From positions 124,001 through 188,000 of the forward strand of contig NZ_KE340381.1 in NCBI RefSeq assembly GCF_000413935.1: a stretch of DNA of 64,000 nucleotides, written 5' to 3'. Positions 1 to 64,000 of this stretch are shown in pieces. The DNA comes from Acinetobacter colistiniresistens. Lineage in GTDB: Bacteria > Pseudomonadota > Gammaproteobacteria > Pseudomonadales > Moraxellaceae. Position 1 is the stretch's first letter; every line of letters starts with the position of its first letter. The translations under genes were made by a program, and so were the position numbers. A model generated the notes under the pieces. That model was not told the origin of the DNA. It saw nothing but the letters and a program-made list of their open reading frames with translations, and searched no databases.

Positions 1-339
1 GAACCCGCGTCCGCCAGCACTACGCCCGAGAATACTACATGCTTAGATATCGTCTACTATTTTAACTCTTTGTGACCCGACGAACAGGGTACAAATCGCG
101 ATCCTCTAAATTTAGTACAAAGCCCCGAGGCTTGGCTTTATACGGACTTGTGTGCGTGCGCTTCAGTCGGGTTCACTGACCACAAGTATTCAGTGAAGCG
201 GACAAGCTGCCCTTAGGCAGCTAGAGCGTATGATTCGTCGTTTGCGACTAAAAAATGCAAATTTGATTTACGAGAGGAAATGCGCTCTCGGCATGCATCT
301 ATGAGTTTCATTACCAGCGTCGAAGCCAGAAACATCCCC
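1..339 (-). ncRNA. ssrA: Transfer-messenger RNA (tmRNA), 3' end cut by window edge
   Basis: tmRNA rescues ribosomes stalled on mRNAs without stop codons and appends a degradation tag. On the minus strand the mature 5' end reads GGGGATGTTTCTGGCTTCGA from 339, the usual tmRNA 5' end. The tag reading frame lies at 245-213 and encodes ANDESYALAA followed by TAA, close to the family tag ANDENYALAA. At the left edge the strand ends in GCGGGTTC, the start of the T-arm, so only about 20 nt of the acceptor end are missing. The tag and both tRNA-like ends make this identification firm. Confidence 0.96.
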
Positions 340-352
340 AAAGTACAGCGCA

Positions 353-386
353 ATCATAGCATAGATGACTAAAATTTAAATGTTAA
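353..386 (-). promoter_or_regulatory. Probable ssrA promoter
   Basis: On the minus strand TTAACA (386-381) and TATGCT (363-358) are separated by 17 bp, just upstream of the tmRNA 5' end at 339. An overlapping TATGAT at 358-353 could be an alternative -10. The primary transcript would start a few bases before the mature end and need RNase P trimming. Confidence 0.5.
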
Positions 387-419
387 TTTGTCATCATCGT
401 GCAAAATATGCGCTTCTAA

Positions 420-497
420 GCTTATATTGTTGCTGGACTTGGCTTTTCAAGACCTGAATTAAAAGAAGTTGCCACAAAGATAGCATTCTCAATATGA
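420..497 (+). other. Short open stretch, possible gene remnant
   Basis: Between ssrA and ggt a 25-codon open stretch follows an in-frame stop (417-419) and ends at TGA 495-497. Its translation, AYIVAGLGFSRPELKEVATK and so on, looks protein-like, but there is no start codon or ribosome site. It may be the tail of a lost gene or chance. Confidence 0.15.
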
Positions 498-499
498 AC

Positions 500-2494
500 T
501 TATAATGCACCATTACCTAACACAATGCCCTCACGGCGTGGGTCTACTCCACCAGCATATTTGCTTTGCTTATCAATTTTGACTTTCATAATCGTGGCAA
601 TACCACTGGTTTGTGCCGTATTGGAAATACCATGCCCTTTTGCTTTTAAACCATCAATCAGTTCCAGCAAGGACAACTGGTCATTTGAGCTATCAATATT
701 GGTATTTGGGTTATTGGTTGCACCGAAGTTCACCAGCGAAGTCGCCTGCTGTGCATTCAGGTTCCAGTCCAATGCCCCAACCAAGGTTTTAACGACATAT
801 TGAATAATGGTGCCGCCACCCGGTGAACCTGTTGCCATATAGAACTCATCAGCTGTGGTTCCTTTAAATACTAAAGTGGGCGCCATGGTACTACGTGGAC
901 GTTTGCCCCCTTCGACCCGATTGGCCAACAAGGCTCCTGTTTGATCGACAGGGTTGGCACTAAAGTCGGTTAGCTGATTGGATAACAAGAAACCGTCGAC
1001 CATATGGAATGACCCCATGCTTGATTCGACTGTCGATGTCATGGATACCACGTTGCCATAGGCATCGACGATGGTGAACTGTGTGGTGCCATGCTCAACC
1101 GTCTTATCGATGCCCGCATTTGAGTCGAATTGACCTGCTTGCGCCACGCCCATACTTTGATCTGGATTGATCAATGCGGCCCGTTGCTTTAAATAGTTTT
1201 TATCAAGCAAACTGGCAATGCCCTTCGCAGGTAATGAAACGAAGTCAGTATCTGCTACATATTTATCACGATCTGCATAGGCCAAGCGCTCTGTCTCAGA
1301 AACTAAATGTACGCCCATGACATCGGGTATTCCGCCTTCATTTTCTGGATGTTTCGGTGGATATTTGCTCATCTCGAAGTTTTCTAAAATACCCAACGTT
1401 TGCGCAACTGCAATTCCACCTGAGGATGGTGGTGGCATGGTACAAACATAATAACGGTCACGGTAAGTCGTACAGATTGGCGTGCGTTTTTTAACCTGAT
1501 AATTCGATAAATCCTGTAAAGTCATCAAGCTTGGGGTAATCGGTGTACGGGCGGCATCATCCCCGATTGTTTGTCCAGCTTTTGCCACGATATTCTGCGC
1601 CATCGGCCCACTGTACATGGCTTTTGCACCTTGGCTTGCCAGTGCTTCCAGCGTTTTGGCATAGGCTTTATTGGTCATGGTTTCACCGACTTTTCTCGGT
1701 GTACCATCTGGGTAGAAATAAGTCGCTACCGCATTGGCATCCAGTGCCAAATGGTCGGCATTACTTGCAATGGCATCGGCCAGACGCCCCGGAATGCGAA
1801 AACCGTGATCAGCCAGATCAATGGCTTGATTAAAAAGCTGATCCCATTTCAGTTTGCCATGCTCCTGCTGAGCCTGTTCCAGTAACCGCATCACCCCAGG
1901 AACCCCGATCGAACGTCCGCTACGGCGGGTACTTGGTACAGGGGCTGGAGATTCTGGATCATGTATATCCTGTCGAATCAGATAGTATTCATTGGCTGCG
2001 GCAGGCGCAGTTTCTCGCCCGTCATAAGCTGTGACCGTTTTGCTTTTGGCATCGTAATACATCATAAAGCCACTGCCTGCGATAGTACTGGATTGTGGCT
2101 CAACCAGTCCCAATACCGCCTGTACCGCAACGGCCGCATCAACGGCACTGCCACCCGCTTTTAAAATCTCGCATCCCGCCTTTACTGCCAATGGCGTGTT
2201 CGCGACCACCATATATTTATCGGTATATTTAACCGTATTGTTTAATCGATAACCTGATGCACCTTCGGGGGCCGCTGGATCACCATTCTGATCTGAACCC
2301 ACCACCACACTGGAACCATCCTGTGCCAGTTTGCTACAGCTCGTTGAATCTTGGTCAATAATTAAATTGGAATTTGATGGGTGATTGCTATTGGAGTCAT
2401 TGCCCGATTGATCTGATGAGGAATTATTTCCACATCCTTGTAATATGCCAACAGCCAATAGACTACTGAACAAAAATGAATATCTATGATTCAC
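500..2494 (-). CDS. ggt: Gamma-glutamyltransferase, lipoprotein form
   Basis: Ggt cleaves the gamma-glutamyl bond of glutathione and related peptides by hydrolysis or transpeptidation outside the cytoplasm. The 664-aa product starts with a lipoprotein signal ending in LQGC (Cys21), then a low-complexity Ser/Asn linker, so it is probably a membrane-anchored periplasmic enzyme rather than the soluble form of E. coli. Family motifs are present: the YDGRETAP block near 157, PPPSSGG at 354-360, the autoprocessing site GTTQFTIVD with probable nucleophile Thr470, and LSNQLTDFS near 507. The proenzyme should self-cleave before Thr470. It is monocistronic; a GGAG site precedes the ATG. Confidence 0.93.
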   Translation of the reverse strand: MNHRYSFLFSSLLAVGILQGCGNNSSSDQSGNDSNSNHPSNSNLIIDQDSTSCSKLAQDGSSVVVGSDQNGDPAAPEGASGYRLNNTVKYTDKYMVVANTPLAVKAGCEILKAGGSAVDAAVAVQAVLGLVEPQSSTIAGSGFMMYYDAKSKTVTAYDGRETAPAAANEYYLIRQDIHDPESPAPVPSTRRSGRSIGVPGVMRLLEQAQQEHGKLKWDQLFNQAIDLADHGFRIPGRLADAIASNADHLALDANAVATYFYPDGTPRKVGETMTNKAYAKTLEALASQGAKAMYSGPMAQNIVAKAGQTIGDDAARTPITPSLMTLQDLSNYQVKKRTPICTTYRDRYYVCTMPPPSSGGIAVAQTLGILENFEMSKYPPKHPENEGGIPDVMGVHLVSETERLAYADRDKYVADTDFVSLPAKGIASLLDKNYLKQRAALINPDQSMGVAQAGQFDSNAGIDKTVEHGTTQFTIVDAYGNVVSMTSTVESSMGSFHMVDGFLLSNQLTDFSANPVDQTGALLANRVEGGKRPRSTMAPTLVFKGTTADEFYMATGSPGGGTIIQYVVKTLVGALDWNLNAQQATSLVNFGATNNPNTNIDSSNDQLSLLELIDGLKAKGHGISNTAQTSGIATIMKVKIDKQSKYAGGVDPRREGIVLGNGAL

Positions 2495-2804
2495 GTGATA
2501 ACTCCACTATATCGATCGACCTATCCATGCAATTGTCATGCAAGCGTCTTTATTTTTAGGTACAAATGTTTTTTAATCTTTGATAAAAAATAACTTTTAG
2601 TCATCTCTAATAATTTTGGGCCTTCAACCCTGAGCCCACCAATGTCCCTCCTTGTTTGACCATGTCGTCCTTTTGAACTTTCAGCCCGATTCTGGCACGT
2701 ATTTCTGGTATAAAAACAGGCAAAATCTAACAATTCCTAGCCAAGACACTATTTTTATACATAAAAAAGCATCTCCTAAGAGATGCTTTTTTTCTTCAAA
2801 ATAT
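2495..2804. other. Intergenic region between ggt and emrB
   Basis: It contains the ggt upstream region on the minus strand and the terminator listed separately. Near 2526-2543 the sequence CATGCAATTGTCATGCAA holds a direct repeat of CATGCAA, a possible regulator site for ggt. A 65-codon open frame on the minus strand has no ribosome site or recognisable product and I do not call it a gene. Confidence 0.5.
2763..2794 (-). terminator. Intrinsic terminator after emrB
   Basis: An 8-bp perfect stem (2768-2775 with 2780-2787), loop CTAA, is flanked by A and T runs on both sides. It should stop emrAB transcription on the minus strand and could work in both directions. Confidence 0.85.
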
Positions 2805-4331
2805 CTAGTGCGTTGGCATGCCACCCGTATTGCCTTTCGGCTTTGGACTCATCCAGATCAAGGCACTGGCAAACACAAAGACGATCGCCAACAGCATAAA
2901 CACATGATTGGCAGACATGGTAATGGCTTCTTTATCGACCAGATTCGAAATCACAGCGAGTGTCGCATCAGATGAGAACCCATTCTGCAATAGCGTATTT
3001 TGTACTTCTTGCGGATGCAAATTACTTACCATTTCACTACGCGCCACTTTGGCATGATCATCCCAAATCGTGACTGCAATTGATGCACCAATCGCCCCTG
3101 CCATGGTTCTCAAGAAGTTCATCAAACCTGCAGCCGAGGCCATTTCCTGTGGCAACACCGAACCCATTGCAATATTCGACAGTGGAATAAAGAAGAATGG
3201 CACGGCAAAGCCCTGCAAGATTTGAGGCCATGCCAAAGACATAAAGTCAGCATCCGTCACCCAGAAAGCGCGCATTAAAGTCACGACACCCAGCAAGGCT
3301 AAACCAAAACTGGCCAAGGCACGCGGGTCATATTTGGTTGACAACTTGGCCACAATCGGGGACATGGTCAGACTGCCAAAACCCATGGTCGCGGTTAGAT
3401 AGCCTGCCCATGTGGCGGTATAACCCAAATTAATCTGCAGCCACTGTGGAATCAGCACAATACTGCCAAAGAAGGAACCGAAGCCAAAAGCCAGCGCCAA
3501 TACGGACACGGCGAAGCCCCGATGTCGGAACACATGCAAATTCACCACGGGATGCTTTTCGGTCAGCTCCCAGATCATAAACACAATAAAACCAACCACG
3601 GCAATTAAAGCCAGCATGATTATACTGCTGCTGTTAAACCAGTCCCGTTCATGTCCCAAATCGAGCATCAATTGCAGTGCGCCAATCCAGAGCACCAACA
3701 ACCCCAAACCAATCGCATCAATCCGCAGTTTTTCAGTTTTGGTTTCAGCCACAGATAACAAACGTATCGCAGCTAAAACACAGAAAATCCCCACTGGAAT
3801 ATTGATAAAGAAAATCCAGTGCCAAGAGAGATTGTCACTGATTAATCCACCAAGAATTGGCCCTAAAATTGGCCCGATCACCGTGGTCATCGCCCAGAGA
3901 CCCATCGCCTGTGCATGCTTTTCAGGTGGGAAAATCCGCATCAATAAGGTTTGGCTGAGTGGCATGAGTGGACCACCACACAGGCCTTGTCCGATACGGA
4001 AAAACACCAGCATTTCTAACGAGGTGGCAAGACCACATAAAAAAGAAAAGATGGTAAAACCAATCAGACCAAAAACAAACACGCGCACTGTGCCAAAGCG
4101 TCCTGCAAGCCATCCGGTTAAAGGTACACAAATCGCTTCTGCAACGGCGTAGGAGGTAATAACCCATGTCCCTTGTGAACTGGAAACTGCGAGATTACCC
4201 GTAATATGAGGCACAGATACGTTGGCAATGGTGGTATCCAGGACCACCATAAAATTAGAAAGGGCGATGACAAATGCTGCAAGCAGTAAACGCCCGCCAC
4301 TGAGTTCTGCAAAAGGGTTTTGCGTTTTCAT
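2805..4331 (-). CDS. emrB: EmrB-type multidrug exporter (MFS, DHA2 family)
   Basis: A proton-driven inner-membrane exporter that works with the EmrA adaptor and an outer-membrane channel to expel hydrophobic drugs. The 508-aa protein has the DHA2 layout of about 14 hydrophobic segments. The first carries the family motif MVVLDTTIANVSVPHI (about 28-43) and the loop after the second helix has GWLAGRFGTVRVF, the MFS motif A region. It is 6 bp downstream of emrA in the same operon. Substrates cannot be told from the sequence. No regulator gene lies next to the operon. Confidence 0.92.
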   Translation of the reverse strand: MKTQNPFAELSGGRLLLAAFVIALSNFMVVLDTTIANVSVPHITGNLAVSSSQGTWVITSYAVAEAICVPLTGWLAGRFGTVRVFVFGLIGFTIFSFLCGLATSLEMLVFFRIGQGLCGGPLMPLSQTLLMRIFPPEKHAQAMGLWAMTTVIGPILGPILGGLISDNLSWHWIFFINIPVGIFCVLAAIRLLSVAETKTEKLRIDAIGLGLLVLWIGALQLMLDLGHERDWFNSSSIIMLALIAVVGFIVFMIWELTEKHPVVNLHVFRHRGFAVSVLALAFGFGSFFGSIVLIPQWLQINLGYTATWAGYLTATMGFGSLTMSPIVAKLSTKYDPRALASFGLALLGVVTLMRAFWVTDADFMSLAWPQILQGFAVPFFFIPLSNIAMGSVLPQEMASAAGLMNFLRTMAGAIGASIAVTIWDDHAKVARSEMVSNLHPQEVQNTLLQNGFSSDATLAVISNLVDKEAITMSANHVFMLLAIVFVFASALIWMSPKPKGNTGGMPTH

Positions 4332-4337
4332 GGCTGA

Positions 4338-5486
4338 TTACTTCGATGCGAGATCAATATCCGCTTGCATCGACAGCCCCACACGCAATGGATGTTGTGC
4401 AAGTTCTTTCGGATCAAGGCTGATACGTACAGGTAAACGCTGTACCACTTTAATCCAGTTACCTGTGGCATTTTGTGCAGGAATCAAGGCAAATGCCGCC
4501 CCTGTACCACCAGAAAAACCTTGTACTACGCCGTGATAAACCACATCATCGCCATACAAATCAGAGCGTAAAGTGACTTTTTGTCCGGCTTTGACTTTCG
4601 CCAATTGGCTTTCTTTATAGTTGGCATCGACATACAGCGCAGACACTGGGACTACCGACATCATTACCGTACCCGGCGCAACGCGTTGTCCAATCTGGAT
4701 ATTACGACGCGCGATCACGCCATCGATAGGTGCTCGAATTACCGTACGTTCTAGATCCAGTGCAGCTTGTTCCACATGCGCTTTCGCCACCAATACATCA
4801 GGAGTCGATGCTTCATTGAAACCTTGAATCAAGGCATCGTTGGCGGCCAATGTACTTTCCGCAGCTTTACGGCTCGAAGAGGCTTGCGCCAAACCAGCTT
4901 GTGCTAATTCCAGACTGGCTTTTGCCGTAGAAACCGCACTTTGTGCCTTACTCAATTCCTCTTTAGAAATCGCGCCAGATACAGCCAGCTCATTACGACG
5001 ATTTAACTCCAGCGCAGCACGATCATAGTCCGCTTGCGCCTTGCTTACTTGTGCTTGTGCACTGGTGATTTCATCATTACGTACCACCACTTGAGAGTTC
5101 AAAGAACTGCTATTGGCCTGACTTTGTTTGTATTGACGCTGCGCCTTGGCAAGTTCTGCCTGCGCCTGTGCCAATTGAATCTTGGCATCACGCTCATCAA
5201 TACGCACCAATACATCGCCCTGTTTGACCTGTTGCGTCTCTTTCACCAATACGTCAGCGACCTGCCCACTGACCATCGAGGTAATCTGTGCAGTTTCTGC
5301 ACCGACATAGGCATTGTCAGTACTGACTGAATGATTGAAGAACAGTGCCCAAATACCGTACAGGATTGCAGCAAGAATGAGAATGAGTGCGAAAAATCCG
5401 AGAAACTTTTTACGTTTTGCTTTCATTGCATCATCTGATGCCGAGTCTGAAGCAACATCCTGAGGCTTGGCTTGGGCGTCGGTCAT
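4338..5486 (-). CDS. emrA: EmrA-type membrane fusion protein (HlyD family)
   Basis: The periplasmic adaptor of the EmrAB efflux pump. The 382-aa protein has a short cytoplasmic N-terminus, one membrane segment at about 30-50, a lipoyl/barrel-sandwich half (NAYVGAETAQITSMVSGQV), a long Ala/Gln-rich alpha-helical hairpin at about 110-235, the second lipoyl half (ERTVIRAPIDGVI) and a beta-barrel C-terminus. It is first in the operon, with AGGAATAACCT before the ATG. The outer-membrane partner is not in this window. Confidence 0.92.
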   Translation of the reverse strand: MTDAQAKPQDVASDSASDDAMKAKRKKFLGFFALILILAAILYGIWALFFNHSVSTDNAYVGAETAQITSMVSGQVADVLVKETQQVKQGDVLVRIDERDAKIQLAQAQAELAKAQRQYKQSQANSSSLNSQVVVRNDEITSAQAQVSKAQADYDRAALELNRRNELAVSGAISKEELSKAQSAVSTAKASLELAQAGLAQASSSRKAAESTLAANDALIQGFNEASTPDVLVAKAHVEQAALDLERTVIRAPIDGVIARRNIQIGQRVAPGTVMMSVVPVSALYVDANYKESQLAKVKAGQKVTLRSDLYGDDVVYHGVVQGFSGGTGAAFALIPAQNATGNWIKVVQRLPVRISLDPKELAQHPLRVGLSMQADIDLASK

Positions 5487-5746
5487 AGGTTATTCCTGAA
5501 AATTAAAGAGACTTTTTAACTTTTGGTTTAATCAGCCGATCAGTTTATTTTTAAAAACTTAACTGAATGTTAAAACCCAAAGTGCAAAATGGCAGCAAAA
5601 TATTATTTGGCATTTTAACGATAAAAAATCATATTACGAGAATAAAAAAAATAACTGATGCGTTCAATTATTAATTAATGATATTTTTTCAAATAGACTC
5701 ACTGTACACGTCTTTCCAAATAACCAAACCCCTATCAGCTCTTGGT
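5487..5746. other. emrAB upstream region
   Basis: An AT-rich 260-bp gap that should carry the emrA promoter. A weak inverted repeat, AACCAA with TTGGTT, near 5724-5748 could end the methyltransferase transcript. I could not assign a promoter or operator with confidence. Confidence 0.35.
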
Positions 5747-6544
5747 TTAAGGTTTAATCGCGCGTGTTGCCAAAAACGTTGGCATGAATTGATCGACTAA
5801 AAAACGTGGCTGCGGTTGATCATCTTCATAAAAGCTCTGAAGCAGAAAGCCTGCGGCCAACTGTCCCTGAATTAAATCAGTGAGGCTATGCCCAAACACC
5901 ACTGTCTCTCCACGTTGTAACTTGGCATTGAGCGCGTCCGTACTCAGATCCTGAAGATCAGAATAAGGTAATGTATACATCGGATGAATCAATCCTTGCT
6001 TGGCATATTCAGGATTACGATCTGAAATAAAAACCACAGGATTATAAAAACTGGCGATCAGAATCCCTTGAGGTTTTAAGACTCGATAACACTCCCTCCA
6101 GACTGCTTGAACATCCGCAACATAGAGGTTTGAAATGGGTTGGATGATCAGGTCAAATTCAGCATTGTGAAAGGCATGCAAATCACACATATTTCCCTGT
6201 ACAGTCTTGAGATGCAGTCCTTCACGCTCAGCCACCATGCGATCTTGCTGTAGTTGCTGATCGGAAAGATCAAACACCGTGACATTCGCACCCGCAGCTG
6301 CCAAGACAGGTGCTTGTTGACCACCTGCAGAGGCTAAACACAGAATGTTTTTTCCGACAATCTCACCAAGCCAAGCTTTGGCTAATGGCCGTGGGGTAAT
6401 ATGCACGTCCCAGTCGCCCTGACGGGCTGCAGTGATGAGTTCATGACTGACCGGACGTGACCATGGTTGCTGCTGTTGCGCCTGCCTATCCCAAGCTACT
6501 CGATTATGCTTAAGAAAATCAAAATGATGCTTCAGATGGGACAC
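5747..6544 (-). CDS. Class I SAM-dependent methyltransferase
   Basis: A Rossmann-fold methyltransferase of unknown substrate. Motif I is NILCLASAGGQQAPVLAAAG, followed by the acidic VTVFDLS and a motif IV-like FDLIIQPISNLY. The open frame extends to a TTG at 6601 but without a ribosome site. I choose the GTG at 6544 because AAGGAG sits 5 nt upstream, giving 265 aa beginning MSHLKHHFDFLKHNRVAWDR. The substrate is probably a small molecule, but nothing nearby identifies it. Confidence 0.85.
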   Translation of the reverse strand: MSHLKHHFDFLKHNRVAWDRQAQQQQPWSRPVSHELITAARQGDWDVHITPRPLAKAWLGEIVGKNILCLASAGGQQAPVLAAAGANVTVFDLSDQQLQQDRMVAEREGLHLKTVQGNMCDLHAFHNAEFDLIIQPISNLYVADVQAVWRECYRVLKPQGILIASFYNPVVFISDRNPEYAKQGLIHPMYTLPYSDLQDLSTDALNAKLQRGETVVFGHSLTDLIQGQLAAGFLLQSFYEDDQPQPRFLVDQFMPTFLATRAIKP

Positions 6545-6671
6545 AACAGCTCCTTTTTCTAGCTGAATCACGTATTCGTTAGGATAGAAATACGATATCA
6601 ACTCTGAAAAAGGAAGTAGAGTTAAAGACAGAAGCTGCTGCTAAACAGACAGCCTGAATGTTGAGCACGCC

Positions 6672-7169
6672 TTAGTAAGCATAAGAAGCAATTGCTGTTG
6701 CAATGGGCTTGTCTTCATCATTGACCATGGTCATGCGCATGGTGCAACCTTTACGACCTAAACGTAGCGTTTCGGCACGAGCAATGAAGTACTTACCGCG
6801 CCCAGGGGCCAAATAATCGACACGCATGTCTACAGTAGCCAAACGGGATACTTTCTTGATGGTGTCAGGCAGATCTTCTGGCGTGGCACGGAGATAGAGT
6901 TGCTCCATTGCCGCAACACCCCCAATACTGTCCAGAATCGTGGCGGCGACCCCCCCATGTAAAATCTGAAATGCAACATTTCCCACCAGTTCGGGTTGCA
7001 TCTCCACATAGGCTTCAATCTGGCCATCAACCACCCGCATCACCATGCCACTGTATTTAAAAAATGGACAGGCATTGAATGCTTTACATAATTGCTTCGA
7101 GACCACTTGGTGATCTGCCTTTGCACCTAACTGAATATTTCCGGTCCAGTTTCTCTTTACATCATTCAT
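6672..7169 (-). CDS. Hotdog-fold acyl-CoA thioesterase family protein
   Basis: A 165-aa PaaI/YigI-like hotdog protein. The motif LHGGVAATILDSIGG (about 69-83) carries the HGG sequence and helix typical of these thioesterases, and VDMRVDYLAPG is the conserved central strand. It would hydrolyse an acyl-CoA thioester; the acyl chain is unknown. It is transcribed away from hemB. Confidence 0.82.
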   Translation of the reverse strand: MNDVKRNWTGNIQLGAKADHQVVSKQLCKAFNACPFFKYSGMVMRVVDGQIEAYVEMQPELVGNVAFQILHGGVAATILDSIGGVAAMEQLYLRATPEDLPDTIKKVSRLATVDMRVDYLAPGRGKYFIARAETLRLGRKGCTMRMTMVNDEDKPIATAIASYAY

Positions 7170-7187
7170 ACGCGGCCTACACTCAAC

Positions 7188-7241
7188 GGAAAGAATAACT
7201 TTCCATTCTTTTGCACAAATCTAAAAATATGGGGCTACAAT
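7188..7241 (+). promoter_or_regulatory. Possible hemB promoter region
   Basis: TTGCAC (7211-7216) and TACAAT (7236-7241) could be -35 and -10 boxes, but the 19-bp spacer is long. Just upstream is a 6-bp hairpin, GGAAAG with CTTTCC (7188-7204). Between this site and the hemB start, AATTGAGTGAT and ATCACTTAATT form an almost perfect inverted repeat in the leader. Confidence 0.35.
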
Positions 7242-7255
7242 AGCGGGGTTTGTAA

Positions 7256-8353
<1,098 letters not shown>

Positions 8354-8670
8354 TTTCCTTTAATTTAAAATGTTCTAAAATTTGATACGCGGAAATGTCA
8401 TCTGCAACCTGAACGAGGGTTAATAAAGCAAAGCTTTGTCCGAGTGTAAGACAAACGCAGTGTGTAGTTTATATCGAAAGATAGCCATGATCTTAAGTCT
8501 TGCAGATGACAATGCCTTCGCTTACTTTGGGCAAAACCAAAGTAAGCCCAGCTGAAAGCTAATCCTAAAATAGATTGAGAACTCGGCAAGACTCTGCCGC
8601 GTATTTATTCTGAGTAATTTAGATCGAATTTGGGTGCTCATCCAAATTAAGCAAATAAAACTGGTTTAAC
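8354..8670. other. hemB-thiO intergenic region
   Basis: Almost all of this 317-bp gap is taken up by the inverted-repeat element at 8385-8604, listed separately. No convincing gene is present. The rest (8605-8670) is the short thiO upstream sequence. Confidence 0.6.
8385..8604. repeat. 220-bp noncoding inverted-repeat element
   Basis: The outer ends are ATACGCGG (8385-8392) and CCGCGTAT (8597-8604). Inside is a second pair, TGTCATCTGCAA (8396-8407) and TTGCAGATGACA (8500-8511), and a perfect 10-bp hairpin, CTTACTTTGG with CCAAAGTAAG (8521-8530, 8537-8546). Such nested inverted repeats suggest an interspersed element or MITE-like sequence. No transposase or clear target duplication is visible. 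Confidence 0.55.
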
Positions 8671-9789
8671 ATGCATATTGCCATCATTGGTGCGGGTATT
8701 AGTGGCTTAATGTCAGCATTGGAACTTGCTGAACAAGGCTGCTCTGTCGATATTTTTGACCAACAACAAGCAGGCCAAGCCGCCTCATGGGCAGGTGGAG
8801 GTATCCTCTCGCCGATGTATCCTTGGCGTTATGCGCCCGAAGTCAATCAGTTGGCTCAATATGGCAAGCCCCTCTACCACGCCTGGAATGAAAAACTATT
8901 GCCTATCACAGGGATTGATTTTCAAATCCATGATACAGGCATGCTGATTTTTGATCAGGATGATTTTGAAATTGGCTTGAATTATGCCACTCGATATCAA
9001 GAGCCGATGCAACACTGCGAGCAACTGAATCGCGTCCAGCTGCAACAGGTCAACCCGCATATTTCAGCACAATTCCAACACGCGATTTATTTCCCACACC
9101 TGTCCAATGTCCGTAATCCACGTTTATTACAATCATTAATTTGCTATTTAAAACAACATCCGGCTGTACGTTTCTTTGAACATTGTCCTGTAGAAAAGTT
9201 AATGATTCAGAATAAGAAAGTGCTCGGAATTGAAACCGAAGATGGTCAGAAATTCAACGCAGATCAGGTGGTGATTAGCTCGGGTGCTTGGAGTCAACAT
9301 TGGGCGCATCAATTACAATGCAATATCCCTGTACATCCCGTCCAAGGGCAAATGTTGTTATTTAAAGCCCCCGAAAACTGGCTACCCACCATGTGCATGA
9401 ATCGGGTGATGTACCTGATTCCACGCCAAGATGGTCATATCGTCTGTGGTTCAAGTATGGCGGATACAGGTTTTAGCACTATGGTTGATGAACAGACCCA
9501 GCAAGATATTCTCACAGCCTGTTTAGAGATGGTGCCTGAGCTTGAACAATTCCCCATCGTAAAACGTTGGGCTGGCTTGCGTCCAAGTTCACCCCACGGC
9601 ATTCCCTATATTGGCGCAATGCCTGAACTGGAAAATCTCTGGGCTAATTTTGGACACTTCCGCAATGGGCTATGCATGGGCGCTGGTTCGGCGCGTTTGC
9701 TGCGTCAACTCATTTTAGGACAAGAGACATTGGTTGACCCAATAGCTTACTCGCCCAGACAGCTCAAGCAATCAAGTATTCTGGTTTAA
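8671..9789 (+). CDS. thiO: Glycine oxidase ThiO / FAD-dependent amine oxidoreductase
   Basis: A DAO-family flavoenzyme. ThiO oxidises glycine to dehydroglycine for the thiazole half of thiamine. The 372-aa protein opens with the FAD-binding motif HIAIIGAGISGLMSALELAE, has the conserved AASWAGGGILSP block, and ends with the second FAD contact WAGLRPSSPHGIPYIG and NFGHFRNGLCMGAGSA. No other thi genes are adjacent, so a role on another D-amino or secondary amine substrate is possible. Its stop overlaps the stop of the convergent downstream gene. Confidence 0.85.
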   Translation: MHIAIIGAGISGLMSALELAEQGCSVDIFDQQQAGQAASWAGGGILSPMYPWRYAPEVNQLAQYGKPLYHAWNEKLLPITGIDFQIHDTGMLIFDQDDFEIGLNYATRYQEPMQHCEQLNRVQLQQVNPHISAQFQHAIYFPHLSNVRNPRLLQSLICYLKQHPAVRFFEHCPVEKLMIQNKKVLGIETEDGQKFNADQVVISSGAWSQHWAHQLQCNIPVHPVQGQMLLFKAPENWLPTMCMNRVMYLIPRQDGHIVCGSSMADTGFSTMVDEQTQQDILTACLEMVPELEQFPIVKRWAGLRPSSPHGIPYIGAMPELENLWANFGHFRNGLCMGAGSARLLRQLILGQETLVDPIAYSPRQLKQSSILV

Positions 9790-10229
9790 AACATCTTCTT
9801 TGCCATTCGCTGTGCTTGCGGCCCATAAAACCAATAAGTAATTAAAAATAGCGGCACGGCAATCACAAACCACATCGCCAATACAGTCAGCAAAAATTGT
9901 GGTTGTTTCAGATAAAGTAAGAAGTTCTGCCAAACTTCGGGATCTTTACGTGCAAAAATAAACAGACCCAGTAGCAAGCCACATGCGTTATAGCCCCAAA
10001 AGATCAGACTAAATCCGATGCTTAAACGTTTCCTTTCCTGTGGCGTCGGTGCACGGCGCTGTTTCTTCAAAAATTTGAATAAAATAACAATGATAGCAAT
10101 TAAATAAGGAATCGCAGTCAACACGCTACCAATACTATTGGGTAAAATAGCCGCCAGCACACCTGCCAACAAGGTCGCAGTAAAACAAATTATAAAAAAC
10201 CAGATATAGTACAAACGTAACGAAATCAT
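9786..10229 (-). CDS. Small inner-membrane protein, unknown function
   Basis: A 147-aa protein with about four hydrophobic segments (about 7-30, 33-50, 70-90, 115-135) and basic loops such as KFLKKQRRAPTPQERKR, giving a plausible polytopic topology. I do not recognise the family. Its stop codon overlaps that of thiO by 3 bases in a convergent arrangement. Confidence 0.75.
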   Translation of the reverse strand: MISLRLYYIWFFIICFTATLLAGVLAAILPNSIGSVLTAIPYLIAIIVILFKFLKKQRRAPTPQERKRLSIGFSLIFWGYNACGLLLGLFIFARKDPEVWQNFLLYLKQPQFLLTVLAMWFVIAVPLFLITYWFYGPQAQRMAKKMF

Positions 10230-10339
10230 AAAGATAAACCTAATTAGACTGGCTTTAGAAAATAATTATAAATTTTTTTCACTTTTTTTTCATTTTTATG
10301 TCAACCAATCCTCAACCAGTGTCGTTATATAAGATATAA

Positions 10340-10498
10340 GGTCGCAGCAACCGATTGGACATTGCACGGCATCCGCAATGTTTTCGGTGACCTTTCATTA
10401 TGACTCTCCATCTTTCGCAATGGTTGTGTTAGCAGCCAGAACCATTGAAAAAGATTTTGACCGACGATTTATCATCACTCGAATCGTCGGTTTTTATT
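10340..10498 (+). ncRNA. Putative structured small RNA
   Basis: No reading frame is convincing here, but the plus strand folds into three clear stems. The first is nested: GGTC/GACC (10340-10343, 10389-10392), ACCGA/TCGGT (10350-10354, 10384-10388) and CATTGC/GCAATG (10360-10365, 10375-10380). The second pairs CAATGGTT with AACCATTG (10418-10425, 10440-10447). The third is an intrinsic terminator. The gene downstream is on the opposite strand, so this looks like a stand-alone transcript rather than a leader. The AT-rich TATAAG/TATAAT-like sequence at 10325-10338 could be its -10. The family is unknown to me. Confidence 0.55.
10460..10498 (+). terminator. Intrinsic terminator of the putative sRNA
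   Basis: A perfect 10-bp stem, ACCGACGATT with AATCGTCGGT (10460-10469, 10482-10491), is followed by TTTTTATTT on the plus strand. Confidence 0.85.
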
Positions 10499-10515
10499 TG
10501 CCTAAAATTTGTATG

Positions 10516-10968
10516 CTAAAACGTATCAGCAACATACATTTTCATCAATTTACCCTCATCATCTTTAACCCTTGTTAAAAATACCCAACCGCATTTTTCA
10601 TAGAAATCATCTAGGTCTGTGACCAGATACAGCTTTTCAAACCCTAAGTTTTTCATTTCCGCACGTGCGAAGTCCAACAGTTGCCTTGCAATATTCTGTT
10701 TCCGATAAGCCTCTTCAACAAATAGCGCACATAGATTGGGGCTAATATCTTTGCGATCATGAAAATCATTCTCGATCACCCCAGTACCAGCAATGATTTG
10801 CTGCTGTTCATTTAGAATCACATACCACTGTGGAATTCCTTCTGGCTGTTCAATCGAGGTTTTTATGCTGTCTCGATAGGCCTCAACAGGAATTCCCCAT
10901 TGATCTGAAAACCAATGCGCAGCCTGCGCTAAAAGCTCTGGTGTATTGACCAGTTTAATGATATTCAT
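10516..10968 (-). CDS. GNAT family N-acetyltransferase
   Basis: An acetyl-CoA-dependent acetyltransferase of unknown substrate. The CoA-binding motif A is LFVEEAYRKQNIARQLLDFA, with the usual RxxGxG replaced by RKQNIA. The C-terminal DLDDFYEKCGWVFL fits motif B. The open frame begins at a TTG (10995), but I choose ATG 10968 (150 aa, MNIIKLVNTPELLAQ) because GAGG lies 9 nt upstream; ATG 10983 is also possible. Confidence 0.78.
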   Translation of the reverse strand: MNIIKLVNTPELLAQAAHWFSDQWGIPVEAYRDSIKTSIEQPEGIPQWYVILNEQQQIIAGTGVIENDFHDRKDISPNLCALFVEEAYRKQNIARQLLDFARAEMKNLGFEKLYLVTDLDDFYEKCGWVFLTRVKDDEGKLMKMYVADTF

Positions 10969-11128
10969 CAATTTCAACCTCATCTCTTTAATCAAGATTA
11001 AATGAATAAATTACATTCTTTCAATCAAGTACGCGGCCTGAGGAATCTACTTACATAAATCGTTATCTATAACCTCCCCGATCTATTTAGAATAATTTCT
11101 AGACAATAACTACAAAAGGATAGCCGCC

Positions 11129-11506
11129 ATGAACAGTATTATTTATTTTGAAATCCAGTCATCAAATCCACAACGTGATATTCATTTTTATCAATCCATT
11201 TTTGGCTGGAAATTTGAAAAAGTGCACGACTTACCGATCGAGTACTATCGAATTGCCACAGAGGGGATTTACGGCGGTTTACTGCAACGTCCTGTAGCAA
11301 CACCAGCAACAGGATGTGGAACCAATGCTTTTACCTGTAGCATCGAGGTAGAAAGTTTCGATGCTACCACAGCTCAAATTCTAAGCTTGGGTGGGAGTAT
11401 CGCCATGGAAAAATTTGCGATCCCGAACCGCTGTTGGCAAGGTTATTTCATCGACCTCGATCATAATACCTTTGGGATTTGCGAAATCGACGAACATGCT
11501 CAATAA
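11129..11506 (+). CDS. VOC (glyoxalase/dioxygenase fold) family protein
   Basis: A 125-aa single-repeat vicinal-oxygen-chelate protein. The start IIYFEIQSSNPQRDIHFYQS is typical of small VOC proteins, and the end QGYFIDLDHNTFGICEID carries the conserved C-terminal acidic metal-ligand strand. Substrate unknown; many such proteins act in detoxification or resistance. AAAGGA precedes the start. Confidence 0.8.
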   Translation: MNSIIYFEIQSSNPQRDIHFYQSIFGWKFEKVHDLPIEYYRIATEGIYGGLLQRPVATPATGCGTNAFTCSIEVESFDATTAQILSLGGSIAMEKFAIPNRCWQGYFIDLDHNTFGICEIDEHAQ

Positions 11507-11535
11507 ACCACTGTGCTTACACAAAGGTCTGTCAT

Positions 11536-12318
11536 TTACCGCCCCTTAAACTGCGGTGGGCGTTTTTCTAACATGGCGCGAACCCCTTCTTGAGCATCTT
11601 CAGATACAAACAGTGGCATTAAATAATTGTTCATTTTTTCAAATGCAACTGTTTGCCCTTCCACGACTGCATCTGTTGCAGAAGCCAATAACGCCTGTAC
11701 AGCCAATGGTGCAGAAACACAGATTTCTTTAGCAATTTCCAAGGCACGTTCAAGTTGCTGCCCTGACTCCACCACCTCCGAGACGAGGTTTAGTTCATAG
11801 GCCGTTTTGCTATTAAACGTTTTACCCGTCAATAAATAAGGCATCGCCTTTTGCCAACCTGCAGCCTGCACGAAACGAACAGTCGCACCACCAAATGGCA
11901 TGATGCCGCGTAATACTTCCAACTGACCAAAGACCGTATTTTCACTGGCAATCACCACATCGGCATTCAGCATTAACTCCACCCCAGCGGTATAGCAGAT
12001 CCCTTGTACTGCCACAATGACTGGTTTAGTCCGATGCCGACCACCTGTTCCCCACGGATTCACCTGATCTGCTGCAAAATTAAAAATGCCTTGTGAAATT
12101 TTAGACTGTAATTCCACCAGATCTAGGCCCGCGGTAAAATGATCACCATGCGCAAAAATCACGGCGCAACGCAATTCAGCATTGTTTTCATATTCTGTTA
12201 AAGCAAGGGATAAATCCTGAATCATATGGCTATCGAAAGCATTGCGCTTTGCGACTCGATCCAAGCCAATCAACATGATGTGATCAATAATTTCGCGGCT
12301 TACTTGACCTAAGCTCAT
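11536..12318 (-). CDS. Crotonase / enoyl-CoA hydratase family protein
   Basis: A 260-aa crotonase-fold enzyme acting on an acyl-CoA. It has the oxyanion-hole segments AHGDHFTAGLDL (about 55-66) and VQGICYTAGVELML (about 103-116). The acidic residues at Glu114 and in GQLEVLRGIMP are where hydratases place their catalytic pair. The exact reaction is uncertain. GAGGAATATAGA precedes ATG. It is divergent from sbcD. Confidence 0.86.
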   Translation of the reverse strand: MSLGQVSREIIDHIMLIGLDRVAKRNAFDSHMIQDLSLALTEYENNAELRCAVIFAHGDHFTAGLDLVELQSKISQGIFNFAADQVNPWGTGGRHRTKPVIVAVQGICYTAGVELMLNADVVIASENTVFGQLEVLRGIMPFGGATVRFVQAAGWQKAMPYLLTGKTFNSKTAYELNLVSEVVESGQQLERALEIAKEICVSAPLAVQALLASATDAVVEGQTVAFEKMNNYLMPLFVSEDAQEGVRAMLEKRPPQFKGR

Positions 12319-12482
12319 TCTATATTCCTCATTGTTAAAATAATGCTATGGAGCCCAAACTAGAGCATCGCTTAAAAATGATCAAGCGGCATCTTGTAGT
12401 GCTTTTTCTACTGAGCAAGACGCTCCCTTCGCCCTAAATACGTGCTACCTTATTCGGGTTTATTTTATTTTTAGATTCATTT

Positions 12483-13733
12483 ATGACCGTGCGTTTTTTT
12501 CATACGTCTGATTGGCATTTGGGGCAGTTTTTTTATAATCATTCCCGCCACTACGAACATGAACAATTTCTGGCATGGTTACTTGAGCAAATCAAAGCAA
12601 AACAACCACATGCCTTATTGATTGCGGGCGATATTTTTGATGTGATTAATCCCAGCTCACAGGCACAAAAACAACTGTATCAGTTCCTTGCCGATGCTCA
12701 TGAGCTTGCCCCACACATGCAAACCTTGATGATTGCAGGCAATCACGACTCGGGTTATCGCATTGAACAGGTTGAGCCTCTTTTAGAAAAATATAATGCC
12801 AAAACCGTTGGGGTGATTCGTTGGAATCAAGATAAGACCCTCGATTTAGAACGTTTAATTTTGCCGATTTATGATGAGCAAAAACAGATTATGGCGTGGT
12901 GTATTGCCCTGCCATTTCTACGTTCAGCTGAAATCACAGGCTTTAATGAACACACCACCAACAGTCAAAATGCGATTGCTTATTTACATCAACAGTTAAT
13001 CGAAGAAGCCAAACGCCGTAAAACCGATGATCAGGCCTTAATTCTAATGTCACATGCGCATATGCAAGGTGGAGAAACTTCGGACTCAGAACGGCCGATT
13101 ATCATTGGTAATGAAGAAGCATTGTCTACAGCACTGTTCGACGACAGTATTGATTATGTGGCGCTGGGACATTTGCATAAACCACAAAAGGTACAGCATC
13201 CACATATTCGTTATAGCGGTTCACCTATTCCTCTGTCATTTAGTGAAATCAAATATAATCACCAAGTGGTTGAAGTGACGATTGACCCTAAAAAAAGTGA
13301 AGACGCGTTTAGCTTTGAAGCTCTGCCAATACCCCGAAGTATTCAACTACATAAAATTAAAGATGAACTCAGCGCAGTCATGCAACGCCTGCGCAATCTG
13401 CCAAATGAACCGATCGAAAATCTCGAGCATCGTGAATATGTCGATATCGAATATCATACCGCGACCCCACCACAACCCAATTTACGACAACAGTTTGAAG
13501 ATGCCTTGCCGAAAGATCGTTATCGGCTGGTGCGCATTTCCAGACAATATCTCTCCAATGAAAGCACTGCCGAGCACAAGCAAAGTATTAGTTTAGAACC
13601 ACCGACACCCGAAAAACTATTTCAGCAAATTTGGGAGAAAAAGGGCTATCACGCCGATGATGAAGTCACCAAAGACTTTATGAGTTTGGTCGCAGAAGCG
13701 CAAAAGCAACTTGAAGATGATCAGACTGTTTAA
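12483..13733 (+). CDS. sbcD: Exonuclease SbcCD, subunit D (Mre11-like)
   Basis: The nuclease subunit of SbcCD, which cuts hairpins and blocked DNA ends during repair and replication. The 416-aa protein shows all the phosphoesterase motifs in order: TSDWHLGQ (8-15), AGDIFD (about 55-60), AGNHD (about 84-88), SHAHMQG and ALGHLHKPQ, which hold the manganese ligands. It is followed 9 bp later by sbcC, so the two are co-transcribed. Confidence 0.97.
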   Translation: MTVRFFHTSDWHLGQFFYNHSRHYEHEQFLAWLLEQIKAKQPHALLIAGDIFDVINPSSQAQKQLYQFLADAHELAPHMQTLMIAGNHDSGYRIEQVEPLLEKYNAKTVGVIRWNQDKTLDLERLILPIYDEQKQIMAWCIALPFLRSAEITGFNEHTTNSQNAIAYLHQQLIEEAKRRKTDDQALILMSHAHMQGGETSDSERPIIIGNEEALSTALFDDSIDYVALGHLHKPQKVQHPHIRYSGSPIPLSFSEIKYNHQVVEVTIDPKKSEDAFSFEALPIPRSIQLHKIKDELSAVMQRLRNLPNEPIENLEHREYVDIEYHTATPPQPNLRQQFEDALPKDRYRLVRISRQYLSNESTAEHKQSISLEPPTPEKLFQQIWEKKGYHADDEVTKDFMSLVAEAQKQLEDDQTV

Positions 13734-13742
13734 GGACCTGCC

Positions 13743-16700
13743 ATGAAAATTTTATCAATTCGACTGAAAAATTTGGCATCTCTGGCAGATGAGCATTTTA
13801 TTGATTTTGAAACTGAGCCTTTGGCCAGTGCTGGACTGATTGCCATTGTTGGAAAAACCGGCGCGGGTAAATCCACGATTTTAGATGCCATGTGTCTGGC
13901 GTTATTTAATAAAATTCCTCGCCTCAAAGAGAGTGACGGTAAGCTGTTAGATGTCGATGGTTCTGAACTGCTAACCAACTCCCCTTTAACGGTTCTACGT
14001 CGCGGTACAGGACATGGTTTTGCCGAACTGTGTTTTGTGGCGCAAGACCAAAAACATTACCTTGCACGTTGGGAAATTAAACGCGCCCGTGAAAATGCCA
14101 GTGGCAAACTGCAAAGTGTACAACGCTCACTCAAATGCCTGACCGATGGTGTGGTCGTTGCAGACAAAAGCAAAGCAGTTGAAGCACATATTCAACAGAT
14201 TACCCAACTCAGCTTTGAACAATTTACCCGTGCAGTATTGCTCGCTCAATCTGAAGTCACCGCATTTTTAAAAGCACGCGATAATGAGCGTGGTGAATTA
14301 CTCGAATATCTGACCAACTCCAGTATTTTTGCCAAAATTGGACAACTGGCTTTTGAAAAGACCCGTGAAATCAGCAACCAGCGCAAGCAATTGGAAAATG
14401 TGCTCGGTCATATTGAAATCCGTTCAGATGAAGAAGTTGCCGAATTACAGGCTCAATTCCAGCAGATACAACAACGGGTTCAACAGTTGGAAGCCGACAA
14501 AGTTCAGCTCAATCAACAGCAACAATGGTTTGAACAGCAACAGAAACTTCAAACTGAAATCACACTGAAACAGCAACAGCATGACATTCAAATTCAAGCA
14601 CATGATGCATTAGCAGCAGATCGCAATCGACTCAGCCAACTCGAAACCTTTTCAGGTATTCGTCCGATTGTGTTCCAACAGCAACAACTGGAAAAAGCAC
14701 TACAACAGCTTGAGCCGCAGATTCAACATAAGCAGCAGCACTTTACGACGTTAAGCACTCAATTTGAGCAAGAAAAAACAGCTTATACCCAAGCTGAAAC
14801 GGCCTTACAGCAATTTCAAAGCTTTGAACAAAACCATCAGCATGAACTCACTCAAGTGCGTAAATATGTACAGGAACGTGAATATATTGCCGATGAATAT
14901 AAGAAAACCAAAGTCCGCTTAAACCAAAACGAAGCGCAACAACAACCATTGCTTGAGCAACAACAGCAGTTTGAACAAAGTCGCCACAGTCTATCCATAC
15001 AACAACAAAGCTGCTCTGATCAGCTGCAACAGAGCGCACAATTCTCCACTTTAGATAAAGGCTTGAATGCACATATTCAGCAACTCAAGCAATTTATTCA
15101 GCAATACCAAAAAGTCGAACAGAATTTAGGTTCGATTCAACAGGCACAATCCAAGCTTGAACAAGATCAGATCGTGTTGAATGAGCTGATTCAAAAATTT
15201 GGTCCACCACAACAGATTGAAAACCAAATTGAGCAGAAACAAAAACTCAGAGAGCAACAACAAGCTCGACTAAATCAACTGGATCTGATTCAACAAAAAT
15301 TACAGCATTATTTTGAACTTAAAAAAGAGTACGAAGCACTGACTCAGCAGCTCAGTACCACACAGCAACAATATCAGCAGGTGGAACAACAACTGCAAAC
15401 AAGTGAAGTCGAATTCCAATCTGCCAAGAATGAACGGGAAAAATTACAGCAAATATTGCAACAACAACGCTTATTGCATGCTGAAAATATCGAACATCTG
15501 CGTGCTGAACTCAAACACGGCGAAGCTTGTCTGGTCTGTGGCAGCACCGAACATCCCTATCGAGATGATGCCAGTCAGCTCTCTAAAGCCTTGTATGAGC
15601 TGCAACAACAGCAAGAGCAACAGGCCATTCAACAAGAACAACACTGTTTTCAGCTTTGGCAAAACACACAGCAGAAATTTACCCAGATTCGTACCGAACT
15701 AACCCAATTGCAATCTGCCATGCAACAAGCGGATGATAAATTCAAGCTGCAATATCAGGAATTAGTCAAACATGCAGCACAGTTCGACATCCCGTTAGAT
15801 TTAACTCAGCCACATGCGGAAGTGATCACAACTCAACAGCAATGCATCAATGAGACAATCCAGTTCAAACAGCAGGTCGAACTTGAGTTACAGCAACTGC
15901 ATCAGGCCAATAAAGATCACTATAACCTGAACCAAACCATTCAAAATACCCGCTATCAACTCGAAAGCGTACAGCAGTTACAACAACAGATTCAGCATGT
16001 TGTAGATTGCCTAACGCGTGATGAACAAAGCCTATGGCAGCAACAAACCTTAGGCTATGCCCAACAACTCGCGCAGCGTTTGCAGCAACGTGCCCAACAA
16101 CTTGAACAAGCTGAAACACTCAGCAAACAACAACAGCAGCTTGAACAGCAACTGAATTTATTAAAGTCCAATTTAGTCGGTTTACTGACTCAACATACCG
16201 AGTTTAACCAACAACTTAAAGATATCGAAGTTAAAGGCAAACACAATACCGAGTCAGCACATCAGCTGATTGTGGCCATGACCGGTTTAACTGAACTCAA
16301 AGCCAATGAATGGTTAAATCAGCATGATCAACAGCGTCAGCAACTACAGCATCAATATCAGCAGATCAAGCAAGCTTTTGAACAGGCTCGTCTAAGTTTC
16401 GAACAGCAGAAAAATGAACTGGAGCAGCTTAAAGCCCAGCAACAGCAGCAACAAACTAGCCTTGTCCAATCCAAAACTGAAATTCGAGCATGGCTCAGCC
16501 AGCATCCTGAGTTTGAAGAACATCTATTCGCGGATTTACTTGCCATTCGTACTGAGCAAGAACAGCAGATTCGAACAGCGCTACACAATGCAGATCGCTT
16601 ACTCAATGAGGCTGCCTCTGCACTCAAAACACTGCAACAGCAATTAGAGGTTCATCAGCAACAACAACCGCACATTGAACAAACACAGTTGCTTGAGCAC

Positions 16701-17339
16701 ATCCGTCTCAATCATGAACAGTTGCAACAACACGCTGAACAACGTGATCAGTTCAAACTGAAATTGGAAGTCCATCAACAAAATGTCGCCAAACAAAAGC
16801 AGTTTGCCGATCAAATCCAACAGATTCAGCAGCAGGAACACCGCTGGAATAAAATTTCCAGTTTGATTGGTGATTCTAAAGGCAAGGATTTCCGTGATTT
16901 AGCCCAGCAATATAATCTGGATATTCTGCTTGAATATGCCAACCAGCAACTCAGCATGTTGTCACAGCGTTATACCTTAAAACGTTTGGATAACTCCCTC
17001 AGCCTAGCCATCATTGACCATGATATGGATGGAGAAACCCGTTCAGTGGCTTCATTGTCTGGCGGTGAGTCTTTCCTGACAGCCCTTGCGATTTCTTTGG
17101 CGATTGCCAATATGGCATCTGGTTCTATGAAAATCGAATCACTGTTTATTGATGAAGGTTTTGGAACGCTGGATGCCTCTTCGCTACATATGGTGATGAA
17201 TGCCTTGGATCAGCTGCAAAGCCAAGGACGCAAAGTCATCCTCATTTCACATATTCAGGAGATGCACGAACGGATTCCTGTGCAGATTCAGGTACAGCCT
17301 GTAGGGTCAGGTTCGAGTCGAATTGAGGTGGTTGGGTAA
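13743..17339 (+). CDS. sbcC: Exonuclease SbcCD, subunit C (Rad50-like ATPase)
   Basis: The ATPase and tether of SbcCD. The 1198-aa protein has Walker A GKTGAGKST (37-45), a long coiled coil, a zinc-hook CLVC (Cys596, Cys599) at its middle, a second coiled coil, the ABC signature SLSGGE near 1104 and Walker B LFIDEGFG near 1135. Two protomers join through the hook and bind two SbcD. The coiled coils are unusually rich in glutamine (many QQQQ runs), longer and more Q-biased than in E. coli. Confidence 0.97.
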   Translation: MKILSIRLKNLASLADEHFIDFETEPLASAGLIAIVGKTGAGKSTILDAMCLALFNKIPRLKESDGKLLDVDGSELLTNSPLTVLRRGTGHGFAELCFVAQDQKHYLARWEIKRARENASGKLQSVQRSLKCLTDGVVVADKSKAVEAHIQQITQLSFEQFTRAVLLAQSEVTAFLKARDNERGELLEYLTNSSIFAKIGQLAFEKTREISNQRKQLENVLGHIEIRSDEEVAELQAQFQQIQQRVQQLEADKVQLNQQQQWFEQQQKLQTEITLKQQQHDIQIQAHDALAADRNRLSQLETFSGIRPIVFQQQQLEKALQQLEPQIQHKQQHFTTLSTQFEQEKTAYTQAETALQQFQSFEQNHQHELTQVRKYVQEREYIADEYKKTKVRLNQNEAQQQPLLEQQQQFEQSRHSLSIQQQSCSDQLQQSAQFSTLDKGLNAHIQQLKQFIQQYQKVEQNLGSIQQAQSKLEQDQIVLNELIQKFGPPQQIENQIEQKQKLREQQQARLNQLDLIQQKLQHYFELKKEYEALTQQLSTTQQQYQQVEQQLQTSEVEFQSAKNEREKLQQILQQQRLLHAENIEHLRAELKHGEACLVCGSTEHPYRDDASQLSKALYELQQQQEQQAIQQEQHCFQLWQNTQQKFTQIRTELTQLQSAMQQADDKFKLQYQELVKHAAQFDIPLDLTQPHAEVITTQQQCINETIQFKQQVELELQQLHQANKDHYNLNQTIQNTRYQLESVQQLQQQIQHVVDCLTRDEQSLWQQQTLGYAQQLAQRLQQRAQQLEQAETLSKQQQQLEQQLNLLKSNLVGLLTQHTEFNQQLKDIEVKGKHNTESAHQLIVAMTGLTELKANEWLNQHDQQRQQLQHQYQQIKQAFEQARLSFEQQKNELEQLKAQQQQQQTSLVQSKTEIRAWLSQHPEFEEHLFADLLAIRTEQEQQIRTALHNADRLLNEAASALKTLQQQLEVHQQQQPHIEQTQLLEHIRLNHEQLQQHAEQRDQFKLKLEVHQQNVAKQKQFADQIQQIQQQEHRWNKISSLIGDSKGKDFRDLAQQYNLDILLEYANQQLSMLSQRYTLKRLDNSLSLAIIDHDMDGETRSVASLSGGESFLTALAISLAIANMASGSMKIESLFIDEGFGTLDASSLHMVMNALDQLQSQGRKVILISHIQEMHERIPVQIQVQPVGSGSSRIEVVG

Positions 17340-17425
17340 ATAAAACTGAATGCATAGAATCAACAGCTTCGGTTCATCCGAGGTTGAAATCTTGGCTCGC
17401 AAGTAATGTTGAGAATATTGAATGA

Positions 17426-17468
17426 TATATTTTCATAGGGAGTACTTTGTCTTCCCTATGAAAATATA
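17426..17468. terminator. Long perfect inverted repeat between sbcC and uppP
   Basis: Two 16-bp arms, TATATTTTCATAGGGA and TCCCTATGAAAATATA (17426-17441, 17453-17468), match perfectly around an 11-nt loop. It lies between convergent genes, and the T runs in the arms suit a bidirectional terminator. Confidence 0.7.
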
Positions 17469-17484
17469 AGGCAATCATGCGCTC

Positions 17485-18327
17485 TTAGTGAATACACAAC
17501 ACCACAACGGCAAAACCTAAACAATATAGGCCAAACAAATGCCAACGGCCATGCTCTAACCAAGAAGAGAGCCATTTCAATGCAAGCAGACCAGCACCAA
17601 AGCTAAAACACATTCCAAGCAAACTTGGAGTAATGACATGTGATAATTGCCCACTCGCAACAGCCTGACCACCTTGGGCGTGAACTAAACGATACAGCTC
17701 TTTTAAAATAACGGCTGGGGTTAATACCACCGCCAGCGCAAAACTAAATTCTTCTGCTCTCTGACGCGATACCCCCAAGAATAAACCCGTCGAAATCGTC
17801 GCACCCGAGCGGGAAAAACCACGAAAAGGCAAACAAAGTGCCTGTACGGCACCAATAATCGAAGCACTACGTAAATTGATATTGCCTTGCTGTCCGCGAT
17901 CTAAGCGCGATGATAAAATAATCAGTATCCCTGCTGCGGCAAGCGCGGCTGCCATTAATTTTGAATTACTAAACAGATGTTCAATCTCAAAACTACTCGC
18001 CCCACCAAAAAATACGTGTTTAATCAAAGCTTGCAATGCTAGACCCAATACACCCGTAATCAGTGTTGCTAGCACAACATACCATGCCTGACGTTTAAAA
18101 CTTTCCCATGAAGAAAAATAGGTGTCTTTCCATGACTTCCAGAAGTAGACAATAACCGCAAACATTGTACCTGTATGCAACATGACCAGCAGGAAGGTCA
18201 TATCAGGTGCAGAAGGATCATAGCCCATGAGTTTTTCAGCTAAAATCACATGTGCCGAGCTAGAAACAGGCAATAATTCAGCGAAGCCCTGAATGATCGC
18301 CAGAATAAAAACATGTAATAAATCCAT
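17485..18327 (-). CDS. uppP: Undecaprenyl-diphosphate phosphatase
   Basis: UppP (BacA) removes a phosphate from undecaprenyl pyrophosphate, recycling the lipid carrier for peptidoglycan and O-antigen. The 280-aa polytopic protein has both family signatures: QGFAELLPVSSSAHVIL (14-30) and PFRGFSRSGATIS (about 166-178), which hold the catalytic Glu and Arg/Ser residues. About eight hydrophobic segments are visible. It confers basal bacitracin resistance in other bacteria. Confidence 0.94.
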   Translation of the reverse strand: MDLLHVFILAIIQGFAELLPVSSSAHVILAEKLMGYDPSAPDMTFLLVMLHTGTMFAVIVYFWKSWKDTYFSSWESFKRQAWYVVLATLITGVLGLALQALIKHVFFGGASSFEIEHLFSNSKLMAAALAAAGILIILSSRLDRGQQGNINLRSASIIGAVQALCLPFRGFSRSGATISTGLFLGVSRQRAEEFSFALAVVLTPAVILKELYRLVHAQGGQAVASGQLSHVITPSLLGMCFSFGAGLLALKWLSSWLEHGRWHLFGLYCLGFAVVVLCIH

Positions 18328-18436
18328 ACATTACAAACTCAAATATTAAAATATTTGCGTTATAAATGAGGAAAATTAAGCTTAAATTAATTGATTACAG
18401 ATTCACCACAAAATACCCGACCCAAAGCAGAAATTA

Positions 18437-19141
18437 TTATTTCTTTAGTACTTCTCTCGCTCCAAATAAGGCTGTTCCAACTCTGACCATGGTTGAACCC
18501 GCCGCAATCGCAGCGTCCAGATCAGCCGACATGCCCATACTCAGGGTATCCCAATCTTGCGGCTGTACATGTTGAGCTTTTACTTGTTCAAATAAAGCTT
18601 TAGCCTCAGCAAATGCAGCATGATTCTCGGGTGTAGGAATCACCATCAAGCCACGTAAACGTAGATTGGGAAGTTGACTAATTCGCTGAACCAGCTCTGC
18701 AACCTCTTCTGGCTGACAACCATCTTTAGAATCCTGTCCATCGATATTCACTTGTAAACAAAGATTCAGAGGTTTTTGCTGTTCTGACCGTTGGCTGGAT
18801 AACCGTTCGGCAATAATCAAACGATCAACCCCATGAACCCAATCAAATTTTTCTGCCAAAAGTTTGGTTTTATTGCGTTGCACATGACCAATAAAATGCC
18901 ATTCGATCTCTAAATCTTGCAGTTCCTCAATTTTTTCTAGTGCTTCTTGCAAATAATTTTCACCAAAACAATGCTGTCCAACTGCATACATCGCTCGAAG
19001 ACTAGTGCTTGGGTGTGTCTTTGAAACAGCCAACAACTGCACTGTTGCAGGATCTCGTTGCACATGCTGACAGGCCTGTTCTATTTGATTTAAAACAGAT
19101 TGACGGGATTGTTGCGATTGATTCATTGACACAGTTCTCAT
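18437..19141 (-). CDS. PLP homeostasis protein, YggS/PLPBP family
   Basis: A 234-aa single-domain PLP-binding protein that keeps free pyridoxal phosphate and vitamin B6 pools in balance. The PLP lysine lies in VQLLAVSKTHPS near residue 41, and WHFIGHVQRNK, RGLMVIPTP and LSMGMSADLDAAI are family motifs. ATG 19126 (MNQSQQSRQ) is an equally good start; neither has a strong ribosome site. In many proteobacteria this gene neighbours pilT, as here. Confidence 0.92.
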   Translation of the reverse strand: MRTVSMNQSQQSRQSVLNQIEQACQHVQRDPATVQLLAVSKTHPSTSLRAMYAVGQHCFGENYLQEALEKIEELQDLEIEWHFIGHVQRNKTKLLAEKFDWVHGVDRLIIAERLSSQRSEQQKPLNLCLQVNIDGQDSKDGCQPEEVAELVQRISQLPNLRLRGLMVIPTPENHAAFAEAKALFEQVKAQHVQPQDWDTLSMGMSADLDAAIAAGSTMVRVGTALFGAREVLKK

Positions 19142-19179
19142 TTACGAAATCTTTTTTTGCTCAGACATTCTTTCAGGTG

Positions 19180-19208
19180 TTGGTATGCCTGCATGAAAGC
19201 CTTATATT
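19180..19208 (+). promoter_or_regulatory. Probable pilT promoter
   Basis: TTGGTA (19180-19185) and TATATT (19203-19208) are 17 bp apart and lie about 45 bp before the pilT start, a plausible sigma-70 promoter. Confidence 0.5.
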
Positions 19209-19252
19209 ATTCTACAAAATAATGAGACATTTTAGTTTGTTTCGGGGAAATT

Positions 19253-20290
19253 ATGGATATTACAGAATTACTCGCCTTTTCAGTTAAAAACGGTGCTTCA
19301 GATTTACACCTTTCAGCGGGTATGCCTCCTATGATTCGTGTAGATGGTGAAGTCCGCCGTATTAACTTGCCAGCACTGGAACATAAAGATGTACACCGCT
19401 TGGTGTATGACATTATGAATGATAAACAACGTCGTGATTTTGAAGAAGATCTAGAAACTGACTTTTCATTTGAAGTTCCCAATATTGCACGTTTCCGTGT
19501 CAACGCATTTAACCAAAACCGTGGTGCAGGCGCAGTTTTCCGTACCATTCCATCAAAAGTTTTAACCATGGAAGATTTGGGTCTAGGCTCAATTTTCAAA
19601 GAAATTTGTGACTATCCACGTGGCATTGTGCTGGTGACTGGTCCAACGGGTTCAGGTAAATCCACCACCCTTGCAGCGATGATCGACTATATCAATGAAA
19701 ATCGTTATGACCATATTTTAACAGTTGAAGATCCAATCGAATTTGTTCATCAATCAAAGAAATGTCTGATCAACCAGCGTGAAGTACACCGTGATACACA
19801 TGGCTTTAACGCAGCACTCCGCTCAGCGCTACGTGAAGACCCAGACATCATTCTGGTCGGTGAGATGCGTGACTTGGAAACCATCCGCTTGGCACTCACA
19901 GCCGCGGAAACAGGTCACTTGGTGTTTGGGACACTACATACCACCTCTGCGGCAAAAACCATTGACCGTGTCATCGACGTATTCCCCGCTGAGGAAAAAG
20001 ACATGGTGCGCGCCATGTTGTCTGAATCCTTGCAAGCTGTGATTTCACAGACATTATTGAAAAAGAATGGTGGTGGCCGTGTGGCTGCACATGAAATTAT
20101 GATTGGAATTCCGGCCATTCGTAACCTTGTGCGCGAAAACAAAGTCGCGCAAATGTATTCAGCCATCCAGACAGGTGCCAACTACGGCATGAGCACCTTG
20201 GACCAAAGCTTGAAAACACTAGTGTCTAAAGGTTTAATCAGCCCACAAACAGCACGTACTGTAGCCAAGCAACCTGAATCATTCCTATAA
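19253..20290 (+). CDS. pilT: Type IV pilus retraction ATPase PilT
   Basis: The hexameric motor that pulls back type IV pili, driving twitching motility and DNA uptake. The 345-aa protein has Walker A GPTGSGKST (130-138), the Asp box TVEDPIEFVH, the His box GHLVFGTLHT and the PilT-specific AIRNLVRE sequence near the C-terminus. It is followed 24 bp later by pilU. A GGGG site precedes ATG. Confidence 0.97.
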   Translation: MDITELLAFSVKNGASDLHLSAGMPPMIRVDGEVRRINLPALEHKDVHRLVYDIMNDKQRRDFEEDLETDFSFEVPNIARFRVNAFNQNRGAGAVFRTIPSKVLTMEDLGLGSIFKEICDYPRGIVLVTGPTGSGKSTTLAAMIDYINENRYDHILTVEDPIEFVHQSKKCLINQREVHRDTHGFNAALRSALREDPDIILVGEMRDLETIRLALTAAETGHLVFGTLHTTSAAKTIDRVIDVFPAEEKDMVRAMLSESLQAVISQTLLKKNGGGRVAAHEIMIGIPAIRNLVRENKVAQMYSAIQTGANYGMSTLDQSLKTLVSKGLISPQTARTVAKQPESFL

Positions 20291-20314
20291 AAATAAATGG
20301 ATTAGAGAAATATC

Positions 20315-21433
20315 ATGGATTTTAATGATTTACTCAATTTGATGATTCAACAAAATGCATCAGACTTGTTTGTCACTGCAGATGTTGAACCTTCAATGAA
20401 AATTAACGGGCAAATTGTGCCGGTTTCAAAAAGCAAGCTTTCAGGGGAAATTGTCGGTCAATTGGTGCAATCCATTATGACCGATAAACAGCGTAAAGAA
20501 TTTGCCGAGACACGTGAATGTAACTTCGCGATTATGAACCGTGAAAAGACGGCACGTTTCCGTGTCAGTGCCTTTCAGCAACGTGATATGCCAGGTATGG
20601 TACTGCGTAAGATCGAAACCCATATTCCAAGCATGGATGATCTGAAACTACCAGAAGTGCTAAAAGAACTGGCCATGACCAAACGTGGCATTATTATCTT
20701 TGTCGGCGCAACAGGTACTGGTAAATCGACCTCTTTGGCTTCCATGATTGGTTACCGCAATCAAAACTCGAAGGGTCATATCATCACCATTGAAGACCCG
20801 ATCGAATTTGTACATCAACATGCAGGCTGTATTGTCACGCAACGTGAAGTTGGGATTGATACCGATTCATTCGAAATCGCGCTGAAGAATACACTACGTC
20901 AGGCACCGGATGTGATCTTGATTGGTGAGATCCGTTCTCGCGAAACCATGGACTATGCTATCGCCTTCGCAGAAACAGGTCACTTGGTCCTCGCCACCCT
21001 GCATGCCAACAACGCCAACCAAGCTCTCGATCGTATCATCCACTTCTTTGAAGCAGACCGTCATAGCCAACTGTATATGGACCTGTCGCTGAACTTAAAA
21101 GCACTCGTCGCGCAGCAACTGATTCCAACCCCAGATGGGAATTCACGTCGCGCTGCGATTGAGATTTTGATTAATACACCACTTTTGGCGGATTATATCC
21201 GTAAGGGCGAAATTCATGAGATTAAAGATCTAATGAAACGTTCACGTGAGTTGGGCATGCAAACCTTTGACCAAGCCTTATTCGATCTGTATAAGGCAGG
21301 CCAGATTACCTATAAAGATGCATTAAAGCATGCTGACTCACCAAACGATCTACGCCTCACCATCAAACTGTCAGAAGAAGGCGCAGACCAGTTATTAAGT
21401 GCTAGCCGCAATATCACTTTCGATGGCCAGTAA
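20315..21433 (+). CDS. pilU: Type IV pilus retraction accessory ATPase PilU
   Basis: A PilT paralogue that assists forceful retraction and depends on PilT. The 372-aa protein has Walker A GATGTGKST (131-139), TIEDPIEFVHQHAGC and GHLVLATLHANNANQALDRI. It lacks the PilT AIRNLVRE motif, with PLLADYIRKGEIHEIKDL in that place, which separates PilU from PilT. Confidence 0.96.
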   Translation: MDFNDLLNLMIQQNASDLFVTADVEPSMKINGQIVPVSKSKLSGEIVGQLVQSIMTDKQRKEFAETRECNFAIMNREKTARFRVSAFQQRDMPGMVLRKIETHIPSMDDLKLPEVLKELAMTKRGIIIFVGATGTGKSTSLASMIGYRNQNSKGHIITIEDPIEFVHQHAGCIVTQREVGIDTDSFEIALKNTLRQAPDVILIGEIRSRETMDYAIAFAETGHLVLATLHANNANQALDRIIHFFEADRHSQLYMDLSLNLKALVAQQLIPTPDGNSRRAAIEILINTPLLADYIRKGEIHEIKDLMKRSRELGMQTFDQALFDLYKAGQITYKDALKHADSPNDLRLTIKLSEEGADQLLSASRNITFDGQ

Positions 21434-21451
21434 TTCAAATTAAGCCATTAA

Positions 21452-21487
21452 AAAAAGGGAAGGTTTTTGTAACCTTCCCTTTTTATT
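21452..21487 (+). terminator. Intrinsic terminator after pilU
   Basis: An 11-bp stem, AAGGGAAGGTT with AACCTTCCCTT (21455-21465, 21471-21481), with A and T flanks. It sits between pilU and the convergent fur and can serve both. Confidence 0.85.
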
Positions 21488-21529
21488 TGTTCACTTTTGG
21501 TGAACTTCTTGCTTTTAACGCAAGAGCAC

Positions 21530-21967
21530 TTATTTTTTACGATAAGCCTCTTGGCATTCTGCATCACTACAGTAACCGTATAGGTTTAAAGAGTGTCCAG
21601 TTAGGGCAAAGCCATGTTGGTCTGCAACTGAATGTTGCTCTTTCTCGATAATATCATTTGTAAATTCAACAACTTTGTTACAGTTCAAGCATACAAGGTG
21701 ATCATGGTGATCTTCCTGCATGATTTCAAAAACCGAATGATTGTTTTCAAAATGATGACGCTGAATAATACCTGCAGCTTCGAATTGTGTTAACACACGG
21801 TAAACCGTCGCTAAGCCAACATCTTCGCCCTGCTCGAGCAAAGTTTTATAAATATCTTCAGCACTTAAATGATGTTGTTTTGAATTTTCTAATAATTCCA
21901 AAATCTTAATACGAGGAAGGGTAACTTTAAGTCCAGCTTTGCGTAAGTCTTGATTGGAAATCGGCAT
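21530..21967 (-). CDS. fur: Ferric uptake regulator
   Basis: Fur represses iron-uptake genes when bound to Fe(II). The 145-aa protein has the N-terminal winged helix (LATVYRVLTQFEAAGI at 52-67), the metal cluster HHDH (87-90), CLNC (Cys93, Cys96) and a second pair, Cys133 and Cys138, as in structural-zinc Fur proteins. It is divergent from bamE, a common arrangement in gammaproteobacteria. Confidence 0.97.
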   Translation of the reverse strand: MPISNQDLRKAGLKVTLPRIKILELLENSKQHHLSAEDIYKTLLEQGEDVGLATVYRVLTQFEAAGIIQRHHFENNHSVFEIMQEDHHDHLVCLNCNKVVEFTNDIIEKEQHSVADQHGFALTGHSLNLYGYCSDAECQEAYRKK

Positions 21968-22078
21968 AAAAAAAGGTCTCTCAACAAATCTTAAGTTGGA
22001 ATAGGCAATAGAGTTTAGATGCAGTATGATCTATCCTTGAACCAAATGCATCATCATTTATCAGGATAGTGTAGCAAA

Positions 22079-22477
22079 ATGCAAAAAATCATGCTGGCGT
22101 TGTTCGTCACTTCAGTACTTAGCGGTTGTTCAGTCTTTGGTGTTTATAAAGTCGATATTCCACAAGGAACACCATTAACCAAAGCACAAGCTTCTCAAGT
22201 ACAAGTGGGCATGAGCTTTCAGCAAGTCCGTTTCTTGCTTGGCAGCCCAACGGTTACAGATCCATTGAATCCACAACGTTGGGACTACATCTACAACTAT
22301 ATCCCAGGCACTTATGCGAAAAAAGCAAAAATACCTGCAGCACATGGTCAACATTTAAAAATTTATTTTGATGCGAATGGTAACGTAGAACGTATAGAAG
22401 GCTTAGATACGATTCCAGAATCACAACCTGGTTTACCGGCATCAAAAGAAGCCATTTTGACTGCGCCACCACTATAA
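22079..22477 (+). CDS. bamE: Outer membrane assembly lipoprotein BamE
   Basis: A small lipoprotein of the BAM complex, which inserts beta-barrel proteins in the outer membrane. The 132-aa protein has a lipobox LSGC (Cys17) and the BamE core VGMSFQQVRFLLGSP followed by RWDYIYNY. It is divergent from fur and convergent with rnfH. Confidence 0.94.
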   Translation: MQKIMLALFVTSVLSGCSVFGVYKVDIPQGTPLTKAQASQVQVGMSFQQVRFLLGSPTVTDPLNPQRWDYIYNYIPGTYAKKAKIPAAHGQHLKIYFDANGNVERIEGLDTIPESQPGLPASKEAILTAPPL

Positions 22478-22490
22478 CGGCTTTCCCGTA

Positions 22491-22535
22491 AAAAGAAACC
22501 CCTCATCGAGTCAATCGTGAGGGGTTTCTTTTATG
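22491..22535. terminator. Bidirectional terminator between bamE and rnfH
   Basis: A perfect 15-bp stem, AAAAGAAACCCCTCA with TGAGGGGTTTCTTTT (22491-22505, 22518-22532). It overlaps the rnfH stop codon by two bases and can serve both genes. Confidence 0.88.
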
Positions 22536-22854
22536 AACTTGATGGTCTAAAACGATTACCTTTGATAAAACGTCCGACTGGGTTCTTAGCGGCCCGATTA
22601 CGACGAATATCTTTCGGATTGATGGTTAAAGCACGGTAGATCTCTACTCGGTCGCCTGCCTGAAGCACGGTATCGGTTTCAATTTTGCTGCCAAACACAC
22701 CCAAATGTACAACTTCTGGCAATGTAATCTGTTCAGCTAGACCACTCGCTTCAATTGCCTGCTGTGCGGTCATACCTTCACGAAATGCAACAGCAAGATG
22801 AAACTGCTGCTCAGGCGTTGCAAAAGCCACCCAAACTTGTTTTGTTAGTTCCAT
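22531..22854 (-). CDS. rnfH: RnfH family protein (ubiquitin-like fold)
   Basis: A small beta-grasp protein of unknown precise role, usually found by bamE or rnf genes. I start at ATG 22854 (107 aa, MELTKQVWVAFATPEQQFH). This overlaps the upstream stop codon as TAATG, so translation is coupled. The conserved VGVFGSKIETDTVLQAGDRVEIYR-like region (LGVFGSKIE ... GDRVEIYRAL) fits the family. Confidence 0.88.
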   Translation of the reverse strand: MELTKQVWVAFATPEQQFHLAVAFREGMTAQQAIEASGLAEQITLPEVVHLGVFGSKIETDTVLQAGDRVEIYRALTINPKDIRRNRAAKNPVGRFIKGNRFRPSSS

Positions 22855-23936
22855 TAGAGTATTTGTCCAACCACCGCAACGATTGCGATCATGATTGAGA
22901 GTGGTAGCACTAAACGTACCGCAATACGCCATACGTTATAGAACAGCTCATTACTAAAACCCATGGCTTTACGAAGATGACTGATCTTCATAATCCACCC
23001 CGCAAATACGGCATAAATCAGACAAATCACTAATCCCCATAACATCAACAAGGTATTAAAAATTTGTTCAACTTGTGGCGCTGCCCACACAGCAATTGCT
23101 GCAAGCAGGATTGCCCATTGCACCACTATCGCGAGCTGGCGTTGTGCTAATTGTTCTTTTGCAAACTGAATCAGTAATGCAGCAGACATAATTGCTGCAA
23201 AAACCCAAGCCAAAGCAGGAAGTTGAGCCTGAACAGAAAAGAAACCAAATGCAATCACTGCGAGTAACTGAGCCACCCAGATCGGTAAAACCGCTGTTGT
23301 TGCCGCATTCTGTTGTTTTACCGCAGGTAAACTGCTTTGCCAATATAGGCCTAAGCCCAAACCACTTGCGACCAAAGCCAATACCGTGGCATTACCCCAC
23401 TCTTTGAACTCGACACCCGTCCAGTGCCAAGCTTGTAAATGTGTTCCCATCACATTGGCAAGCACAAATGCAGCAAGTACGCCGATGGTTGTGAGTCCAA
23501 TTAAAATCTGACGAGGAATAAAAGAGAGTCCAACTGCGACAATGGCAAAGATTGCAAAAAGCGCCTGATTCGGTAAATCGAGGCTAAGTTGCTGTGTAAC
23601 GACATGCGTTGCAGTCGTCAACACACTACCTGCAAAAAAAGGTACGAATACAACGGCCAACCATCCTACAATACGCCATCTTGGTGAAGCATCTGCATCA
23701 CGAGTTAAGCCCGAAAGTGCTTGTAACGCAGTAGTCTGTGAACGCTTTGCTAAAGCAATTTCAAGATAACCAATGGGTAATGCCAATAAAATCATGGTTC
23801 CCAACCACAGTAACCAGAAATCAAATTGACGGTCAATCTGGATACCCACAGTCGGAGCCAATGTGGTAATCATGACAAAAGATAGGCAAAACGCCATCAC
23901 TGGAGCCAACCAGCGTGACAGAGTTGTGTCCTGCAT
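22854..23936 (-). CDS. SNF (neurotransmitter:sodium symporter)-like transporter
   Basis: A 360-aa polytopic protein with about ten hydrophobic segments. It is shorter than typical NSS transporters (about 450 aa). The opening segments (LAPVMAFCLSFVMITTLAPT, LALPIGYLEIALAKRSQTTA) resemble the first helices of the family, including the ALPIGYLEIALAKR turn. Sodium-site residues are not clear, so substrate and activity are unknown. It is translationally coupled to rnfH. Confidence 0.72.
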   Translation of the reverse strand: MQDTTLSRWLAPVMAFCLSFVMITTLAPTVGIQIDRQFDFWLLWLGTMILLALPIGYLEIALAKRSQTTALQALSGLTRDADASPRWRIVGWLAVVFVPFFAGSVLTTATHVVTQQLSLDLPNQALFAIFAIVAVGLSFIPRQILIGLTTIGVLAAFVLANVMGTHLQAWHWTGVEFKEWGNATVLALVASGLGLGLYWQSSLPAVKQQNAATTAVLPIWVAQLLAVIAFGFFSVQAQLPALAWVFAAIMSAALLIQFAKEQLAQRQLAIVVQWAILLAAIAVWAAPQVEQIFNTLLMLWGLVICLIYAVFAGWIMKISHLRKAMGFSNELFYNVWRIAVRLVLPLSIMIAIVAVVGQIL

Positions 23937-24050
23937 AATGCATTCCTTGAAAAATCTTTGAACTCATTGCGCTTTATGGAGTTTGCAATGAAATATTCAA
24001 TCTATTTTGCCTTTCTCACGCCTGAAAATCAAAACAAAAGATATCGAAAG

Positions 24051-24082
24051 AAAAAAGCAAATCACCGGTTAAGATGATTTGC
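24051..24082 (-). terminator. Terminator after the hemerythrin gene
   Basis: An 8-bp stem, GCAAATCA with TGATTTGC (24057-24064, 24075-24082), with a T run on the minus strand. Confidence 0.7.
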
Positions 24083-24182
24083 TGCGCACCAGTTATTATT
24101 TTATTCATTAGACCCCCTGTATATCACTCATACCAACCTTATTATTTTTCATAACAAGGAGTCTTTTTTTATTATCTTATTA

Positions 24183-24638
24183 TTATGAGAAGAAACGAGC
24201 GAACCAGTTTTTCCCTTTTTTCTTTTCATTTTCTTTAATGATTCCAATCATATTTTCTTTCACCGCACCAACATAATCTGCATCATCATGGCGGATATGG
24301 TTAATCAACCATTTTGAAAGAGCTTCATGCAGTTCACTATCAATTTCCTGCCCCAGCTCAAAACGTTGACGATAGGTCTCGATCTTTTTGATAAATAAAT
24401 CATGCACTCGCTTGTGTGGTACACGATATTTATAGTTTGCTTCTTCCTGCAAACTTTCTTCAAAGGTAAAATGTGATTGGGTATAATCAATAATATTATC
24501 TAAAATACCTTTTAATTTGGCGCGATCATCACCTTCATTTAATTCATCAATTTCATTAATATAATCTAGAATACGACGATGCTGATCATCGATCACCTCG
24601 ATTCCTGTATTATATTCGACAGACCATTTCATACCCAT
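24183..24638 (-). CDS. Bacteriohemerythrin
   Basis: A diiron oxygen-binding or iron/redox-sensing protein. I start at ATG 24638 (151 aa), which has GGGG upstream, rather than the TTG at 24650. All seven iron ligands are visible: His20 in DDQH, His56 and Glu60 in HFTFE, His75 and His79 in PHKRVH, His114 and Asp119 in NHIRHDD. The tail EKKKGKNWFARFFS is basic and aromatic and could lie on the membrane. It is monocistronic. Confidence 0.92.
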   Translation of the reverse strand: MGMKWSVEYNTGIEVIDDQHRRILDYINEIDELNEGDDRAKLKGILDNIIDYTQSHFTFEESLQEEANYKYRVPHKRVHDLFIKKIETYRQRFELGQEIDSELHEALSKWLINHIRHDDADYVGAVKENMIGIIKENEKKKGKNWFARFFS

Positions 24639-24923
24639 ATCGAACCCCAAACCATATTTGATTTATTGAATAAGAATATAATATCGATAATGCAATTAAA
24701 TAAAAACGCAGCATTTTTGTCAGGTTTTAAATATTTACACATAAAACAAATTAAACTATTGTTTTATATTTAATTAAATATTTTAACCAATCAAAACACT
24801 CAAGTATTTTTTAACCAACAAGAAAAAATATCTATCTAATTTTATTGAAGTAACTAAAGAATATAAGGAATACCCCATTAAAAGATATATCTAATATATA
24901 TATTTATATTGTCTTTTGATCTA
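24639..24923. other. AT-rich region upstream of the hemerythrin gene
   Basis: This 285-bp gap is very AT-rich. It should hold the hemerythrin promoter, but I see no firm -35/-10 pair, and no gene or long repeat. Confidence 0.4.
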
Positions 24924-25772
24924 TTAATACTGGTCTGCTTTGGTTACTCGTTTTAATGCAGGATTTTGCGCCTCGCGTATTAAGCGCTCCACACGAGTTA
25001 ATGCCTGTAAAATGGGCTGACCATGCTGAAATAAAATCATTTCCCCTGCTTGGTAAGCAGTCCACGCCTCATTATGTGTTAAAGGCTCAGTCGTGATCAC
25101 AGCAACCCGATCTTCTGGCGTGGTAACTTCACTAAAATCCACTTTAACGTCGAGATCAATCAAATGTGCGTGCTGGAATGGGTACTCGCGTACAAGCCAA
25201 TGCAACTTGGTGGTGGCATAACTAAATAAAGCTTTACCATTCGACAGGCAGAAATTAAATGTGCCATGTTCTGCAATCTGTGGTGCAATACGCTGTAAAA
25301 GTGCAAAAATCTCTTCCAAACTTGGCTCGGTATAGCCAAATGCTTGCACAAATTGATCCAGTAAATAACAGAATGCAAGCTCACTATCTGTATTGCCTAC
25401 TGGCTCAAAACGACCGCTCAACTCAGGTTTAAAGTCATGCAAATCACCATTGTGGGCAAAAATCCAATGTCTGCCCCAAAGCTCGCGTAAAAAAGGATGT
25501 GAGTTTTCAAGGTTAATTTTGCCTTGTGTCGCTTTACGGATATGCGCGATGACATTACGTGATTTAATTGGATAATTACGAATTAAATCAGCAATAGGTG
25601 ATTCAACCGCAGATTGATTATCCACGAATAAGCGGCAGGCTTTATCTTCGAAAAAAGCAATTCCAAAGCCGTCACAATGATCAGAGGTTACCCCTGCCCG
25701 TTGTGAAAACCCACGGAAAGAAAAGGTAATATCTGTCGGGGTGGCGCAATTCATTCCTAATAGCTGGCACAT
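24924..25772 (-). CDS. Class II glutamine amidotransferase, YafJ family
   Basis: A 282-aa N-terminal-nucleophile amidotransferase domain. Cys2 (MCQLLGMNCATPTD) is the expected catalytic residue, exposed once Met is removed. The motifs HIRKATQGKINLENSHPF and AHNGDLHDF (glutamine binding) and GNTDSELAFCYLLD are clear. The protein has no synthase domain, so its acceptor substrate is unknown. Confidence 0.9.
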   Translation of the reverse strand: MCQLLGMNCATPTDITFSFRGFSQRAGVTSDHCDGFGIAFFEDKACRLFVDNQSAVESPIADLIRNYPIKSRNVIAHIRKATQGKINLENSHPFLRELWGRHWIFAHNGDLHDFKPELSGRFEPVGNTDSELAFCYLLDQFVQAFGYTEPSLEEIFALLQRIAPQIAEHGTFNFCLSNGKALFSYATTKLHWLVREYPFQHAHLIDLDVKVDFSEVTTPEDRVAVITTEPLTHNEAWTAYQAGEMILFQHGQPILQALTRVERLIREAQNPALKRVTKADQY

Positions 25773-25871
25773 ATCTTTAAACTAGCAAACATCTAAGCCT
25801 ATTGTGCATGAGGGATAGATACCTTGTAAATCTGAATATGTGCTCACTATTAGACTAAGAGTGATATAGTG

Positions 25872-26648
25872 CTAGCGCTGCACCATTTTGTTCATCACAA
25901 AAGAGGTCGCAATCTTATTCACTTCTAGGAAAACAAAATAATCCAAGCATTTAAAATTTTCGTCATAAAATGCTTGTTTTGATAGTTTCGATTGCATTCC
26001 AAGATAGGTCTGAAACAGTTTTGGCATGCGTTCATCTTGCGGGAAACTATAGTCAGGACGTTCTGGTTCAAAGCTACGTTTTGAACGAATATCAATTGTC
26101 TGATGATCACCCAACTGTTGAATTTGACGATGGGTGTAATAGGCACGAGCCAAGTTATCGTCTAAATGAATACTGACGCAGCCCATTAAATATTTGGCAC
26201 GCATGGACCAGAGTACTTTAGGAACCAAGTTTAACCAGAGCATGGAAAGTGCCTTCCCAGAACGGAATTTGGGATGTACACAGGTTCGTCCAATTTCGAG
26301 AATACTTGGTAAATGAGAAAACTGAGGAACGATTTCAAATTCTTTTGCGCTGTAACTTTGCCCAATTTCATAGCCCTGAAACAGTTTTAGTCGCGTATAA
26401 GCAACAATTTCACCAGTCCATTTTTCTCGCAAAACTGCATGCTCACAACCGAAATCATAAAGATCCTGATCTAAACCGTCTTCAAAGTGCATGCCAAATT
26501 GGTGACTAAATTGTGTTGCTCTAAAACGTTGTACTTCTTGTAATTCTTTTAAATTATCCACCCATTCAAAACGGAATTGATTTTGAGCTGGTTTGTGGCG
26601 TAAAGGTAAAGTCAATGTCTGGCGATATTGATTTAATTTTTCTAGCAT
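25872..26648 (-). CDS. OlsB-like GNAT acyltransferase
   Basis: A 258-aa acyltransferase that resembles OlsB and hemolysin/FeeM-like GNAT proteins. OlsB transfers 3-hydroxyacyl chains from ACP to ornithine or lysine to make aminolipids. Visible pieces include FRATQFSHQFGMHFEDGLDQD, the CoA/ACP-site strand ILEIGRTCVHPKFRSGKAL and YLMGCVSIHLDD. Its partner OlsA is not in the window. AAGGAG precedes the ATG. OlsB is the best reading but not certain. Confidence 0.68.
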   Translation of the reverse strand: MLEKLNQYRQTLTLPLRHKPAQNQFRFEWVDNLKELQEVQRFRATQFSHQFGMHFEDGLDQDLYDFGCEHAVLREKWTGEIVAYTRLKLFQGYEIGQSYSAKEFEIVPQFSHLPSILEIGRTCVHPKFRSGKALSMLWLNLVPKVLWSMRAKYLMGCVSIHLDDNLARAYYTHRQIQQLGDHQTIDIRSKRSFEPERPDYSFPQDERMPKLFQTYLGMQSKLSKQAFYDENFKCLDYFVFLEVNKIATSFVMNKMVQR

Positions 26649-26730
26649 AATGAAAGCTCCTTATGGCTAGATTCACCTTAAAGCGCTTAAATGACATTGC
26701 GATGACTAAAACATGAACAACTGATGACCA

Positions 26731-26756
26731 AAAAAGAGACCTCTCAAGGTCTCCTT
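26731..26756 (-). terminator. Terminator after argB
   Basis: A 7-bp stem, GAGACCT with AGGTCTC (26736-26742, 26747-26753), followed on the minus strand by TTTTTT. Confidence 0.75.
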
Positions 26757-26774
26757 TAAAATCAATAGAATGAA

Positions 26775-29109
<2,335 letters not shown>

Positions 29110-29245
29110 TATAAGCCCCTATTTTTATAATCTTTTGATCCATAAAAAACGCAGAAACTATTAAGAAATTAATTCACCCTTATTCAGAAAAATTAAAATA
29201 ATTAATCTGCTGCTTTGTAATATATATCGGAGCAACAATCAATAT

Positions 29246-29281
29246 GAAAAATGCAACGTTTTTCAGCAAAACATTGCATTT
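29246..29281 (-). terminator. Terminator after dut
   Basis: AAATGCAACGTTTT pairs with AAAACATTGCATTT (29249-29262, 29268-29281) with one mismatch, and a T run follows on the minus strand. Confidence 0.65.
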
Positions 29282-29303
29282 AAAATGATAATGACTGAAA
29301 AGC

Positions 29304-29756
29304 TTATTGTTTTCCAGTATGGCCAAAACCACCCGCACCACGCTCAGTTGCCACAAATTCATTTACTTGTTCAAACTCAGCCTGAACGACAGGAACCAAT
29401 ACATATTGTGCTAAACGTTCACCTGGTTCTAAACGGAAGGTATTCTGCCCACGGTTCCAGACTGAAACCATCAACTCACCTTGATAATCAGAATCAATTA
29501 GGCCAACCAAATTACCTAATACAATACCATGTTTATGACCTAGACCTGAGCGAGGTAAAATCAAACCCGCAAAATTTGGATCTTCAATATAAATCGCCAA
29601 GCCCGTTTTCACTAAAACAGTTTCGCCCGCAGCAATTTCAATCGCTTCATCTAAACATGCACGCAAATCTAGACCTGCAGAACCCGTTGTCGCATAAGAA
29701 GGCAAAGCCCACTCTTGACCTAAACGTGCATCTAATACTTTAACTTGGACTTTCAT
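29304..29756 (-). CDS. dut: dUTP diphosphatase
   Basis: Dut hydrolyses dUTP to dUMP, keeping uracil out of DNA and supplying thymidylate synthesis. The 150-aa trimeric enzyme shows the family motifs: [41 protein letters not shown] and the C-terminal [13 protein letters not shown] loop. It is 23 bp behind rep and read in the same direction. Confidence 0.97.
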
Positions 29757-29779
29757 TACAACTTCCTACTTACAATCTA

Positions 29780-31819
29780 TTAACGTTTCAATAATGCTTT
29801 TAAATTGGCGAGATACTGCTGTGCCTGCTCTTTCGGATCAACATTCGGTGCCAATTTCTTTTTACGGCCATGCCATTCCAAATCATCTTGTGGCATCTCA
29901 TCCAAGAAACGGCTTGGCGTCATTTGACGCATTTGCCCACCATTCTTACGCTGCTCCGCCAAGGTCAAGGTCAGGCCCTGACGTGCGCGGGTAATGCCTA
30001 CATACATCAAACGGCGCTCTTCTTCGATAGTTTCCGATGCAATCGAGTTTTTATGTGGAAGTAGTTCTTCTTCCAAACCGATCATATATACATACGGAAA
30101 CTCTAGCCCTTTTGCTGCGTGTAGGGTTAATAAGTTCACCTTATCGGTGTCTTCTTCTTCCTGTTGCTGCTCAAGCATATCCAGCAACACCAACTTACGA
30201 ATCACACTCTCAATATTCTTCTCATCCACATCATCGGTACGATTCAGTAGATTTTGAATACTGCTATATAAACTTTCGATACTGTCGAGTTTGGTTTTTT
30301 CTTGCGCAGGCGTAGCGGCTTGTTCGCGGATATAGTCGATATAGCCTGCTTCATTGATCATTTGACGAACTTTCGGCATCGGCTCATCGTCATCCAGCAG
30401 TTCGCGCGTAAAGGTTGCGATAAAATCAGCAAACTCATGTAATTGTGTGGCAGCTTTCTTTGGCAACACCATGCTTAAGCGCTGATCTGAAGATGCGGTT
30501 AATAAAGACAAGGTATTTTCTTGGGCAAATAAACCGAGTTTTTCTAAAGTTACCGGGCCAATCGCACGTTTGGGTGTATTAATAATACGCAAGAATGCAC
30601 TGTCATCTTCTGGGTTAATGATCAGGCGCAAATAACTCATCACGTCTTTAATTTCAGCGCGTGCGAAGAATGACTGACCACCAGACAATTTATACGGGAT
30701 CTGCATCTGACGCAGCTGCGTCTCGATTACACGTGCTTGGAAGTTCCCTCGATACAACACTGCATAATCTTTCCAGTTTTTACCATTCATTAACTTATGC
30801 GTAATCAGGTCTTTCACTACACGTTCTGCTTCATCGTCATCATTTAGACAGGTAATGACCCGAATAGTTTCACCATGCCCTTTATCACTCCACAATTTCT
30901 TATCGAAGATATGCGGATTATTTTCAATTACGGCATTGGCTGCTTTTAAGATACGACTGGTTGAACGGTAGTTTTGCTCAAGTTTAATGACTTTGAGATT
31001 ATGGAAGTCATCCTTCAATAAAGCCATGTTTTCAGGCTTTGCACCACGCCATGCATAAATCGACTGGTCATCATCACCTACGGCGGTGAACTGCCCCATC
31101 ACGCCAACCAACAGCTTCACCAAAGTATATTGCGCAGTATTGGTATCCTGATATTCATCGACCAGTAAATAGCGAACACGGTTTTGCCATTTGTCACGTA
31201 CTTCAGCATTTTCCTGAAGCAAACGCGTTGGCATCACGATCAAGTCATCAAAGTCTACCGCGTTATAGGCCCGTAAATTCCGTTCATAAAGCTGATAAAG
31301 ATGTGCAAACTGGACATCTTCAACCGTTTCACAAGTTGAATGGGCTTGTTCTGGAACGATAAGATCGTTTTTCCAATCTGAAATTTTCTTCATGGCCTTG
31401 GCAAGAAGCTCTTTACTCTCAGCCCCTGACAAGTTATCACGCTGCATCAAATCCATCAGGATTCGCTTACAGTCATCGGCATCTAAAATAGAAAAGTTGT
31501 TTTTAAGTGGCAAATGTTTTAATTCAAGGCGAAGTAAATTCAAACCAAAGGTATGGAAGGTCGAAACCGAAAGTCCTTTTGCCTCTTCACGTGACAGCAA
31601 TTTCCCCACACGCTCTTTCATTTCACGCGCAGCCTTATTGGTAAAGGTCATTGCAGTAATACGATAGGCTGGAATCCCGCATTGTTGCACCAAGAAAGCC
31701 ACTTTTCGGGTGATTACAGAAGTTTTACCTGAACCTGCACCTGCAAGTACCAACAATGGCCCCTGAACATATTTCATTGCTTCAAGTTGCTTGTCATTGA
31801 GTTGACTGGCAGATGACAT
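29780..31819 (-). CDS. rep: ATP-dependent DNA helicase Rep (UvrD/PcrA superfamily 1A)
   Basis: Rep is a 3'-5' helicase that clears proteins from DNA ahead of replication forks. The 679-aa protein has Walker A AGAGSGKT (26-33), motif II YLLVDEYQDTN, motif III VGDDDQSIYAWRGA, motif IV LEQNYRSTSRIL and motif V LLTLHAAKGLEFPYVY. Rep is preferred over UvrD because of its length and KNSIASETIEEERRLMYVGITRA. GAGGTATAACCC precedes the start. Confidence 0.93.
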   Translation of the reverse strand: MSSASQLNDKQLEAMKYVQGPLLVLAGAGSGKTSVITRKVAFLVQQCGIPAYRITAMTFTNKAAREMKERVGKLLSREEAKGLSVSTFHTFGLNLLRLELKHLPLKNNFSILDADDCKRILMDLMQRDNLSGAESKELLAKAMKKISDWKNDLIVPEQAHSTCETVEDVQFAHLYQLYERNLRAYNAVDFDDLIVMPTRLLQENAEVRDKWQNRVRYLLVDEYQDTNTAQYTLVKLLVGVMGQFTAVGDDDQSIYAWRGAKPENMALLKDDFHNLKVIKLEQNYRSTSRILKAANAVIENNPHIFDKKLWSDKGHGETIRVITCLNDDDEAERVVKDLITHKLMNGKNWKDYAVLYRGNFQARVIETQLRQMQIPYKLSGGQSFFARAEIKDVMSYLRLIINPEDDSAFLRIINTPKRAIGPVTLEKLGLFAQENTLSLLTASSDQRLSMVLPKKAATQLHEFADFIATFTRELLDDDEPMPKVRQMINEAGYIDYIREQAATPAQEKTKLDSIESLYSSIQNLLNRTDDVDEKNIESVIRKLVLLDMLEQQQEEEDTDKVNLLTLHAAKGLEFPYVYMIGLEEELLPHKNSIASETIEEERRLMYVGITRARQGLTLTLAEQRKNGGQMRQMTPSRFLDEMPQDDLEWHGRKKKLAPNVDPKEQAQQYLANLKALLKR

Positions 31820-31941
31820 GGGTTATACCTCTCTCGTTTCCGAGCCTGATTTTTCGAGCACAATTATAGACATCTCTGTTTTATAATCCCAATAGTAAAT
31901 CTAGGGATATGTATAAATTATGATGTTTCAATTTTATAATC

Positions 31942-31958
31942 ACGACACAGTTTGTCGT
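31942..31958. promoter_or_regulatory. Small inverted repeat upstream of rep
   Basis: ACGACA and TGTCGT flank 5 bases (ACGACACAGTTTGTCGT), about 120 bp upstream of the rep start and near the terminator of the OmpA-like gene. It could be an operator. Confidence 0.25.
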
Positions 31959-31975
31959 AAGCTTTAGCATGCAAT

Positions 31976-32002
31976 AAAAAAACCACCCGAAGGTGGTTTT
32001 TT
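31976..32002 (-). terminator. Terminator after the OmpA-like lipoprotein gene
   Basis: AACCACC and GGTGGTT (31981-31987, 31992-31998) pair around CGAA and continue into A/T flanks on both sides. Confidence 0.85.
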
Positions 32003-32017
32003 AGAAATCAGTAAAAA

Positions 32018-32674
32018 TTACTGTTTCGCATAAATGCTGATTTCTACACGACGGTTTTGCTCTTTACCAGCAGCAGTTGTGTTTGATGCGATTGGGTTTG
32101 CTGAACCTAAACCTTGAGCATCAATACGGCTACCAGGAATACCTTGACCTGCTAAATAGTTTTTAACAGATTGAGCACGTGCTTGAGATAATGGAAGGTT
32201 GATTGAATCATTACCTGTGTTATCGGTATAACCCGTTACAAGGATCGCGCTCTTGTTATCTTCAGCTAAAGTTTGCGCTACTTTGTTTAAAGTACCGTAA
32301 AAGTTAGGTTTGATGTTTGATTTGTTGGTATCAAACGTGATGCTACCTGGCATAATTAACTGAACAGAACCATCTGGATTACGGCCAACTTCTACGCCAG
32401 TACCAACCATTTGTTCACGTAACTTTTTCTCTTTATTATCAAGATACAAGCCACTTGCACCACCAAGAACCGCACCAATTGCCATCGCACGGTTATTTTG
32501 CGAGCTGCTACCGTTACCAATACCTTTAGAAATACCGTAACCTAAGGCTGTACCAAGTACTGCGCCCATTGCAGCTTTGTCATATTCAAAACCGTTACCG
32601 CCATTTCCCGTAGTTTGGCAACCAGAAAGAACCAAACCAGCCCCTACGAGTGTTGAAATTACTAATGCACGCAT
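32018..32674 (-). CDS. OmpA-family lipoprotein (YiaD-like)
   Basis: A lipoprotein that ties the outer membrane to peptidoglycan. I start at ATG 32674 (218 aa, MRALVISTLVGAGLVLSGC), which has AGGAGCTACGCA upstream. The lipobox is LSGC (Cys19). A glycine-zipper segment with two short hydrophobic stretches follows (AAMGAVLGTALGYGISKGIG). The C-terminal OmpA domain has VTGYTDNTGNDSINLPLSQARAQSV-like peptidoglycan-binding sequence and ends GKEQNRRVEISI. It resembles YiaD. Confidence 0.9.
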   Translation of the reverse strand: MRALVISTLVGAGLVLSGCQTTGNGGNGFEYDKAAMGAVLGTALGYGISKGIGNGSSSQNNRAMAIGAVLGGASGLYLDNKEKKLREQMVGTGVEVGRNPDGSVQLIMPGSITFDTNKSNIKPNFYGTLNKVAQTLAEDNKSAILVTGYTDNTGNDSINLPLSQARAQSVKNYLAGQGIPGSRIDAQGLGSANPIASNTTAAGKEQNRRVEISIYAKQ

Positions 32675-33065
32675 TGCGTAGCTCCTGTCTATGTATTTTG
32701 TTGTCTGCACAAATAATGAATGAGAAAATTCAGCTAGACCATTGATATTTTGTTAATAATAAACAGTTTATTTGTATTTTTGTAATATTTTGATGCATTT
32801 TACTTGATTGCAGCAACACAATTTCTTCAACATTACTCAGATCTCACTCCCAAACAAAAATTGAGACATATATCACAAAACTAAAATCGTTTGAATTTTA
32901 AACACGGCATCATAATTCGTGCTGCCCTTTCAGTTATTAAAATCAGCTTATCGGGCGAATATATAAAAAATGTCAATATCTTAAAATATACAGTTGTATT
33001 TCAACATCTGTTGTTTATAGTTGGAACATCTCTTTTTTCAAACATATGCACTCAAGGCTGAATTT
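32675..33065. other. Divergent intergenic region, OmpA-like lipoprotein / acyltransferase
   Basis: This 391-bp AT-rich gap should hold both promoters. On the plus strand TTGTAT and TATAGT flank about 16 bp shortly before 33025 and could drive the acyltransferase. On the minus strand TATTAT near 32755 could be the lipoprotein -10. No small gene was found. Confidence 0.4.
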
Positions 33066-33983
33066 ATGGCTACCGTGAATAAAAAAGCATCCCTATTGCA
33101 AAAAGTCAGTAAAGGATTAACCGTTAGTTCAGTAATTACTGGAAGTACCTTTTTTCATGGTCCACCTGTACTTGCTTTAGGTTTAACCAAAATATTCAAA
33201 AAATCTGCAAAAGTCGATGAAACCAATATTCAAATTACCAACAGTTGGTTAGGCGTTAATAACTGGTTAATTGACCATGTATTGCCCGACTTACACTGGG
33301 ACATCAGTATTGATGAGCAGCTCGATCTTAATTTACAAGGTCGATATATGATGATCTGTAATCATCAAAGTTGGGTAGATACCACCGTAAATCAGTATTT
33401 TGGTCTAACCCGCATGCCCTTGACGCGTTTCTTTACCAAGTGGGAACTGATTTTCATTCCATTTGTAGGACAAGCGTTCAAAATCTTAGGCTTCCCGATG
33501 ATGAAACGTCATAGCAAAGAACAGATTGCCCAAAATCCAGAACTGAAGTCGCGTGATATGCTGGAAGCACGTAAAGCCTGTGAACAATTACTCAGCCAGC
33601 CATTTACTTTATTAAACTATTTGGAAGGCACTCGATTTACCCCTGAAAAACATGCTGCACAGCAATCCCCTTTCCAAAATCTGCTCAAACCTAAAGCAGG
33701 TGGTTTAGCCTTGGCGCTTAATATTCTGGGGGATCAAATTGATGCTCTAGTCGATATGACCATTGTTTATCCTGACGGTGCACCAGGTTATGGTGAATTT
33801 TGGCTTGGAGATGTCTCCCGTATTGCGGTAGATTTACGTAAAATCGATATTCCCAAATGGGTCATTGGCGGTAATTATGAAGATGATCCTATTTATCGTG
33901 AACGCTTCCAAAAATGGGTTGATCAGATCTGGACTGAAAAGGACCAGTTGATTACACAAATGAAAGCCAAGTATCATCAATAA
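33066..33983 (+). CDS. Membrane 1-acylglycerol-phosphate-type acyltransferase (YihG/PlsC-like)
   Basis: A membrane acyltransferase of the PlsC superfamily. I start at ATG 33066 (305 aa, MATVNKKASLLQK), which has AAGG 8 nt upstream. The catalytic HX4D is HQSWVD (His100, Asp105) and the phosphate-binding EGTRF follows (LNYLEGTRFTP). It resembles E. coli YihG more than the core PlsC. It is followed 24 bp later by the voltage-sensor-like gene and they may be co-transcribed. Confidence 0.86.
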   Translation: MATVNKKASLLQKVSKGLTVSSVITGSTFFHGPPVLALGLTKIFKKSAKVDETNIQITNSWLGVNNWLIDHVLPDLHWDISIDEQLDLNLQGRYMMICNHQSWVDTTVNQYFGLTRMPLTRFFTKWELIFIPFVGQAFKILGFPMMKRHSKEQIAQNPELKSRDMLEARKACEQLLSQPFTLLNYLEGTRFTPEKHAAQQSPFQNLLKPKAGGLALALNILGDQIDALVDMTIVYPDGAPGYGEFWLGDVSRIAVDLRKIDIPKWVIGGNYEDDPIYRERFQKWVDQIWTEKDQLITQMKAKYHQ

Positions 33984-34007
33984 TCTCTTCAGGGATTGAG
34001 TACAAAC

Positions 34008-35066
34008 ATGACCGAGCAAGACTCAGGAAAAAACTCTAAATATAGCTATGTTAATCCGAACAGCCCGTTCTTTAAGCTGTTCCTCGTCTATGACATTTTC
34101 ATGGTCTTTATTATTGTTTTTAATTTGTTCTGCTTAGGCATGAACTTTTTCCTGATGAGCAATATCGGCGCCTGGTTTTTTAATACCATTCATTTGACCA
34201 ATGTACTGGAGCTCTATCGAACCCATTTACATCCATGGGTCATTACCACAGAAGCTTGGTTCATTATCTTCTTGATTGTAGAGCTCGGCGTACGCTGGTT
34301 TTTATCAATTGTACAAAAGCATCATGCACGATGGTGGTTTTTCCCTTTTATACATTGGTACGAGATCATTGCGATTATTCCGCATTTCCGTTTTTTACGA
34401 TTATTTCGGGCTGGGATTATCGCTTATCGCTTGCATGAATTAGGGTATAAAGTGATCCCCGAAGGGATGCGCACCAAAGCTATTTTCTATTATCGCGTGG
34501 TGATGGAGGAGCTATCTGACCGTGTTGTCATCACCGTGATCGATGGTGTTCGACACGAGCTTGAAACCAGTTCCAGTCATAAAAAAATTATTCATGATTT
34601 AGTTGACCATCATCGCCAGCTCTTTACGGTGACGCTCGCCTCAATGTTACAGGAGTCGCTTGCCAGTGCGTTACAACAGCAACAACCAATGATTACTCAA
34701 AAAGTTGGTATCATTGTTAACCAAGCCATTGAAGATACCCCTGAACTAACGCAATTGCTGCGCTTGATCCCAATTGTAGGTGGACGAATCGAACAACAAA
34801 TCCAAAGCATTGGTCAACGCCTAGGGGAAAATATTAGTGCCGGCCTGATGGAACCATTTACAGCCGGTTCAACAGAAAGACCCAATGAGAATTATCAGTT
34901 CATTGCGCAAAAAGTGAGTGAGTTAAATATCGACAATCAATATCTGGAAGAACTGGTTGAGTCGGTGGTCTACGAAAGCCTAGAAGCCATTCGAAAACAG
35001 GTCAAAGTCAAACAATGGCAGCAAACTTTGCAAGAATCTGATCAATTGGATAAAAAAGCGGAATGA
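34008..35066 (+). CDS. Membrane protein with ion-channel-like helices, unknown function
   Basis: A protein of 352 aa from ATG 34008 (the frame opens at TTG 33996). Hydrophobic segments lie at about 24-50, 85-105 and 112-135, the last followed by an Arg-spaced helix FRFLRLFRAGIIAYR that looks like the S4 of voltage-sensor domains. The C-terminal half is soluble and helical, with repeated Glu/Gln-rich segments. There is no pore signature, so it is probably not a complete channel. Family not recognised. Confidence 0.7.
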   Translation: MTEQDSGKNSKYSYVNPNSPFFKLFLVYDIFMVFIIVFNLFCLGMNFFLMSNIGAWFFNTIHLTNVLELYRTHLHPWVITTEAWFIIFLIVELGVRWFLSIVQKHHARWWFFPFIHWYEIIAIIPHFRFLRLFRAGIIAYRLHELGYKVIPEGMRTKAIFYYRVVMEELSDRVVITVIDGVRHELETSSSHKKIIHDLVDHHRQLFTVTLASMLQESLASALQQQQPMITQKVGIIVNQAIEDTPELTQLLRLIPIVGGRIEQQIQSIGQRLGENISAGLMEPFTAGSTERPNENYQFIAQKVSELNIDNQYLEELVESVVYESLEAIRKQVKVKQWQQTLQESDQLDKKAE

Positions 35067-35182
35067 TTACAAGAAAAATTACCAATCAAGCTAGAGAATT
35101 GGTGTAATTTGTTCTAGCATTTGCTTTTATTTACAACTGCTTTAACACAATAGAGCGCTTAAAAAGCCCTGAAGGATAAATT

Positions 35183-35902
35183 ATGGCTGACATACGGATT
35201 ACGGGCAGAATGGTCAATTTTAGTCGACTGACTTTCGACACCAATGACCATAATGCAATCCGCCAGCAACTTAGCAATACCCTGAACGAAGGTTCTTATA
35301 CTGGAACACTGGTCATTATCGACAGTACTGTTGAACAAGAACTGATTGCGCTCATTCAACTACTCATTGATTTAGGCCTACAGCCGATGGCCGTTATTGA
35401 TGGTATTTTGGGTGATGAAGCTCGTGCCATTCAATTCCCTGTGCTGCCAACAGATCAGCCCTTGCAGCGTATCAAAGCTTCAAAAGAGCAAGTGGTTGAG
35501 CATGCGCCTGCAAAAACAGTGGATAACTCTGCAATACAAACACCACAAAAAAACACATCGAATGCGTATATCACCTCTTATCATGATGAGATTTTGCGTA
35601 CGGGCCAATGTTTGGTACAAGATCAAGGCGATATCATCTTAAATGCCGGCATGAATAGTGGATCAGAAGTCATTGCATCTGGAAATATTCACATTTATGG
35701 CAATGCTCGTGGTAGAGTCATTGCAGGTGCAGGTGGGCAAGCTGCGGCACGTATTTTCTGCCACTCGCTAGAAGCAGAATTAATTTCGATTGCAGGAACC
35801 TATTGTGTTGCAGATGATATTCCCAAAGATATGATCAAAAAGCCTGTACATATTTATTTAAATAACAAGCAAGAACTTGAATTTGAAGCCTTGCAGTTTT
35901 AA
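35183..35902 (+). CDS. minC: Septum site-determining protein MinC
   Basis: MinC blocks FtsZ polymerisation away from mid-cell and is recruited by MinD. The 239-aa protein has the N-terminal FtsZ-inhibiting domain and a C-terminal beta-helix domain ([20 protein letters not shown], then [17 protein letters not shown]). A GAAGGA site precedes ATG. It leads minCDE. Confidence 0.95.
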
Positions 35903-35974
35903 TTTATTTAATTGAGTTTTAAGCACCAAATAAGCCCTTTTAGGGGCGTATGACCATAAATAGGAGTGGATTCG

Positions 35975-36787
35975 GTGGCCAAAATTGTTGTCGTAACGTC
36001 AGGCAAAGGTGGTGTAGGTAAAACTACAACAAGCGCATCTTTTGCAACAGGTTTAGCCCTACGTGGTCATAAAACTGTTGTAATTGATTTCGATGTAGGT
36101 TTACGTAACCTAGATTTGATTATGGGCTGCGAACGCCGCGTTGTTTATGATTTCGTCAATGTCATTAATAATGAAGCACGCTTACAACAAGCGCTGATCC
36201 GTGATAAAGATATTGAAAACTTATATATTCTCCCTGCATCACAAACCCGTGATAAAGATGCCTTGAGCGATGAAGGTGTTGCACGTGTGATTGATGAACT
36301 TTCTCAAGAGTTCGATTACATTATCTGTGACTCACCAGCAGGGATTGAACGTGGTGCGATTTTAGCCATGTATCATGCGGATGAAGCCATCATTGTCACC
36401 AACCCTGAAATTTCATCAGTACGTGACTCTGACCGCATTATTGGCATGCTTGATAGCAAGACCAAGAAAGTTGAACAAAACGAAGGTCGTATCCGTAAGC
36501 ATCTATGTATCACACGTTTCAACCCTGAACGTGCAGATCGTCAAGAAATGCTTACGATTGATGATATCTCTAAAGATATTTTACGAGTGCCGACATTGGG
36601 TGTCATTCCTGAGTGTCCAAGCGTGCTTCAAGCATCAAACGAAGGTAAGCCAGTAATTCTGTACGCAGAAGAAAAAGCTGGACAAGCTTATGATGACTTG
36701 GTAGCTCGTTTCCTTGGTGAAGAGCGTCCTTATCGACACATTGCAGTACAGCCAAAAGGTTGGTTAGCTAGACTATTTGGAGCGTAA
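35975..36787 (+). CDS. minD: Septum site-determining ATPase MinD
   Basis: MinD is the ATPase that binds the membrane, carries MinC and oscillates with MinE. The true start is GTG 35975, with AGGAG at 35962-35966, giving 270 aa, the same length as E. coli MinD. The deviant Walker A KGGVGKT is at 11-17. The C-terminal membrane-targeting helix PKGWLARLFGA is intact. The frame also opens at an earlier GTG (35966), which lies on the ribosome site. Confidence 0.97.
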   Translation: MAKIVVVTSGKGGVGKTTTSASFATGLALRGHKTVVIDFDVGLRNLDLIMGCERRVVYDFVNVINNEARLQQALIRDKDIENLYILPASQTRDKDALSDEGVARVIDELSQEFDYIICDSPAGIERGAILAMYHADEAIIVTNPEISSVRDSDRIIGMLDSKTKKVEQNEGRIRKHLCITRFNPERADRQEMLTIDDISKDILRVPTLGVIPECPSVLQASNEGKPVILYAEEKAGQAYDDLVARFLGEERPYRHIAVQPKGWLARLFGA

Positions 36788-36789
36788 TT

Positions 36790-37062
36790 ATGGCAGGATT
36801 CTGGAGTAAACTTTTTAGCAGTGATGAAAAACCATCAAGTGCACAAACTGCCAAAGATCGTTTAAAGGTGATTGTTGCCTCTGAACAAGGTTTAGGTCGT
36901 CGCCTAGGCCAAGACAAAATCGACCAGATGAAAAAAGAAATCATGCAGGTAGTGAGTCGTTATGTTCGTGGTGTGGATGAACAGCATATTCAAATGCAGG
37001 TTCGTTCAGAAGCAAATATCGAAATGTTAGAAATGAATATCAATTTACCTGAAGATCGATAG
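36790..37062 (+). CDS. minE: Cell division topological specificity factor MinE
   Basis: MinE stimulates the MinD ATPase and drives pole-to-pole oscillation. The 90-aa protein begins with MAGFWSKLFSSDEKPSS, matching the membrane-binding N-terminal helix, followed by the MinD-contact region KDRLKVIVASEQG. It is 2 bp after the minD stop, so translation is probably coupled. Confidence 0.95.
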   Translation: MAGFWSKLFSSDEKPSSAQTAKDRLKVIVASEQGLGRRLGQDKIDQMKKEIMQVVSRYVRGVDEQHIQMQVRSEANIEMLEMNINLPEDR

Positions 37063-37089
37063 AAGTTTTTTCATTAGCGATTTTTCGCA

Positions 37090-37160
37090 AATAAAGGCAA
37101 AATACGCGGGTGGATCTGGAAAGCATGGCTTTCCCCCACTTCAAGGATTTTGCCTTTATT
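37090..37160 (+). promoter_or_regulatory. Layered hairpin between minE and the PA4642-like gene
   Basis: A 14-bp outer stem AATAAAGGCAAAAT/ATTTTGCCTTTATT (37090-37103, 37147-37160), an inner GTGG/CCAC (37110-37113, 37136-37139) and a 7-bp tip GGAAAGC/GCTTTCC around ATG (37118-37124, 37128-37134). It ends 25 bp before the next start. It may terminate minE transcription or act as a leader structure for the downstream gene. Confidence 0.6.
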
Positions 37161-37185
37161 ATTTTATAAGACTGAGGAGATTGTC

Positions 37186-37473
37186 ATGGCATTATCACAG
37201 CCAGCAACTTTCAATGAAGAATGGTCAGATGAGCGTGTGTTTGCCTACCTTAACCAACTTCCTCCCACTGGCGTCAATGCTGACTTTCATGTGCTTTATC
37301 ATGCCTTCAAACATATGCGTCCAAATGACTATGAACGCTTAATTACTCAGTTTTTGGCCGATGGCCGTGACTTGAATGCCACCAACCCAGAAGGTCAGCG
37401 CATTCATGATGTGATTGCACAGTTCCCACGTCAAAAAGATGGTTTCCTAGAAGTATTGGCAAAATTTGCTTAA
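37186..37473 (+). CDS. PA4642-like small protein, unknown function
   Basis: A 95-aa soluble protein from ATG 37186, with GAGGAG upstream. It is predicted to be alpha-helical with no signal sequence. It resembles a small conserved gammaproteobacterial family. The preceding hairpin may control its expression. No function can be inferred. Confidence 0.82.
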   Translation: MALSQPATFNEEWSDERVFAYLNQLPPTGVNADFHVLYHAFKHMRPNDYERLITQFLADGRDLNATNPEGQRIHDVIAQFPRQKDGFLEVLAKFA

Positions 37474-37486
37474 TGACTATCTAGAA

Positions 37487-37540
37487 TAAAGCCACATAAT
37501 TTATGCGTCTTATATAATAAGTTTAAATTATGTGGCTTTA
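37487..37540 (+). terminator. Perfect 17-bp inverted repeat, probable terminator
   Basis: TAAAGCCACATAATTTA and TAAATTATGTGGCTTTA (37487-37503, 37524-37540) pair perfectly around a 20-nt loop and lie directly after the small gene's stop. Confidence 0.65.
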
Positions 37541-37631
37541 TCTAAAACCATCTAACTTTTTGTAATTTATTAAATTTCAAATAAAACCAATACAATTTTA
37601 TTTTCCAGCAACCTATTTGCTAATAAAGACA

Positions 37632-38165
37632 ATGACCAACACGAACAATCATTTAATTGAATCACCTCCAATAAAACACCATCTTGCTGATCTGAAAATT
37701 ATCAGTATGAAGCAGTTTATTATCTTATCCATCACTTCATTTGGTTTGTATCAAATTTGGTGGATGTTTAAAGCATGGCGTTTTTTTGCGATCAAAGATA
37801 ATTTAAATATTATGCCTGCCGCGCGTGCCATCTTTTCAATTTTCTTTTTATATTTGCTGTTTAGCAAGATTCAGAGCTATGCTCAAGAAAATGGCTATAC
37901 ACGGTCATTTTCATCAGCATGGATGTTCGTTGGCTATCTACTCATAATATTTGCCTACTATCTGCCTGATCCTTATTGGTTGATTACCTTATTCGATTTC
38001 ATTTTCTTAATCCCTGCTTTTGTCGCATTTAATTATGCCAAAATCCAATCCACAGACCTTAATGCAATTCGCCAAGAAACACTCGGGGCTGGACATATCA
38101 TTGTCGTTGCAATTGGTTCTTTGTGTTGGTTATTAATCCTGATTGGTCTTTTTACTCGGGTCTAA
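37632..38165 (+). CDS. DUF4234-like membrane protein
   Basis: A 177-aa inner-membrane protein from ATG 37632, with about five hydrophobic segments. The opening of the membrane part, ITSFGLYQIWWMFKAW, matches the start of DUF4234-type proteins. Function unknown. It is convergent with ftsK. Confidence 0.75.
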   Translation: MTNTNNHLIESPPIKHHLADLKIISMKQFIILSITSFGLYQIWWMFKAWRFFAIKDNLNIMPAARAIFSIFFLYLLFSKIQSYAQENGYTRSFSSAWMFVGYLLIIFAYYLPDPYWLITLFDFIFLIPAFVAFNYAKIQSTDLNAIRQETLGAGHIIVVAIGSLCWLLILIGLFTRV

Positions 38166-38190
38166 TCAAACCCGAATTCTTCTACAAATA

Positions 38191-38220
38191 AAAAAGCCTC
38201 TAATCATAGAGGCTTTTTTA
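38191..38220. terminator. Bidirectional terminator before ftsK
   Basis: A perfect 12-bp stem, AAAAAGCCTCTA with TAGAGGCTTTTT (38191-38202, 38207-38218), loop ATCA, between convergent genes. Confidence 0.88.
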
Positions 38221-38234
38221 TTTGACTTTCCTGA

Positions 38235-41200
38235 TTAAACCAGAATATCCCGTTTACCATTGGCGCCCATTGAGCTGACAATGCCATTCTCTTCCATCTG
38301 GTCAATAATGCGTGCCGCACGGTTATAGCCCAAACTAAATTTACGCTGCAGCGACGAGGTGGATGCCTTACGGGTTTCCAGCACAAAGGAAACACATTGG
38401 TCATACAACGCATCTCGGCTTGGGTCACCATCGCCATCTTCAAAGCCACGTGAGCTTGGCTCTTCATCAAATGGCGTCAGGATCTCATCGACATAATCCG
38501 GCTCACCACGTTCACGCCAAGCATCACAAATACGGTTGACTTCATCATCACTAATAAATGCGCCATGGACACGCTCAGGCTCGATTTTACCCGGCCCTAA
38601 GAACAACATATCACCATGACCGAGTAAGTCTTCTGCACCACCTGCATCGAGAATGGTACGCGAGTCAATTTTACTGTTTACGCGTAAAGCAACGCGGGTT
38701 GGAATATTGGCTTTAATCAAACCTGTAATCACGTCAACCGAAGGACGTTGCGTTGCAAGCAGTAAGTGAATTCCTGCTGCACGCGATTTCTGTGCCAAAC
38801 GGGTAATCATTTCTTCGGCTTTTTTACCGACCTGCATGATCATGTCGGCAAACTCATCCGCAACAATCACAATCGATGGTAATGGTGCCAAACGCGGTGC
38901 ACGTTCACCCACAACAGAATCACTGGCTTTCCATGTAGGATCAATTAAATCCTCACCATTGGCAATCGCCTCTTCGACCTTACGGTTATAGTCACTGAGT
39001 TTACGAATTTTCAGGAATGACATCAGTTTATAACGGCGTTCCATCTCATTCACACACCAGTTTAATGCACTGACTGCATCTTTCATGTCAGTGACTACAG
39101 GCGTTAATAAGTGTGGAATATCGTTATAGTTAGCCAATTCGAGCTGTTTCGGATCGATTAGAATCAAACGTAACTGATCAGGTGTGTACTTCAATAACAT
39201 CGAAAGGATCATCGAGTTGACTGCAACCGACTTACCAGAACCTGTGGTCCCAGCAACCAGCATATGTGGCGCTTTACCGAGGTCAGTAATGACAGGATTA
39301 CCTGAAATGTCTTTACCCATCGCCATAGAGAGCAAACCCGCAGGGTCTTCAAAAGCTGGCGTTTTCAATAACTCAATCAACCGTACCATTTCACGGCTAC
39401 TGTTCGGCACTTCAATCCCGATATATGGTTTTCCTGCAATCACTTCAACTACACGAACAGATGCCATCGACATTGAACGTGCCAGATCGCGTGAAATATT
39501 GGTCACTTTAGAGGCTTTTACGCCCGGTGCAAGATCGAGTTCAAAGCGTGTTACGACGGGTCCTGGCTGGGCTTCGACCACCTGAGCTTTCACATTAAAC
39601 TCTTGTAGTTTGATCTCTAAAAGCTCAGAAAGGCGCGCGAGTTGCTCAGCGGTAAAATTGACCTTTTTGTTTGGATCAACTTCATCCAGCAATTCCAGAC
39701 CCGGTAAAGTCGATAGATCACGGCGTTTTTGCGCGACTTGCATGGCACGTGACATTGGACGACCAAACGCATCCGTTAACGGAGCATCCAGATCAAAATC
39801 TTCTTCGAGATCTAAATCCGCATCTGGATCTGCTTTACCCGCAGTTTCTTGCCATGCCTCAATAAAGGCTTCTTTAGACAACGTTTCTTTTGGCGCAGCA
39901 GCGACCTCAATCGGTGCTTTTACAAAAGCAGAGGATTGGGCATAACTGGTACTACGAGGAGGTGCCTGTTCGCGCTCTTCCTCAACCATAAGATCACTAA
40001 AGTCATCCATATCCTGTCCTGCAGTGCCATGCGTTTCTTCTGGAACAGGATGTATTGTATTTTGCGCTGGGGCAATATAGGGCTGCTCAGCTACAGGTCT
40101 TGCAGACTCAGTGATGAGTGCTTCGATATCTGACTCAAATCCAATATCATCCCCACGCGTAGAAGGATGAGAGGGCTGCTCTTGCGTAAATGGCGTATGT
40201 AGATCCGTTGCAGTCTTGCTATTCGGTACAGCAGCCAATAACTCATCAAAGATTTGATCATCGTTCCAATCTAGATGACTGTGATTGGCTGTTTGGGTTG
40301 TTGCTACGTGTGCAGCAGGGGCTGTGAACTGGGCAGAAGCATTGGCAGAATCATCCGCAGCTCTTAACAATGCATCAATCTCTTGTTTATGGCTGGCATC
40401 ATCACGCTGTAAGGCACGCCATACTTCACCCGTTTGGACCAGACGTTGACTTTCATTTTCAAACTGATGTGCACGTTGTAAGGTCTGTTCAAACGCGTCT
40501 TCTTGCGGAGCCGTTTGAGGTTGGGTACTGCCCTGTTGTTCTTTCGCAACCACATCAGCAAATAATTTTTCCGCCATCAACTGATGATGTGAATCATCAA
40601 TTTTAATCAGTTTTGCCTGAACCTGATTGGCTTTAGGCGCATCCATCTCTGGTGCAGAGTCCGAATCTTTTACTGCTTTATTTTTGATTGCTGCTGTTTC
40701 AGAAGCTGCCAGTTGCTCGGTCAGATCATACGCAGACTCATGCTGAGGTACATTTTTATAGAATAAATCTTGTAGATAAGCAGGTGTATTTTTCAATGTT
40801 GCCCAAGTTTTGTTCCACTGAATCCCAAAAGCCAAGGTCAATAATAGAATACTAAACGCGAATAAAAACAGTGTTGCACCATAAATGGTCAACAAATGCG
40901 ATAAGCTTTGCCCCAACTCATAACCAATGATCCCGCCTGCCGCATTATCCAAAGTATCAGCGGGTGTATTCCAATGCAGATACAACAAGCTGGAAATTGA
41001 AAGAATCAAGAAAAACTGGGCCGCATAACGAAATGGACGATTGAGAAAGCTTCTCGGCCACCACACTTGAATGGCTTCAATAAACAAGAAAATCGGGATA
41101 AGTAAACTTGCCCACCCCAGAAAACCGAACAGTAAGTCTGCGATCCAAGCACCTGCTACACCACTTGCGTTTGAGACCTGTTGGGTATCACTGGAAATAT

Positions 41201-41321
41201 GCATCCAGCCCGGATCAAACGGCGTATAGGTTACTGTGGCAAGAAATAAATAAATGCCAAAAGAAATTAAAAATAATGTCATTAAAAAGCGTTGTGCATA
41301 AACACTTGACACCGCAGTCAT
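38235..41321 (-). CDS. ftsK: DNA translocase FtsK
   Basis: FtsK pumps chromosome termini through the closing septum and activates XerCD at dif. The 1028-aa protein has four N-terminal membrane segments, an acidic Gln/Pro-rich linker (about 220-520), the motor with Walker A GTTGSGKS near 692-699 and Walker B IVIVADEFAD, and the C-terminal gamma winged helix (SLQRKFSLGYNRAARIIDQM) that reads KOPS sequences. The linker is shorter than in E. coli (1329 aa). Confidence 0.96.
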   Translation of the reverse strand: MTAVSSVYAQRFLMTLFLISFGIYLFLATVTYTPFDPGWMHISSDTQQVSNASGVAGAWIADLLFGFLGWASLLIPIFLFIEAIQVWWPRSFLNRPFRYAAQFFLILSISSLLYLHWNTPADTLDNAAGGIIGYELGQSLSHLLTIYGATLFLFAFSILLLTLAFGIQWNKTWATLKNTPAYLQDLFYKNVPQHESAYDLTEQLAASETAAIKNKAVKDSDSAPEMDAPKANQVQAKLIKIDDSHHQLMAEKLFADVVAKEQQGSTQPQTAPQEDAFEQTLQRAHQFENESQRLVQTGEVWRALQRDDASHKQEIDALLRAADDSANASAQFTAPAAHVATTQTANHSHLDWNDDQIFDELLAAVPNSKTATDLHTPFTQEQPSHPSTRGDDIGFESDIEALITESARPVAEQPYIAPAQNTIHPVPEETHGTAGQDMDDFSDLMVEEEREQAPPRSTSYAQSSAFVKAPIEVAAAPKETLSKEAFIEAWQETAGKADPDADLDLEEDFDLDAPLTDAFGRPMSRAMQVAQKRRDLSTLPGLELLDEVDPNKKVNFTAEQLARLSELLEIKLQEFNVKAQVVEAQPGPVVTRFELDLAPGVKASKVTNISRDLARSMSMASVRVVEVIAGKPYIGIEVPNSSREMVRLIELLKTPAFEDPAGLLSMAMGKDISGNPVITDLGKAPHMLVAGTTGSGKSVAVNSMILSMLLKYTPDQLRLILIDPKQLELANYNDIPHLLTPVVTDMKDAVSALNWCVNEMERRYKLMSFLKIRKLSDYNRKVEEAIANGEDLIDPTWKASDSVVGERAPRLAPLPSIVIVADEFADMIMQVGKKAEEMITRLAQKSRAAGIHLLLATQRPSVDVITGLIKANIPTRVALRVNSKIDSRTILDAGGAEDLLGHGDMLFLGPGKIEPERVHGAFISDDEVNRICDAWRERGEPDYVDEILTPFDEEPSSRGFEDGDGDPSRDALYDQCVSFVLETRKASTSSLQRKFSLGYNRAARIIDQMEENGIVSSMGANGKRDILV

Positions 41322-41533
41322 ATACAGTCCTGTAACCCAATTCGTTATTTGTTGGTATCTTTTAAGGCCTAAATTACCTTAATCAATAAGTTTTATATTA
41401 TGCACTCGTTCTTACAAAAAAGATGCACGATTGTTTACTGTTGTTGTTAACATCCTGCACGGATATAGTTCAATTCGATTGAGTTAATCAATATTATCCC
41501 GATCGATTTACCCCACTCCGCGCTGGATTCACG

Positions 41534-41539
41534 TATAAT
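41534..41539 (+). promoter_or_regulatory. Probable trxB -10 box
   Basis: A perfect TATAAT lies 35 bp before the trxB start. No -35 at the proper distance is obvious. Confidence 0.4.
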
Positions 41540-41558
41540 TTTAGCAGTTTCAATATAA

Positions 41559-42524
<966 letters not shown>

Positions 42525-42540
42525 TTAGGCCAATATCGAA

Positions 42541-42566
42541 AAACCACCAATCTTTGGTGGTTTTTT
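42541..42566 (+). terminator. Terminator after trxB
   Basis: AAACCACCAA pairs with TTGGTGGTTT (42541-42550, 42554-42563) and a T run follows. Confidence 0.88.
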
Positions 42567-42641
42567 TATGCCAGTATCCATACAATCAAAAAATTGACGA
42601 CTTTTTACACATACCAGCAATCAGCCTTTTAGGATATATCA

Positions 42642-44198
42642 ATGACAACGACCTGGACGAATGGCTACCAAACGGAAGTGAACTATACCTACGGTTATTA
42701 TCGAGACCTCAGCCCGAATTTCCAAAAGTTTTGCTTACTCTTGAACGGTATCGATAGCCCGGACTTTCAGGAAAATCATCATCATTGCGAACTGGGCTTT
42801 GGTCAGGGCGTCAGCATTAATATTCATGCAACCTCGAATGAAGCAGCATTTTATGGGACGGACTTCAACCCAGCCCACGCAGCTCATGCCAACCAGCTGG
42901 CTGAACAAAGCAAGACCGAACACTATTTCTATGACGACAGCTTTGAAGAATTACTGAATCGTTCCGACTTACCCATGTTTGACTCTATTAGCTTGCATGG
43001 AATCTGGAGTTGGATCAGCTATGAGAATCAACACATTATTCTTAAATTTATCCGTAAGTTTCTAAAGCCCAATGGTATTGTTTACATCAGCTATAACTGT
43101 GTTACGGGTTGGGCAGCCAATATGCCAATTCGTGAGTTGTTCCATAGTCACTTCAAGTTCAATAGTAAAAGTACCAATCCACTGCAAAAGGTCAATGAAG
43201 CACTGAGCTTTAGTGAGGATTTACTACAACAAAACCCTATTTTTGCCCAACGCAACCCCAATGCATTGCAAAAAGTCGCCGATTTAAAACAACAAAACCC
43301 CAATTATTTGATTCACGAATATCTAAACCAAGACTGGCAATGTTTTTCCTTTCAGCAGATTGTCCGAATTCTGGATGAAATCAAACTGTCTTATGCAGGC
43401 TCAACCGATTTAAGTACGCACTTAGATAATATTAATTTTTCTGAGCAACACCAAGCCTTTCTAAATGCCATTGAACATCCCATTTTCAAAGAACAATGCC
43501 GTGACTATTTTGCCAATACCCAATTTAGACGCGATCTGTTTATTCGAGGGAAAAATAATTTAACCCCGTTACAAACACAAGAACGACTGCGTAAAACTGC
43601 CTTTGTATTACTTACGGCCAAGGAACAACTTCCAACCAGTATCAGTGGCCTGCTAGGAACATTCAATCTCATTGAAGAAATTTATCAGCCTATTGGCGAT
43701 AAATTTGCTCAGGAAAACTATCGCCCACTGACCATTGCTGAATTAGAGCAAAGTCTTCCTCAGCTCAATTATGCAAAAATTCTCAATGCCTTGGTCATTC
43801 TCTCGCATCTCGGACTGGCCCAACCCTGCCAAAGCTTAGAGCCAAAGCAGCAGACGTTGGAGCAATGCCACCGTTTGAATCATTATTTACTGCAACAAGC
43901 CAGCTTTCATCAAAACTATAATGTGTTGATTAGCCCAATTACGGGTATCGGTTTAGCAACAGAACATTTCCATCAATTGTTTTATCGCGCACATTTTGTT
44001 GAAGGTCTAAAGTCTGCGAGCGAATTTGCCCATTACGTGCAGGATGTGCTGAATCAACTCAATTGGTTAGTTTTGAACAGTGAAGGGAAAACTGTATCGG
44101 ACCAAGAGAAAAGCCTCGAAATTATTCAAGGCAAAGCACAATTGTTCTTGGACAGCAAAAAACTCCATATTGCCAAACAGCTGCGCTTATTTAGTTAA
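42642..44198 (+). CDS. SAM-dependent methyltransferase with C-terminal regulatory domain
   Basis: A 518-aa protein of the type with an N-terminal class I methyltransferase and a C-terminal methyltransferase-regulatory domain. Motif I is CELGFGQGVSINIHA (about 49-63). The acidic loop YGTDFNPAHAAHA and LHGIWSWISYENQ follow. The C-terminal half is helical and has no known motif. Substrate unknown. AGGATATATCA precedes the ATG. Confidence 0.82.
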   Translation: MTTTWTNGYQTEVNYTYGYYRDLSPNFQKFCLLLNGIDSPDFQENHHHCELGFGQGVSINIHATSNEAAFYGTDFNPAHAAHANQLAEQSKTEHYFYDDSFEELLNRSDLPMFDSISLHGIWSWISYENQHIILKFIRKFLKPNGIVYISYNCVTGWAANMPIRELFHSHFKFNSKSTNPLQKVNEALSFSEDLLQQNPIFAQRNPNALQKVADLKQQNPNYLIHEYLNQDWQCFSFQQIVRILDEIKLSYAGSTDLSTHLDNINFSEQHQAFLNAIEHPIFKEQCRDYFANTQFRRDLFIRGKNNLTPLQTQERLRKTAFVLLTAKEQLPTSISGLLGTFNLIEEIYQPIGDKFAQENYRPLTIAELEQSLPQLNYAKILNALVILSHLGLAQPCQSLEPKQQTLEQCHRLNHYLLQQASFHQNYNVLISPITGIGLATEHFHQLFYRAHFVEGLKSASEFAHYVQDVLNQLNWLVLNSEGKTVSDQEKSLEIIQGKAQLFLDSKKLHIAKQLRLFS

Positions 44199-44208
44199 AC
44201 CCGACATG

Positions 44209-44237
44209 GGAATGGCAATAACGAAGATTGCCATTCC
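44209..44237. terminator. Stem-loop after the methyltransferase
   Basis: An 11-bp perfect stem, GGAATGGCAAT with ATTGCCATTCC (44209-44219, 44227-44237), without a T run. It may be a weak or Rho-assisted terminator. Confidence 0.5.
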
Positions 44238-44284
44238 TGACAACTTCAGTTAGCTTAGAATGATTGTTATTTACTTTTTGTGCT

Positions 44285-45016
44285 ATGCAACTGCTTCCGC
44301 CCTCACACTATATTTTCCCCAATCCAGTTGAAGCTGATCCCGAAGGTCAAGGATTTATCTGTATTGGAGCCGATCTGTCGCCCTCCACTTTATTTGAAGC
44401 TTATACACATGGATTATTTCCTTGGTTTAATGAAAATGAACCGATTTGCTGGTGGAGTCCCGAGCCACGGTGCATTATCGAACCTCACACCTACAAACCA
44501 AGTAAATCCTTAATCCGGAATATGAAAAAGCATGATTATAGAATCAGTGTCAATCATGCTTTTGAACAAGTGATTCGCTCATGCTCCATGCCACGTAGCT
44601 ATGCCAATGAGACCTGGATTAGTGAAGATATCATTGAAGGCTATTGTGCATTATTCCAAGCGGGTTATGCTTATAGTATTGAGGTATGGAACCAAGATAA
44701 ACTGGTCGGTGGCTTATATGGTGTCACGATCGGCAAAGGTTGCTTCGGTGAGTCCATGTTTAGCACTGAAACTGATGTTTCTAAAATGGCATTTTATGCC
44801 TTGATGTTAATTGGACAAGAAAATCAGTTGCCTTGGATTGATTGCCAATTGGTCAATGATCACCTTCTGAGCCTTGGTGCCCGTACACTTTCTCGCCAAG
44901 ACTATCTTAAATCGTTACAAGATGTAATTATTGCCCCCTCTATCAATTGGAAAAGTTATCAAGAACGTGTATTTTCAAGTAAAACAATAGCAGTTTTTGC
45001 AAAATTAGACGGTTAA
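44285..45016 (+). CDS. aat: Leucyl/phenylalanyl-tRNA--protein transferase
   Basis: Aat adds Leu or Phe to N-terminal Arg/Lys residues, marking proteins for ClpAP. I start at ATG 44285 (243 aa, [14 protein letters not shown]). Family motifs include [13 protein letters not shown]-like [31 protein letters not shown] and [19 protein letters not shown]. It is followed 28 bp later by bpt, making an N-degron pair. Confidence 0.96.
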
Positions 45017-45044
45017 CGGATTAACACCTTGGAGGGACAGATTA

Positions 45045-45860
45045 ATGAAATCATATCAACCCAAGTCCCTTTTAAATGACTTACAGTACTATATTACGCC
45101 GCCACATGATTGCAGTTATCTCGATAACAAATCGGCACGGATGGTGTTTTTAGATCCAATTCACCGTATTGATGTGGTGACCTTGTCAGAACTTTCTCGT
45201 GTCGGTTTTCGTCGTAGCGGCGATTTTGTCTATCGTCCAGAATGTCATCTGTGTCGCCAGTGTTTATCCTGTCGTGTTCCTGTTCAAGAATTTAAAATGA
45301 ACAGCAGCCAAAAAAAGGCATGGAAACGCAATCAAGATTTGCAAATGAGTATTTTGCCAACGTCGCAAGCGACTCAGCAGCATTATGATCTGTACGAACG
45401 CTATATCAATGAACGTCATGCCGATGGCGATATGTACCCAGCCAGCCTAGACCAGTTTGAAAAATTTCTGGTACATAGCTGCACAGAAAGCTTCTTTATA
45501 GAATTATGGAAAGATCAAAAACTGATTGGGGTTTCAACCTGCGATTTAATGGATGATGGCCTTTCAGCGGTTTATACCTTTTTTGATCCAAATGAACAAC
45601 GTCGCTCACTCGGTGTTTTCGCGATTCTCAAACAAATCGAATATGTACGCACACTAAACTTAGATTATCTCTACTTAGGCTATTGGGTACCACATTCACC
45701 TAAAATGAATTATAAATCGCAATATACCCCACTGGAGTTATTGCTCGATGGACAATGGCGTCGACTCAATCGCCCACTCTCAGACCATGAGATCCATCAG
45801 CTGGGAAATTCATTGATGAGTACGCTACCCTCAGAGTGGAATAATTTAATTATTAAATAA
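45045..45860 (+). CDS. bpt: Aspartate/glutamate leucyltransferase (bacterial arginyltransferase family)
   Basis: Bpt transfers Leu to N-terminal Asp or Glu, feeding the bacterial N-end rule. The 271-aa protein has the N-terminal cysteine cluster CHLCRQCLSCR (about 68-78), the motif YERYINERHADGDMY and the catalytic-core LGYWVPHSPKMNYKSQY. GGAGGG lies before ATG. It overlaps the convergent rimI by 15 bp. Confidence 0.95.
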   Translation: MKSYQPKSLLNDLQYYITPPHDCSYLDNKSARMVFLDPIHRIDVVTLSELSRVGFRRSGDFVYRPECHLCRQCLSCRVPVQEFKMNSSQKKAWKRNQDLQMSILPTSQATQQHYDLYERYINERHADGDMYPASLDQFEKFLVHSCTESFFIELWKDQKLIGVSTCDLMDDGLSAVYTFFDPNEQRRSLGVFAILKQIEYVRTLNLDYLYLGYWVPHSPKMNYKSQYTPLELLLDGQWRRLNRPLSDHEIHQLGNSLMSTLPSEWNNLIIK

Positions 45861-46307
45861 CGCAGCAAAATCATCGGTGCATGTTTTGACCATAATCACA
45901 GCATGCTCTCTTGAGCCATCCGTATTGGGATAATAATTTTTGCGTAAGTCAATTTGATGAAAACCGGTTTTTTCATACAAACCAATGGCGGCTGTATTAC
46001 TTTCACGGACTTCTAAAAAAATCTGGATCGGATGGTTTTTTAATTGCTGAATAGAATCATCCAACAAGGTATATCCGAGCCCCTTCCCTTGTTGACTTGG
46101 GTGAATTGCCATTAATAATAAATTTGCCTCATCCAAGACTGGCTGCAAAATACAAAAACCCACCACCTGATTGGCCTGCTCATAAACCGTACATTGATAT
46201 GAAGCTAAAGACTCCTGAAACTGTTGTTTGCTCCAAGGATGGGTTTGTACCAAACGCTCAATTGCAGCAACACTATCCAAATCGCTTTCCTGCATCAATC
46301 GAATCAC
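45846..46307 (-). CDS. rimI: Ribosomal protein S18-alanine N-acetyltransferase
   Basis: RimI acetylates the N-terminal alanine of ribosomal protein S18. The 153-aa GNAT has the CoA motif LLMAIHPSQQGKGLGYTLLDD and the C-terminal NTAAIGLYEKTGFHQIDLRKNYY typical of RimI, ending with the catalytic Tyr region. It overlaps bpt at its 3' end. Confidence 0.9.
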   Translation of the reverse strand: MIRLMQESDLDSVAAIERLVQTHPWSKQQFQESLASYQCTVYEQANQVVGFCILQPVLDEANLLLMAIHPSQQGKGLGYTLLDDSIQQLKNHPIQIFLEVRESNTAAIGLYEKTGFHQIDLRKNYYPNTDGSREHAVIMVKTCTDDFAALFNN

Positions 46308-46368
46308 GATCTATCACTCTATAAAAATACTGCTACAGATTATCGGCAATTTAAAACAAAATTTGAAT

Positions 46369-46397
46369 AAAAAAATGGGCAGTTTTTGCTGCCCATT
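46369..46397 (-). terminator. Terminator after the first PF10118-like gene
   Basis: AATGGGCAG and CTGCCCATT (46374-46382, 46389-46397) pair, followed on the minus strand by a T run. Confidence 0.8.
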
Positions 46398-46401
46398 GAA
46401 G

Positions 46402-47286
46402 TTAACTCAAATTAAACCCCAGTTCAGCTCGCCATTTATTCAACAACTCAGTGGTATCCTGATCATTTGGATGAAACTTAGGTCTTAAAAAATCTAATAA
46501 AGTTGGGATTTGACGTACCATAAACCCTTTATAGCCATACATAAATTTGATCATATATTTGCTATCACGCCACGTCAGCTTGCCATCGGTTTGGAGTAGT
46601 TTTGCAGTGAAATAAGATTGGGTAATAAAGATTAACCCCATTGCAATGATGAGAGCCAGTGAACGCATAAAATAGGCTTTAGGGCCTTGTCCATACATGG
46701 CTTGATAAACATCAAAAGCAACTGCTTTGTGTTCATTCTCTTCTACCGCATGCCACATCCATAAATGGTACATGGTTTCATCCATAAACATGGCTTGTAT
46801 ATCTGGATTGCTTAATAATTCTTCAGCAATCGTAGAAGTAAAATGCTCTAACGCACAGGTCCCTGTTAATCCAATCATTTCTTTGCTAAAACCAAAAGGT
46901 TTTAATATTTTTGAGGCAATACCAATGGTTCTGTTAATTAAACGTCCAGTTTGTCCTTCCATTTCACGTACTTTATAACCATACGCTTCAGCCGAAGCAT
47001 TAAAAGCCAAATGCTCTTTGGAGTGCATCGCTTCTTGACCAATAAAGGCGCTGATTTCTTTCTGTAATCGAGGATCAGCCAATTGAGGTTCATTACGTAC
47101 TGCACGGGTACTATTCACAAAGAACTGCTCACCTTCTGGAAATAAAGCTGAAAGTGCAGTCATAAAATGTGTGAGTGCTGCGTCACCATTGGCCCAATAA
47201 CGTGGCACTTCACCGAATTCAAAATCCATGCGGCGTACAGGGAAACTGGCGCCAGCCCGGTTTGAAATATTGACTTTAGCATTCAT
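46402..47286 (-). CDS. Metal-dependent hydrolase-like protein (PF10118-type), copy 1
   Basis: A 294-aa alpha-helical protein of a family annotated as putative metal-dependent hydrolase. Two ExxH pairs are clear: EAMH at 85-88 with a neighbouring EH at 91-92, and ENEH at 183-186 next to WHAVE, plus LEHF near 146. This pattern resembles the iron ligands of diiron four-helix bundles. A central hydrophobic helix lies near 205-230. It is a close paralogue of the next gene upstream, but each has its own terminator. Confidence 0.85.
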   Translation of the reverse strand: MNAKVNISNRAGASFPVRRMDFEFGEVPRYWANGDAALTHFMTALSALFPEGEQFFVNSTRAVRNEPQLADPRLQKEISAFIGQEAMHSKEHLAFNASAEAYGYKVREMEGQTGRLINRTIGIASKILKPFGFSKEMIGLTGTCALEHFTSTIAEELLSNPDIQAMFMDETMYHLWMWHAVEENEHKAVAFDVYQAMYGQGPKAYFMRSLALIIAMGLIFITQSYFTAKLLQTDGKLTWRDSKYMIKFMYGYKGFMVRQIPTLLDFLRPKFHPNDQDTTELLNKWRAELGFNLS

Positions 47287-47450
47287 ACCTTGTTCTCCTA
47301 TCCGATGAATATTCTTGCTTGATTCTTTTCTATACTTTATTTATACGCCCTTTTTAGCGCATGAAATAAGTGCAGATAAGGTCAGAAAAACATCATCTGA
47401 GGACATCTGAATCTGTTTAAAATCTTGTATAAAATGAAAGATTAAAATAA

Positions 47451-47482
47451 AAAAGGAACAATATTTATTGTCCCTTTTCAGG
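47451..47482 (-). terminator. Terminator after the second PF10118-like gene
   Basis: AAAAGGAACAATA pairs with TATTGTCCCTTTT (47453-47465, 47466-47479) with one bulge, followed by a T run on the minus strand. Confidence 0.65.
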
Positions 47483-47508
47483 AGTAACGAGGTCAAAATA
47501 AGGAAAGT

Positions 47509-48390
47509 TTACAGACCCAATTTTGCTTTCCAATCCTGCAATAATTGCACGGTATCTAAATCATTGGGATGGAAGCCAGGCTTGAAGTAGGCCAACATTT
47601 CCCCCGCCATCCCAGAAATAATCCCTTTCGATGGACTATAGGCATATTGATAAATCATCCCGAGCTCTTTAAGATTTAATTTTCCATCATCTTTCAATAA
47701 TTTTATAACGAATGAAGATTGGGTCAGGAAAATCGCAACCATTGCCACAACAAGTGCAGTATTACGGAGTGCATACGCCTTCACACCACGTCCAAAAATT
47801 TCTTCATACACGTCATAAGCCACCGCTTTATGTTCATTTTCTTCTACTGCATGCCATAACCACATATATTCCATGGTCTTATCTTGCATCAATGCTTGAA
47901 TATGCGGATTACGCAGCAGCTCCGAAGCAATCGTTGCAGTAAAGTGCTCCAGTGCCGTTGTTGCTGTCAAATCCACCATTTCTTGAGTCATACCGAAAGG
48001 CTTGACTAATTTAGCAAACAGCTTACGTCCTGTTTGAATCACGACACCTGTTCTTCTTTCCAAAGTCTCAACATCATGCCCATATTTTTGAGCTGAAGCA
48101 TTGAAGTTAACATGCTCTTGGGTATGCATGGCTTCTTGACCAATAAAAGCACTGATTTCTTTTTGTAGTTCCTGATTATCTTTAATGGCTGGGTGATAAC
48201 GCACAGCACGTACTGAATCAATAAACAGTTTTTCACCGTCTGGGAACAATGCAGATAAACCTGTCATAAAATGAGTTAAACCAGCAGAACCGCTCACCCA
48301 ATATTCTGGAACCTGATCAAAATCAAAATTCATACGACGTACTGGGAAACTTGCACCTGCACGATTCGAAACATTTACTTTAGCATTCAT
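47509..48390 (-). CDS. Metal-dependent hydrolase-like protein (PF10118-type), copy 2
   Basis: A 293-aa paralogue of the neighbour, with the same opening (MNAKVNVSNRAGASFPVRRM), the same EAMHTQEH and EENEHKAVAYDVY blocks and a similar hydrophobic helix. The pair must be a tandem duplication. AAAAGGAGTAGGCAGC precedes the ATG. The product may be an oxidase or hydrolase on lipids; not known. Confidence 0.85.
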   Translation of the reverse strand: MNAKVNVSNRAGASFPVRRMNFDFDQVPEYWVSGSAGLTHFMTGLSALFPDGEKLFIDSVRAVRYHPAIKDNQELQKEISAFIGQEAMHTQEHVNFNASAQKYGHDVETLERRTGVVIQTGRKLFAKLVKPFGMTQEMVDLTATTALEHFTATIASELLRNPHIQALMQDKTMEYMWLWHAVEENEHKAVAYDVYEEIFGRGVKAYALRNTALVVAMVAIFLTQSSFVIKLLKDDGKLNLKELGMIYQYAYSPSKGIISGMAGEMLAYFKPGFHPNDLDTVQLLQDWKAKLGL

Positions 48391-48521
48391 GCTGCCTACT
48401 CCTTTTCAGTGAAATATCGCCACTGAGCATTTTGTTCGTTTTCTTGAGTTTTATATTACGTTTTTATACGAATCAAATAAGTGCAGTTTAGGACAGCGTA
48501 TTATCAGTTTAGGACATGAGG

Positions 48522-48656
48522 AGGAAATTTTAATTAAGTATTAAAATTTTCGACGCAAGAGAAAAAAGAAAACCAATGAAACTACTTTTCTGACGTAAAA
48601 GGAAATTTTAATTGAAGACTAGAATTTCGACATAAGAAAAGAAATACAAAAACAAT
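48522..48656. repeat. Two imperfect direct repeats of about 56 bp
   Basis: Both copies start AGGAAATTTTAATT, contain TTTCGAC and end in a purine-rich AAGAAA tract before CAAT. The period is 78 bp. Confidence 0.6.
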
Positions 48657-48663
48657 AGGCATA

Positions 48664-48692
48664 AAAAAACACCCCAAAGGGGTGTTTTTTTA
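48664..48692 (-). terminator. Terminator after tuf
   Basis: A perfect 12-bp stem, AAAAAACACCCC with GGGGTGTTTTTT (48664-48675, 48679-48690), loop AAA. Confidence 0.92.
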
Positions 48693-48705
48693 TCACTCTA
48701 AGCGA

Positions 48706-49896
48706 TTATGCAGTTACTTTAGCAACAACACCAGCGCCTACAGTACGACCACCTTCACGGATCGCAAAACGTAGACCTGGGTCCATTGCGATCGGGTGGA
48801 TTAACTCTACTGACATTTCTACGTTGTCACCAGGCATAACCATTTCAACGCCATCTTGTAATTTGATCGCGCCAGTTACGTCAGTTGTACGGAAGTAGAA
48901 CTGTGGACGGTAACCGTTAAGGAATGGAGTGTGACGACCACCTTCTTCTTTAGAAAGTACGTATACTTCTGCATCGAATTTAGTGTGCGGCTTGATTGTA
49001 CCTGGTTTAGCAAGTACTTGACCACGTTGTACGTCTTCACGCTTAGTACCACGAAGAAGAACACCACAGTTCTCGCCTGCACGACCTTCGTCAAGCAATT
49101 TACGGAACATTTCTACGCCAGTTACAGTTGTCTTAACCGTATCTTTGATACCTACGATTTCAACTTCTTCACCAACTTTTACGATACCCGCTTCTACACG
49201 ACCAGTTACAACTGTACCACGGCCTGAAATAGAGAATACGTCTTCGATTGGCATCAAGAATGCTTTGTCGATCGCACGTTCTGGTTCTGGAATGTAAGAA
49301 TCAAGTGCAGCAACTAAGTCGATTACAGCTTTCTCGCCATAAGGACCATCGTTACCGTTTAATGCTTGAAGCGCTGAACCACGGATGATTGGAGTGTCAT
49401 CACCTGGGAAGTCATAAGTAGAAAGAAGTTCACGAACTTCCATTTCTACTAATTCAAGTAATTCTTCATCATCAACAAGGTCACACTTGTTCAAGAATAC
49501 GATGATGTAAGGTACACCAACCTGACGTGAAAGAAGGATGTGTTCACGAGTCTGTGGCATTGGACCATCAGTCGCAGCACATACAAGGATCGCGCCGTCC
49601 ATCTGAGCAGCACCAGTAATCATGTTTTTAACATAATCGGCGTGGCCCGGGCAGTCTACGTGAGCGTAGTGACGGATTGGAGAATCGTATTCTACGTGTG
49701 AAGTATTAATGGTAATACCACGTGCTTTTTCTTCAGGAGCTGAGTCGATTTGTGAGTAATCTTTCGCTTCACCGCCGTAAGTTTTTGCACAGATAGTTGC
49801 AATCGCAGCAGTTAAAGTTGTTTTACCATGGTCAACGTGACCAATTGTACCCACGTTTACGTGTGGTTTATTACGTTCAAACTTGGCTTTAGCCAT
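48706..49896 (-). CDS. tuf: Elongation factor Tu
   Basis: EF-Tu delivers aminoacyl-tRNA to the ribosome. The 396-aa protein has G1 GHVDHGKT (19-26), G3 DCPGHADY and G4 NKCD, followed by the beta-barrel domains ending [13 protein letters not shown]. It is the last gene of the str operon, 92 bp after fusA. AAGGAAGATCATC precedes ATG. A second tuf copy is common in this group but not in this window. Confidence 0.99.
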
Positions 49897-49917
49897 GATG
49901 ATCTTCCTTTATAAACT

Positions 49918-49966
49918 GCTCATGAGGGTCGCCCATGAGCACTTGGTTTTTAACTAAATTTTAGTT
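49918..49966 (-). promoter_or_regulatory. Paired hairpins in the fusA-tuf spacer
   Basis: GCTCATG/CATGAGC (49918-49924, 49934-49940) and AACTAAA/TTTAGTT (49952-49958, 49960-49966) form two stem-loops in the intercistronic leader of tuf. They could be processing or regulatory sites. Confidence 0.45.
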
Positions 49967-49988
49967 GGGTAATATAGTAATCGAAAGA

Positions 49989-52127
49989 TTACTCGTCGTC
50001 ACCTTTTTTACCGCCAGCTTGGAACTTAGCGATGATGCCTTCAGCCACGTTACGTGGAGTTTCAGCGTATTTAGCGAATTCCATAGAATAAGTCGCACGA
50101 CCTTGAGACATAGAACGCATTTGAGTCGCGTAACCAAACATCTCAGCCAATGGAACTTCTGCTTTAATTGCTTTTGTTCCACCAGGAAGATCGTCCATAC
50201 CTTGAACCATACCACGACGACGGTTTAAGTCACCCATGATATCGCCCATGTAGTCTTCTGGAGTTTCAACTTCAACTTTCATGATTGGTTCAAGAAGGAT
50301 AGGATCTGCTTTCATGAAACCGTCACGGAAAGCGTATGAACCAGCCATTTTGAACGACAATTCATCAGAGTCGACATCGTGGTAAGAACCATCGAATAAT
50401 GTCGCTTTGATACCCACAACAGGGTAACCAGCCAATACACCATTCTTCATACGTTCTTGAATACCTTTATCAACCGCACCAAAGAATTCTTTAGGTACAG
50501 TACCGCCGACAACTTCTTCAGCGAATTCGTATTCTTTACCAGCTTCTTCAACATCCATAGGTTCTAAACGAACATATACATGACCGAATTTACCTTTACC
50601 ACCTGTTTGACGAACAAACTTACCTTCTTGTTCAACAGACTTTTTGATCGTTTCACGGTAAGCAACCATTGGTTTACCAATGTTCGCTTCAACACCGAAT
50701 TCACGCTTCATACGGTCAACGATGATGTCAAGGTGAAGCTCACCCATACCAGCAATAATTGTTTGACCAGATTCTTCGTCTGTACGAACGCGGAACGATG
50801 GATCTTCTTTCGCCAAACGACCTAAAGCAATTGACATTTTTTCTTGGTCAGCTTTAGTTTTTGGTTCAACAGCCAATGAAATTACTGGCTCTGGGAATTC
50901 CATACGCTCAAGGGTAATGATGTTTTTCTCATCACATAATGTATCACCCGTCGTAACGTCTTTAAGACCTACACACGCTGCGATATCACCTGCACGGATT
51001 TCATCAAGATCTTGACGTTCGTTCGCATGCATTTGCACGATACGACCGATACGTTCACGCTTAGATTTAACTGGGTTATAAACCGGATCACCTTGTTTAA
51101 GAACACCAGAATAAACACGTACGAAGGTTAAGTTACCTACGAACTTATCGTTCATGATTTTGAACGCAAGTGCAGAGAACGGCGCTTCGTCAGATGCTTC
51201 ACGAGATGCTTTAGTTTCATCTTTGTCGTCAAGAATACCTTCAATTGCTTTAACTTCTGTTGGAGAAGGCAAGAATTGAATTACAGCATCCAACATACGT
51301 TGAACACCTTTGTTCTTGAACGCTGAACCACAAAGCATAACTTGGATTTCAGACGCCAATGTACGTGAACGAAGACCAGCGATGATTTCTTCTTTAGAAA
51401 GATCACCTTCTTCTAAGTACTTGTCCATTAACTCTTCAGATGCTTCAGCCGCAGCTTCAACCATCTTAGTACGCCATTCTTGAGAAGTCTCAACGAGGTC
51501 AGCAGGAATATCACCGTATTCGAACTTCATACCTTGAGATGCTTCATCCCAGATAATCGCTTTCATTTCGATAAGGTCAACAACACCTGTAAATGTATCT
51601 TCTGCACCGATTGGCACAACGATAGGTACAGGATTACCACCTAAACGAGTTTTAACTTGCTCAACAGCACGGAAGAAGTTTGCACCAGTACGGTCCATCT
51701 TGTTCACGAATGCTAAACGAGGCACTTTATATTTGTTCGCTTGACGCCATACAGTTTCAGACTGAGGCTGTACACCACCAACTGCACAGTAAACCATGCA
51801 CGCACCGTCAAGAACACGCATAGAACGTTCAACTTCGATTGTGAAGTCTACGTGTCCCGGTGTATCAATTACGTTGATACGGTGTTGTTGGAATTGGTTA
51901 GCCATACCAGACCAGAAACAAGTTGTAGCAGCAGAGGTAATTGTAATACCACGCTCTTGCTCTTGTTCCATCCAGTCCATTGTTGCTGCACCATCGTGTA
52001 CTTCACCAATTTTGTGAGATACACCTGTGTAGAACAAAATACGTTCAGTTGTAGTTGTTTTACCTGCGTCAATGTGCGCAGAAATACCGATGTTACGGTA
52101 ATTACTAATTGGGGTTTGGCGAGCCAT
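49989..52127 (-). CDS. fusA: Elongation factor G
   Basis: EF-G drives translocation and ribosome recycling. I start at ATG 52127 (712 aa, [20 protein letters not shown]). It has G1 [14 protein letters not shown]3 DTPGHVDF, G4 [10 protein letters not shown] and the C-terminal domain ending with [19 protein letters not shown]. It lies between rpsG and tuf. Confidence 0.99.
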
Positions 52128-52304
52128 GATGTCTACATTCCTAAATGTTATATTTAAAACAGGACGCATCAATTAAATTGATGCGCGCGAATATCCATGC
52201 AGGCAACTTAAATACCCGCAAAGCCCCCACTTTGGTAAAGAGCGATGTTGAATCGTGCTGCGGTACGCATGAATATTCTCCTGATTAGGGACTGTTTTAT
52301 CCGC

Positions 52305-52775
52305 TTAGAAACGGTAGTGAGAGAAGGCTTTGTTGGCTTCAGCCATACGATGCACGTCTTCACGTTTTTTGATCGCTGCACCTTTACCTTCAGCTGCATC
52401 AAGCAACTCACCAGCAAGACGTAAAGCCATCGTTTTTTCAGAACGCTTAGCAGCAGCATCTACTAACCAACGCATAGCTAGAGCAGTACGACGGGATGGG
52501 CGTACTTCCATAGGTACTTGATAAGTAGCACCACCAACACGGCGTGCTTTTACTTCAACCATAGGACGAACTTTTTCAAGAGTAGTCTCGAAAAATTCAA
52601 CTGGGTCTACTTTGTTTTTTTCTTGAACGCGGTCTAAAGCACCGTAAACGATACTTTCAGCAATAGATTTTTTACCATCTTGCATTACGTGGTTCATGAA
52701 TTTAGCGATTGTTTGGCTGCTAAATTTTGGATCTGGAAGGATCTCACGAGCAGCGACTACGCGACGTCTTGGCAT
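52305..52775 (-). CDS. rpsG: 30S ribosomal protein S7
   Basis: S7 starts assembly of the 30S head and binds the 3' domain of 16S rRNA. The 156-aa protein starts [18 protein letters not shown], close to the E. coli length. It can repress its own operon by binding the upstream spacer in E. coli. Confidence 0.99.
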
Positions 52776-52793
52776 TTTAATACACCTAATAAT

Positions 52794-52834
52794 ATGACAC
52801 TTCAGGATAATCCAGCAGTTTGTACAAGTGTCAT
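52794..52834 (-). promoter_or_regulatory. Inverted repeat in the rpsL-rpsG spacer
   Basis: ATGACACTT and AAGTGTCAT (52794-52802, 52826-52834) form a perfect 9-bp stem just upstream of rpsG. This is where E. coli S7 acts as translational repressor, so it may be an S7 site. Confidence 0.5.
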
Positions 52835-52935
52835 GTACACGACGCTGGCCTTACTATACGTCGCTTGAATTACAAATCTATGAAGAATTCAAACAAGCGA
52901 AACGCTAAAGGGTTGTTTGGGCTAGTTTCCTAGAA

Positions 52936-53310
52936 TTACTTCTTAGGACGCTTAGCACCGTATTTAGAACGTGACTGGTTACGATCTTTAACGCCAGCAC
53001 AGTCTAAAGAACCACGAACGGTATGGTAACGTACACCTGGTAAGTCTTTAACACGACCACCACGGATAAGAACAACACTGTGCTCTTGTAAGTTATGACC
53101 TTCACCACCGATATAGCTAGATACTTCAAAACCTGAAGTTAAGCGAACACGGCAAACCTTACGCATTGCTGAGTTAGGTTTTTTAGGTGTAGTAGTATAA
53201 ACACGTGTACATACACCACGACGTTGTGGACAAGCCTTCAACGCAGGAACTTTTGATTTTTCAATCAAAGTCGTACGACCCTTACGGATCAACTGATTTG
53301 TTGTTGCCAT
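52936..53310 (-). CDS. rpsL: 30S ribosomal protein S12
   Basis: S12 sits in the decoding centre and is the classical streptomycin target. The 124-aa protein carries Lys43 in TPKKPNSA ([11 protein letters not shown]) and Lys88 in [15 protein letters not shown]-like [14 protein letters not shown], so both streptomycin-sensitive lysines are present. It leads the str operon. Confidence 0.99.
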
Positions 53311-53375
53311 TTGGCAATTCTCCCGTTATTAAACAACCTTAAAAAAAGAAAAGAACCTCTTTTTAAGGGCACATA

Positions 53376-53404
53376 ATTGTAAGCTAAGAAGTAAAAATGG
53401 TCAA
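53376..53404 (-). promoter_or_regulatory. str operon promoter
   Basis: On the minus strand TTGACC (53404-53399) and TACAAT (53381-53376) are separated by 17 bp, a strong promoter about 65 bp before rpsL. Its -35 lies in the terminator stem of the upstream gene. Confidence 0.75.
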
Positions 53405-53425
53405 CATTGTTAGTGCTGACCATTT
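53392..53425 (-). terminator. Terminator after the EcsC-like gene
   Basis: AAATGGTCA and TGACCATTT (53395-53403, 53417-53425) form a perfect stem followed by T bases on the minus strand. Confidence 0.7.
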
Positions 53426-53468
53426 CTTGGCTTTGTTGTGTTTTGATATCTAAAATTGCATACAACGC

Positions 53469-54809
53469 TTAGCTAGGTTTTGTTGATGCAGGTTCGATAT
53501 CAAGTGCTTTCGTTTCTGTACCCATTTCAGCGCCCTCTTCAACCGACAAGTTCTCTTGCTGCTTTAGCGCAGGCTGCTGTTCGGTATGCGGATGCTCAAC
53601 GACATGCTGCTCTGCTAATTGCTGAATTCCCTCTTCAACCTTGTCACCCACAGAACCCTTAGCAGCCGTATTTTCTTTCGTTTGAACAGTCACTTTGGTA
53701 TTCACATTATTCTGTTGCTCTGAGGTGGCGTTATTGCCTTCAACTGCCGCAGAACTTAATAAACGCGGACTCGCTTTTTTCAACAGTTGTTCTGCTTTGA
53801 AATAAGCCTCTAAAGGTGAAATTTTTTCATTGGGATGTTCATTGATATAAAATCGGGCTGCACCAAAAATCGCCTGAGATTTATGGCCAACATCATCCAA
53901 TAATCTCCAACTATAGAAACCACCCAGTGCTGCACCCGCAATCGGGGTCAATTTCCCAATTACCGATGCTTGCGGAATACGATTGAGCCAGTTCCATTTA
54001 AACTGACCATTTTCATCTACCAACCACTTTTTCACCAGTTCAATATCATTGTTTGAACCAAGCAGTTGCTGGAATTGCTGTAAATCATGGGTTTCCAACA
54101 TGGATTGCAATGCTTTTAAGGCGACGAGCAAAGTCTGTTTTTCCGCAACCAAACTTAAGTCAATTTCTTTAAAGACAAAGGCAACGATCTCTTGATCTGC
54201 ATCTTCAGTTAAATCAAAACCGTGCGAACGCCCTGTCTGATATATGGTTCTCAAAGCCAGTACGATTGAAGCTGGGATATCAATCGCCGCACCCCACACC
54301 CCTGTAGCACCTGTAATTGCACCCTGCGCTGCTGCGAGTAATTTATTTTGCTCAATTAGTGCCTGGCTTAAACGTTGTGAACGCCCCGTATCCTGAGTCA
54401 GCTCAATAATATCTTTCACCCCGGCTTCTTCCAGAATTTTTTCTGTTAAGGAGCTATTCGAACTAAACTCATTCAACCATTGAAATAAATAGTCAGACAC
54501 CTTCTCTCCTAAATCTGGAGATACAAATGAAGCGACGTTATTGACTCGGTTGTAATGGCGACCTAACAGCTGATGCGACAGTTTTGGGAATTGTTGGCGT
54601 AACATTTGTTGAGGATTTTCATATTTCTCCACTTCAAACGGACTTTTGAAACGGGCTTTGCCTTCAACAATATTGGATGAGTTTGCCAATTCCGCACCCG
54701 ATGTCGTTGGAGCCACTTGCAGTTTTTGTAATTCTGAACTGAGCTTTTTAGCCACTCCAAAGGCTTGTGCAAATAAACCTGAAGATTGCTTGTTTTTAGA
54801 TTTTGTCAT
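53469..54809 (-). CDS. EcsC family protein
   Basis: A protein of 446 aa from ATG 54809, with GAGG 7 nt upstream (the frame opens at TTG 54812). The central region has the EcsC-type segments AAQGAITGATGVWGAAIDIPASIVLALRTIYQ and KLTPIAGAALGGFYSWRLLDDV, with two glycine-rich hydrophobic helices. The C-terminal 90 residues are low-complexity (Glu/Gln/Thr-rich). Function unknown; perhaps membrane-associated. Confidence 0.82.
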   Translation of the reverse strand: MTKSKNKQSSGLFAQAFGVAKKLSSELQKLQVAPTTSGAELANSSNIVEGKARFKSPFEVEKYENPQQMLRQQFPKLSHQLLGRHYNRVNNVASFVSPDLGEKVSDYLFQWLNEFSSNSSLTEKILEEAGVKDIIELTQDTGRSQRLSQALIEQNKLLAAAQGAITGATGVWGAAIDIPASIVLALRTIYQTGRSHGFDLTEDADQEIVAFVFKEIDLSLVAEKQTLLVALKALQSMLETHDLQQFQQLLGSNNDIELVKKWLVDENGQFKWNWLNRIPQASVIGKLTPIAGAALGGFYSWRLLDDVGHKSQAIFGAARFYINEHPNEKISPLEAYFKAEQLLKKASPRLLSSAAVEGNNATSEQQNNVNTKVTVQTKENTAAKGSVGDKVEEGIQQLAEQHVVEHPHTEQQPALKQQENLSVEEGAEMGTETKALDIEPASTKPS

Positions 54810-55098
54810 CAAGTACCTCTGTTGTGTAATCTGTGCATCTCTAAGTAAATACTAGGTTGAATGCAGATTTATCTCAACTTTTATCTGTGTACTTTCATTA
54901 CGTTTCGTCACAACAGCAGCAATATTTACGAATATTTACACAACTGGAAATAGTCATAAAATTTGCCATAAGAAATAAAAAACCTTTCTGCTATTATGGT
55001 GTCATTCACTCATAAGCCATTTTAATCGTTATTTTCTCCTGATTTGTATTCGTAGCGAGATGCGCAAGGCTTAGTATTATCAGAAAAGGGATCTGTAA

Positions 55099-56328
55099 AT
55101 GAAACGTGTTGTAATCACTGGTATGGGCATTAACTCATGTATCGGTAACTCTTTAGAAGAGGTCACTCATTCTTTAAAAAATGGAATCTCAGGAACACGT
55201 TTAAACCCTACTTATGCAGAATTGAATTTCAAAAGCCATGTCAGCGCAGCTGCTGAACAGGATTTTGATGGCATTGACCGCAAACTCAAACGCTTTATGG
55301 GCGTATGTGCAATGTATGCTTACAACGCAGCAGTTGCAGCAGTAGAACATGCCGGACTTAAACAAGAAGATTTGGCCAACAATCCTCGCTACGGTATCGC
55401 GGGTGGTAGTGGTGGGAACTCAACAGCTTCTGTTGCCGAAATGGTGAAATTATTAGAAGAAAAAGGCGCACGTAAAATCGGTCCGTTCTTTGTTCCTCGT
55501 AATATGAGTAACACCATTACCGCAAACGTAGGTGTTGCTTTTAAACTTCAAGGGATCGCTCATTCGATTACCAGCGCATGTGCAACGTCTGCCGATGCCA
55601 TTGGTTATGCCTACAACCTGATCCAACTGGGTAAACAAGATCTAATGCTTGCCGGTGGCGGTGAAGAAGACCATTGGTCACAAAGCTTGTTGTTTGATGC
55701 GATGGGTGCCTTATGTTCAAAATACAACGACTCACCTGAAACTGCCTCACGCCCATATTCAAAAGATCGTGATGGCTTCGTCATTGCAGGTGGTGGTGGT
55801 TTCGTGGTGCTTGAATCACTCGAACATGCGCAAGCTCGTGGTGCCAACATTTTAGCTGAAGTGATTGGCTATGCTGCAAATAGTGATGGTGCAGACATGG
55901 TTGCACCAAGTGGTGAAGGTGCAACACGTTGTATCATCATGGCCTTGGACGAAGCTAAACAGCATGGTGTAGAGCAGATCGACTATGTCAACACGCATGG
56001 TACATCTACACCTGCAGGCGACGTGACTGAGCTTAAAGCTATGGAGCGTGCATTTGGTGAAGGTCAGGTTCCGCCACTCAGCTCAACCAAATCAATGACA
56101 GGTCATAGTCTTGGTGCCGCGGGTGTACAGGAAGCCATCTATTCGGTATTGATGATGCAAAATGACTTTATTGCACCCAATATCAACGTGACCGAGCTGG
56201 ATGAAGGTGCGCAAGGTTTCGATATTGTACTTGAAAAACGTGATGCAAAACTGAATACTGTCATGAGTAACAGTTTTGGCTTTGGCGGCGTAAATGCTTG
56301 CCTTATTTTCAAGAAGTGGGATGCCTAA
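55099..56328 (+). CDS. fabB: Beta-ketoacyl-ACP synthase I
   Basis: FabB elongates acyl chains and is needed for unsaturated fatty acid synthesis. The 409-aa protein is close to E. coli FabB. The catalytic triad is Cys161 (SITSACATSAD), His300 (NTHGTSTPAGD) and His336 (KSMTGHSLGAAG). The end MSNSFGFGGVNACLIF is typical. hemJ follows 21 bp later. Confidence 0.95.
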   Translation: MKRVVITGMGINSCIGNSLEEVTHSLKNGISGTRLNPTYAELNFKSHVSAAAEQDFDGIDRKLKRFMGVCAMYAYNAAVAAVEHAGLKQEDLANNPRYGIAGGSGGNSTASVAEMVKLLEEKGARKIGPFFVPRNMSNTITANVGVAFKLQGIAHSITSACATSADAIGYAYNLIQLGKQDLMLAGGGEEDHWSQSLLFDAMGALCSKYNDSPETASRPYSKDRDGFVIAGGGGFVVLESLEHAQARGANILAEVIGYAANSDGADMVAPSGEGATRCIIMALDEAKQHGVEQIDYVNTHGTSTPAGDVTELKAMERAFGEGQVPPLSSTKSMTGHSLGAAGVQEAIYSVLMMQNDFIAPNINVTELDEGAQGFDIVLEKRDAKLNTVMSNSFGFGGVNACLIFKKWDA

Positions 56329-56349
56329 TCCCACTGAGTAGGATGATCA

Positions 56350-56802
56350 ATGGATGCACCTTCTGATGCTTTTTTGTGGGTAAAAGCATTACATATTATT
56401 GCCGTGGTGTGTTGGTTCGCTGCTTTGTTCTATCTACCACGTCTTTTTGTTTACCACGCCATGAGCGAAGATGCCGTCAGTCATCAACGCTTTGAAGTGA
56501 TGGAACGCAAGTTGTATCGCGGGATTATGTGGCCATCTATGATTGCCACACTCATTACCGCCCACTTTCTGGTTGACTGGGGTGATGCAACCCGACATTA
56601 CCATGAGGCATTATGGTTCTATCTCAAAGTCGGCTTGGTAGGTCTGTTAGTGATTTACCATTTTGTCTGTGGTTATTACCGTAAAAAACTGATTGGCAAT
56701 GCGCACTATAAATCGCATAAGTTCTGGCGTTTCTTCAATGAAATGCCAACCCTGATCTTGTTTGCGGTGGTGATTTTAGTCGTGGTCAAACCTCAGTTTT
56801 AA
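56350..56802 (+). CDS. hemJ: Protoporphyrinogen oxidase HemJ
   Basis: HemJ oxidises protoporphyrinogen IX to protoporphyrin IX, the step done by HemG or HemY elsewhere. The 150-aa protein has four hydrophobic segments, the conserved His in KALHIIAVVCWFA near 15, the CWFAALFYLPRLFVYH segment, MERKLYRGIMWPSM, and W-L-KVGLVGLLVIYH. It sits 21 bp behind fabB. HemJ is the Acinetobacter version of this enzyme. Confidence 0.94.
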   Translation: MDAPSDAFLWVKALHIIAVVCWFAALFYLPRLFVYHAMSEDAVSHQRFEVMERKLYRGIMWPSMIATLITAHFLVDWGDATRHYHEALWFYLKVGLVGLLVIYHFVCGYYRKKLIGNAHYKSHKFWRFFNEMPTLILFAVVILVVVKPQF

Positions 56803-56824
56803 CTCAACAGCACTGTTCTTTTTC

Positions 56825-56852
56825 TAATGCTGTAGCTTAGACTACAGCATTA
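56825..56852. terminator. Stem-loop after hemJ
   Basis: An 11-bp perfect stem, TAATGCTGTAG with CTACAGCATTA (56825-56835, 56842-56852), between convergent genes. No T run, so a weak or Rho-assisted terminator. Confidence 0.5.
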
Positions 56853-56865
56853 ACCCCAATCCAAA

Positions 56866-57258
56866 CTACAAACAGCTTATCCCCTTCAAGTTTAAAGACA
56901 CTTGCTGAAAGTGAGTCTCTTTTTTTGTTTTAAAATTACGATAGCTTGCGCCATAAAGAATATAGCCTTGTGACACAAAGGTATATTGCCCCGTTACTTT
57001 GCCATCAATCAGCTCATTCATGGTTTTATAAACCTCAGGCTGAGCAAACTTCTCTACCTCAACTTCCTCAATATGGACTGGCACAGAAAGCTTGATATTT
57101 TTGAGATAGGGATAATACTTAATCGACTGTATCTTTTGATATTCTGGTGAAACCAATAAAATTGATTTTTTGCCATCAGCAAAACAGTAATATTCATTAC
57201 TTGCATAGGCCTGTACGCACACAGATAAAAATAGACACATCAAAACAGTTTTTTTCAT
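56866..57258 (-). CDS. Exported protein, unknown function
   Basis: A protein of 130 aa from ATG 57258 (MKKTVLMCLFLSVCVQAYAS), with a clear Sec signal peptide ending AYA-S and a mature part of about 110 residues that holds two cysteines (Tyr-Tyr-Cys near 24 and the penultimate Cys). No family recognised. It lies 53 bp downstream of the next gene, in the same orientation. Confidence 0.75.
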   Translation of the reverse strand: MKKTVLMCLFLSVCVQAYASNEYYCFADGKKSILLVSPEYQKIQSIKYYPYLKNIKLSVPVHIEEVEVEKFAQPEVYKTMNELIDGKVTGQYTFVSQGYILYGASYRNFKTKKETHFQQVSLNLKGISCL

Positions 57259-57311
57259 CTTTCTTTGCTCAACCAAGGATTGATCTGTGTATAGATATTC
57301 TGACAATCAGA

Positions 57312-58043
57312 TCATAAATATTGCTTTATTCTTAACGGCACTTTATTTGATAAGCCTGACTTTTTCATTTGATCTGCATAGATCATGTAATTTTTTCTGG
57401 CTTGACCTAGATTTTTTAAAGCAAAATAGACATCCGCTCGATTTAAATAAGCCACGGTCCGATTCGGATCCAACGTTATCACATGCTTTAACAACCTCAA
57501 GGAATCATCATAGTAGCCCATTTGATAGAGAAAAAATGCAGCATCATTTAGCTCAACTGCATCCTGTTTTTGATAAGTCGATAATTGGCAGTCAATGCTT
57601 TTAATAATTTGCCTGATCTCTGATACTTCACTTTTATGGACCTGTTTTAATTGTTCCGAAGGTAAATAAGGAAAATACTCAACTCCGTCTTTGCCACCAC
57701 CAATATCGGCCATCCATAGCGGCGTTTTACTCTTTTTATCCCATTGCCCACTACAACTATTTGAAATCAGACTCGGTATCGTATCTAAAATCACTTTCCG
57801 GTTATTATCGACTACAAAACACTGTGTCATTTCGGTTTCAAATCGATCCAAGACTGCTGAATAGTGATATTGATGATTTTGATAAGAATCAATGATTGGA
57901 AGGACAAGCTTGGAATGACCATTCAACTCCACTAAGGGAAAACCCGTACAATTTTTATAATGCTTGATATCTAAATCCGCATAAGACGCACTGCTCATCC
58001 AGCAGAGTGAAAAAAAACATTGATTGAATGCTTCACATATCAA
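57312..58043 (-). CDS. Exported TPR protein, unknown function
   Basis: A 243-aa product read from a TTG at 58043: AGGAAGG lies 7 nt upstream, and an ATG closer to it runs into a stop after five codons. The N-terminus CFFSLCWMSSASYADLD looks like a signal peptide ending SYA-D. The C-terminal third is TPR-like (DAAFFLYQMGYYDDSLRLLK, LDPNRTVAYLNRADVYFALK). The middle has six cysteines. The role may be periplasmic assembly or binding. Confidence 0.7.
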   Translation of the reverse strand: MICEAFNQCFFSLCWMSSASYADLDIKHYKNCTGFPLVELNGHSKLVLPIIDSYQNHQYHYSAVLDRFETEMTQCFVVDNNRKVILDTIPSLISNSCSGQWDKKSKTPLWMADIGGGKDGVEYFPYLPSEQLKQVHKSEVSEIRQIIKSIDCQLSTYQKQDAVELNDAAFFLYQMGYYDDSLRLLKHVITLDPNRTVAYLNRADVYFALKNLGQARKNYMIYADQMKKSGLSNKVPLRIKQYL

Positions 58044-58117
58044 AATTCATCCTTCCTACGGCGTATTTTTGTTCTAAAATAAACGGTATATCTCAGTTTT
58101 TAATACTTAAAGCTTAA

Positions 58118-58642
58118 ATGATCAAAGCATTTCCAGCATTTATACAAAGATTAAAAGCCCGCTTTATTTCCAGCTTAATCTTTTATCTCAAAATGAATCA
58201 ATTCCAATATCGTGGTTTGACGTCTGGTGAAATCGAAATGGCGTGTCGCGTCTTTGGTCATTTAATTGATTATACAAAAGTCAAAATCTTTAACATCCCC
58301 TACTTACCTTGGCAACCTGTCAATATTTTTATGGCACCGAATGGCAACCTGTTCGTTCATCAAAAATATTTCAGTTCGGACTACTCAACCTGCTCCCTCT
58401 CCTTGCAAGGAATTTTTATTCACGAACTGGCGCATGTTTTACAGTTTCAACAACACACACATGTGATTGTCAAAGGTGCAATCCTTCAGGCAGGCTATTA
58501 CCTCAGCTTTAAACAATATAACCCTTATCAATATCACTTGATCCAAGGTAAAGCGTTTTCTAGTTATAACATTGAGCAGCAGGGTGATATTGCACGCGAT
58601 ATTTTTTTGAACAGGATTCCCAATATTATCCTCAAAAACTAA
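58118..58642 (+). CDS. Small HExxH protein (vgr-related-like)
   Basis: A 174-aa protein with the zinc-peptidase motif HELAH (His102, Glu103, His106) in GIFIHELAHVLQFQQH. A hydrophobic stretch near 17-26 is short. The layout, GEIEMACRVFGHLIDYTKVKI then an HExxH helix, is like small proteins often linked to Rhs/Vgr elements. A third metal ligand is not obvious. Protease activity is not certain. Confidence 0.72.
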   Translation: MIKAFPAFIQRLKARFISSLIFYLKMNQFQYRGLTSGEIEMACRVFGHLIDYTKVKIFNIPYLPWQPVNIFMAPNGNLFVHQKYFSSDYSTCSLSLQGIFIHELAHVLQFQQHTHVIVKGAILQAGYYLSFKQYNPYQYHLIQGKAFSSYNIEQQGDIARDIFLNRIPNIILKN

Positions 58643-58675
58643 AAAGCCCCGTAATTTATATTTACAGGGCTTTTT
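58641..58675 (+). terminator. Terminator after the HExxH gene
   Basis: AAAAAGCCC pairs with GGGCTTTTT (58641-58649, 58667-58675). Confidence 0.8.
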
Positions 58676-58698
58676 AAGTAAGTAATTCACACTGGAAC

Positions 58699-58860
58699 TT
58701 ATGCAGCAGTGCCTTTACCCGTTTCAATTGGGTGTTCATGACTATCATCCATATCAGTCGTAAATTCTACACGCATCGCATCCTTAACAATGGTTCCTAT
58801 ACGCCCAACACCAATAGCTAAACCCAAGGCGATTACAGGCAATAAAATCGTTGAAGTCAT
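58699..58860 (-). CDS. Small membrane protein, tandem paralogue A
   Basis: A 53-aa ORF, MTSTILLPVIALGLAIGVGR then a soluble acidic tail. GAGG lies 9 nt before ATG. One hydrophobic helix with a Gly-rich core (residues 5-24) shares LLPVIA-GLA--VGR-GT with the next two genes. It is the third in a tandem array and has an extra 20-residue C-terminal tail. Function unknown. Confidence 0.75.
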   Translation of the reverse strand: MTSTILLPVIALGLAIGVGRIGTIVKDAMRVEFTTDMDDSHEHPIETGKGTAA

Positions 58861-58903
58861 AATTTCGTACCTCTTTATTTAAATGACTATTTAACAAATC
58901 AGC

Positions 58904-59002
58904 TTAAGCTTGCTGGTCTTGCTCACGGAACATGACTGTACCAATACGACCAACAACCACTGCTAAACCAAACGCAACCACAGGAAATAATAAAACTGAC
59001 AT
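58904..59002 (-). CDS. Small membrane protein, tandem paralogue B
   Basis: A 32-aa ORF, MSVLLFPVVAFGLAVVVGR plus a short polar tail ending EQDQQA. It has GAGGTAAAGAAG before ATG. Nearly identical to paralogue C. It is probably a single-span inner-membrane protein. Confidence 0.78.
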   Translation of the reverse strand: MSVLLFPVVAFGLAVVVGRIGTVMFREQDQQA

Positions 59003-59045
59003 CTTCTTTACCTCATCAATCCATACATCAAAATTGAATGATCAA

Positions 59046-59144
59046 TTAAACTTGTTGATCTTTTTCTTGGAACATTACGGTGCCTACACGGCCAACGACA
59101 ACAGCCAATCCAAAAGCAATCACAGGAAATAATAAAACTGACAT
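59046..59144 (-). CDS. Small membrane protein, tandem paralogue C
   Basis: A 32-aa ORF, MSVLLFPVIAFGLAVVVGR plus a tail ending EKDQQV. AGAGGTAACAATA precedes ATG. It is the first gene of the array. Spacers of 43 bp separate it from B and B from A. Three intact frames with proper ribosome sites make it very unlikely that these are chance. Confidence 0.78.
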   Translation of the reverse strand: MSVLLFPVIAFGLAVVVGRVGTVMFQEKDQQV

Positions 59145-59723
59145 TATTGTTACCTCTTTATTTTCGTGTTTGAGTACACTGGATCTACATCAAAGTGTAC
59201 GCTTGTTCACATTAATTAGGATAATAGCAGTGCACAAATGTGCACTCAAGTGTCGTAAAGATATTCCCGACAAACGGTATAAAAAACACTCAAATCATAT
59301 ATAAACCCATGAATACGCTATATTTTTAAAAAAGTACAAGTGTTTCACTCATTCCCATACAATAAAAAATATAGAAAGTGATTATTTTTTCTCAAGTTTT
59401 TGTAATATCCACAACTGTTGTAATCGATACGTCATACCCAGATGTAAAAATGGTATGAAAAAAACTTGCTATGATGCTATTCAATTTATTCACAATTACG
59501 CACCATAATCACGCAAATATTGAGAAATGTTGCTGTTTTATACAGAAAAACTTGTTATTTTTACGCAGAAAAATGCGCATTTAGTATATATTAGTAAACT
59601 TGTCATTTTTCTTTAAGATATAAAATGTTTGGCGCCATGATATACACTTGTTTTTAATAACTATACCCATATAAATCAGAAACTTGTATATCAGAACTTG
59701 TTAAAACTCAGGACTAGGTTTGA
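59145..59723. other. Divergent region, small-ORF array / nadE
   Basis: A 579-bp AT-rich gap. Its left end holds the promoter with the palindrome. The nadE side carries five copies of ACTTGT (59550, 59598, 59646, 59682, 59696) and one inverted copy at 59336. No gene or firm nadE promoter is visible. Confidence 0.55.
59221..59249 (-). promoter_or_regulatory. Promoter with palindromic operator upstream of the small-ORF array
   Basis: On the minus strand TTGAGT (59249-59244), 17 bp and TATTAT (59226-59221) make a good promoter about 77 bp before the first small gene. The spacer holds AGTGCACAAATGTGCACT (59229-59246), a perfect palindrome with 7-bp arms, placed where a repressor would block RNA polymerase. 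Confidence 0.6.
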
Positions 59724-61349
59724 ATGAAAAATTTTAAAGTTGCCCTTGCTCAATTCTCTCCGCACATTGGCAATATTGATGCAAATACTCAAAAGATGGT
59801 TGAGCAAGCAAATTTAGCGAAACAACAACAGGCTGATTTGATCATCTTCCCAGAGCTTTCTACGATAGGTTATCCTGCTGAAGACTTATTACTTCGCCCA
59901 AATCTACAAAAACGCACTCAAAAAGCGTTTGCTCAACTCAGCGAAGTCAAAGATATCCTCATGGTGTTCGGTTTTGTGCACCAAACTGAGGACGGTCATC
60001 GCTATAACTCTGCCGCAGTAATGAAAGACGGGCAGGTTTTAGGGGTTTATAACAAACACAACTTGCCTAACTATGGCGTGTTTGATGAAAAGCGTTACTT
60101 CCAAGAAGGCCATCAACACCTTGTGTTTGAATATTTAGGTCACAAGTTCGGTGTGCTAATTTGCGAAGATGTCTGGTCATTGAATACTGTCAAACAACTC
60201 AGTCAACTGAATGTTGAAACGGTACTGGTCTTAAATGCTTCACCTTATGAAGTAGGTAAACCGCAACATCGTATCCAGACCTTAAATGAACTGGCAAAAC
60301 AGTTGAATCTCAATCTGATCTACGTCAACCAAGTCGGTGGACAAGATGATTTGATTTTTGATGGTTCAAGTTTTGTCAGCAATCATGATGGTCAATTGGC
60401 ATTACAAATTCCAAGCTTCCAAGAAGCTTTGGCTTATGCTGAATACGATACTGAGCAAAAGCAATACAAAACAACTGATTCGATTCCAGCCTTAGAAACT
60501 TTTGCTGAAATTTACCAAGCGCTGGTCATGGCAACACGTGATTATGTACAGCGCTCAGGTTTCCCTGGTGTGATTCTAGGCTTATCTGGTGGGATCGACT
60601 CTGCTTTGACCCTAGCCATTGCAGTTGATGCAATTGGTGCTGAGAAAGTCCAAGCCGTGATGATGCCATATACCTACACCTCACAAATGAGTGTCGAAGA
60701 TGCGACTCAACAAGCCCGTCGCATGGGCGTGACTTTTGGTATTGCAGAAATTCACCCGATCGTGAATAGCTTCATGCAAACCTTGTTCCCATTCTTTGGT
60801 AACTCGCCTGCTGATGCGACAGAAGAAAACTTACAAGCGCGTACTCGCGGTACTTTATTGATGGGTTTATCGAATAAGTTTGGTAACCTCGTGCTTTCTA
60901 CTGGCAACAAGTCTGAAATCTCAGTAGGTTATTGCACCTTGTATGGTGACATGGTCGGTGGTTTCTCTGTACTCAAAGATGTGTATAAAACCATTGTATT
61001 TGAACTGGCAAAATACCGTAATACGCTAGAAGAAACGCCTGTAATTCCAGAGCGTGTGATTACACGTCCGCCATCGGCAGAACTTCGTCCAGATCAAAAA
61101 GACCAAGATTCCCTACCTGCGTATGATGTACTTGATGCCATCTTATATGCTTATATTGAGGAAGATCTCAGCCAAGCAGACATTATCGCCAAAGGCTACG
61201 AAGCCGAAGTGGTCGAGAAAGTCATTCGCCTGGTTGATCGTAATGAATACAAGCGTCGTCAGGGCGCGATTGGGCCACGTATTAGTTCGCGTGCCTTCAG
61301 TCGCGAACGACGCTATCCTATCGTCAACGGATGGACCGCGAATGACTGA
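59724..61349 (+). CDS. nadE: Glutamine-dependent NAD+ synthase
   Basis: NadE amidates nicotinic acid adenine dinucleotide to NAD+. The 541-aa protein joins an N-terminal nitrilase-type glutaminase (Glu44 in FPELS, Lys111 in YNKHNLPN, Cys147 in LICEDVW) and a C-terminal synthetase with the ATP loop LSGGIDSALT near 287-296. Glutaminase and synthetase in one chain is the usual form for this length. It overlaps the next gene by 8 bp. Confidence 0.95.
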   Translation: MKNFKVALAQFSPHIGNIDANTQKMVEQANLAKQQQADLIIFPELSTIGYPAEDLLLRPNLQKRTQKAFAQLSEVKDILMVFGFVHQTEDGHRYNSAAVMKDGQVLGVYNKHNLPNYGVFDEKRYFQEGHQHLVFEYLGHKFGVLICEDVWSLNTVKQLSQLNVETVLVLNASPYEVGKPQHRIQTLNELAKQLNLNLIYVNQVGGQDDLIFDGSSFVSNHDGQLALQIPSFQEALAYAEYDTEQKQYKTTDSIPALETFAEIYQALVMATRDYVQRSGFPGVILGLSGGIDSALTLAIAVDAIGAEKVQAVMMPYTYTSQMSVEDATQQARRMGVTFGIAEIHPIVNSFMQTLFPFFGNSPADATEENLQARTRGTLLMGLSNKFGNLVLSTGNKSEISVGYCTLYGDMVGGFSVLKDVYKTIVFELAKYRNTLEETPVIPERVITRPPSAELRPDQKDQDSLPAYDVLDAILYAYIEEDLSQADIIAKGYEAEVVEKVIRLVDRNEYKRRQGAIGPRISSRAFSRERRYPIVNGWTAND

Positions 61350-62373
61350 AAAAATTGTTTCTGAAAAGTCACAATTACTTGCTCAAGCAATGATGCTTGA
61401 GCAAGTTTCATTTTACAAAAACCAACTTAGCACTCAACTCTCCGCTGATTTCTTTCAGCAATTTATTCAACTGTTTCTTCAACATGCACCCAATATTCAA
61501 CTCAAAGAAGTGGTTGAACTCGCGCAAATTCAGGCTGTGGTTAAACGCTATGCTTTTGAAATGCAACTTGGTGCAGGCCTATTAGAATTTATTGGGGAAA
61601 TTGCTCAAAGACTGCATGTCTTTTCATTACAATCCTCGGCACAATTACAAGATGTATTTTCCGACCACCAGTTTGAAATGTGGCTGTCCAAGTTTTTAGA
61701 GCTGGAAAATATCCGCCATTATTTAAATCAATTTTTAAAAGATAGCCCTTCTATTCAGCAACTGTGCCAATACATTGCCACCACAACACTACAAAATAAA
61801 TTACCAAAACTGTTTGCTCAATCGAATGAAGAACGTATTTCTGAAAGTAAATATGAATGGCAACATAAGCTCAGAAGCTTCTCACATCGCCAGCAACAAC
61901 GGATTGAACAAAAAATTGAAGAGAGTATTGGTCGCTTCATTCAAGAACAATTAGTCGATCTCAGCCTACTTTCTGATGATGATCTTGAGAGTCTGGCCCG
62001 CAATATCTGGGATGATAATAAAGCTCAGCCCCTATCCGAATACACCAAACAAGTGACACCACTAGATGTGGAAGAATTCTTTGTCATGATTTATGAGTAC
62101 TGGAAAGAATTACGCCAGTCCACTTTCATACAGGATTTAATCTTATACGGTGTTAAAGTGTTTTATGACTTCTATAAAGATGAAAGCCTAGCCGATGTGT
62201 TCGCGGCAATTGGCTTAGAAGAAACCGACCTGCTAAATGAAGCCGTACGATTCTATCCCAAAGTTGTAAAAGCATTAGATGAGCACGGCGTATTAGAACC
62301 GATCATTACTTTGATCCTCAAACCGTTCTATGAAAGCCCACAAACCCTAGCCGCCATCGAAAAGCATCTATAA
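61342..62373 (+). CDS. Protein of unknown function, coupled to nadE
   Basis: A 343-aa protein starting at ATG 61342, 8 bp inside the nadE end, so it is co-transcribed and probably translationally coupled. It is mostly alpha-helical and charged, with no membrane segment, signal peptide or known motif. The operon suggests a link to NAD synthesis or turnover, but nothing in the sequence shows it. An earlier start in the same frame would lie in nadE and is unlikely. Confidence 0.8.
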   Translation: MTEKIVSEKSQLLAQAMMLEQVSFYKNQLSTQLSADFFQQFIQLFLQHAPNIQLKEVVELAQIQAVVKRYAFEMQLGAGLLEFIGEIAQRLHVFSLQSSAQLQDVFSDHQFEMWLSKFLELENIRHYLNQFLKDSPSIQQLCQYIATTTLQNKLPKLFAQSNEERISESKYEWQHKLRSFSHRQQQRIEQKIEESIGRFIQEQLVDLSLLSDDDLESLARNIWDDNKAQPLSEYTKQVTPLDVEEFFVMIYEYWKELRQSTFIQDLILYGVKVFYDFYKDESLADVFAAIGLEETDLLNEAVRFYPKVVKALDEHGVLEPIITLILKPFYESPQTLAAIEKHL

Positions 62374-62378
62374 AAAAT

Positions 62379-62414
62379 AAAGCCTGTAAATGAATAACTC
62401 ATTTACAGGCTTTT
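62379..62414 (+). terminator. Terminator after the nadE operon
   Basis: A perfect 15-bp stem, AAAGCCTGTAAATGA with TCATTTACAGGCTTT (62379-62393, 62399-62413). Confidence 0.9.
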
Positions 62415-62452
62415 GCATGTCTGATGCATTATTTTTTTCGAGCAAAATCCAG

Positions 62453-62485
62453 ATAAAAAGAAACCACGCAGGAGCGTGGTTTTTA
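62453..62485 (-). terminator. Terminator of tRNA-Met copy 1
   Basis: AACCACGC and GCGTGGTT pair around AGGA, with a T run on the minus strand. Confidence 0.8.
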
Positions 62486-62488
62486 AAA

Positions 62489-62565
62489 TGGTGGCTATGA
62501 CGAGACTTGAACTTGTGACCCCCGCATTATGAGTGCGGTGCTCTAACCAACTGAGCTACATAGCC
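62489..62565 (-). tRNA. tRNA-Met (CAT), elongator, copy 1
   Basis: 77 nt including the encoded CCA (62489-62491). On the minus strand it starts GGCTATGTAGCTCAGTTGG, has anticodon loop CTCATAA and ends GTCATAGCCACCA. It closely resembles E. coli metT. The CAT anticodon could be elongator Met or a modified Ile; the body fits Met. Confidence 0.95.
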
Positions 62566-62792
62566 GTAAACTGTGTGCGCATTATCTAGTGTTCCGCATA
62601 ATGGGTCAAGTCTATCGCCTTGAAAATATAGAACATATGAACAGTTTTTAGGCTTTTAATCTTTAATTGATCAAATTTCAACACATCTATACTTCAACCA
62701 CGAAATTTAGTCATGATCGGGCTTTGATTTGAATAAAAATAACCAGAAAACTTCGCATCAAAAAGATTGTTTTGAAGATTATAAAAACTACA

Positions 62793-62826
62793 GATAAAAA
62801 GAGACCACGCAGGAGCGTGGTCTATA
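62793..62826 (-). terminator. Terminator of tRNA-Met copy 2
   Basis: GACCACGC and GCGTGGTC pair around AGGA, followed on the minus strand by T bases. Confidence 0.78.
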
Positions 62827-62829
62827 AAA

Positions 62830-62906
62830 TGGTGGCTATGACGAGACTTGAACTTGTGACCCCCGCATTATGAGTGCGGTGCTCTAACCAACTGAGCTAC
62901 ATAGCC
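62830..62906 (-). tRNA. tRNA-Met (CAT), elongator, copy 2
   Basis: 77 nt including CCA (62830-62832); it appears identical to copy 1 over the whole tRNA. Confidence 0.95.
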
Positions 62907-62969
62907 GAAAACTGTGGGCGCATTATCTTAACTTTCAATACACACGTCAAGCACAATTTTAAAAAATTT

Positions 62970-63323
<354 letters not shown>

Positions 63324-63330
63324 GTGGCGC

Positions 63331-63336
63331 ATCTTA
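63331..63336 (-). promoter_or_regulatory. Probable rnpB -10 box
   Basis: TAAGAT, 7 bp upstream of the inferred rnpB 5' end. No good -35. Confidence 0.45.
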
Positions 63337-63349
63337 TCAAAGTTCGCCG

Positions 63350-63613
63350 TTAATTGCTCGTATTTTTTTGCGCAGTCAATTTTTTGTATTTCGCCATCAG
63401 ATCATCATGCGATTCGACATGTTGCGGATCGAGCGGAATACAATCAACGGGGCAAAACAACTGACACTGTGGTTGATCATGATGACCAATGCATTCTGTA
63501 CAGAGTGCAGGATCAATCTCATAAATCAGCTCACCCATATAGATGGCTTCATTGGGACATACAGGTTCACAGACATCACAGTTAATGCATTCATCTGTAA
63601 TATATAAGGACAC
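63350..63613 (-). CDS. YfhL-type 4Fe-4S ferredoxin
   Basis: A small two-cluster ferredoxin. The best start is GTG 63613 (87 aa, MSLYITDECINCDVCEPVCP), with AAGG about 9 nt upstream. The first cluster motif is CINCDVCEPVCP and the second is CTECIGHHDQPQCQLFCPVDC, with the long insertion typical of YfhL/FdxH ferredoxins. It is next to coaD, as in related bacteria, with which it is co-transcribed. Confidence 0.94.
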   Translation of the reverse strand: MSLYITDECINCDVCEPVCPNEAIYMGELIYEIDPALCTECIGHHDQPQCQLFCPVDCIPLDPQHVESHDDLMAKYKKLTAQKNTSN

Positions 63614-63614
63614 G

Positions 63615-64000
<386 letters not shown>

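What the first reader, a model, noticed from the sequence alone, without database searches (positions are those of the whole stretch)
58699..59144. Three tandem small membrane-protein genes
Three paralogous ORFs of 32, 32 and 53 codons lie in a row on the minus strand. Each has a GAGG ribosome site and shares the hydrophobic core LLxPVxAxGLAxxVGRxGT. The two spacers are both 43 bp. The tails differ (EKDQQV, EQDQQA, and a 20-residue acidic tail), which fits repeated duplication and selection for the helix. Standard gene callers usually miss them. They may be membrane-bending, transporter-modulating or stress peptides.
Basis: partly seen in the sequence, partly recalled or inferred. Interest (0 to 1): 0.72.

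Follow-up and report, generated by a model that had tools for sequence, protein, structure and literature searches.

The report
Lipid-regulated tiny membrane protein operon
Three tiny neighbouring genes in an Acinetobacter genome encode similar single-helix proteins, predicted to sit in the membrane, that evolution preserves strongly, and their promoter carries the same switch sequence as fatty-acid desaturase genes, which suggests that they help the membrane adjust when its lipids become too saturated.

Summary
The three ORFs are real genes. Coordinates, GAGG sites, 43-bp spacers and the shared core check out. Among the eight closest of 28 related loci, s1 has 16 variable columns, 15 at third codon positions; pN/pS is 0.011 (s1), 0.037 (s2), 0.32 (s3). 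They form a likely operon between nadE and a putative metalloprotease gene. Arrays of 2-5 copies were read at this place in 28 of 149 sampled genus genomes, plus one relocated copy. Relatives sharing A-x3-A-x3-GR-x-GT lie at a second locus (16 read) and in Alkanindiges. The main finding is the promoter: two palindromes, AGTGNACANNTGTNCACT, one over the -35/spacer and one just past the -10. The exact pattern occurs three times in the genome (reversed control none). All 29 loci classified from a genus-wide scan fall at four places, one being the promoter shared by a DesT/FabR-type TetR regulator and a fatty-acid desaturase operon. All 29 arrays keep at least one box; none of 16 second-locus stretches does. 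I read this as a DesT-type-repressed operon of single-span inner-membrane microproteins in the lipid-unsaturation regulon. Regulator binding, partner and action are inferred, not shown.

The parts
59046..59144 (-). s1: 32-aa single-helix microprotein gene MSVLLFPVIAFGLAVVVGRVGTVMFQEKDQQV
   Evidence: ORF; 15 of 16 variable columns at third codon positions, pN/pS 0.011; AlphaFold helix 5-31, mean pLDDT 86.5
58904..59002 (-). s2: 32-aa paralogue, 84% identical to s1
   Evidence: pN/pS 0.037
58699..58860 (-). s3: 53-aa paralogue with acidic C-terminal tail
   Evidence: helix pN/pS 0.16, tail 0.55
59229..59246 (.). Box 1: AGTGCACATTTGTGCACT (minus strand), perfect 18-bp palindrome, exact match to the DesT-type box; overlaps the -35 and spacer
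   Evidence: present at <=2 mismatches in 28 of 29 arrays, all but L022
59194..59211 (.). Box 2: TGTGAACAAGCGTACACT (minus strand), second DesT-type box, 2 mismatches, 35 bp from box 1, just downstream of the -10
   Evidence: present at <=2 mismatches in 27 of 29 arrays, all but L012 and L018
59221..59249 (-). sigma-70-type promoter: TTGAGT (59249-59244), 17-bp spacer, TATTAT (59226-59221) with TG before it
   Evidence: a consensus scan: 3 sites found against 6.1 in shuffles, so the scan alone proves nothing; the case rests on the footprint
59264..59281 (-). conserved upstream element TATACCGTTTGTCGGGAA, only copy in the genome at up to 1 mismatch, role unknown
58639..58677 (-). likely intrinsic terminator after s3 (16-pair stem, T run)
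   Evidence: 1 found against 0.7 in shuffles

Best explanation
s1-s2-s3 is one operon of single-span inner-membrane microproteins that belongs to the Acinetobacter DesT/FabR-type regulon of membrane-lipid unsaturation. When unsaturated acyl-CoA is plentiful the TetR-family repressor encoded beside the desaturase operon should sit on two boxes flanking the -10 and keep the operon off; when saturated acyl-CoA builds up (rigid membrane, cold, exogenous saturated fat) it should let go, and the desaturase and the microproteins should be made together. The peptides should insert with a very short N-terminus outside and the Arg/C-terminal tail inside. Their invariant A10-x3-A14-x3-G18-x3-T22 face is a small-residue helix-packing surface by which they most likely bind each other or a polytopic lipid-related membrane protein, tuning membrane state; s3 adds a cytosolic acidic tail. 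Shown here: genes, conservation, operon layout, boxes, their co-occurrence with the desaturase promoter. Inferred: DesT binding, direction of control, topology, partner and action.
For: Codon-level selection. Exact box AGTGNACANNTGTNCACT: 3 places in own genome, reversed control 0; 97 of 149 genus genomes have it, control 0 in every row. One search returned 30 loci, one per genome; the 29 from other genomes (L130-L158) all lie at four places: desT/desaturase operon (9), xthA-arsC gap (12), an unknown 260-aa protein (5), the small-gene promoter (3). 29 of 29 arrays (L001-L029) carry at least one box <=2 mismatches within 111 bp of the first start, including one relocated beside RNase PH with two perfect boxes. 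Regulator: PDB DesT 3lsj E 1.4e-29, FabR model 136 bits, divergent from FA_desaturase PF00487. P. aeruginosa DesT represses desCB and responds to acyl-CoAs (PMC10634369, passages). Invariant A10, A14, V16, G18, R19, G21, T22 in 17 chosen sequences.
Against: No expression, binding or localisation data. The desT-like protein scores under the FabR curated cut-off (136 against 151), and a second FabR-type regulator (186 bits, over it) sits beside another desaturase module; it could be the one that binds, though no box (<=4 mismatches) lies in the 7 kb around it. Box 2 has 2 mismatches in the window, and 3 of 29 arrays show only one box. One own-genome site with 1 mismatch (C7:54395) has no lipid-related neighbour that I recognise. 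A desT-type relative is found in 146 of 149 genomes at E<=1e-25 (14 of these at only 34-41% identity) but arrays were seen in 29, and at least six genomes where no array was seen (G037, G047, G074, G079, G109, G124) have desT and the desaturase beside a box, so desaturation does not need the peptides. Second-locus stretches lack the box (0 of 16 at <=2 mismatches) and carry another palindrome, so the DesT link is not a property of the whole family. The xthA-arsC and 260-aa sites show that the box is not confined to desaturase genes.
Confidence: 0.6

Rival explanations
1. The peptides are small modulatory subunits (CydX- or AcrZ-like) of one polytopic inner-membrane enzyme or transporter unrelated to lipids; the DesT-type box only times their expression.
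For: Single short helix with an invariant small-residue face, as in partner-binding microproteins (recalled); the second-locus relative is under a different box.
Against: No partner gene is linked: neighbours at the array are nadE (divergent) and a putative metalloprotease (convergent). The regulatory link found is to lipid desaturation. Two to five copies suggest a need for bulk amounts.
Confidence: 0.25
2. A type I toxin-antitoxin array (like Ldr, Ibs or Hok): small hydrophobic toxins in tandem repeats held down by antisense RNA.
For: Size, hydrophobicity and tandem repetition resemble Ldr/Ibs (recalled, not tested by alignment).
Against: No plus-strand promoter-like site in 58500-59750 (consensus scan only); ribosome sites before all listed copies; one direction, one likely terminator; the same chromosomal neighbourhood in 28 genomes; s1 peptide without match on 72,556 plasmid records; a lipid-type operator.
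Confidence: 0.06
3. The operator belongs to the second FabR-type regulator (C6:202545) or another TetR protein and the operon answers a different lipid signal.
For: That paralogue scores higher against the FabR model (186 bits, over the cut-off) and lies beside a second reductase-desaturase pair (ORF reading).
Against: No AGTGNACANNTGTNCACT box with up to 4 mismatches in its 7-kb neighbourhood, whereas the desT-type gene has three boxes (0, 1 and 2 mismatches) in its own divergent promoter region.
Confidence: 0.15

Closest known systems
Pseudomonas aeruginosa DesT regulon (desCB, fabAB)
   Same: TetR regulator related to DesT (3lsj, E 1.4e-29) divergent from a reductase-desaturase operon, with palindromic boxes in the shared promoter
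   Different: Here the same box also lies before an operon of 30-56-aa microproteins, a CsrB-like RNA region and an unknown 260-aa protein; none is named as a target in the DesT passages I read (12 of 18 places)
CydX / AcrZ type small membrane subunits
   Same: Small single-helix proteins conserved over a genus or family (works like; class features recalled)
   Different: No sequence match to solved small subunits, no linked partner, tandem copies
Ldr / Ibs / Hok type I toxins
   Same: Tandem small hydrophobic peptides (recalled)
   Different: No antisense promoter seen in a consensus scan, operon-like layout, lipid-type operator, strong purifying selection

Membership tests
DesT/FabR regulon (lipid unsaturation) | Regulator is a DesT/FabR-type TetR protein beside a desaturase operon | tested here: met
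   3lsj DesT E 1.4e-29; FabR model 136 bits but under cut-off 151; FA_desaturase PF00487 97 bits
DesT/FabR regulon (lipid unsaturation) | Same palindromic operator at the target promoter and at the desaturase promoter | tested here: met
DesT/FabR regulon (lipid unsaturation) | Regulator binds and represses the promoter in response to acyl-CoA | not testable with these tools
   needs binding and expression data
DesT/FabR regulon (lipid unsaturation) | Operator equals the published Pseudomonas DesT box | not tested
   The published box is only recalled; the 2010 DesT paper is not held
Single-span regulatory membrane microproteins | Under 60 aa, one hydrophobic helix, purifying selection | tested here: met
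Single-span regulatory membrane microproteins | Binds a larger membrane protein and changes its activity | not testable with these tools
   no partner identified
Type I toxin-antitoxin | Antisense RNA promoter opposite the toxin gene | tested here: not met
   no plus-strand promoter-like site in 58500-59750; a consensus scan only
Known Pfam, NCBIfam or PHROG family | Match over the curated cut-off (PHROGs: E<=0.001) | tested here: not met
   for s1-s3; others (three; four) for second-locus relatives

The most novel reading that the evidence does not exclude
Acinetobacter makes, under the same acyl-CoA-sensing switch as its desaturase, multi-copy helical microproteins that themselves adjust the membrane: a protein arm of homeoviscous adaptation acting beside the lipid arm, from a Moraxellaceae family whose copies have been placed under two different regulators, a DesT type at the tandem array and perhaps a GntR type at the second locus.
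Probability: 0.2. Interest if true: 0.78.

Novelty: new variant of a known kind. Interest (0 to 1): 0.56.

Why it matters
Small membrane proteins often have no functional clue. Here a family without a Pfam, NCBIfam or PHROG model, present in 117 of 149 sampled genus genomes, gets one: a conserved operator shared with fatty-acid desaturation. That makes a direct test possible (desT deletion, saturated or unsaturated fatty acid feeding) and would extend lipid-unsaturation control from enzymes to microproteins.

Tried and rejected
Named families: Pfam, NCBIfam and PHROGs gave nothing over cut-off for s1-s3. PDB sequence search with the 17-row alignment gave only chance hits (best E 1.2). Plasmid tblastn with s1 gave no match. 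Rfam on the window gave six sub-threshold hits around the terminator. Search of 194 genomes of the order (own included) with A1 gave no convincing hit outside the genus (best 0.0038); later found three relatives outside it (two Alkanindiges, one Moraxellaceae MAG), so the family is not genus-restricted. Antisense or toxin reading: disfavoured for lack of a plus-strand promoter-like site and by the operon layout. NadE link: disfavoured because the array is transcribed away from nadE with its own footprint and one copy set lies beside RNase PH. Literature: five of the eight paper searches used looked for small membrane or small proteins, or desaturase/DesT regulation, in Acinetobacter; among the papers listed I noticed none on this family, but the lists are capped and the library is open-licence only. 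I did not test whether public annotations already call these ORFs.

Full report
OBSERVATION. The window lies in an Acinetobacter-type genome (G000:C8:124001-188000; the 28 titled records are Acinetobacter, Alkanindiges or a Moraxellaceae MAG). The three minus-strand ORFs are at the stated places, with GAGG 8-9 bases before each ATG and two 43-bp spacers. Comparing the eight closest of the 28 array loci (L001-L008), nearly all differences in s1 and s2 fall on third codon positions and pN/pS over 28 pairs is 0.011, 0.037 and 0.318 for s1, s2 and s3 (pairs share history and are not independent). In s3 the helix is at 0.16 and the tail at 0.55. The s1-s2 spacer varies at 24 of 43 columns. This pattern is that of translated, selected genes.

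OPERON. Upstream of s1 there is a sigma-70-type promoter, TTGAGT-17-TATTAT with a TG extension, and downstream of s3 a terminator-like stem at 58677-58639. The scan found 3 promoter-like sites against 6.1 in shuffles and 1 terminator against 0.7, so the scan itself is no proof; the promoter block is supported by its conservation. No plus-strand promoter-like site was found in 58500-59750. The array sits between nadE (NAD+ synthase) and a 174-aa protein with HELAHVLQ (no family over cut-off).

FAMILY. A search of 149 genus genomes with a 14-row alignment finds relatives in 117 at E<=1e-5. Tandem arrays at the nadE locus were read in 28 loci from 28 genomes (L001-L028): 2 to 5 genes by the motif count; nadE found in 27 of 28 (in L022 the contig begins 300 bases before the first gene) and the 174-aa neighbour in 28 of 28. 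Other genomes were not all read, so 28 is a minimum. The motif count can miss diverged members (for example the second gene in L097, GGRLIT, and perhaps a third gene in L021). In L009 copies 1 and 2 are identical with identical spacers, and copies 1 and 3 differ by 12 synonymous changes and no replacement. One genome (G031) has its copy between RNase PH and an ORF that I read as argA.

SECOND LOCUS. Sixteen further stretches were read because they held a family match (L031, L033-L044, L046, L047, L049). In 15 of 16 the one or two family genes lie between a 127-138-aa ORF like YgfX and a lipoprotein-like ORF followed by a rhomboid-like ORF; in L042 the gene lies after the acyl-CoA dehydrogenase gene and the YgfX-like ORF is elsewhere in the stretch (ORF reading). 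Profiles were run on single examples: YgfX in L031 matches Pfam Cpta_toxin at 22.1 bits, under its 27.3 cut-off; the rhomboid in L031 is rhombosortase TIGR03902, 143 bits over cut-off 84; an SdhE-like ORF in L033 scores 49 bits, under the 120 cut-off. Alkanindiges (two species) and one Moraxellaceae MAG have a single s3-like gene downstream of a YgfX-like and a roughly 200-aa ORF; in the MAG (L186) an SdhE-like ORF precedes them (ORF reading). So the second locus is probably the older home and the nadE-side array a derived expansion (inference from distribution).

PROTEIN. AlphaFold gives one helix, residues 5-31, mean pLDDT 86.5, pTM 0.43. Invariant in 17 chosen sequences: A10, A14, V16, G18, R19, G21, T22. 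A10, A14, G18 and T22 are four residues apart and so lie on one helix face, a small-residue packing face. There is no charge before the helix in s1-s3 and an Arg after its hydrophobic part, which by the positive-inside rule (recalled) suggests N-out, C-in. This is inference.

OPERATOR. Aligning the upstream regions of 29 arrays shows a strongly conserved block containing two palindromes 35 bp apart. The pattern AGTGNACANNTGTNCACT without mismatch occurs at three places in the own genome, at six with up to one mismatch (two of the six in the desaturase promoter); the reversed pattern never. The one-mismatch site at C7:54395, upstream of a prmA-like ORF, is unexplained. In 149 genus genomes, 97 have an exact match and the reversed control is 0 in all rows. 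One search returned 30 loci, one per genome; the own-genome one is the xthA-arsC site, and of the other 29 (L130-L158), 9 lie between desT and the reductase-desaturase genes, 12 between xthA and arsC, 5 beside the gene for an unknown 260-aa protein, 3 at the small-gene promoter. Further sites in the same genomes were not classified. Among arrays L001-L029, 29 of 29 have at least one box with <=2 mismatches within 111 bp of the first start; box 1 is present in 28 (not L022), box 2 in 27 (not L012, L018). In 25 titled records (L159-L183) each has a box, 24 of them upstream of the first ORF that the script took; in L173 the script took an ORF starting upstream of the box. Second-locus stretches: 0 of 16 with <=2 mismatches; L044 has one with 3.

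REGULATOR. The 216-aa TetR protein at C11 has three boxes (0, 1, 2 mismatches; the last overlaps the 5' end of the longest reductase ORF) in its divergent promoter with the reductase and desaturase. It matches PDB DesT 3lsj (E 1.4e-29) and the FabR model at 136 bits, under its 151 cut-off. A relative at E<=1e-25 is present in 146 of 149 genomes, in 14 of them at only 34-41% identity, which may be another paralogue. A second FabR-type protein (C6:202545, 186 bits, over cut-off) lies beside another reductase-desaturase pair, with no such box within 7 kb. I therefore assign the boxes to the C11 protein, with the paralogue as rival. In P. aeruginosa, DesT represses desCB; saturated acyl-CoAs weaken and unsaturated ones strengthen its binding (PMC10634369, passages). 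A desT homologue in an operon with desB has been noted in an A. baumannii strain (PMC11448061, passages). PMC8319022 and PMC11481535 (passages) gave no box sequence.

SECOND REGULATOR. Second-locus promoters (15 of the 16 aligned; L036 left out) carry another palindrome, ATTGTYNGACAAT (also in Alkanindiges). In the own genome it occurs at four sites, control 0: two at the second locus, one before a GntR-FCD regulator gene and one before an apolipoprotein- or phasin-like 198-aa protein (apolipoprotein model 45 bits, under its 90 cut-off). I took the query genes from these four sites; of 22 loci from other genomes, 9 fall at the same three genes, 3 lie beside a shared 293-307-aa ORF, and 10 were not assigned. 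In one search, 75 of 79 genomes have a match and the reversed control has matches in a minority. This is much weaker than the DesT-type box, and the GntR link is a guess from its own promoter.

READING. Best supported: a DesT-type-repressed operon of single-span inner-membrane microproteins, made together with the desaturase when the lipid pool is too saturated. What they do in the membrane is not shown. I favour packing against each other or against a polytopic lipid-related protein, because of the invariant small-residue face and the pressure for several near-identical copies. The desaturase does not need them: at least six genomes where no array was seen have desT and the desaturase beside a box.

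COMPARISON. They may work like known small membrane modulators, but no sequence family matches. They are not filed as type I toxins. I call it a new variant of a known kind: a microprotein family without a model in the three libraries searched, in a regulatory setting that I did not find described in the searches listed.

Noticed in passing
L092:3303-3573 (G000:C5, between xthA and arsC); also L130, L131, L133, L142, L145, L146, L148, L154, L156-L158: A conserved region with many GGA motifs, a GCATTATAG -10-like sequence and a terminator looks like a CsrB/RsmB-type RNA (Rfam CsrB 17.1 bits, under its gathering score of 71, E 0.01; alignment of 11 loci). A DesT-type box sits at the xthA stop upstream of it, which might tie lipid state to Csr control.
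   Followed up: partly
L095:3542-4501 (G000:C11): An unknown 260-aa protein with no Pfam or NCBIfam match has a DesT-type box upstream (1 mismatch here, exact in 5 relatives).
   Followed up: partly
L031, L191, L192 (G000:C5, C6, C8): A candidate GntR-FCD regulon with box ATTGTYNGACAAT: the regulator's own promoter, the second-locus microproteins and an apolipoprotein- or phasin-like protein.
   Followed up: partly
window 59264-59281: A conserved 18-bp element TATACCGTTYGTCGGGAA upstream of the s1 promoter, unique in the genome at up to 1 mismatch, no known binder.
   Followed up: partly
window 58118-58642: A 174-aa ORF with HELAHVLQFQQH, metalloprotease-like, beside the array in 28 of 28 loci, no family over cut-off.
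   Followed up: no
L227:3037-6049 and L093:1395-4560: Two paralogous modules of TetR regulator, ferredoxin-type reductase and fatty-acid desaturase in one genome, apparently with different operators.
   Followed up: partly
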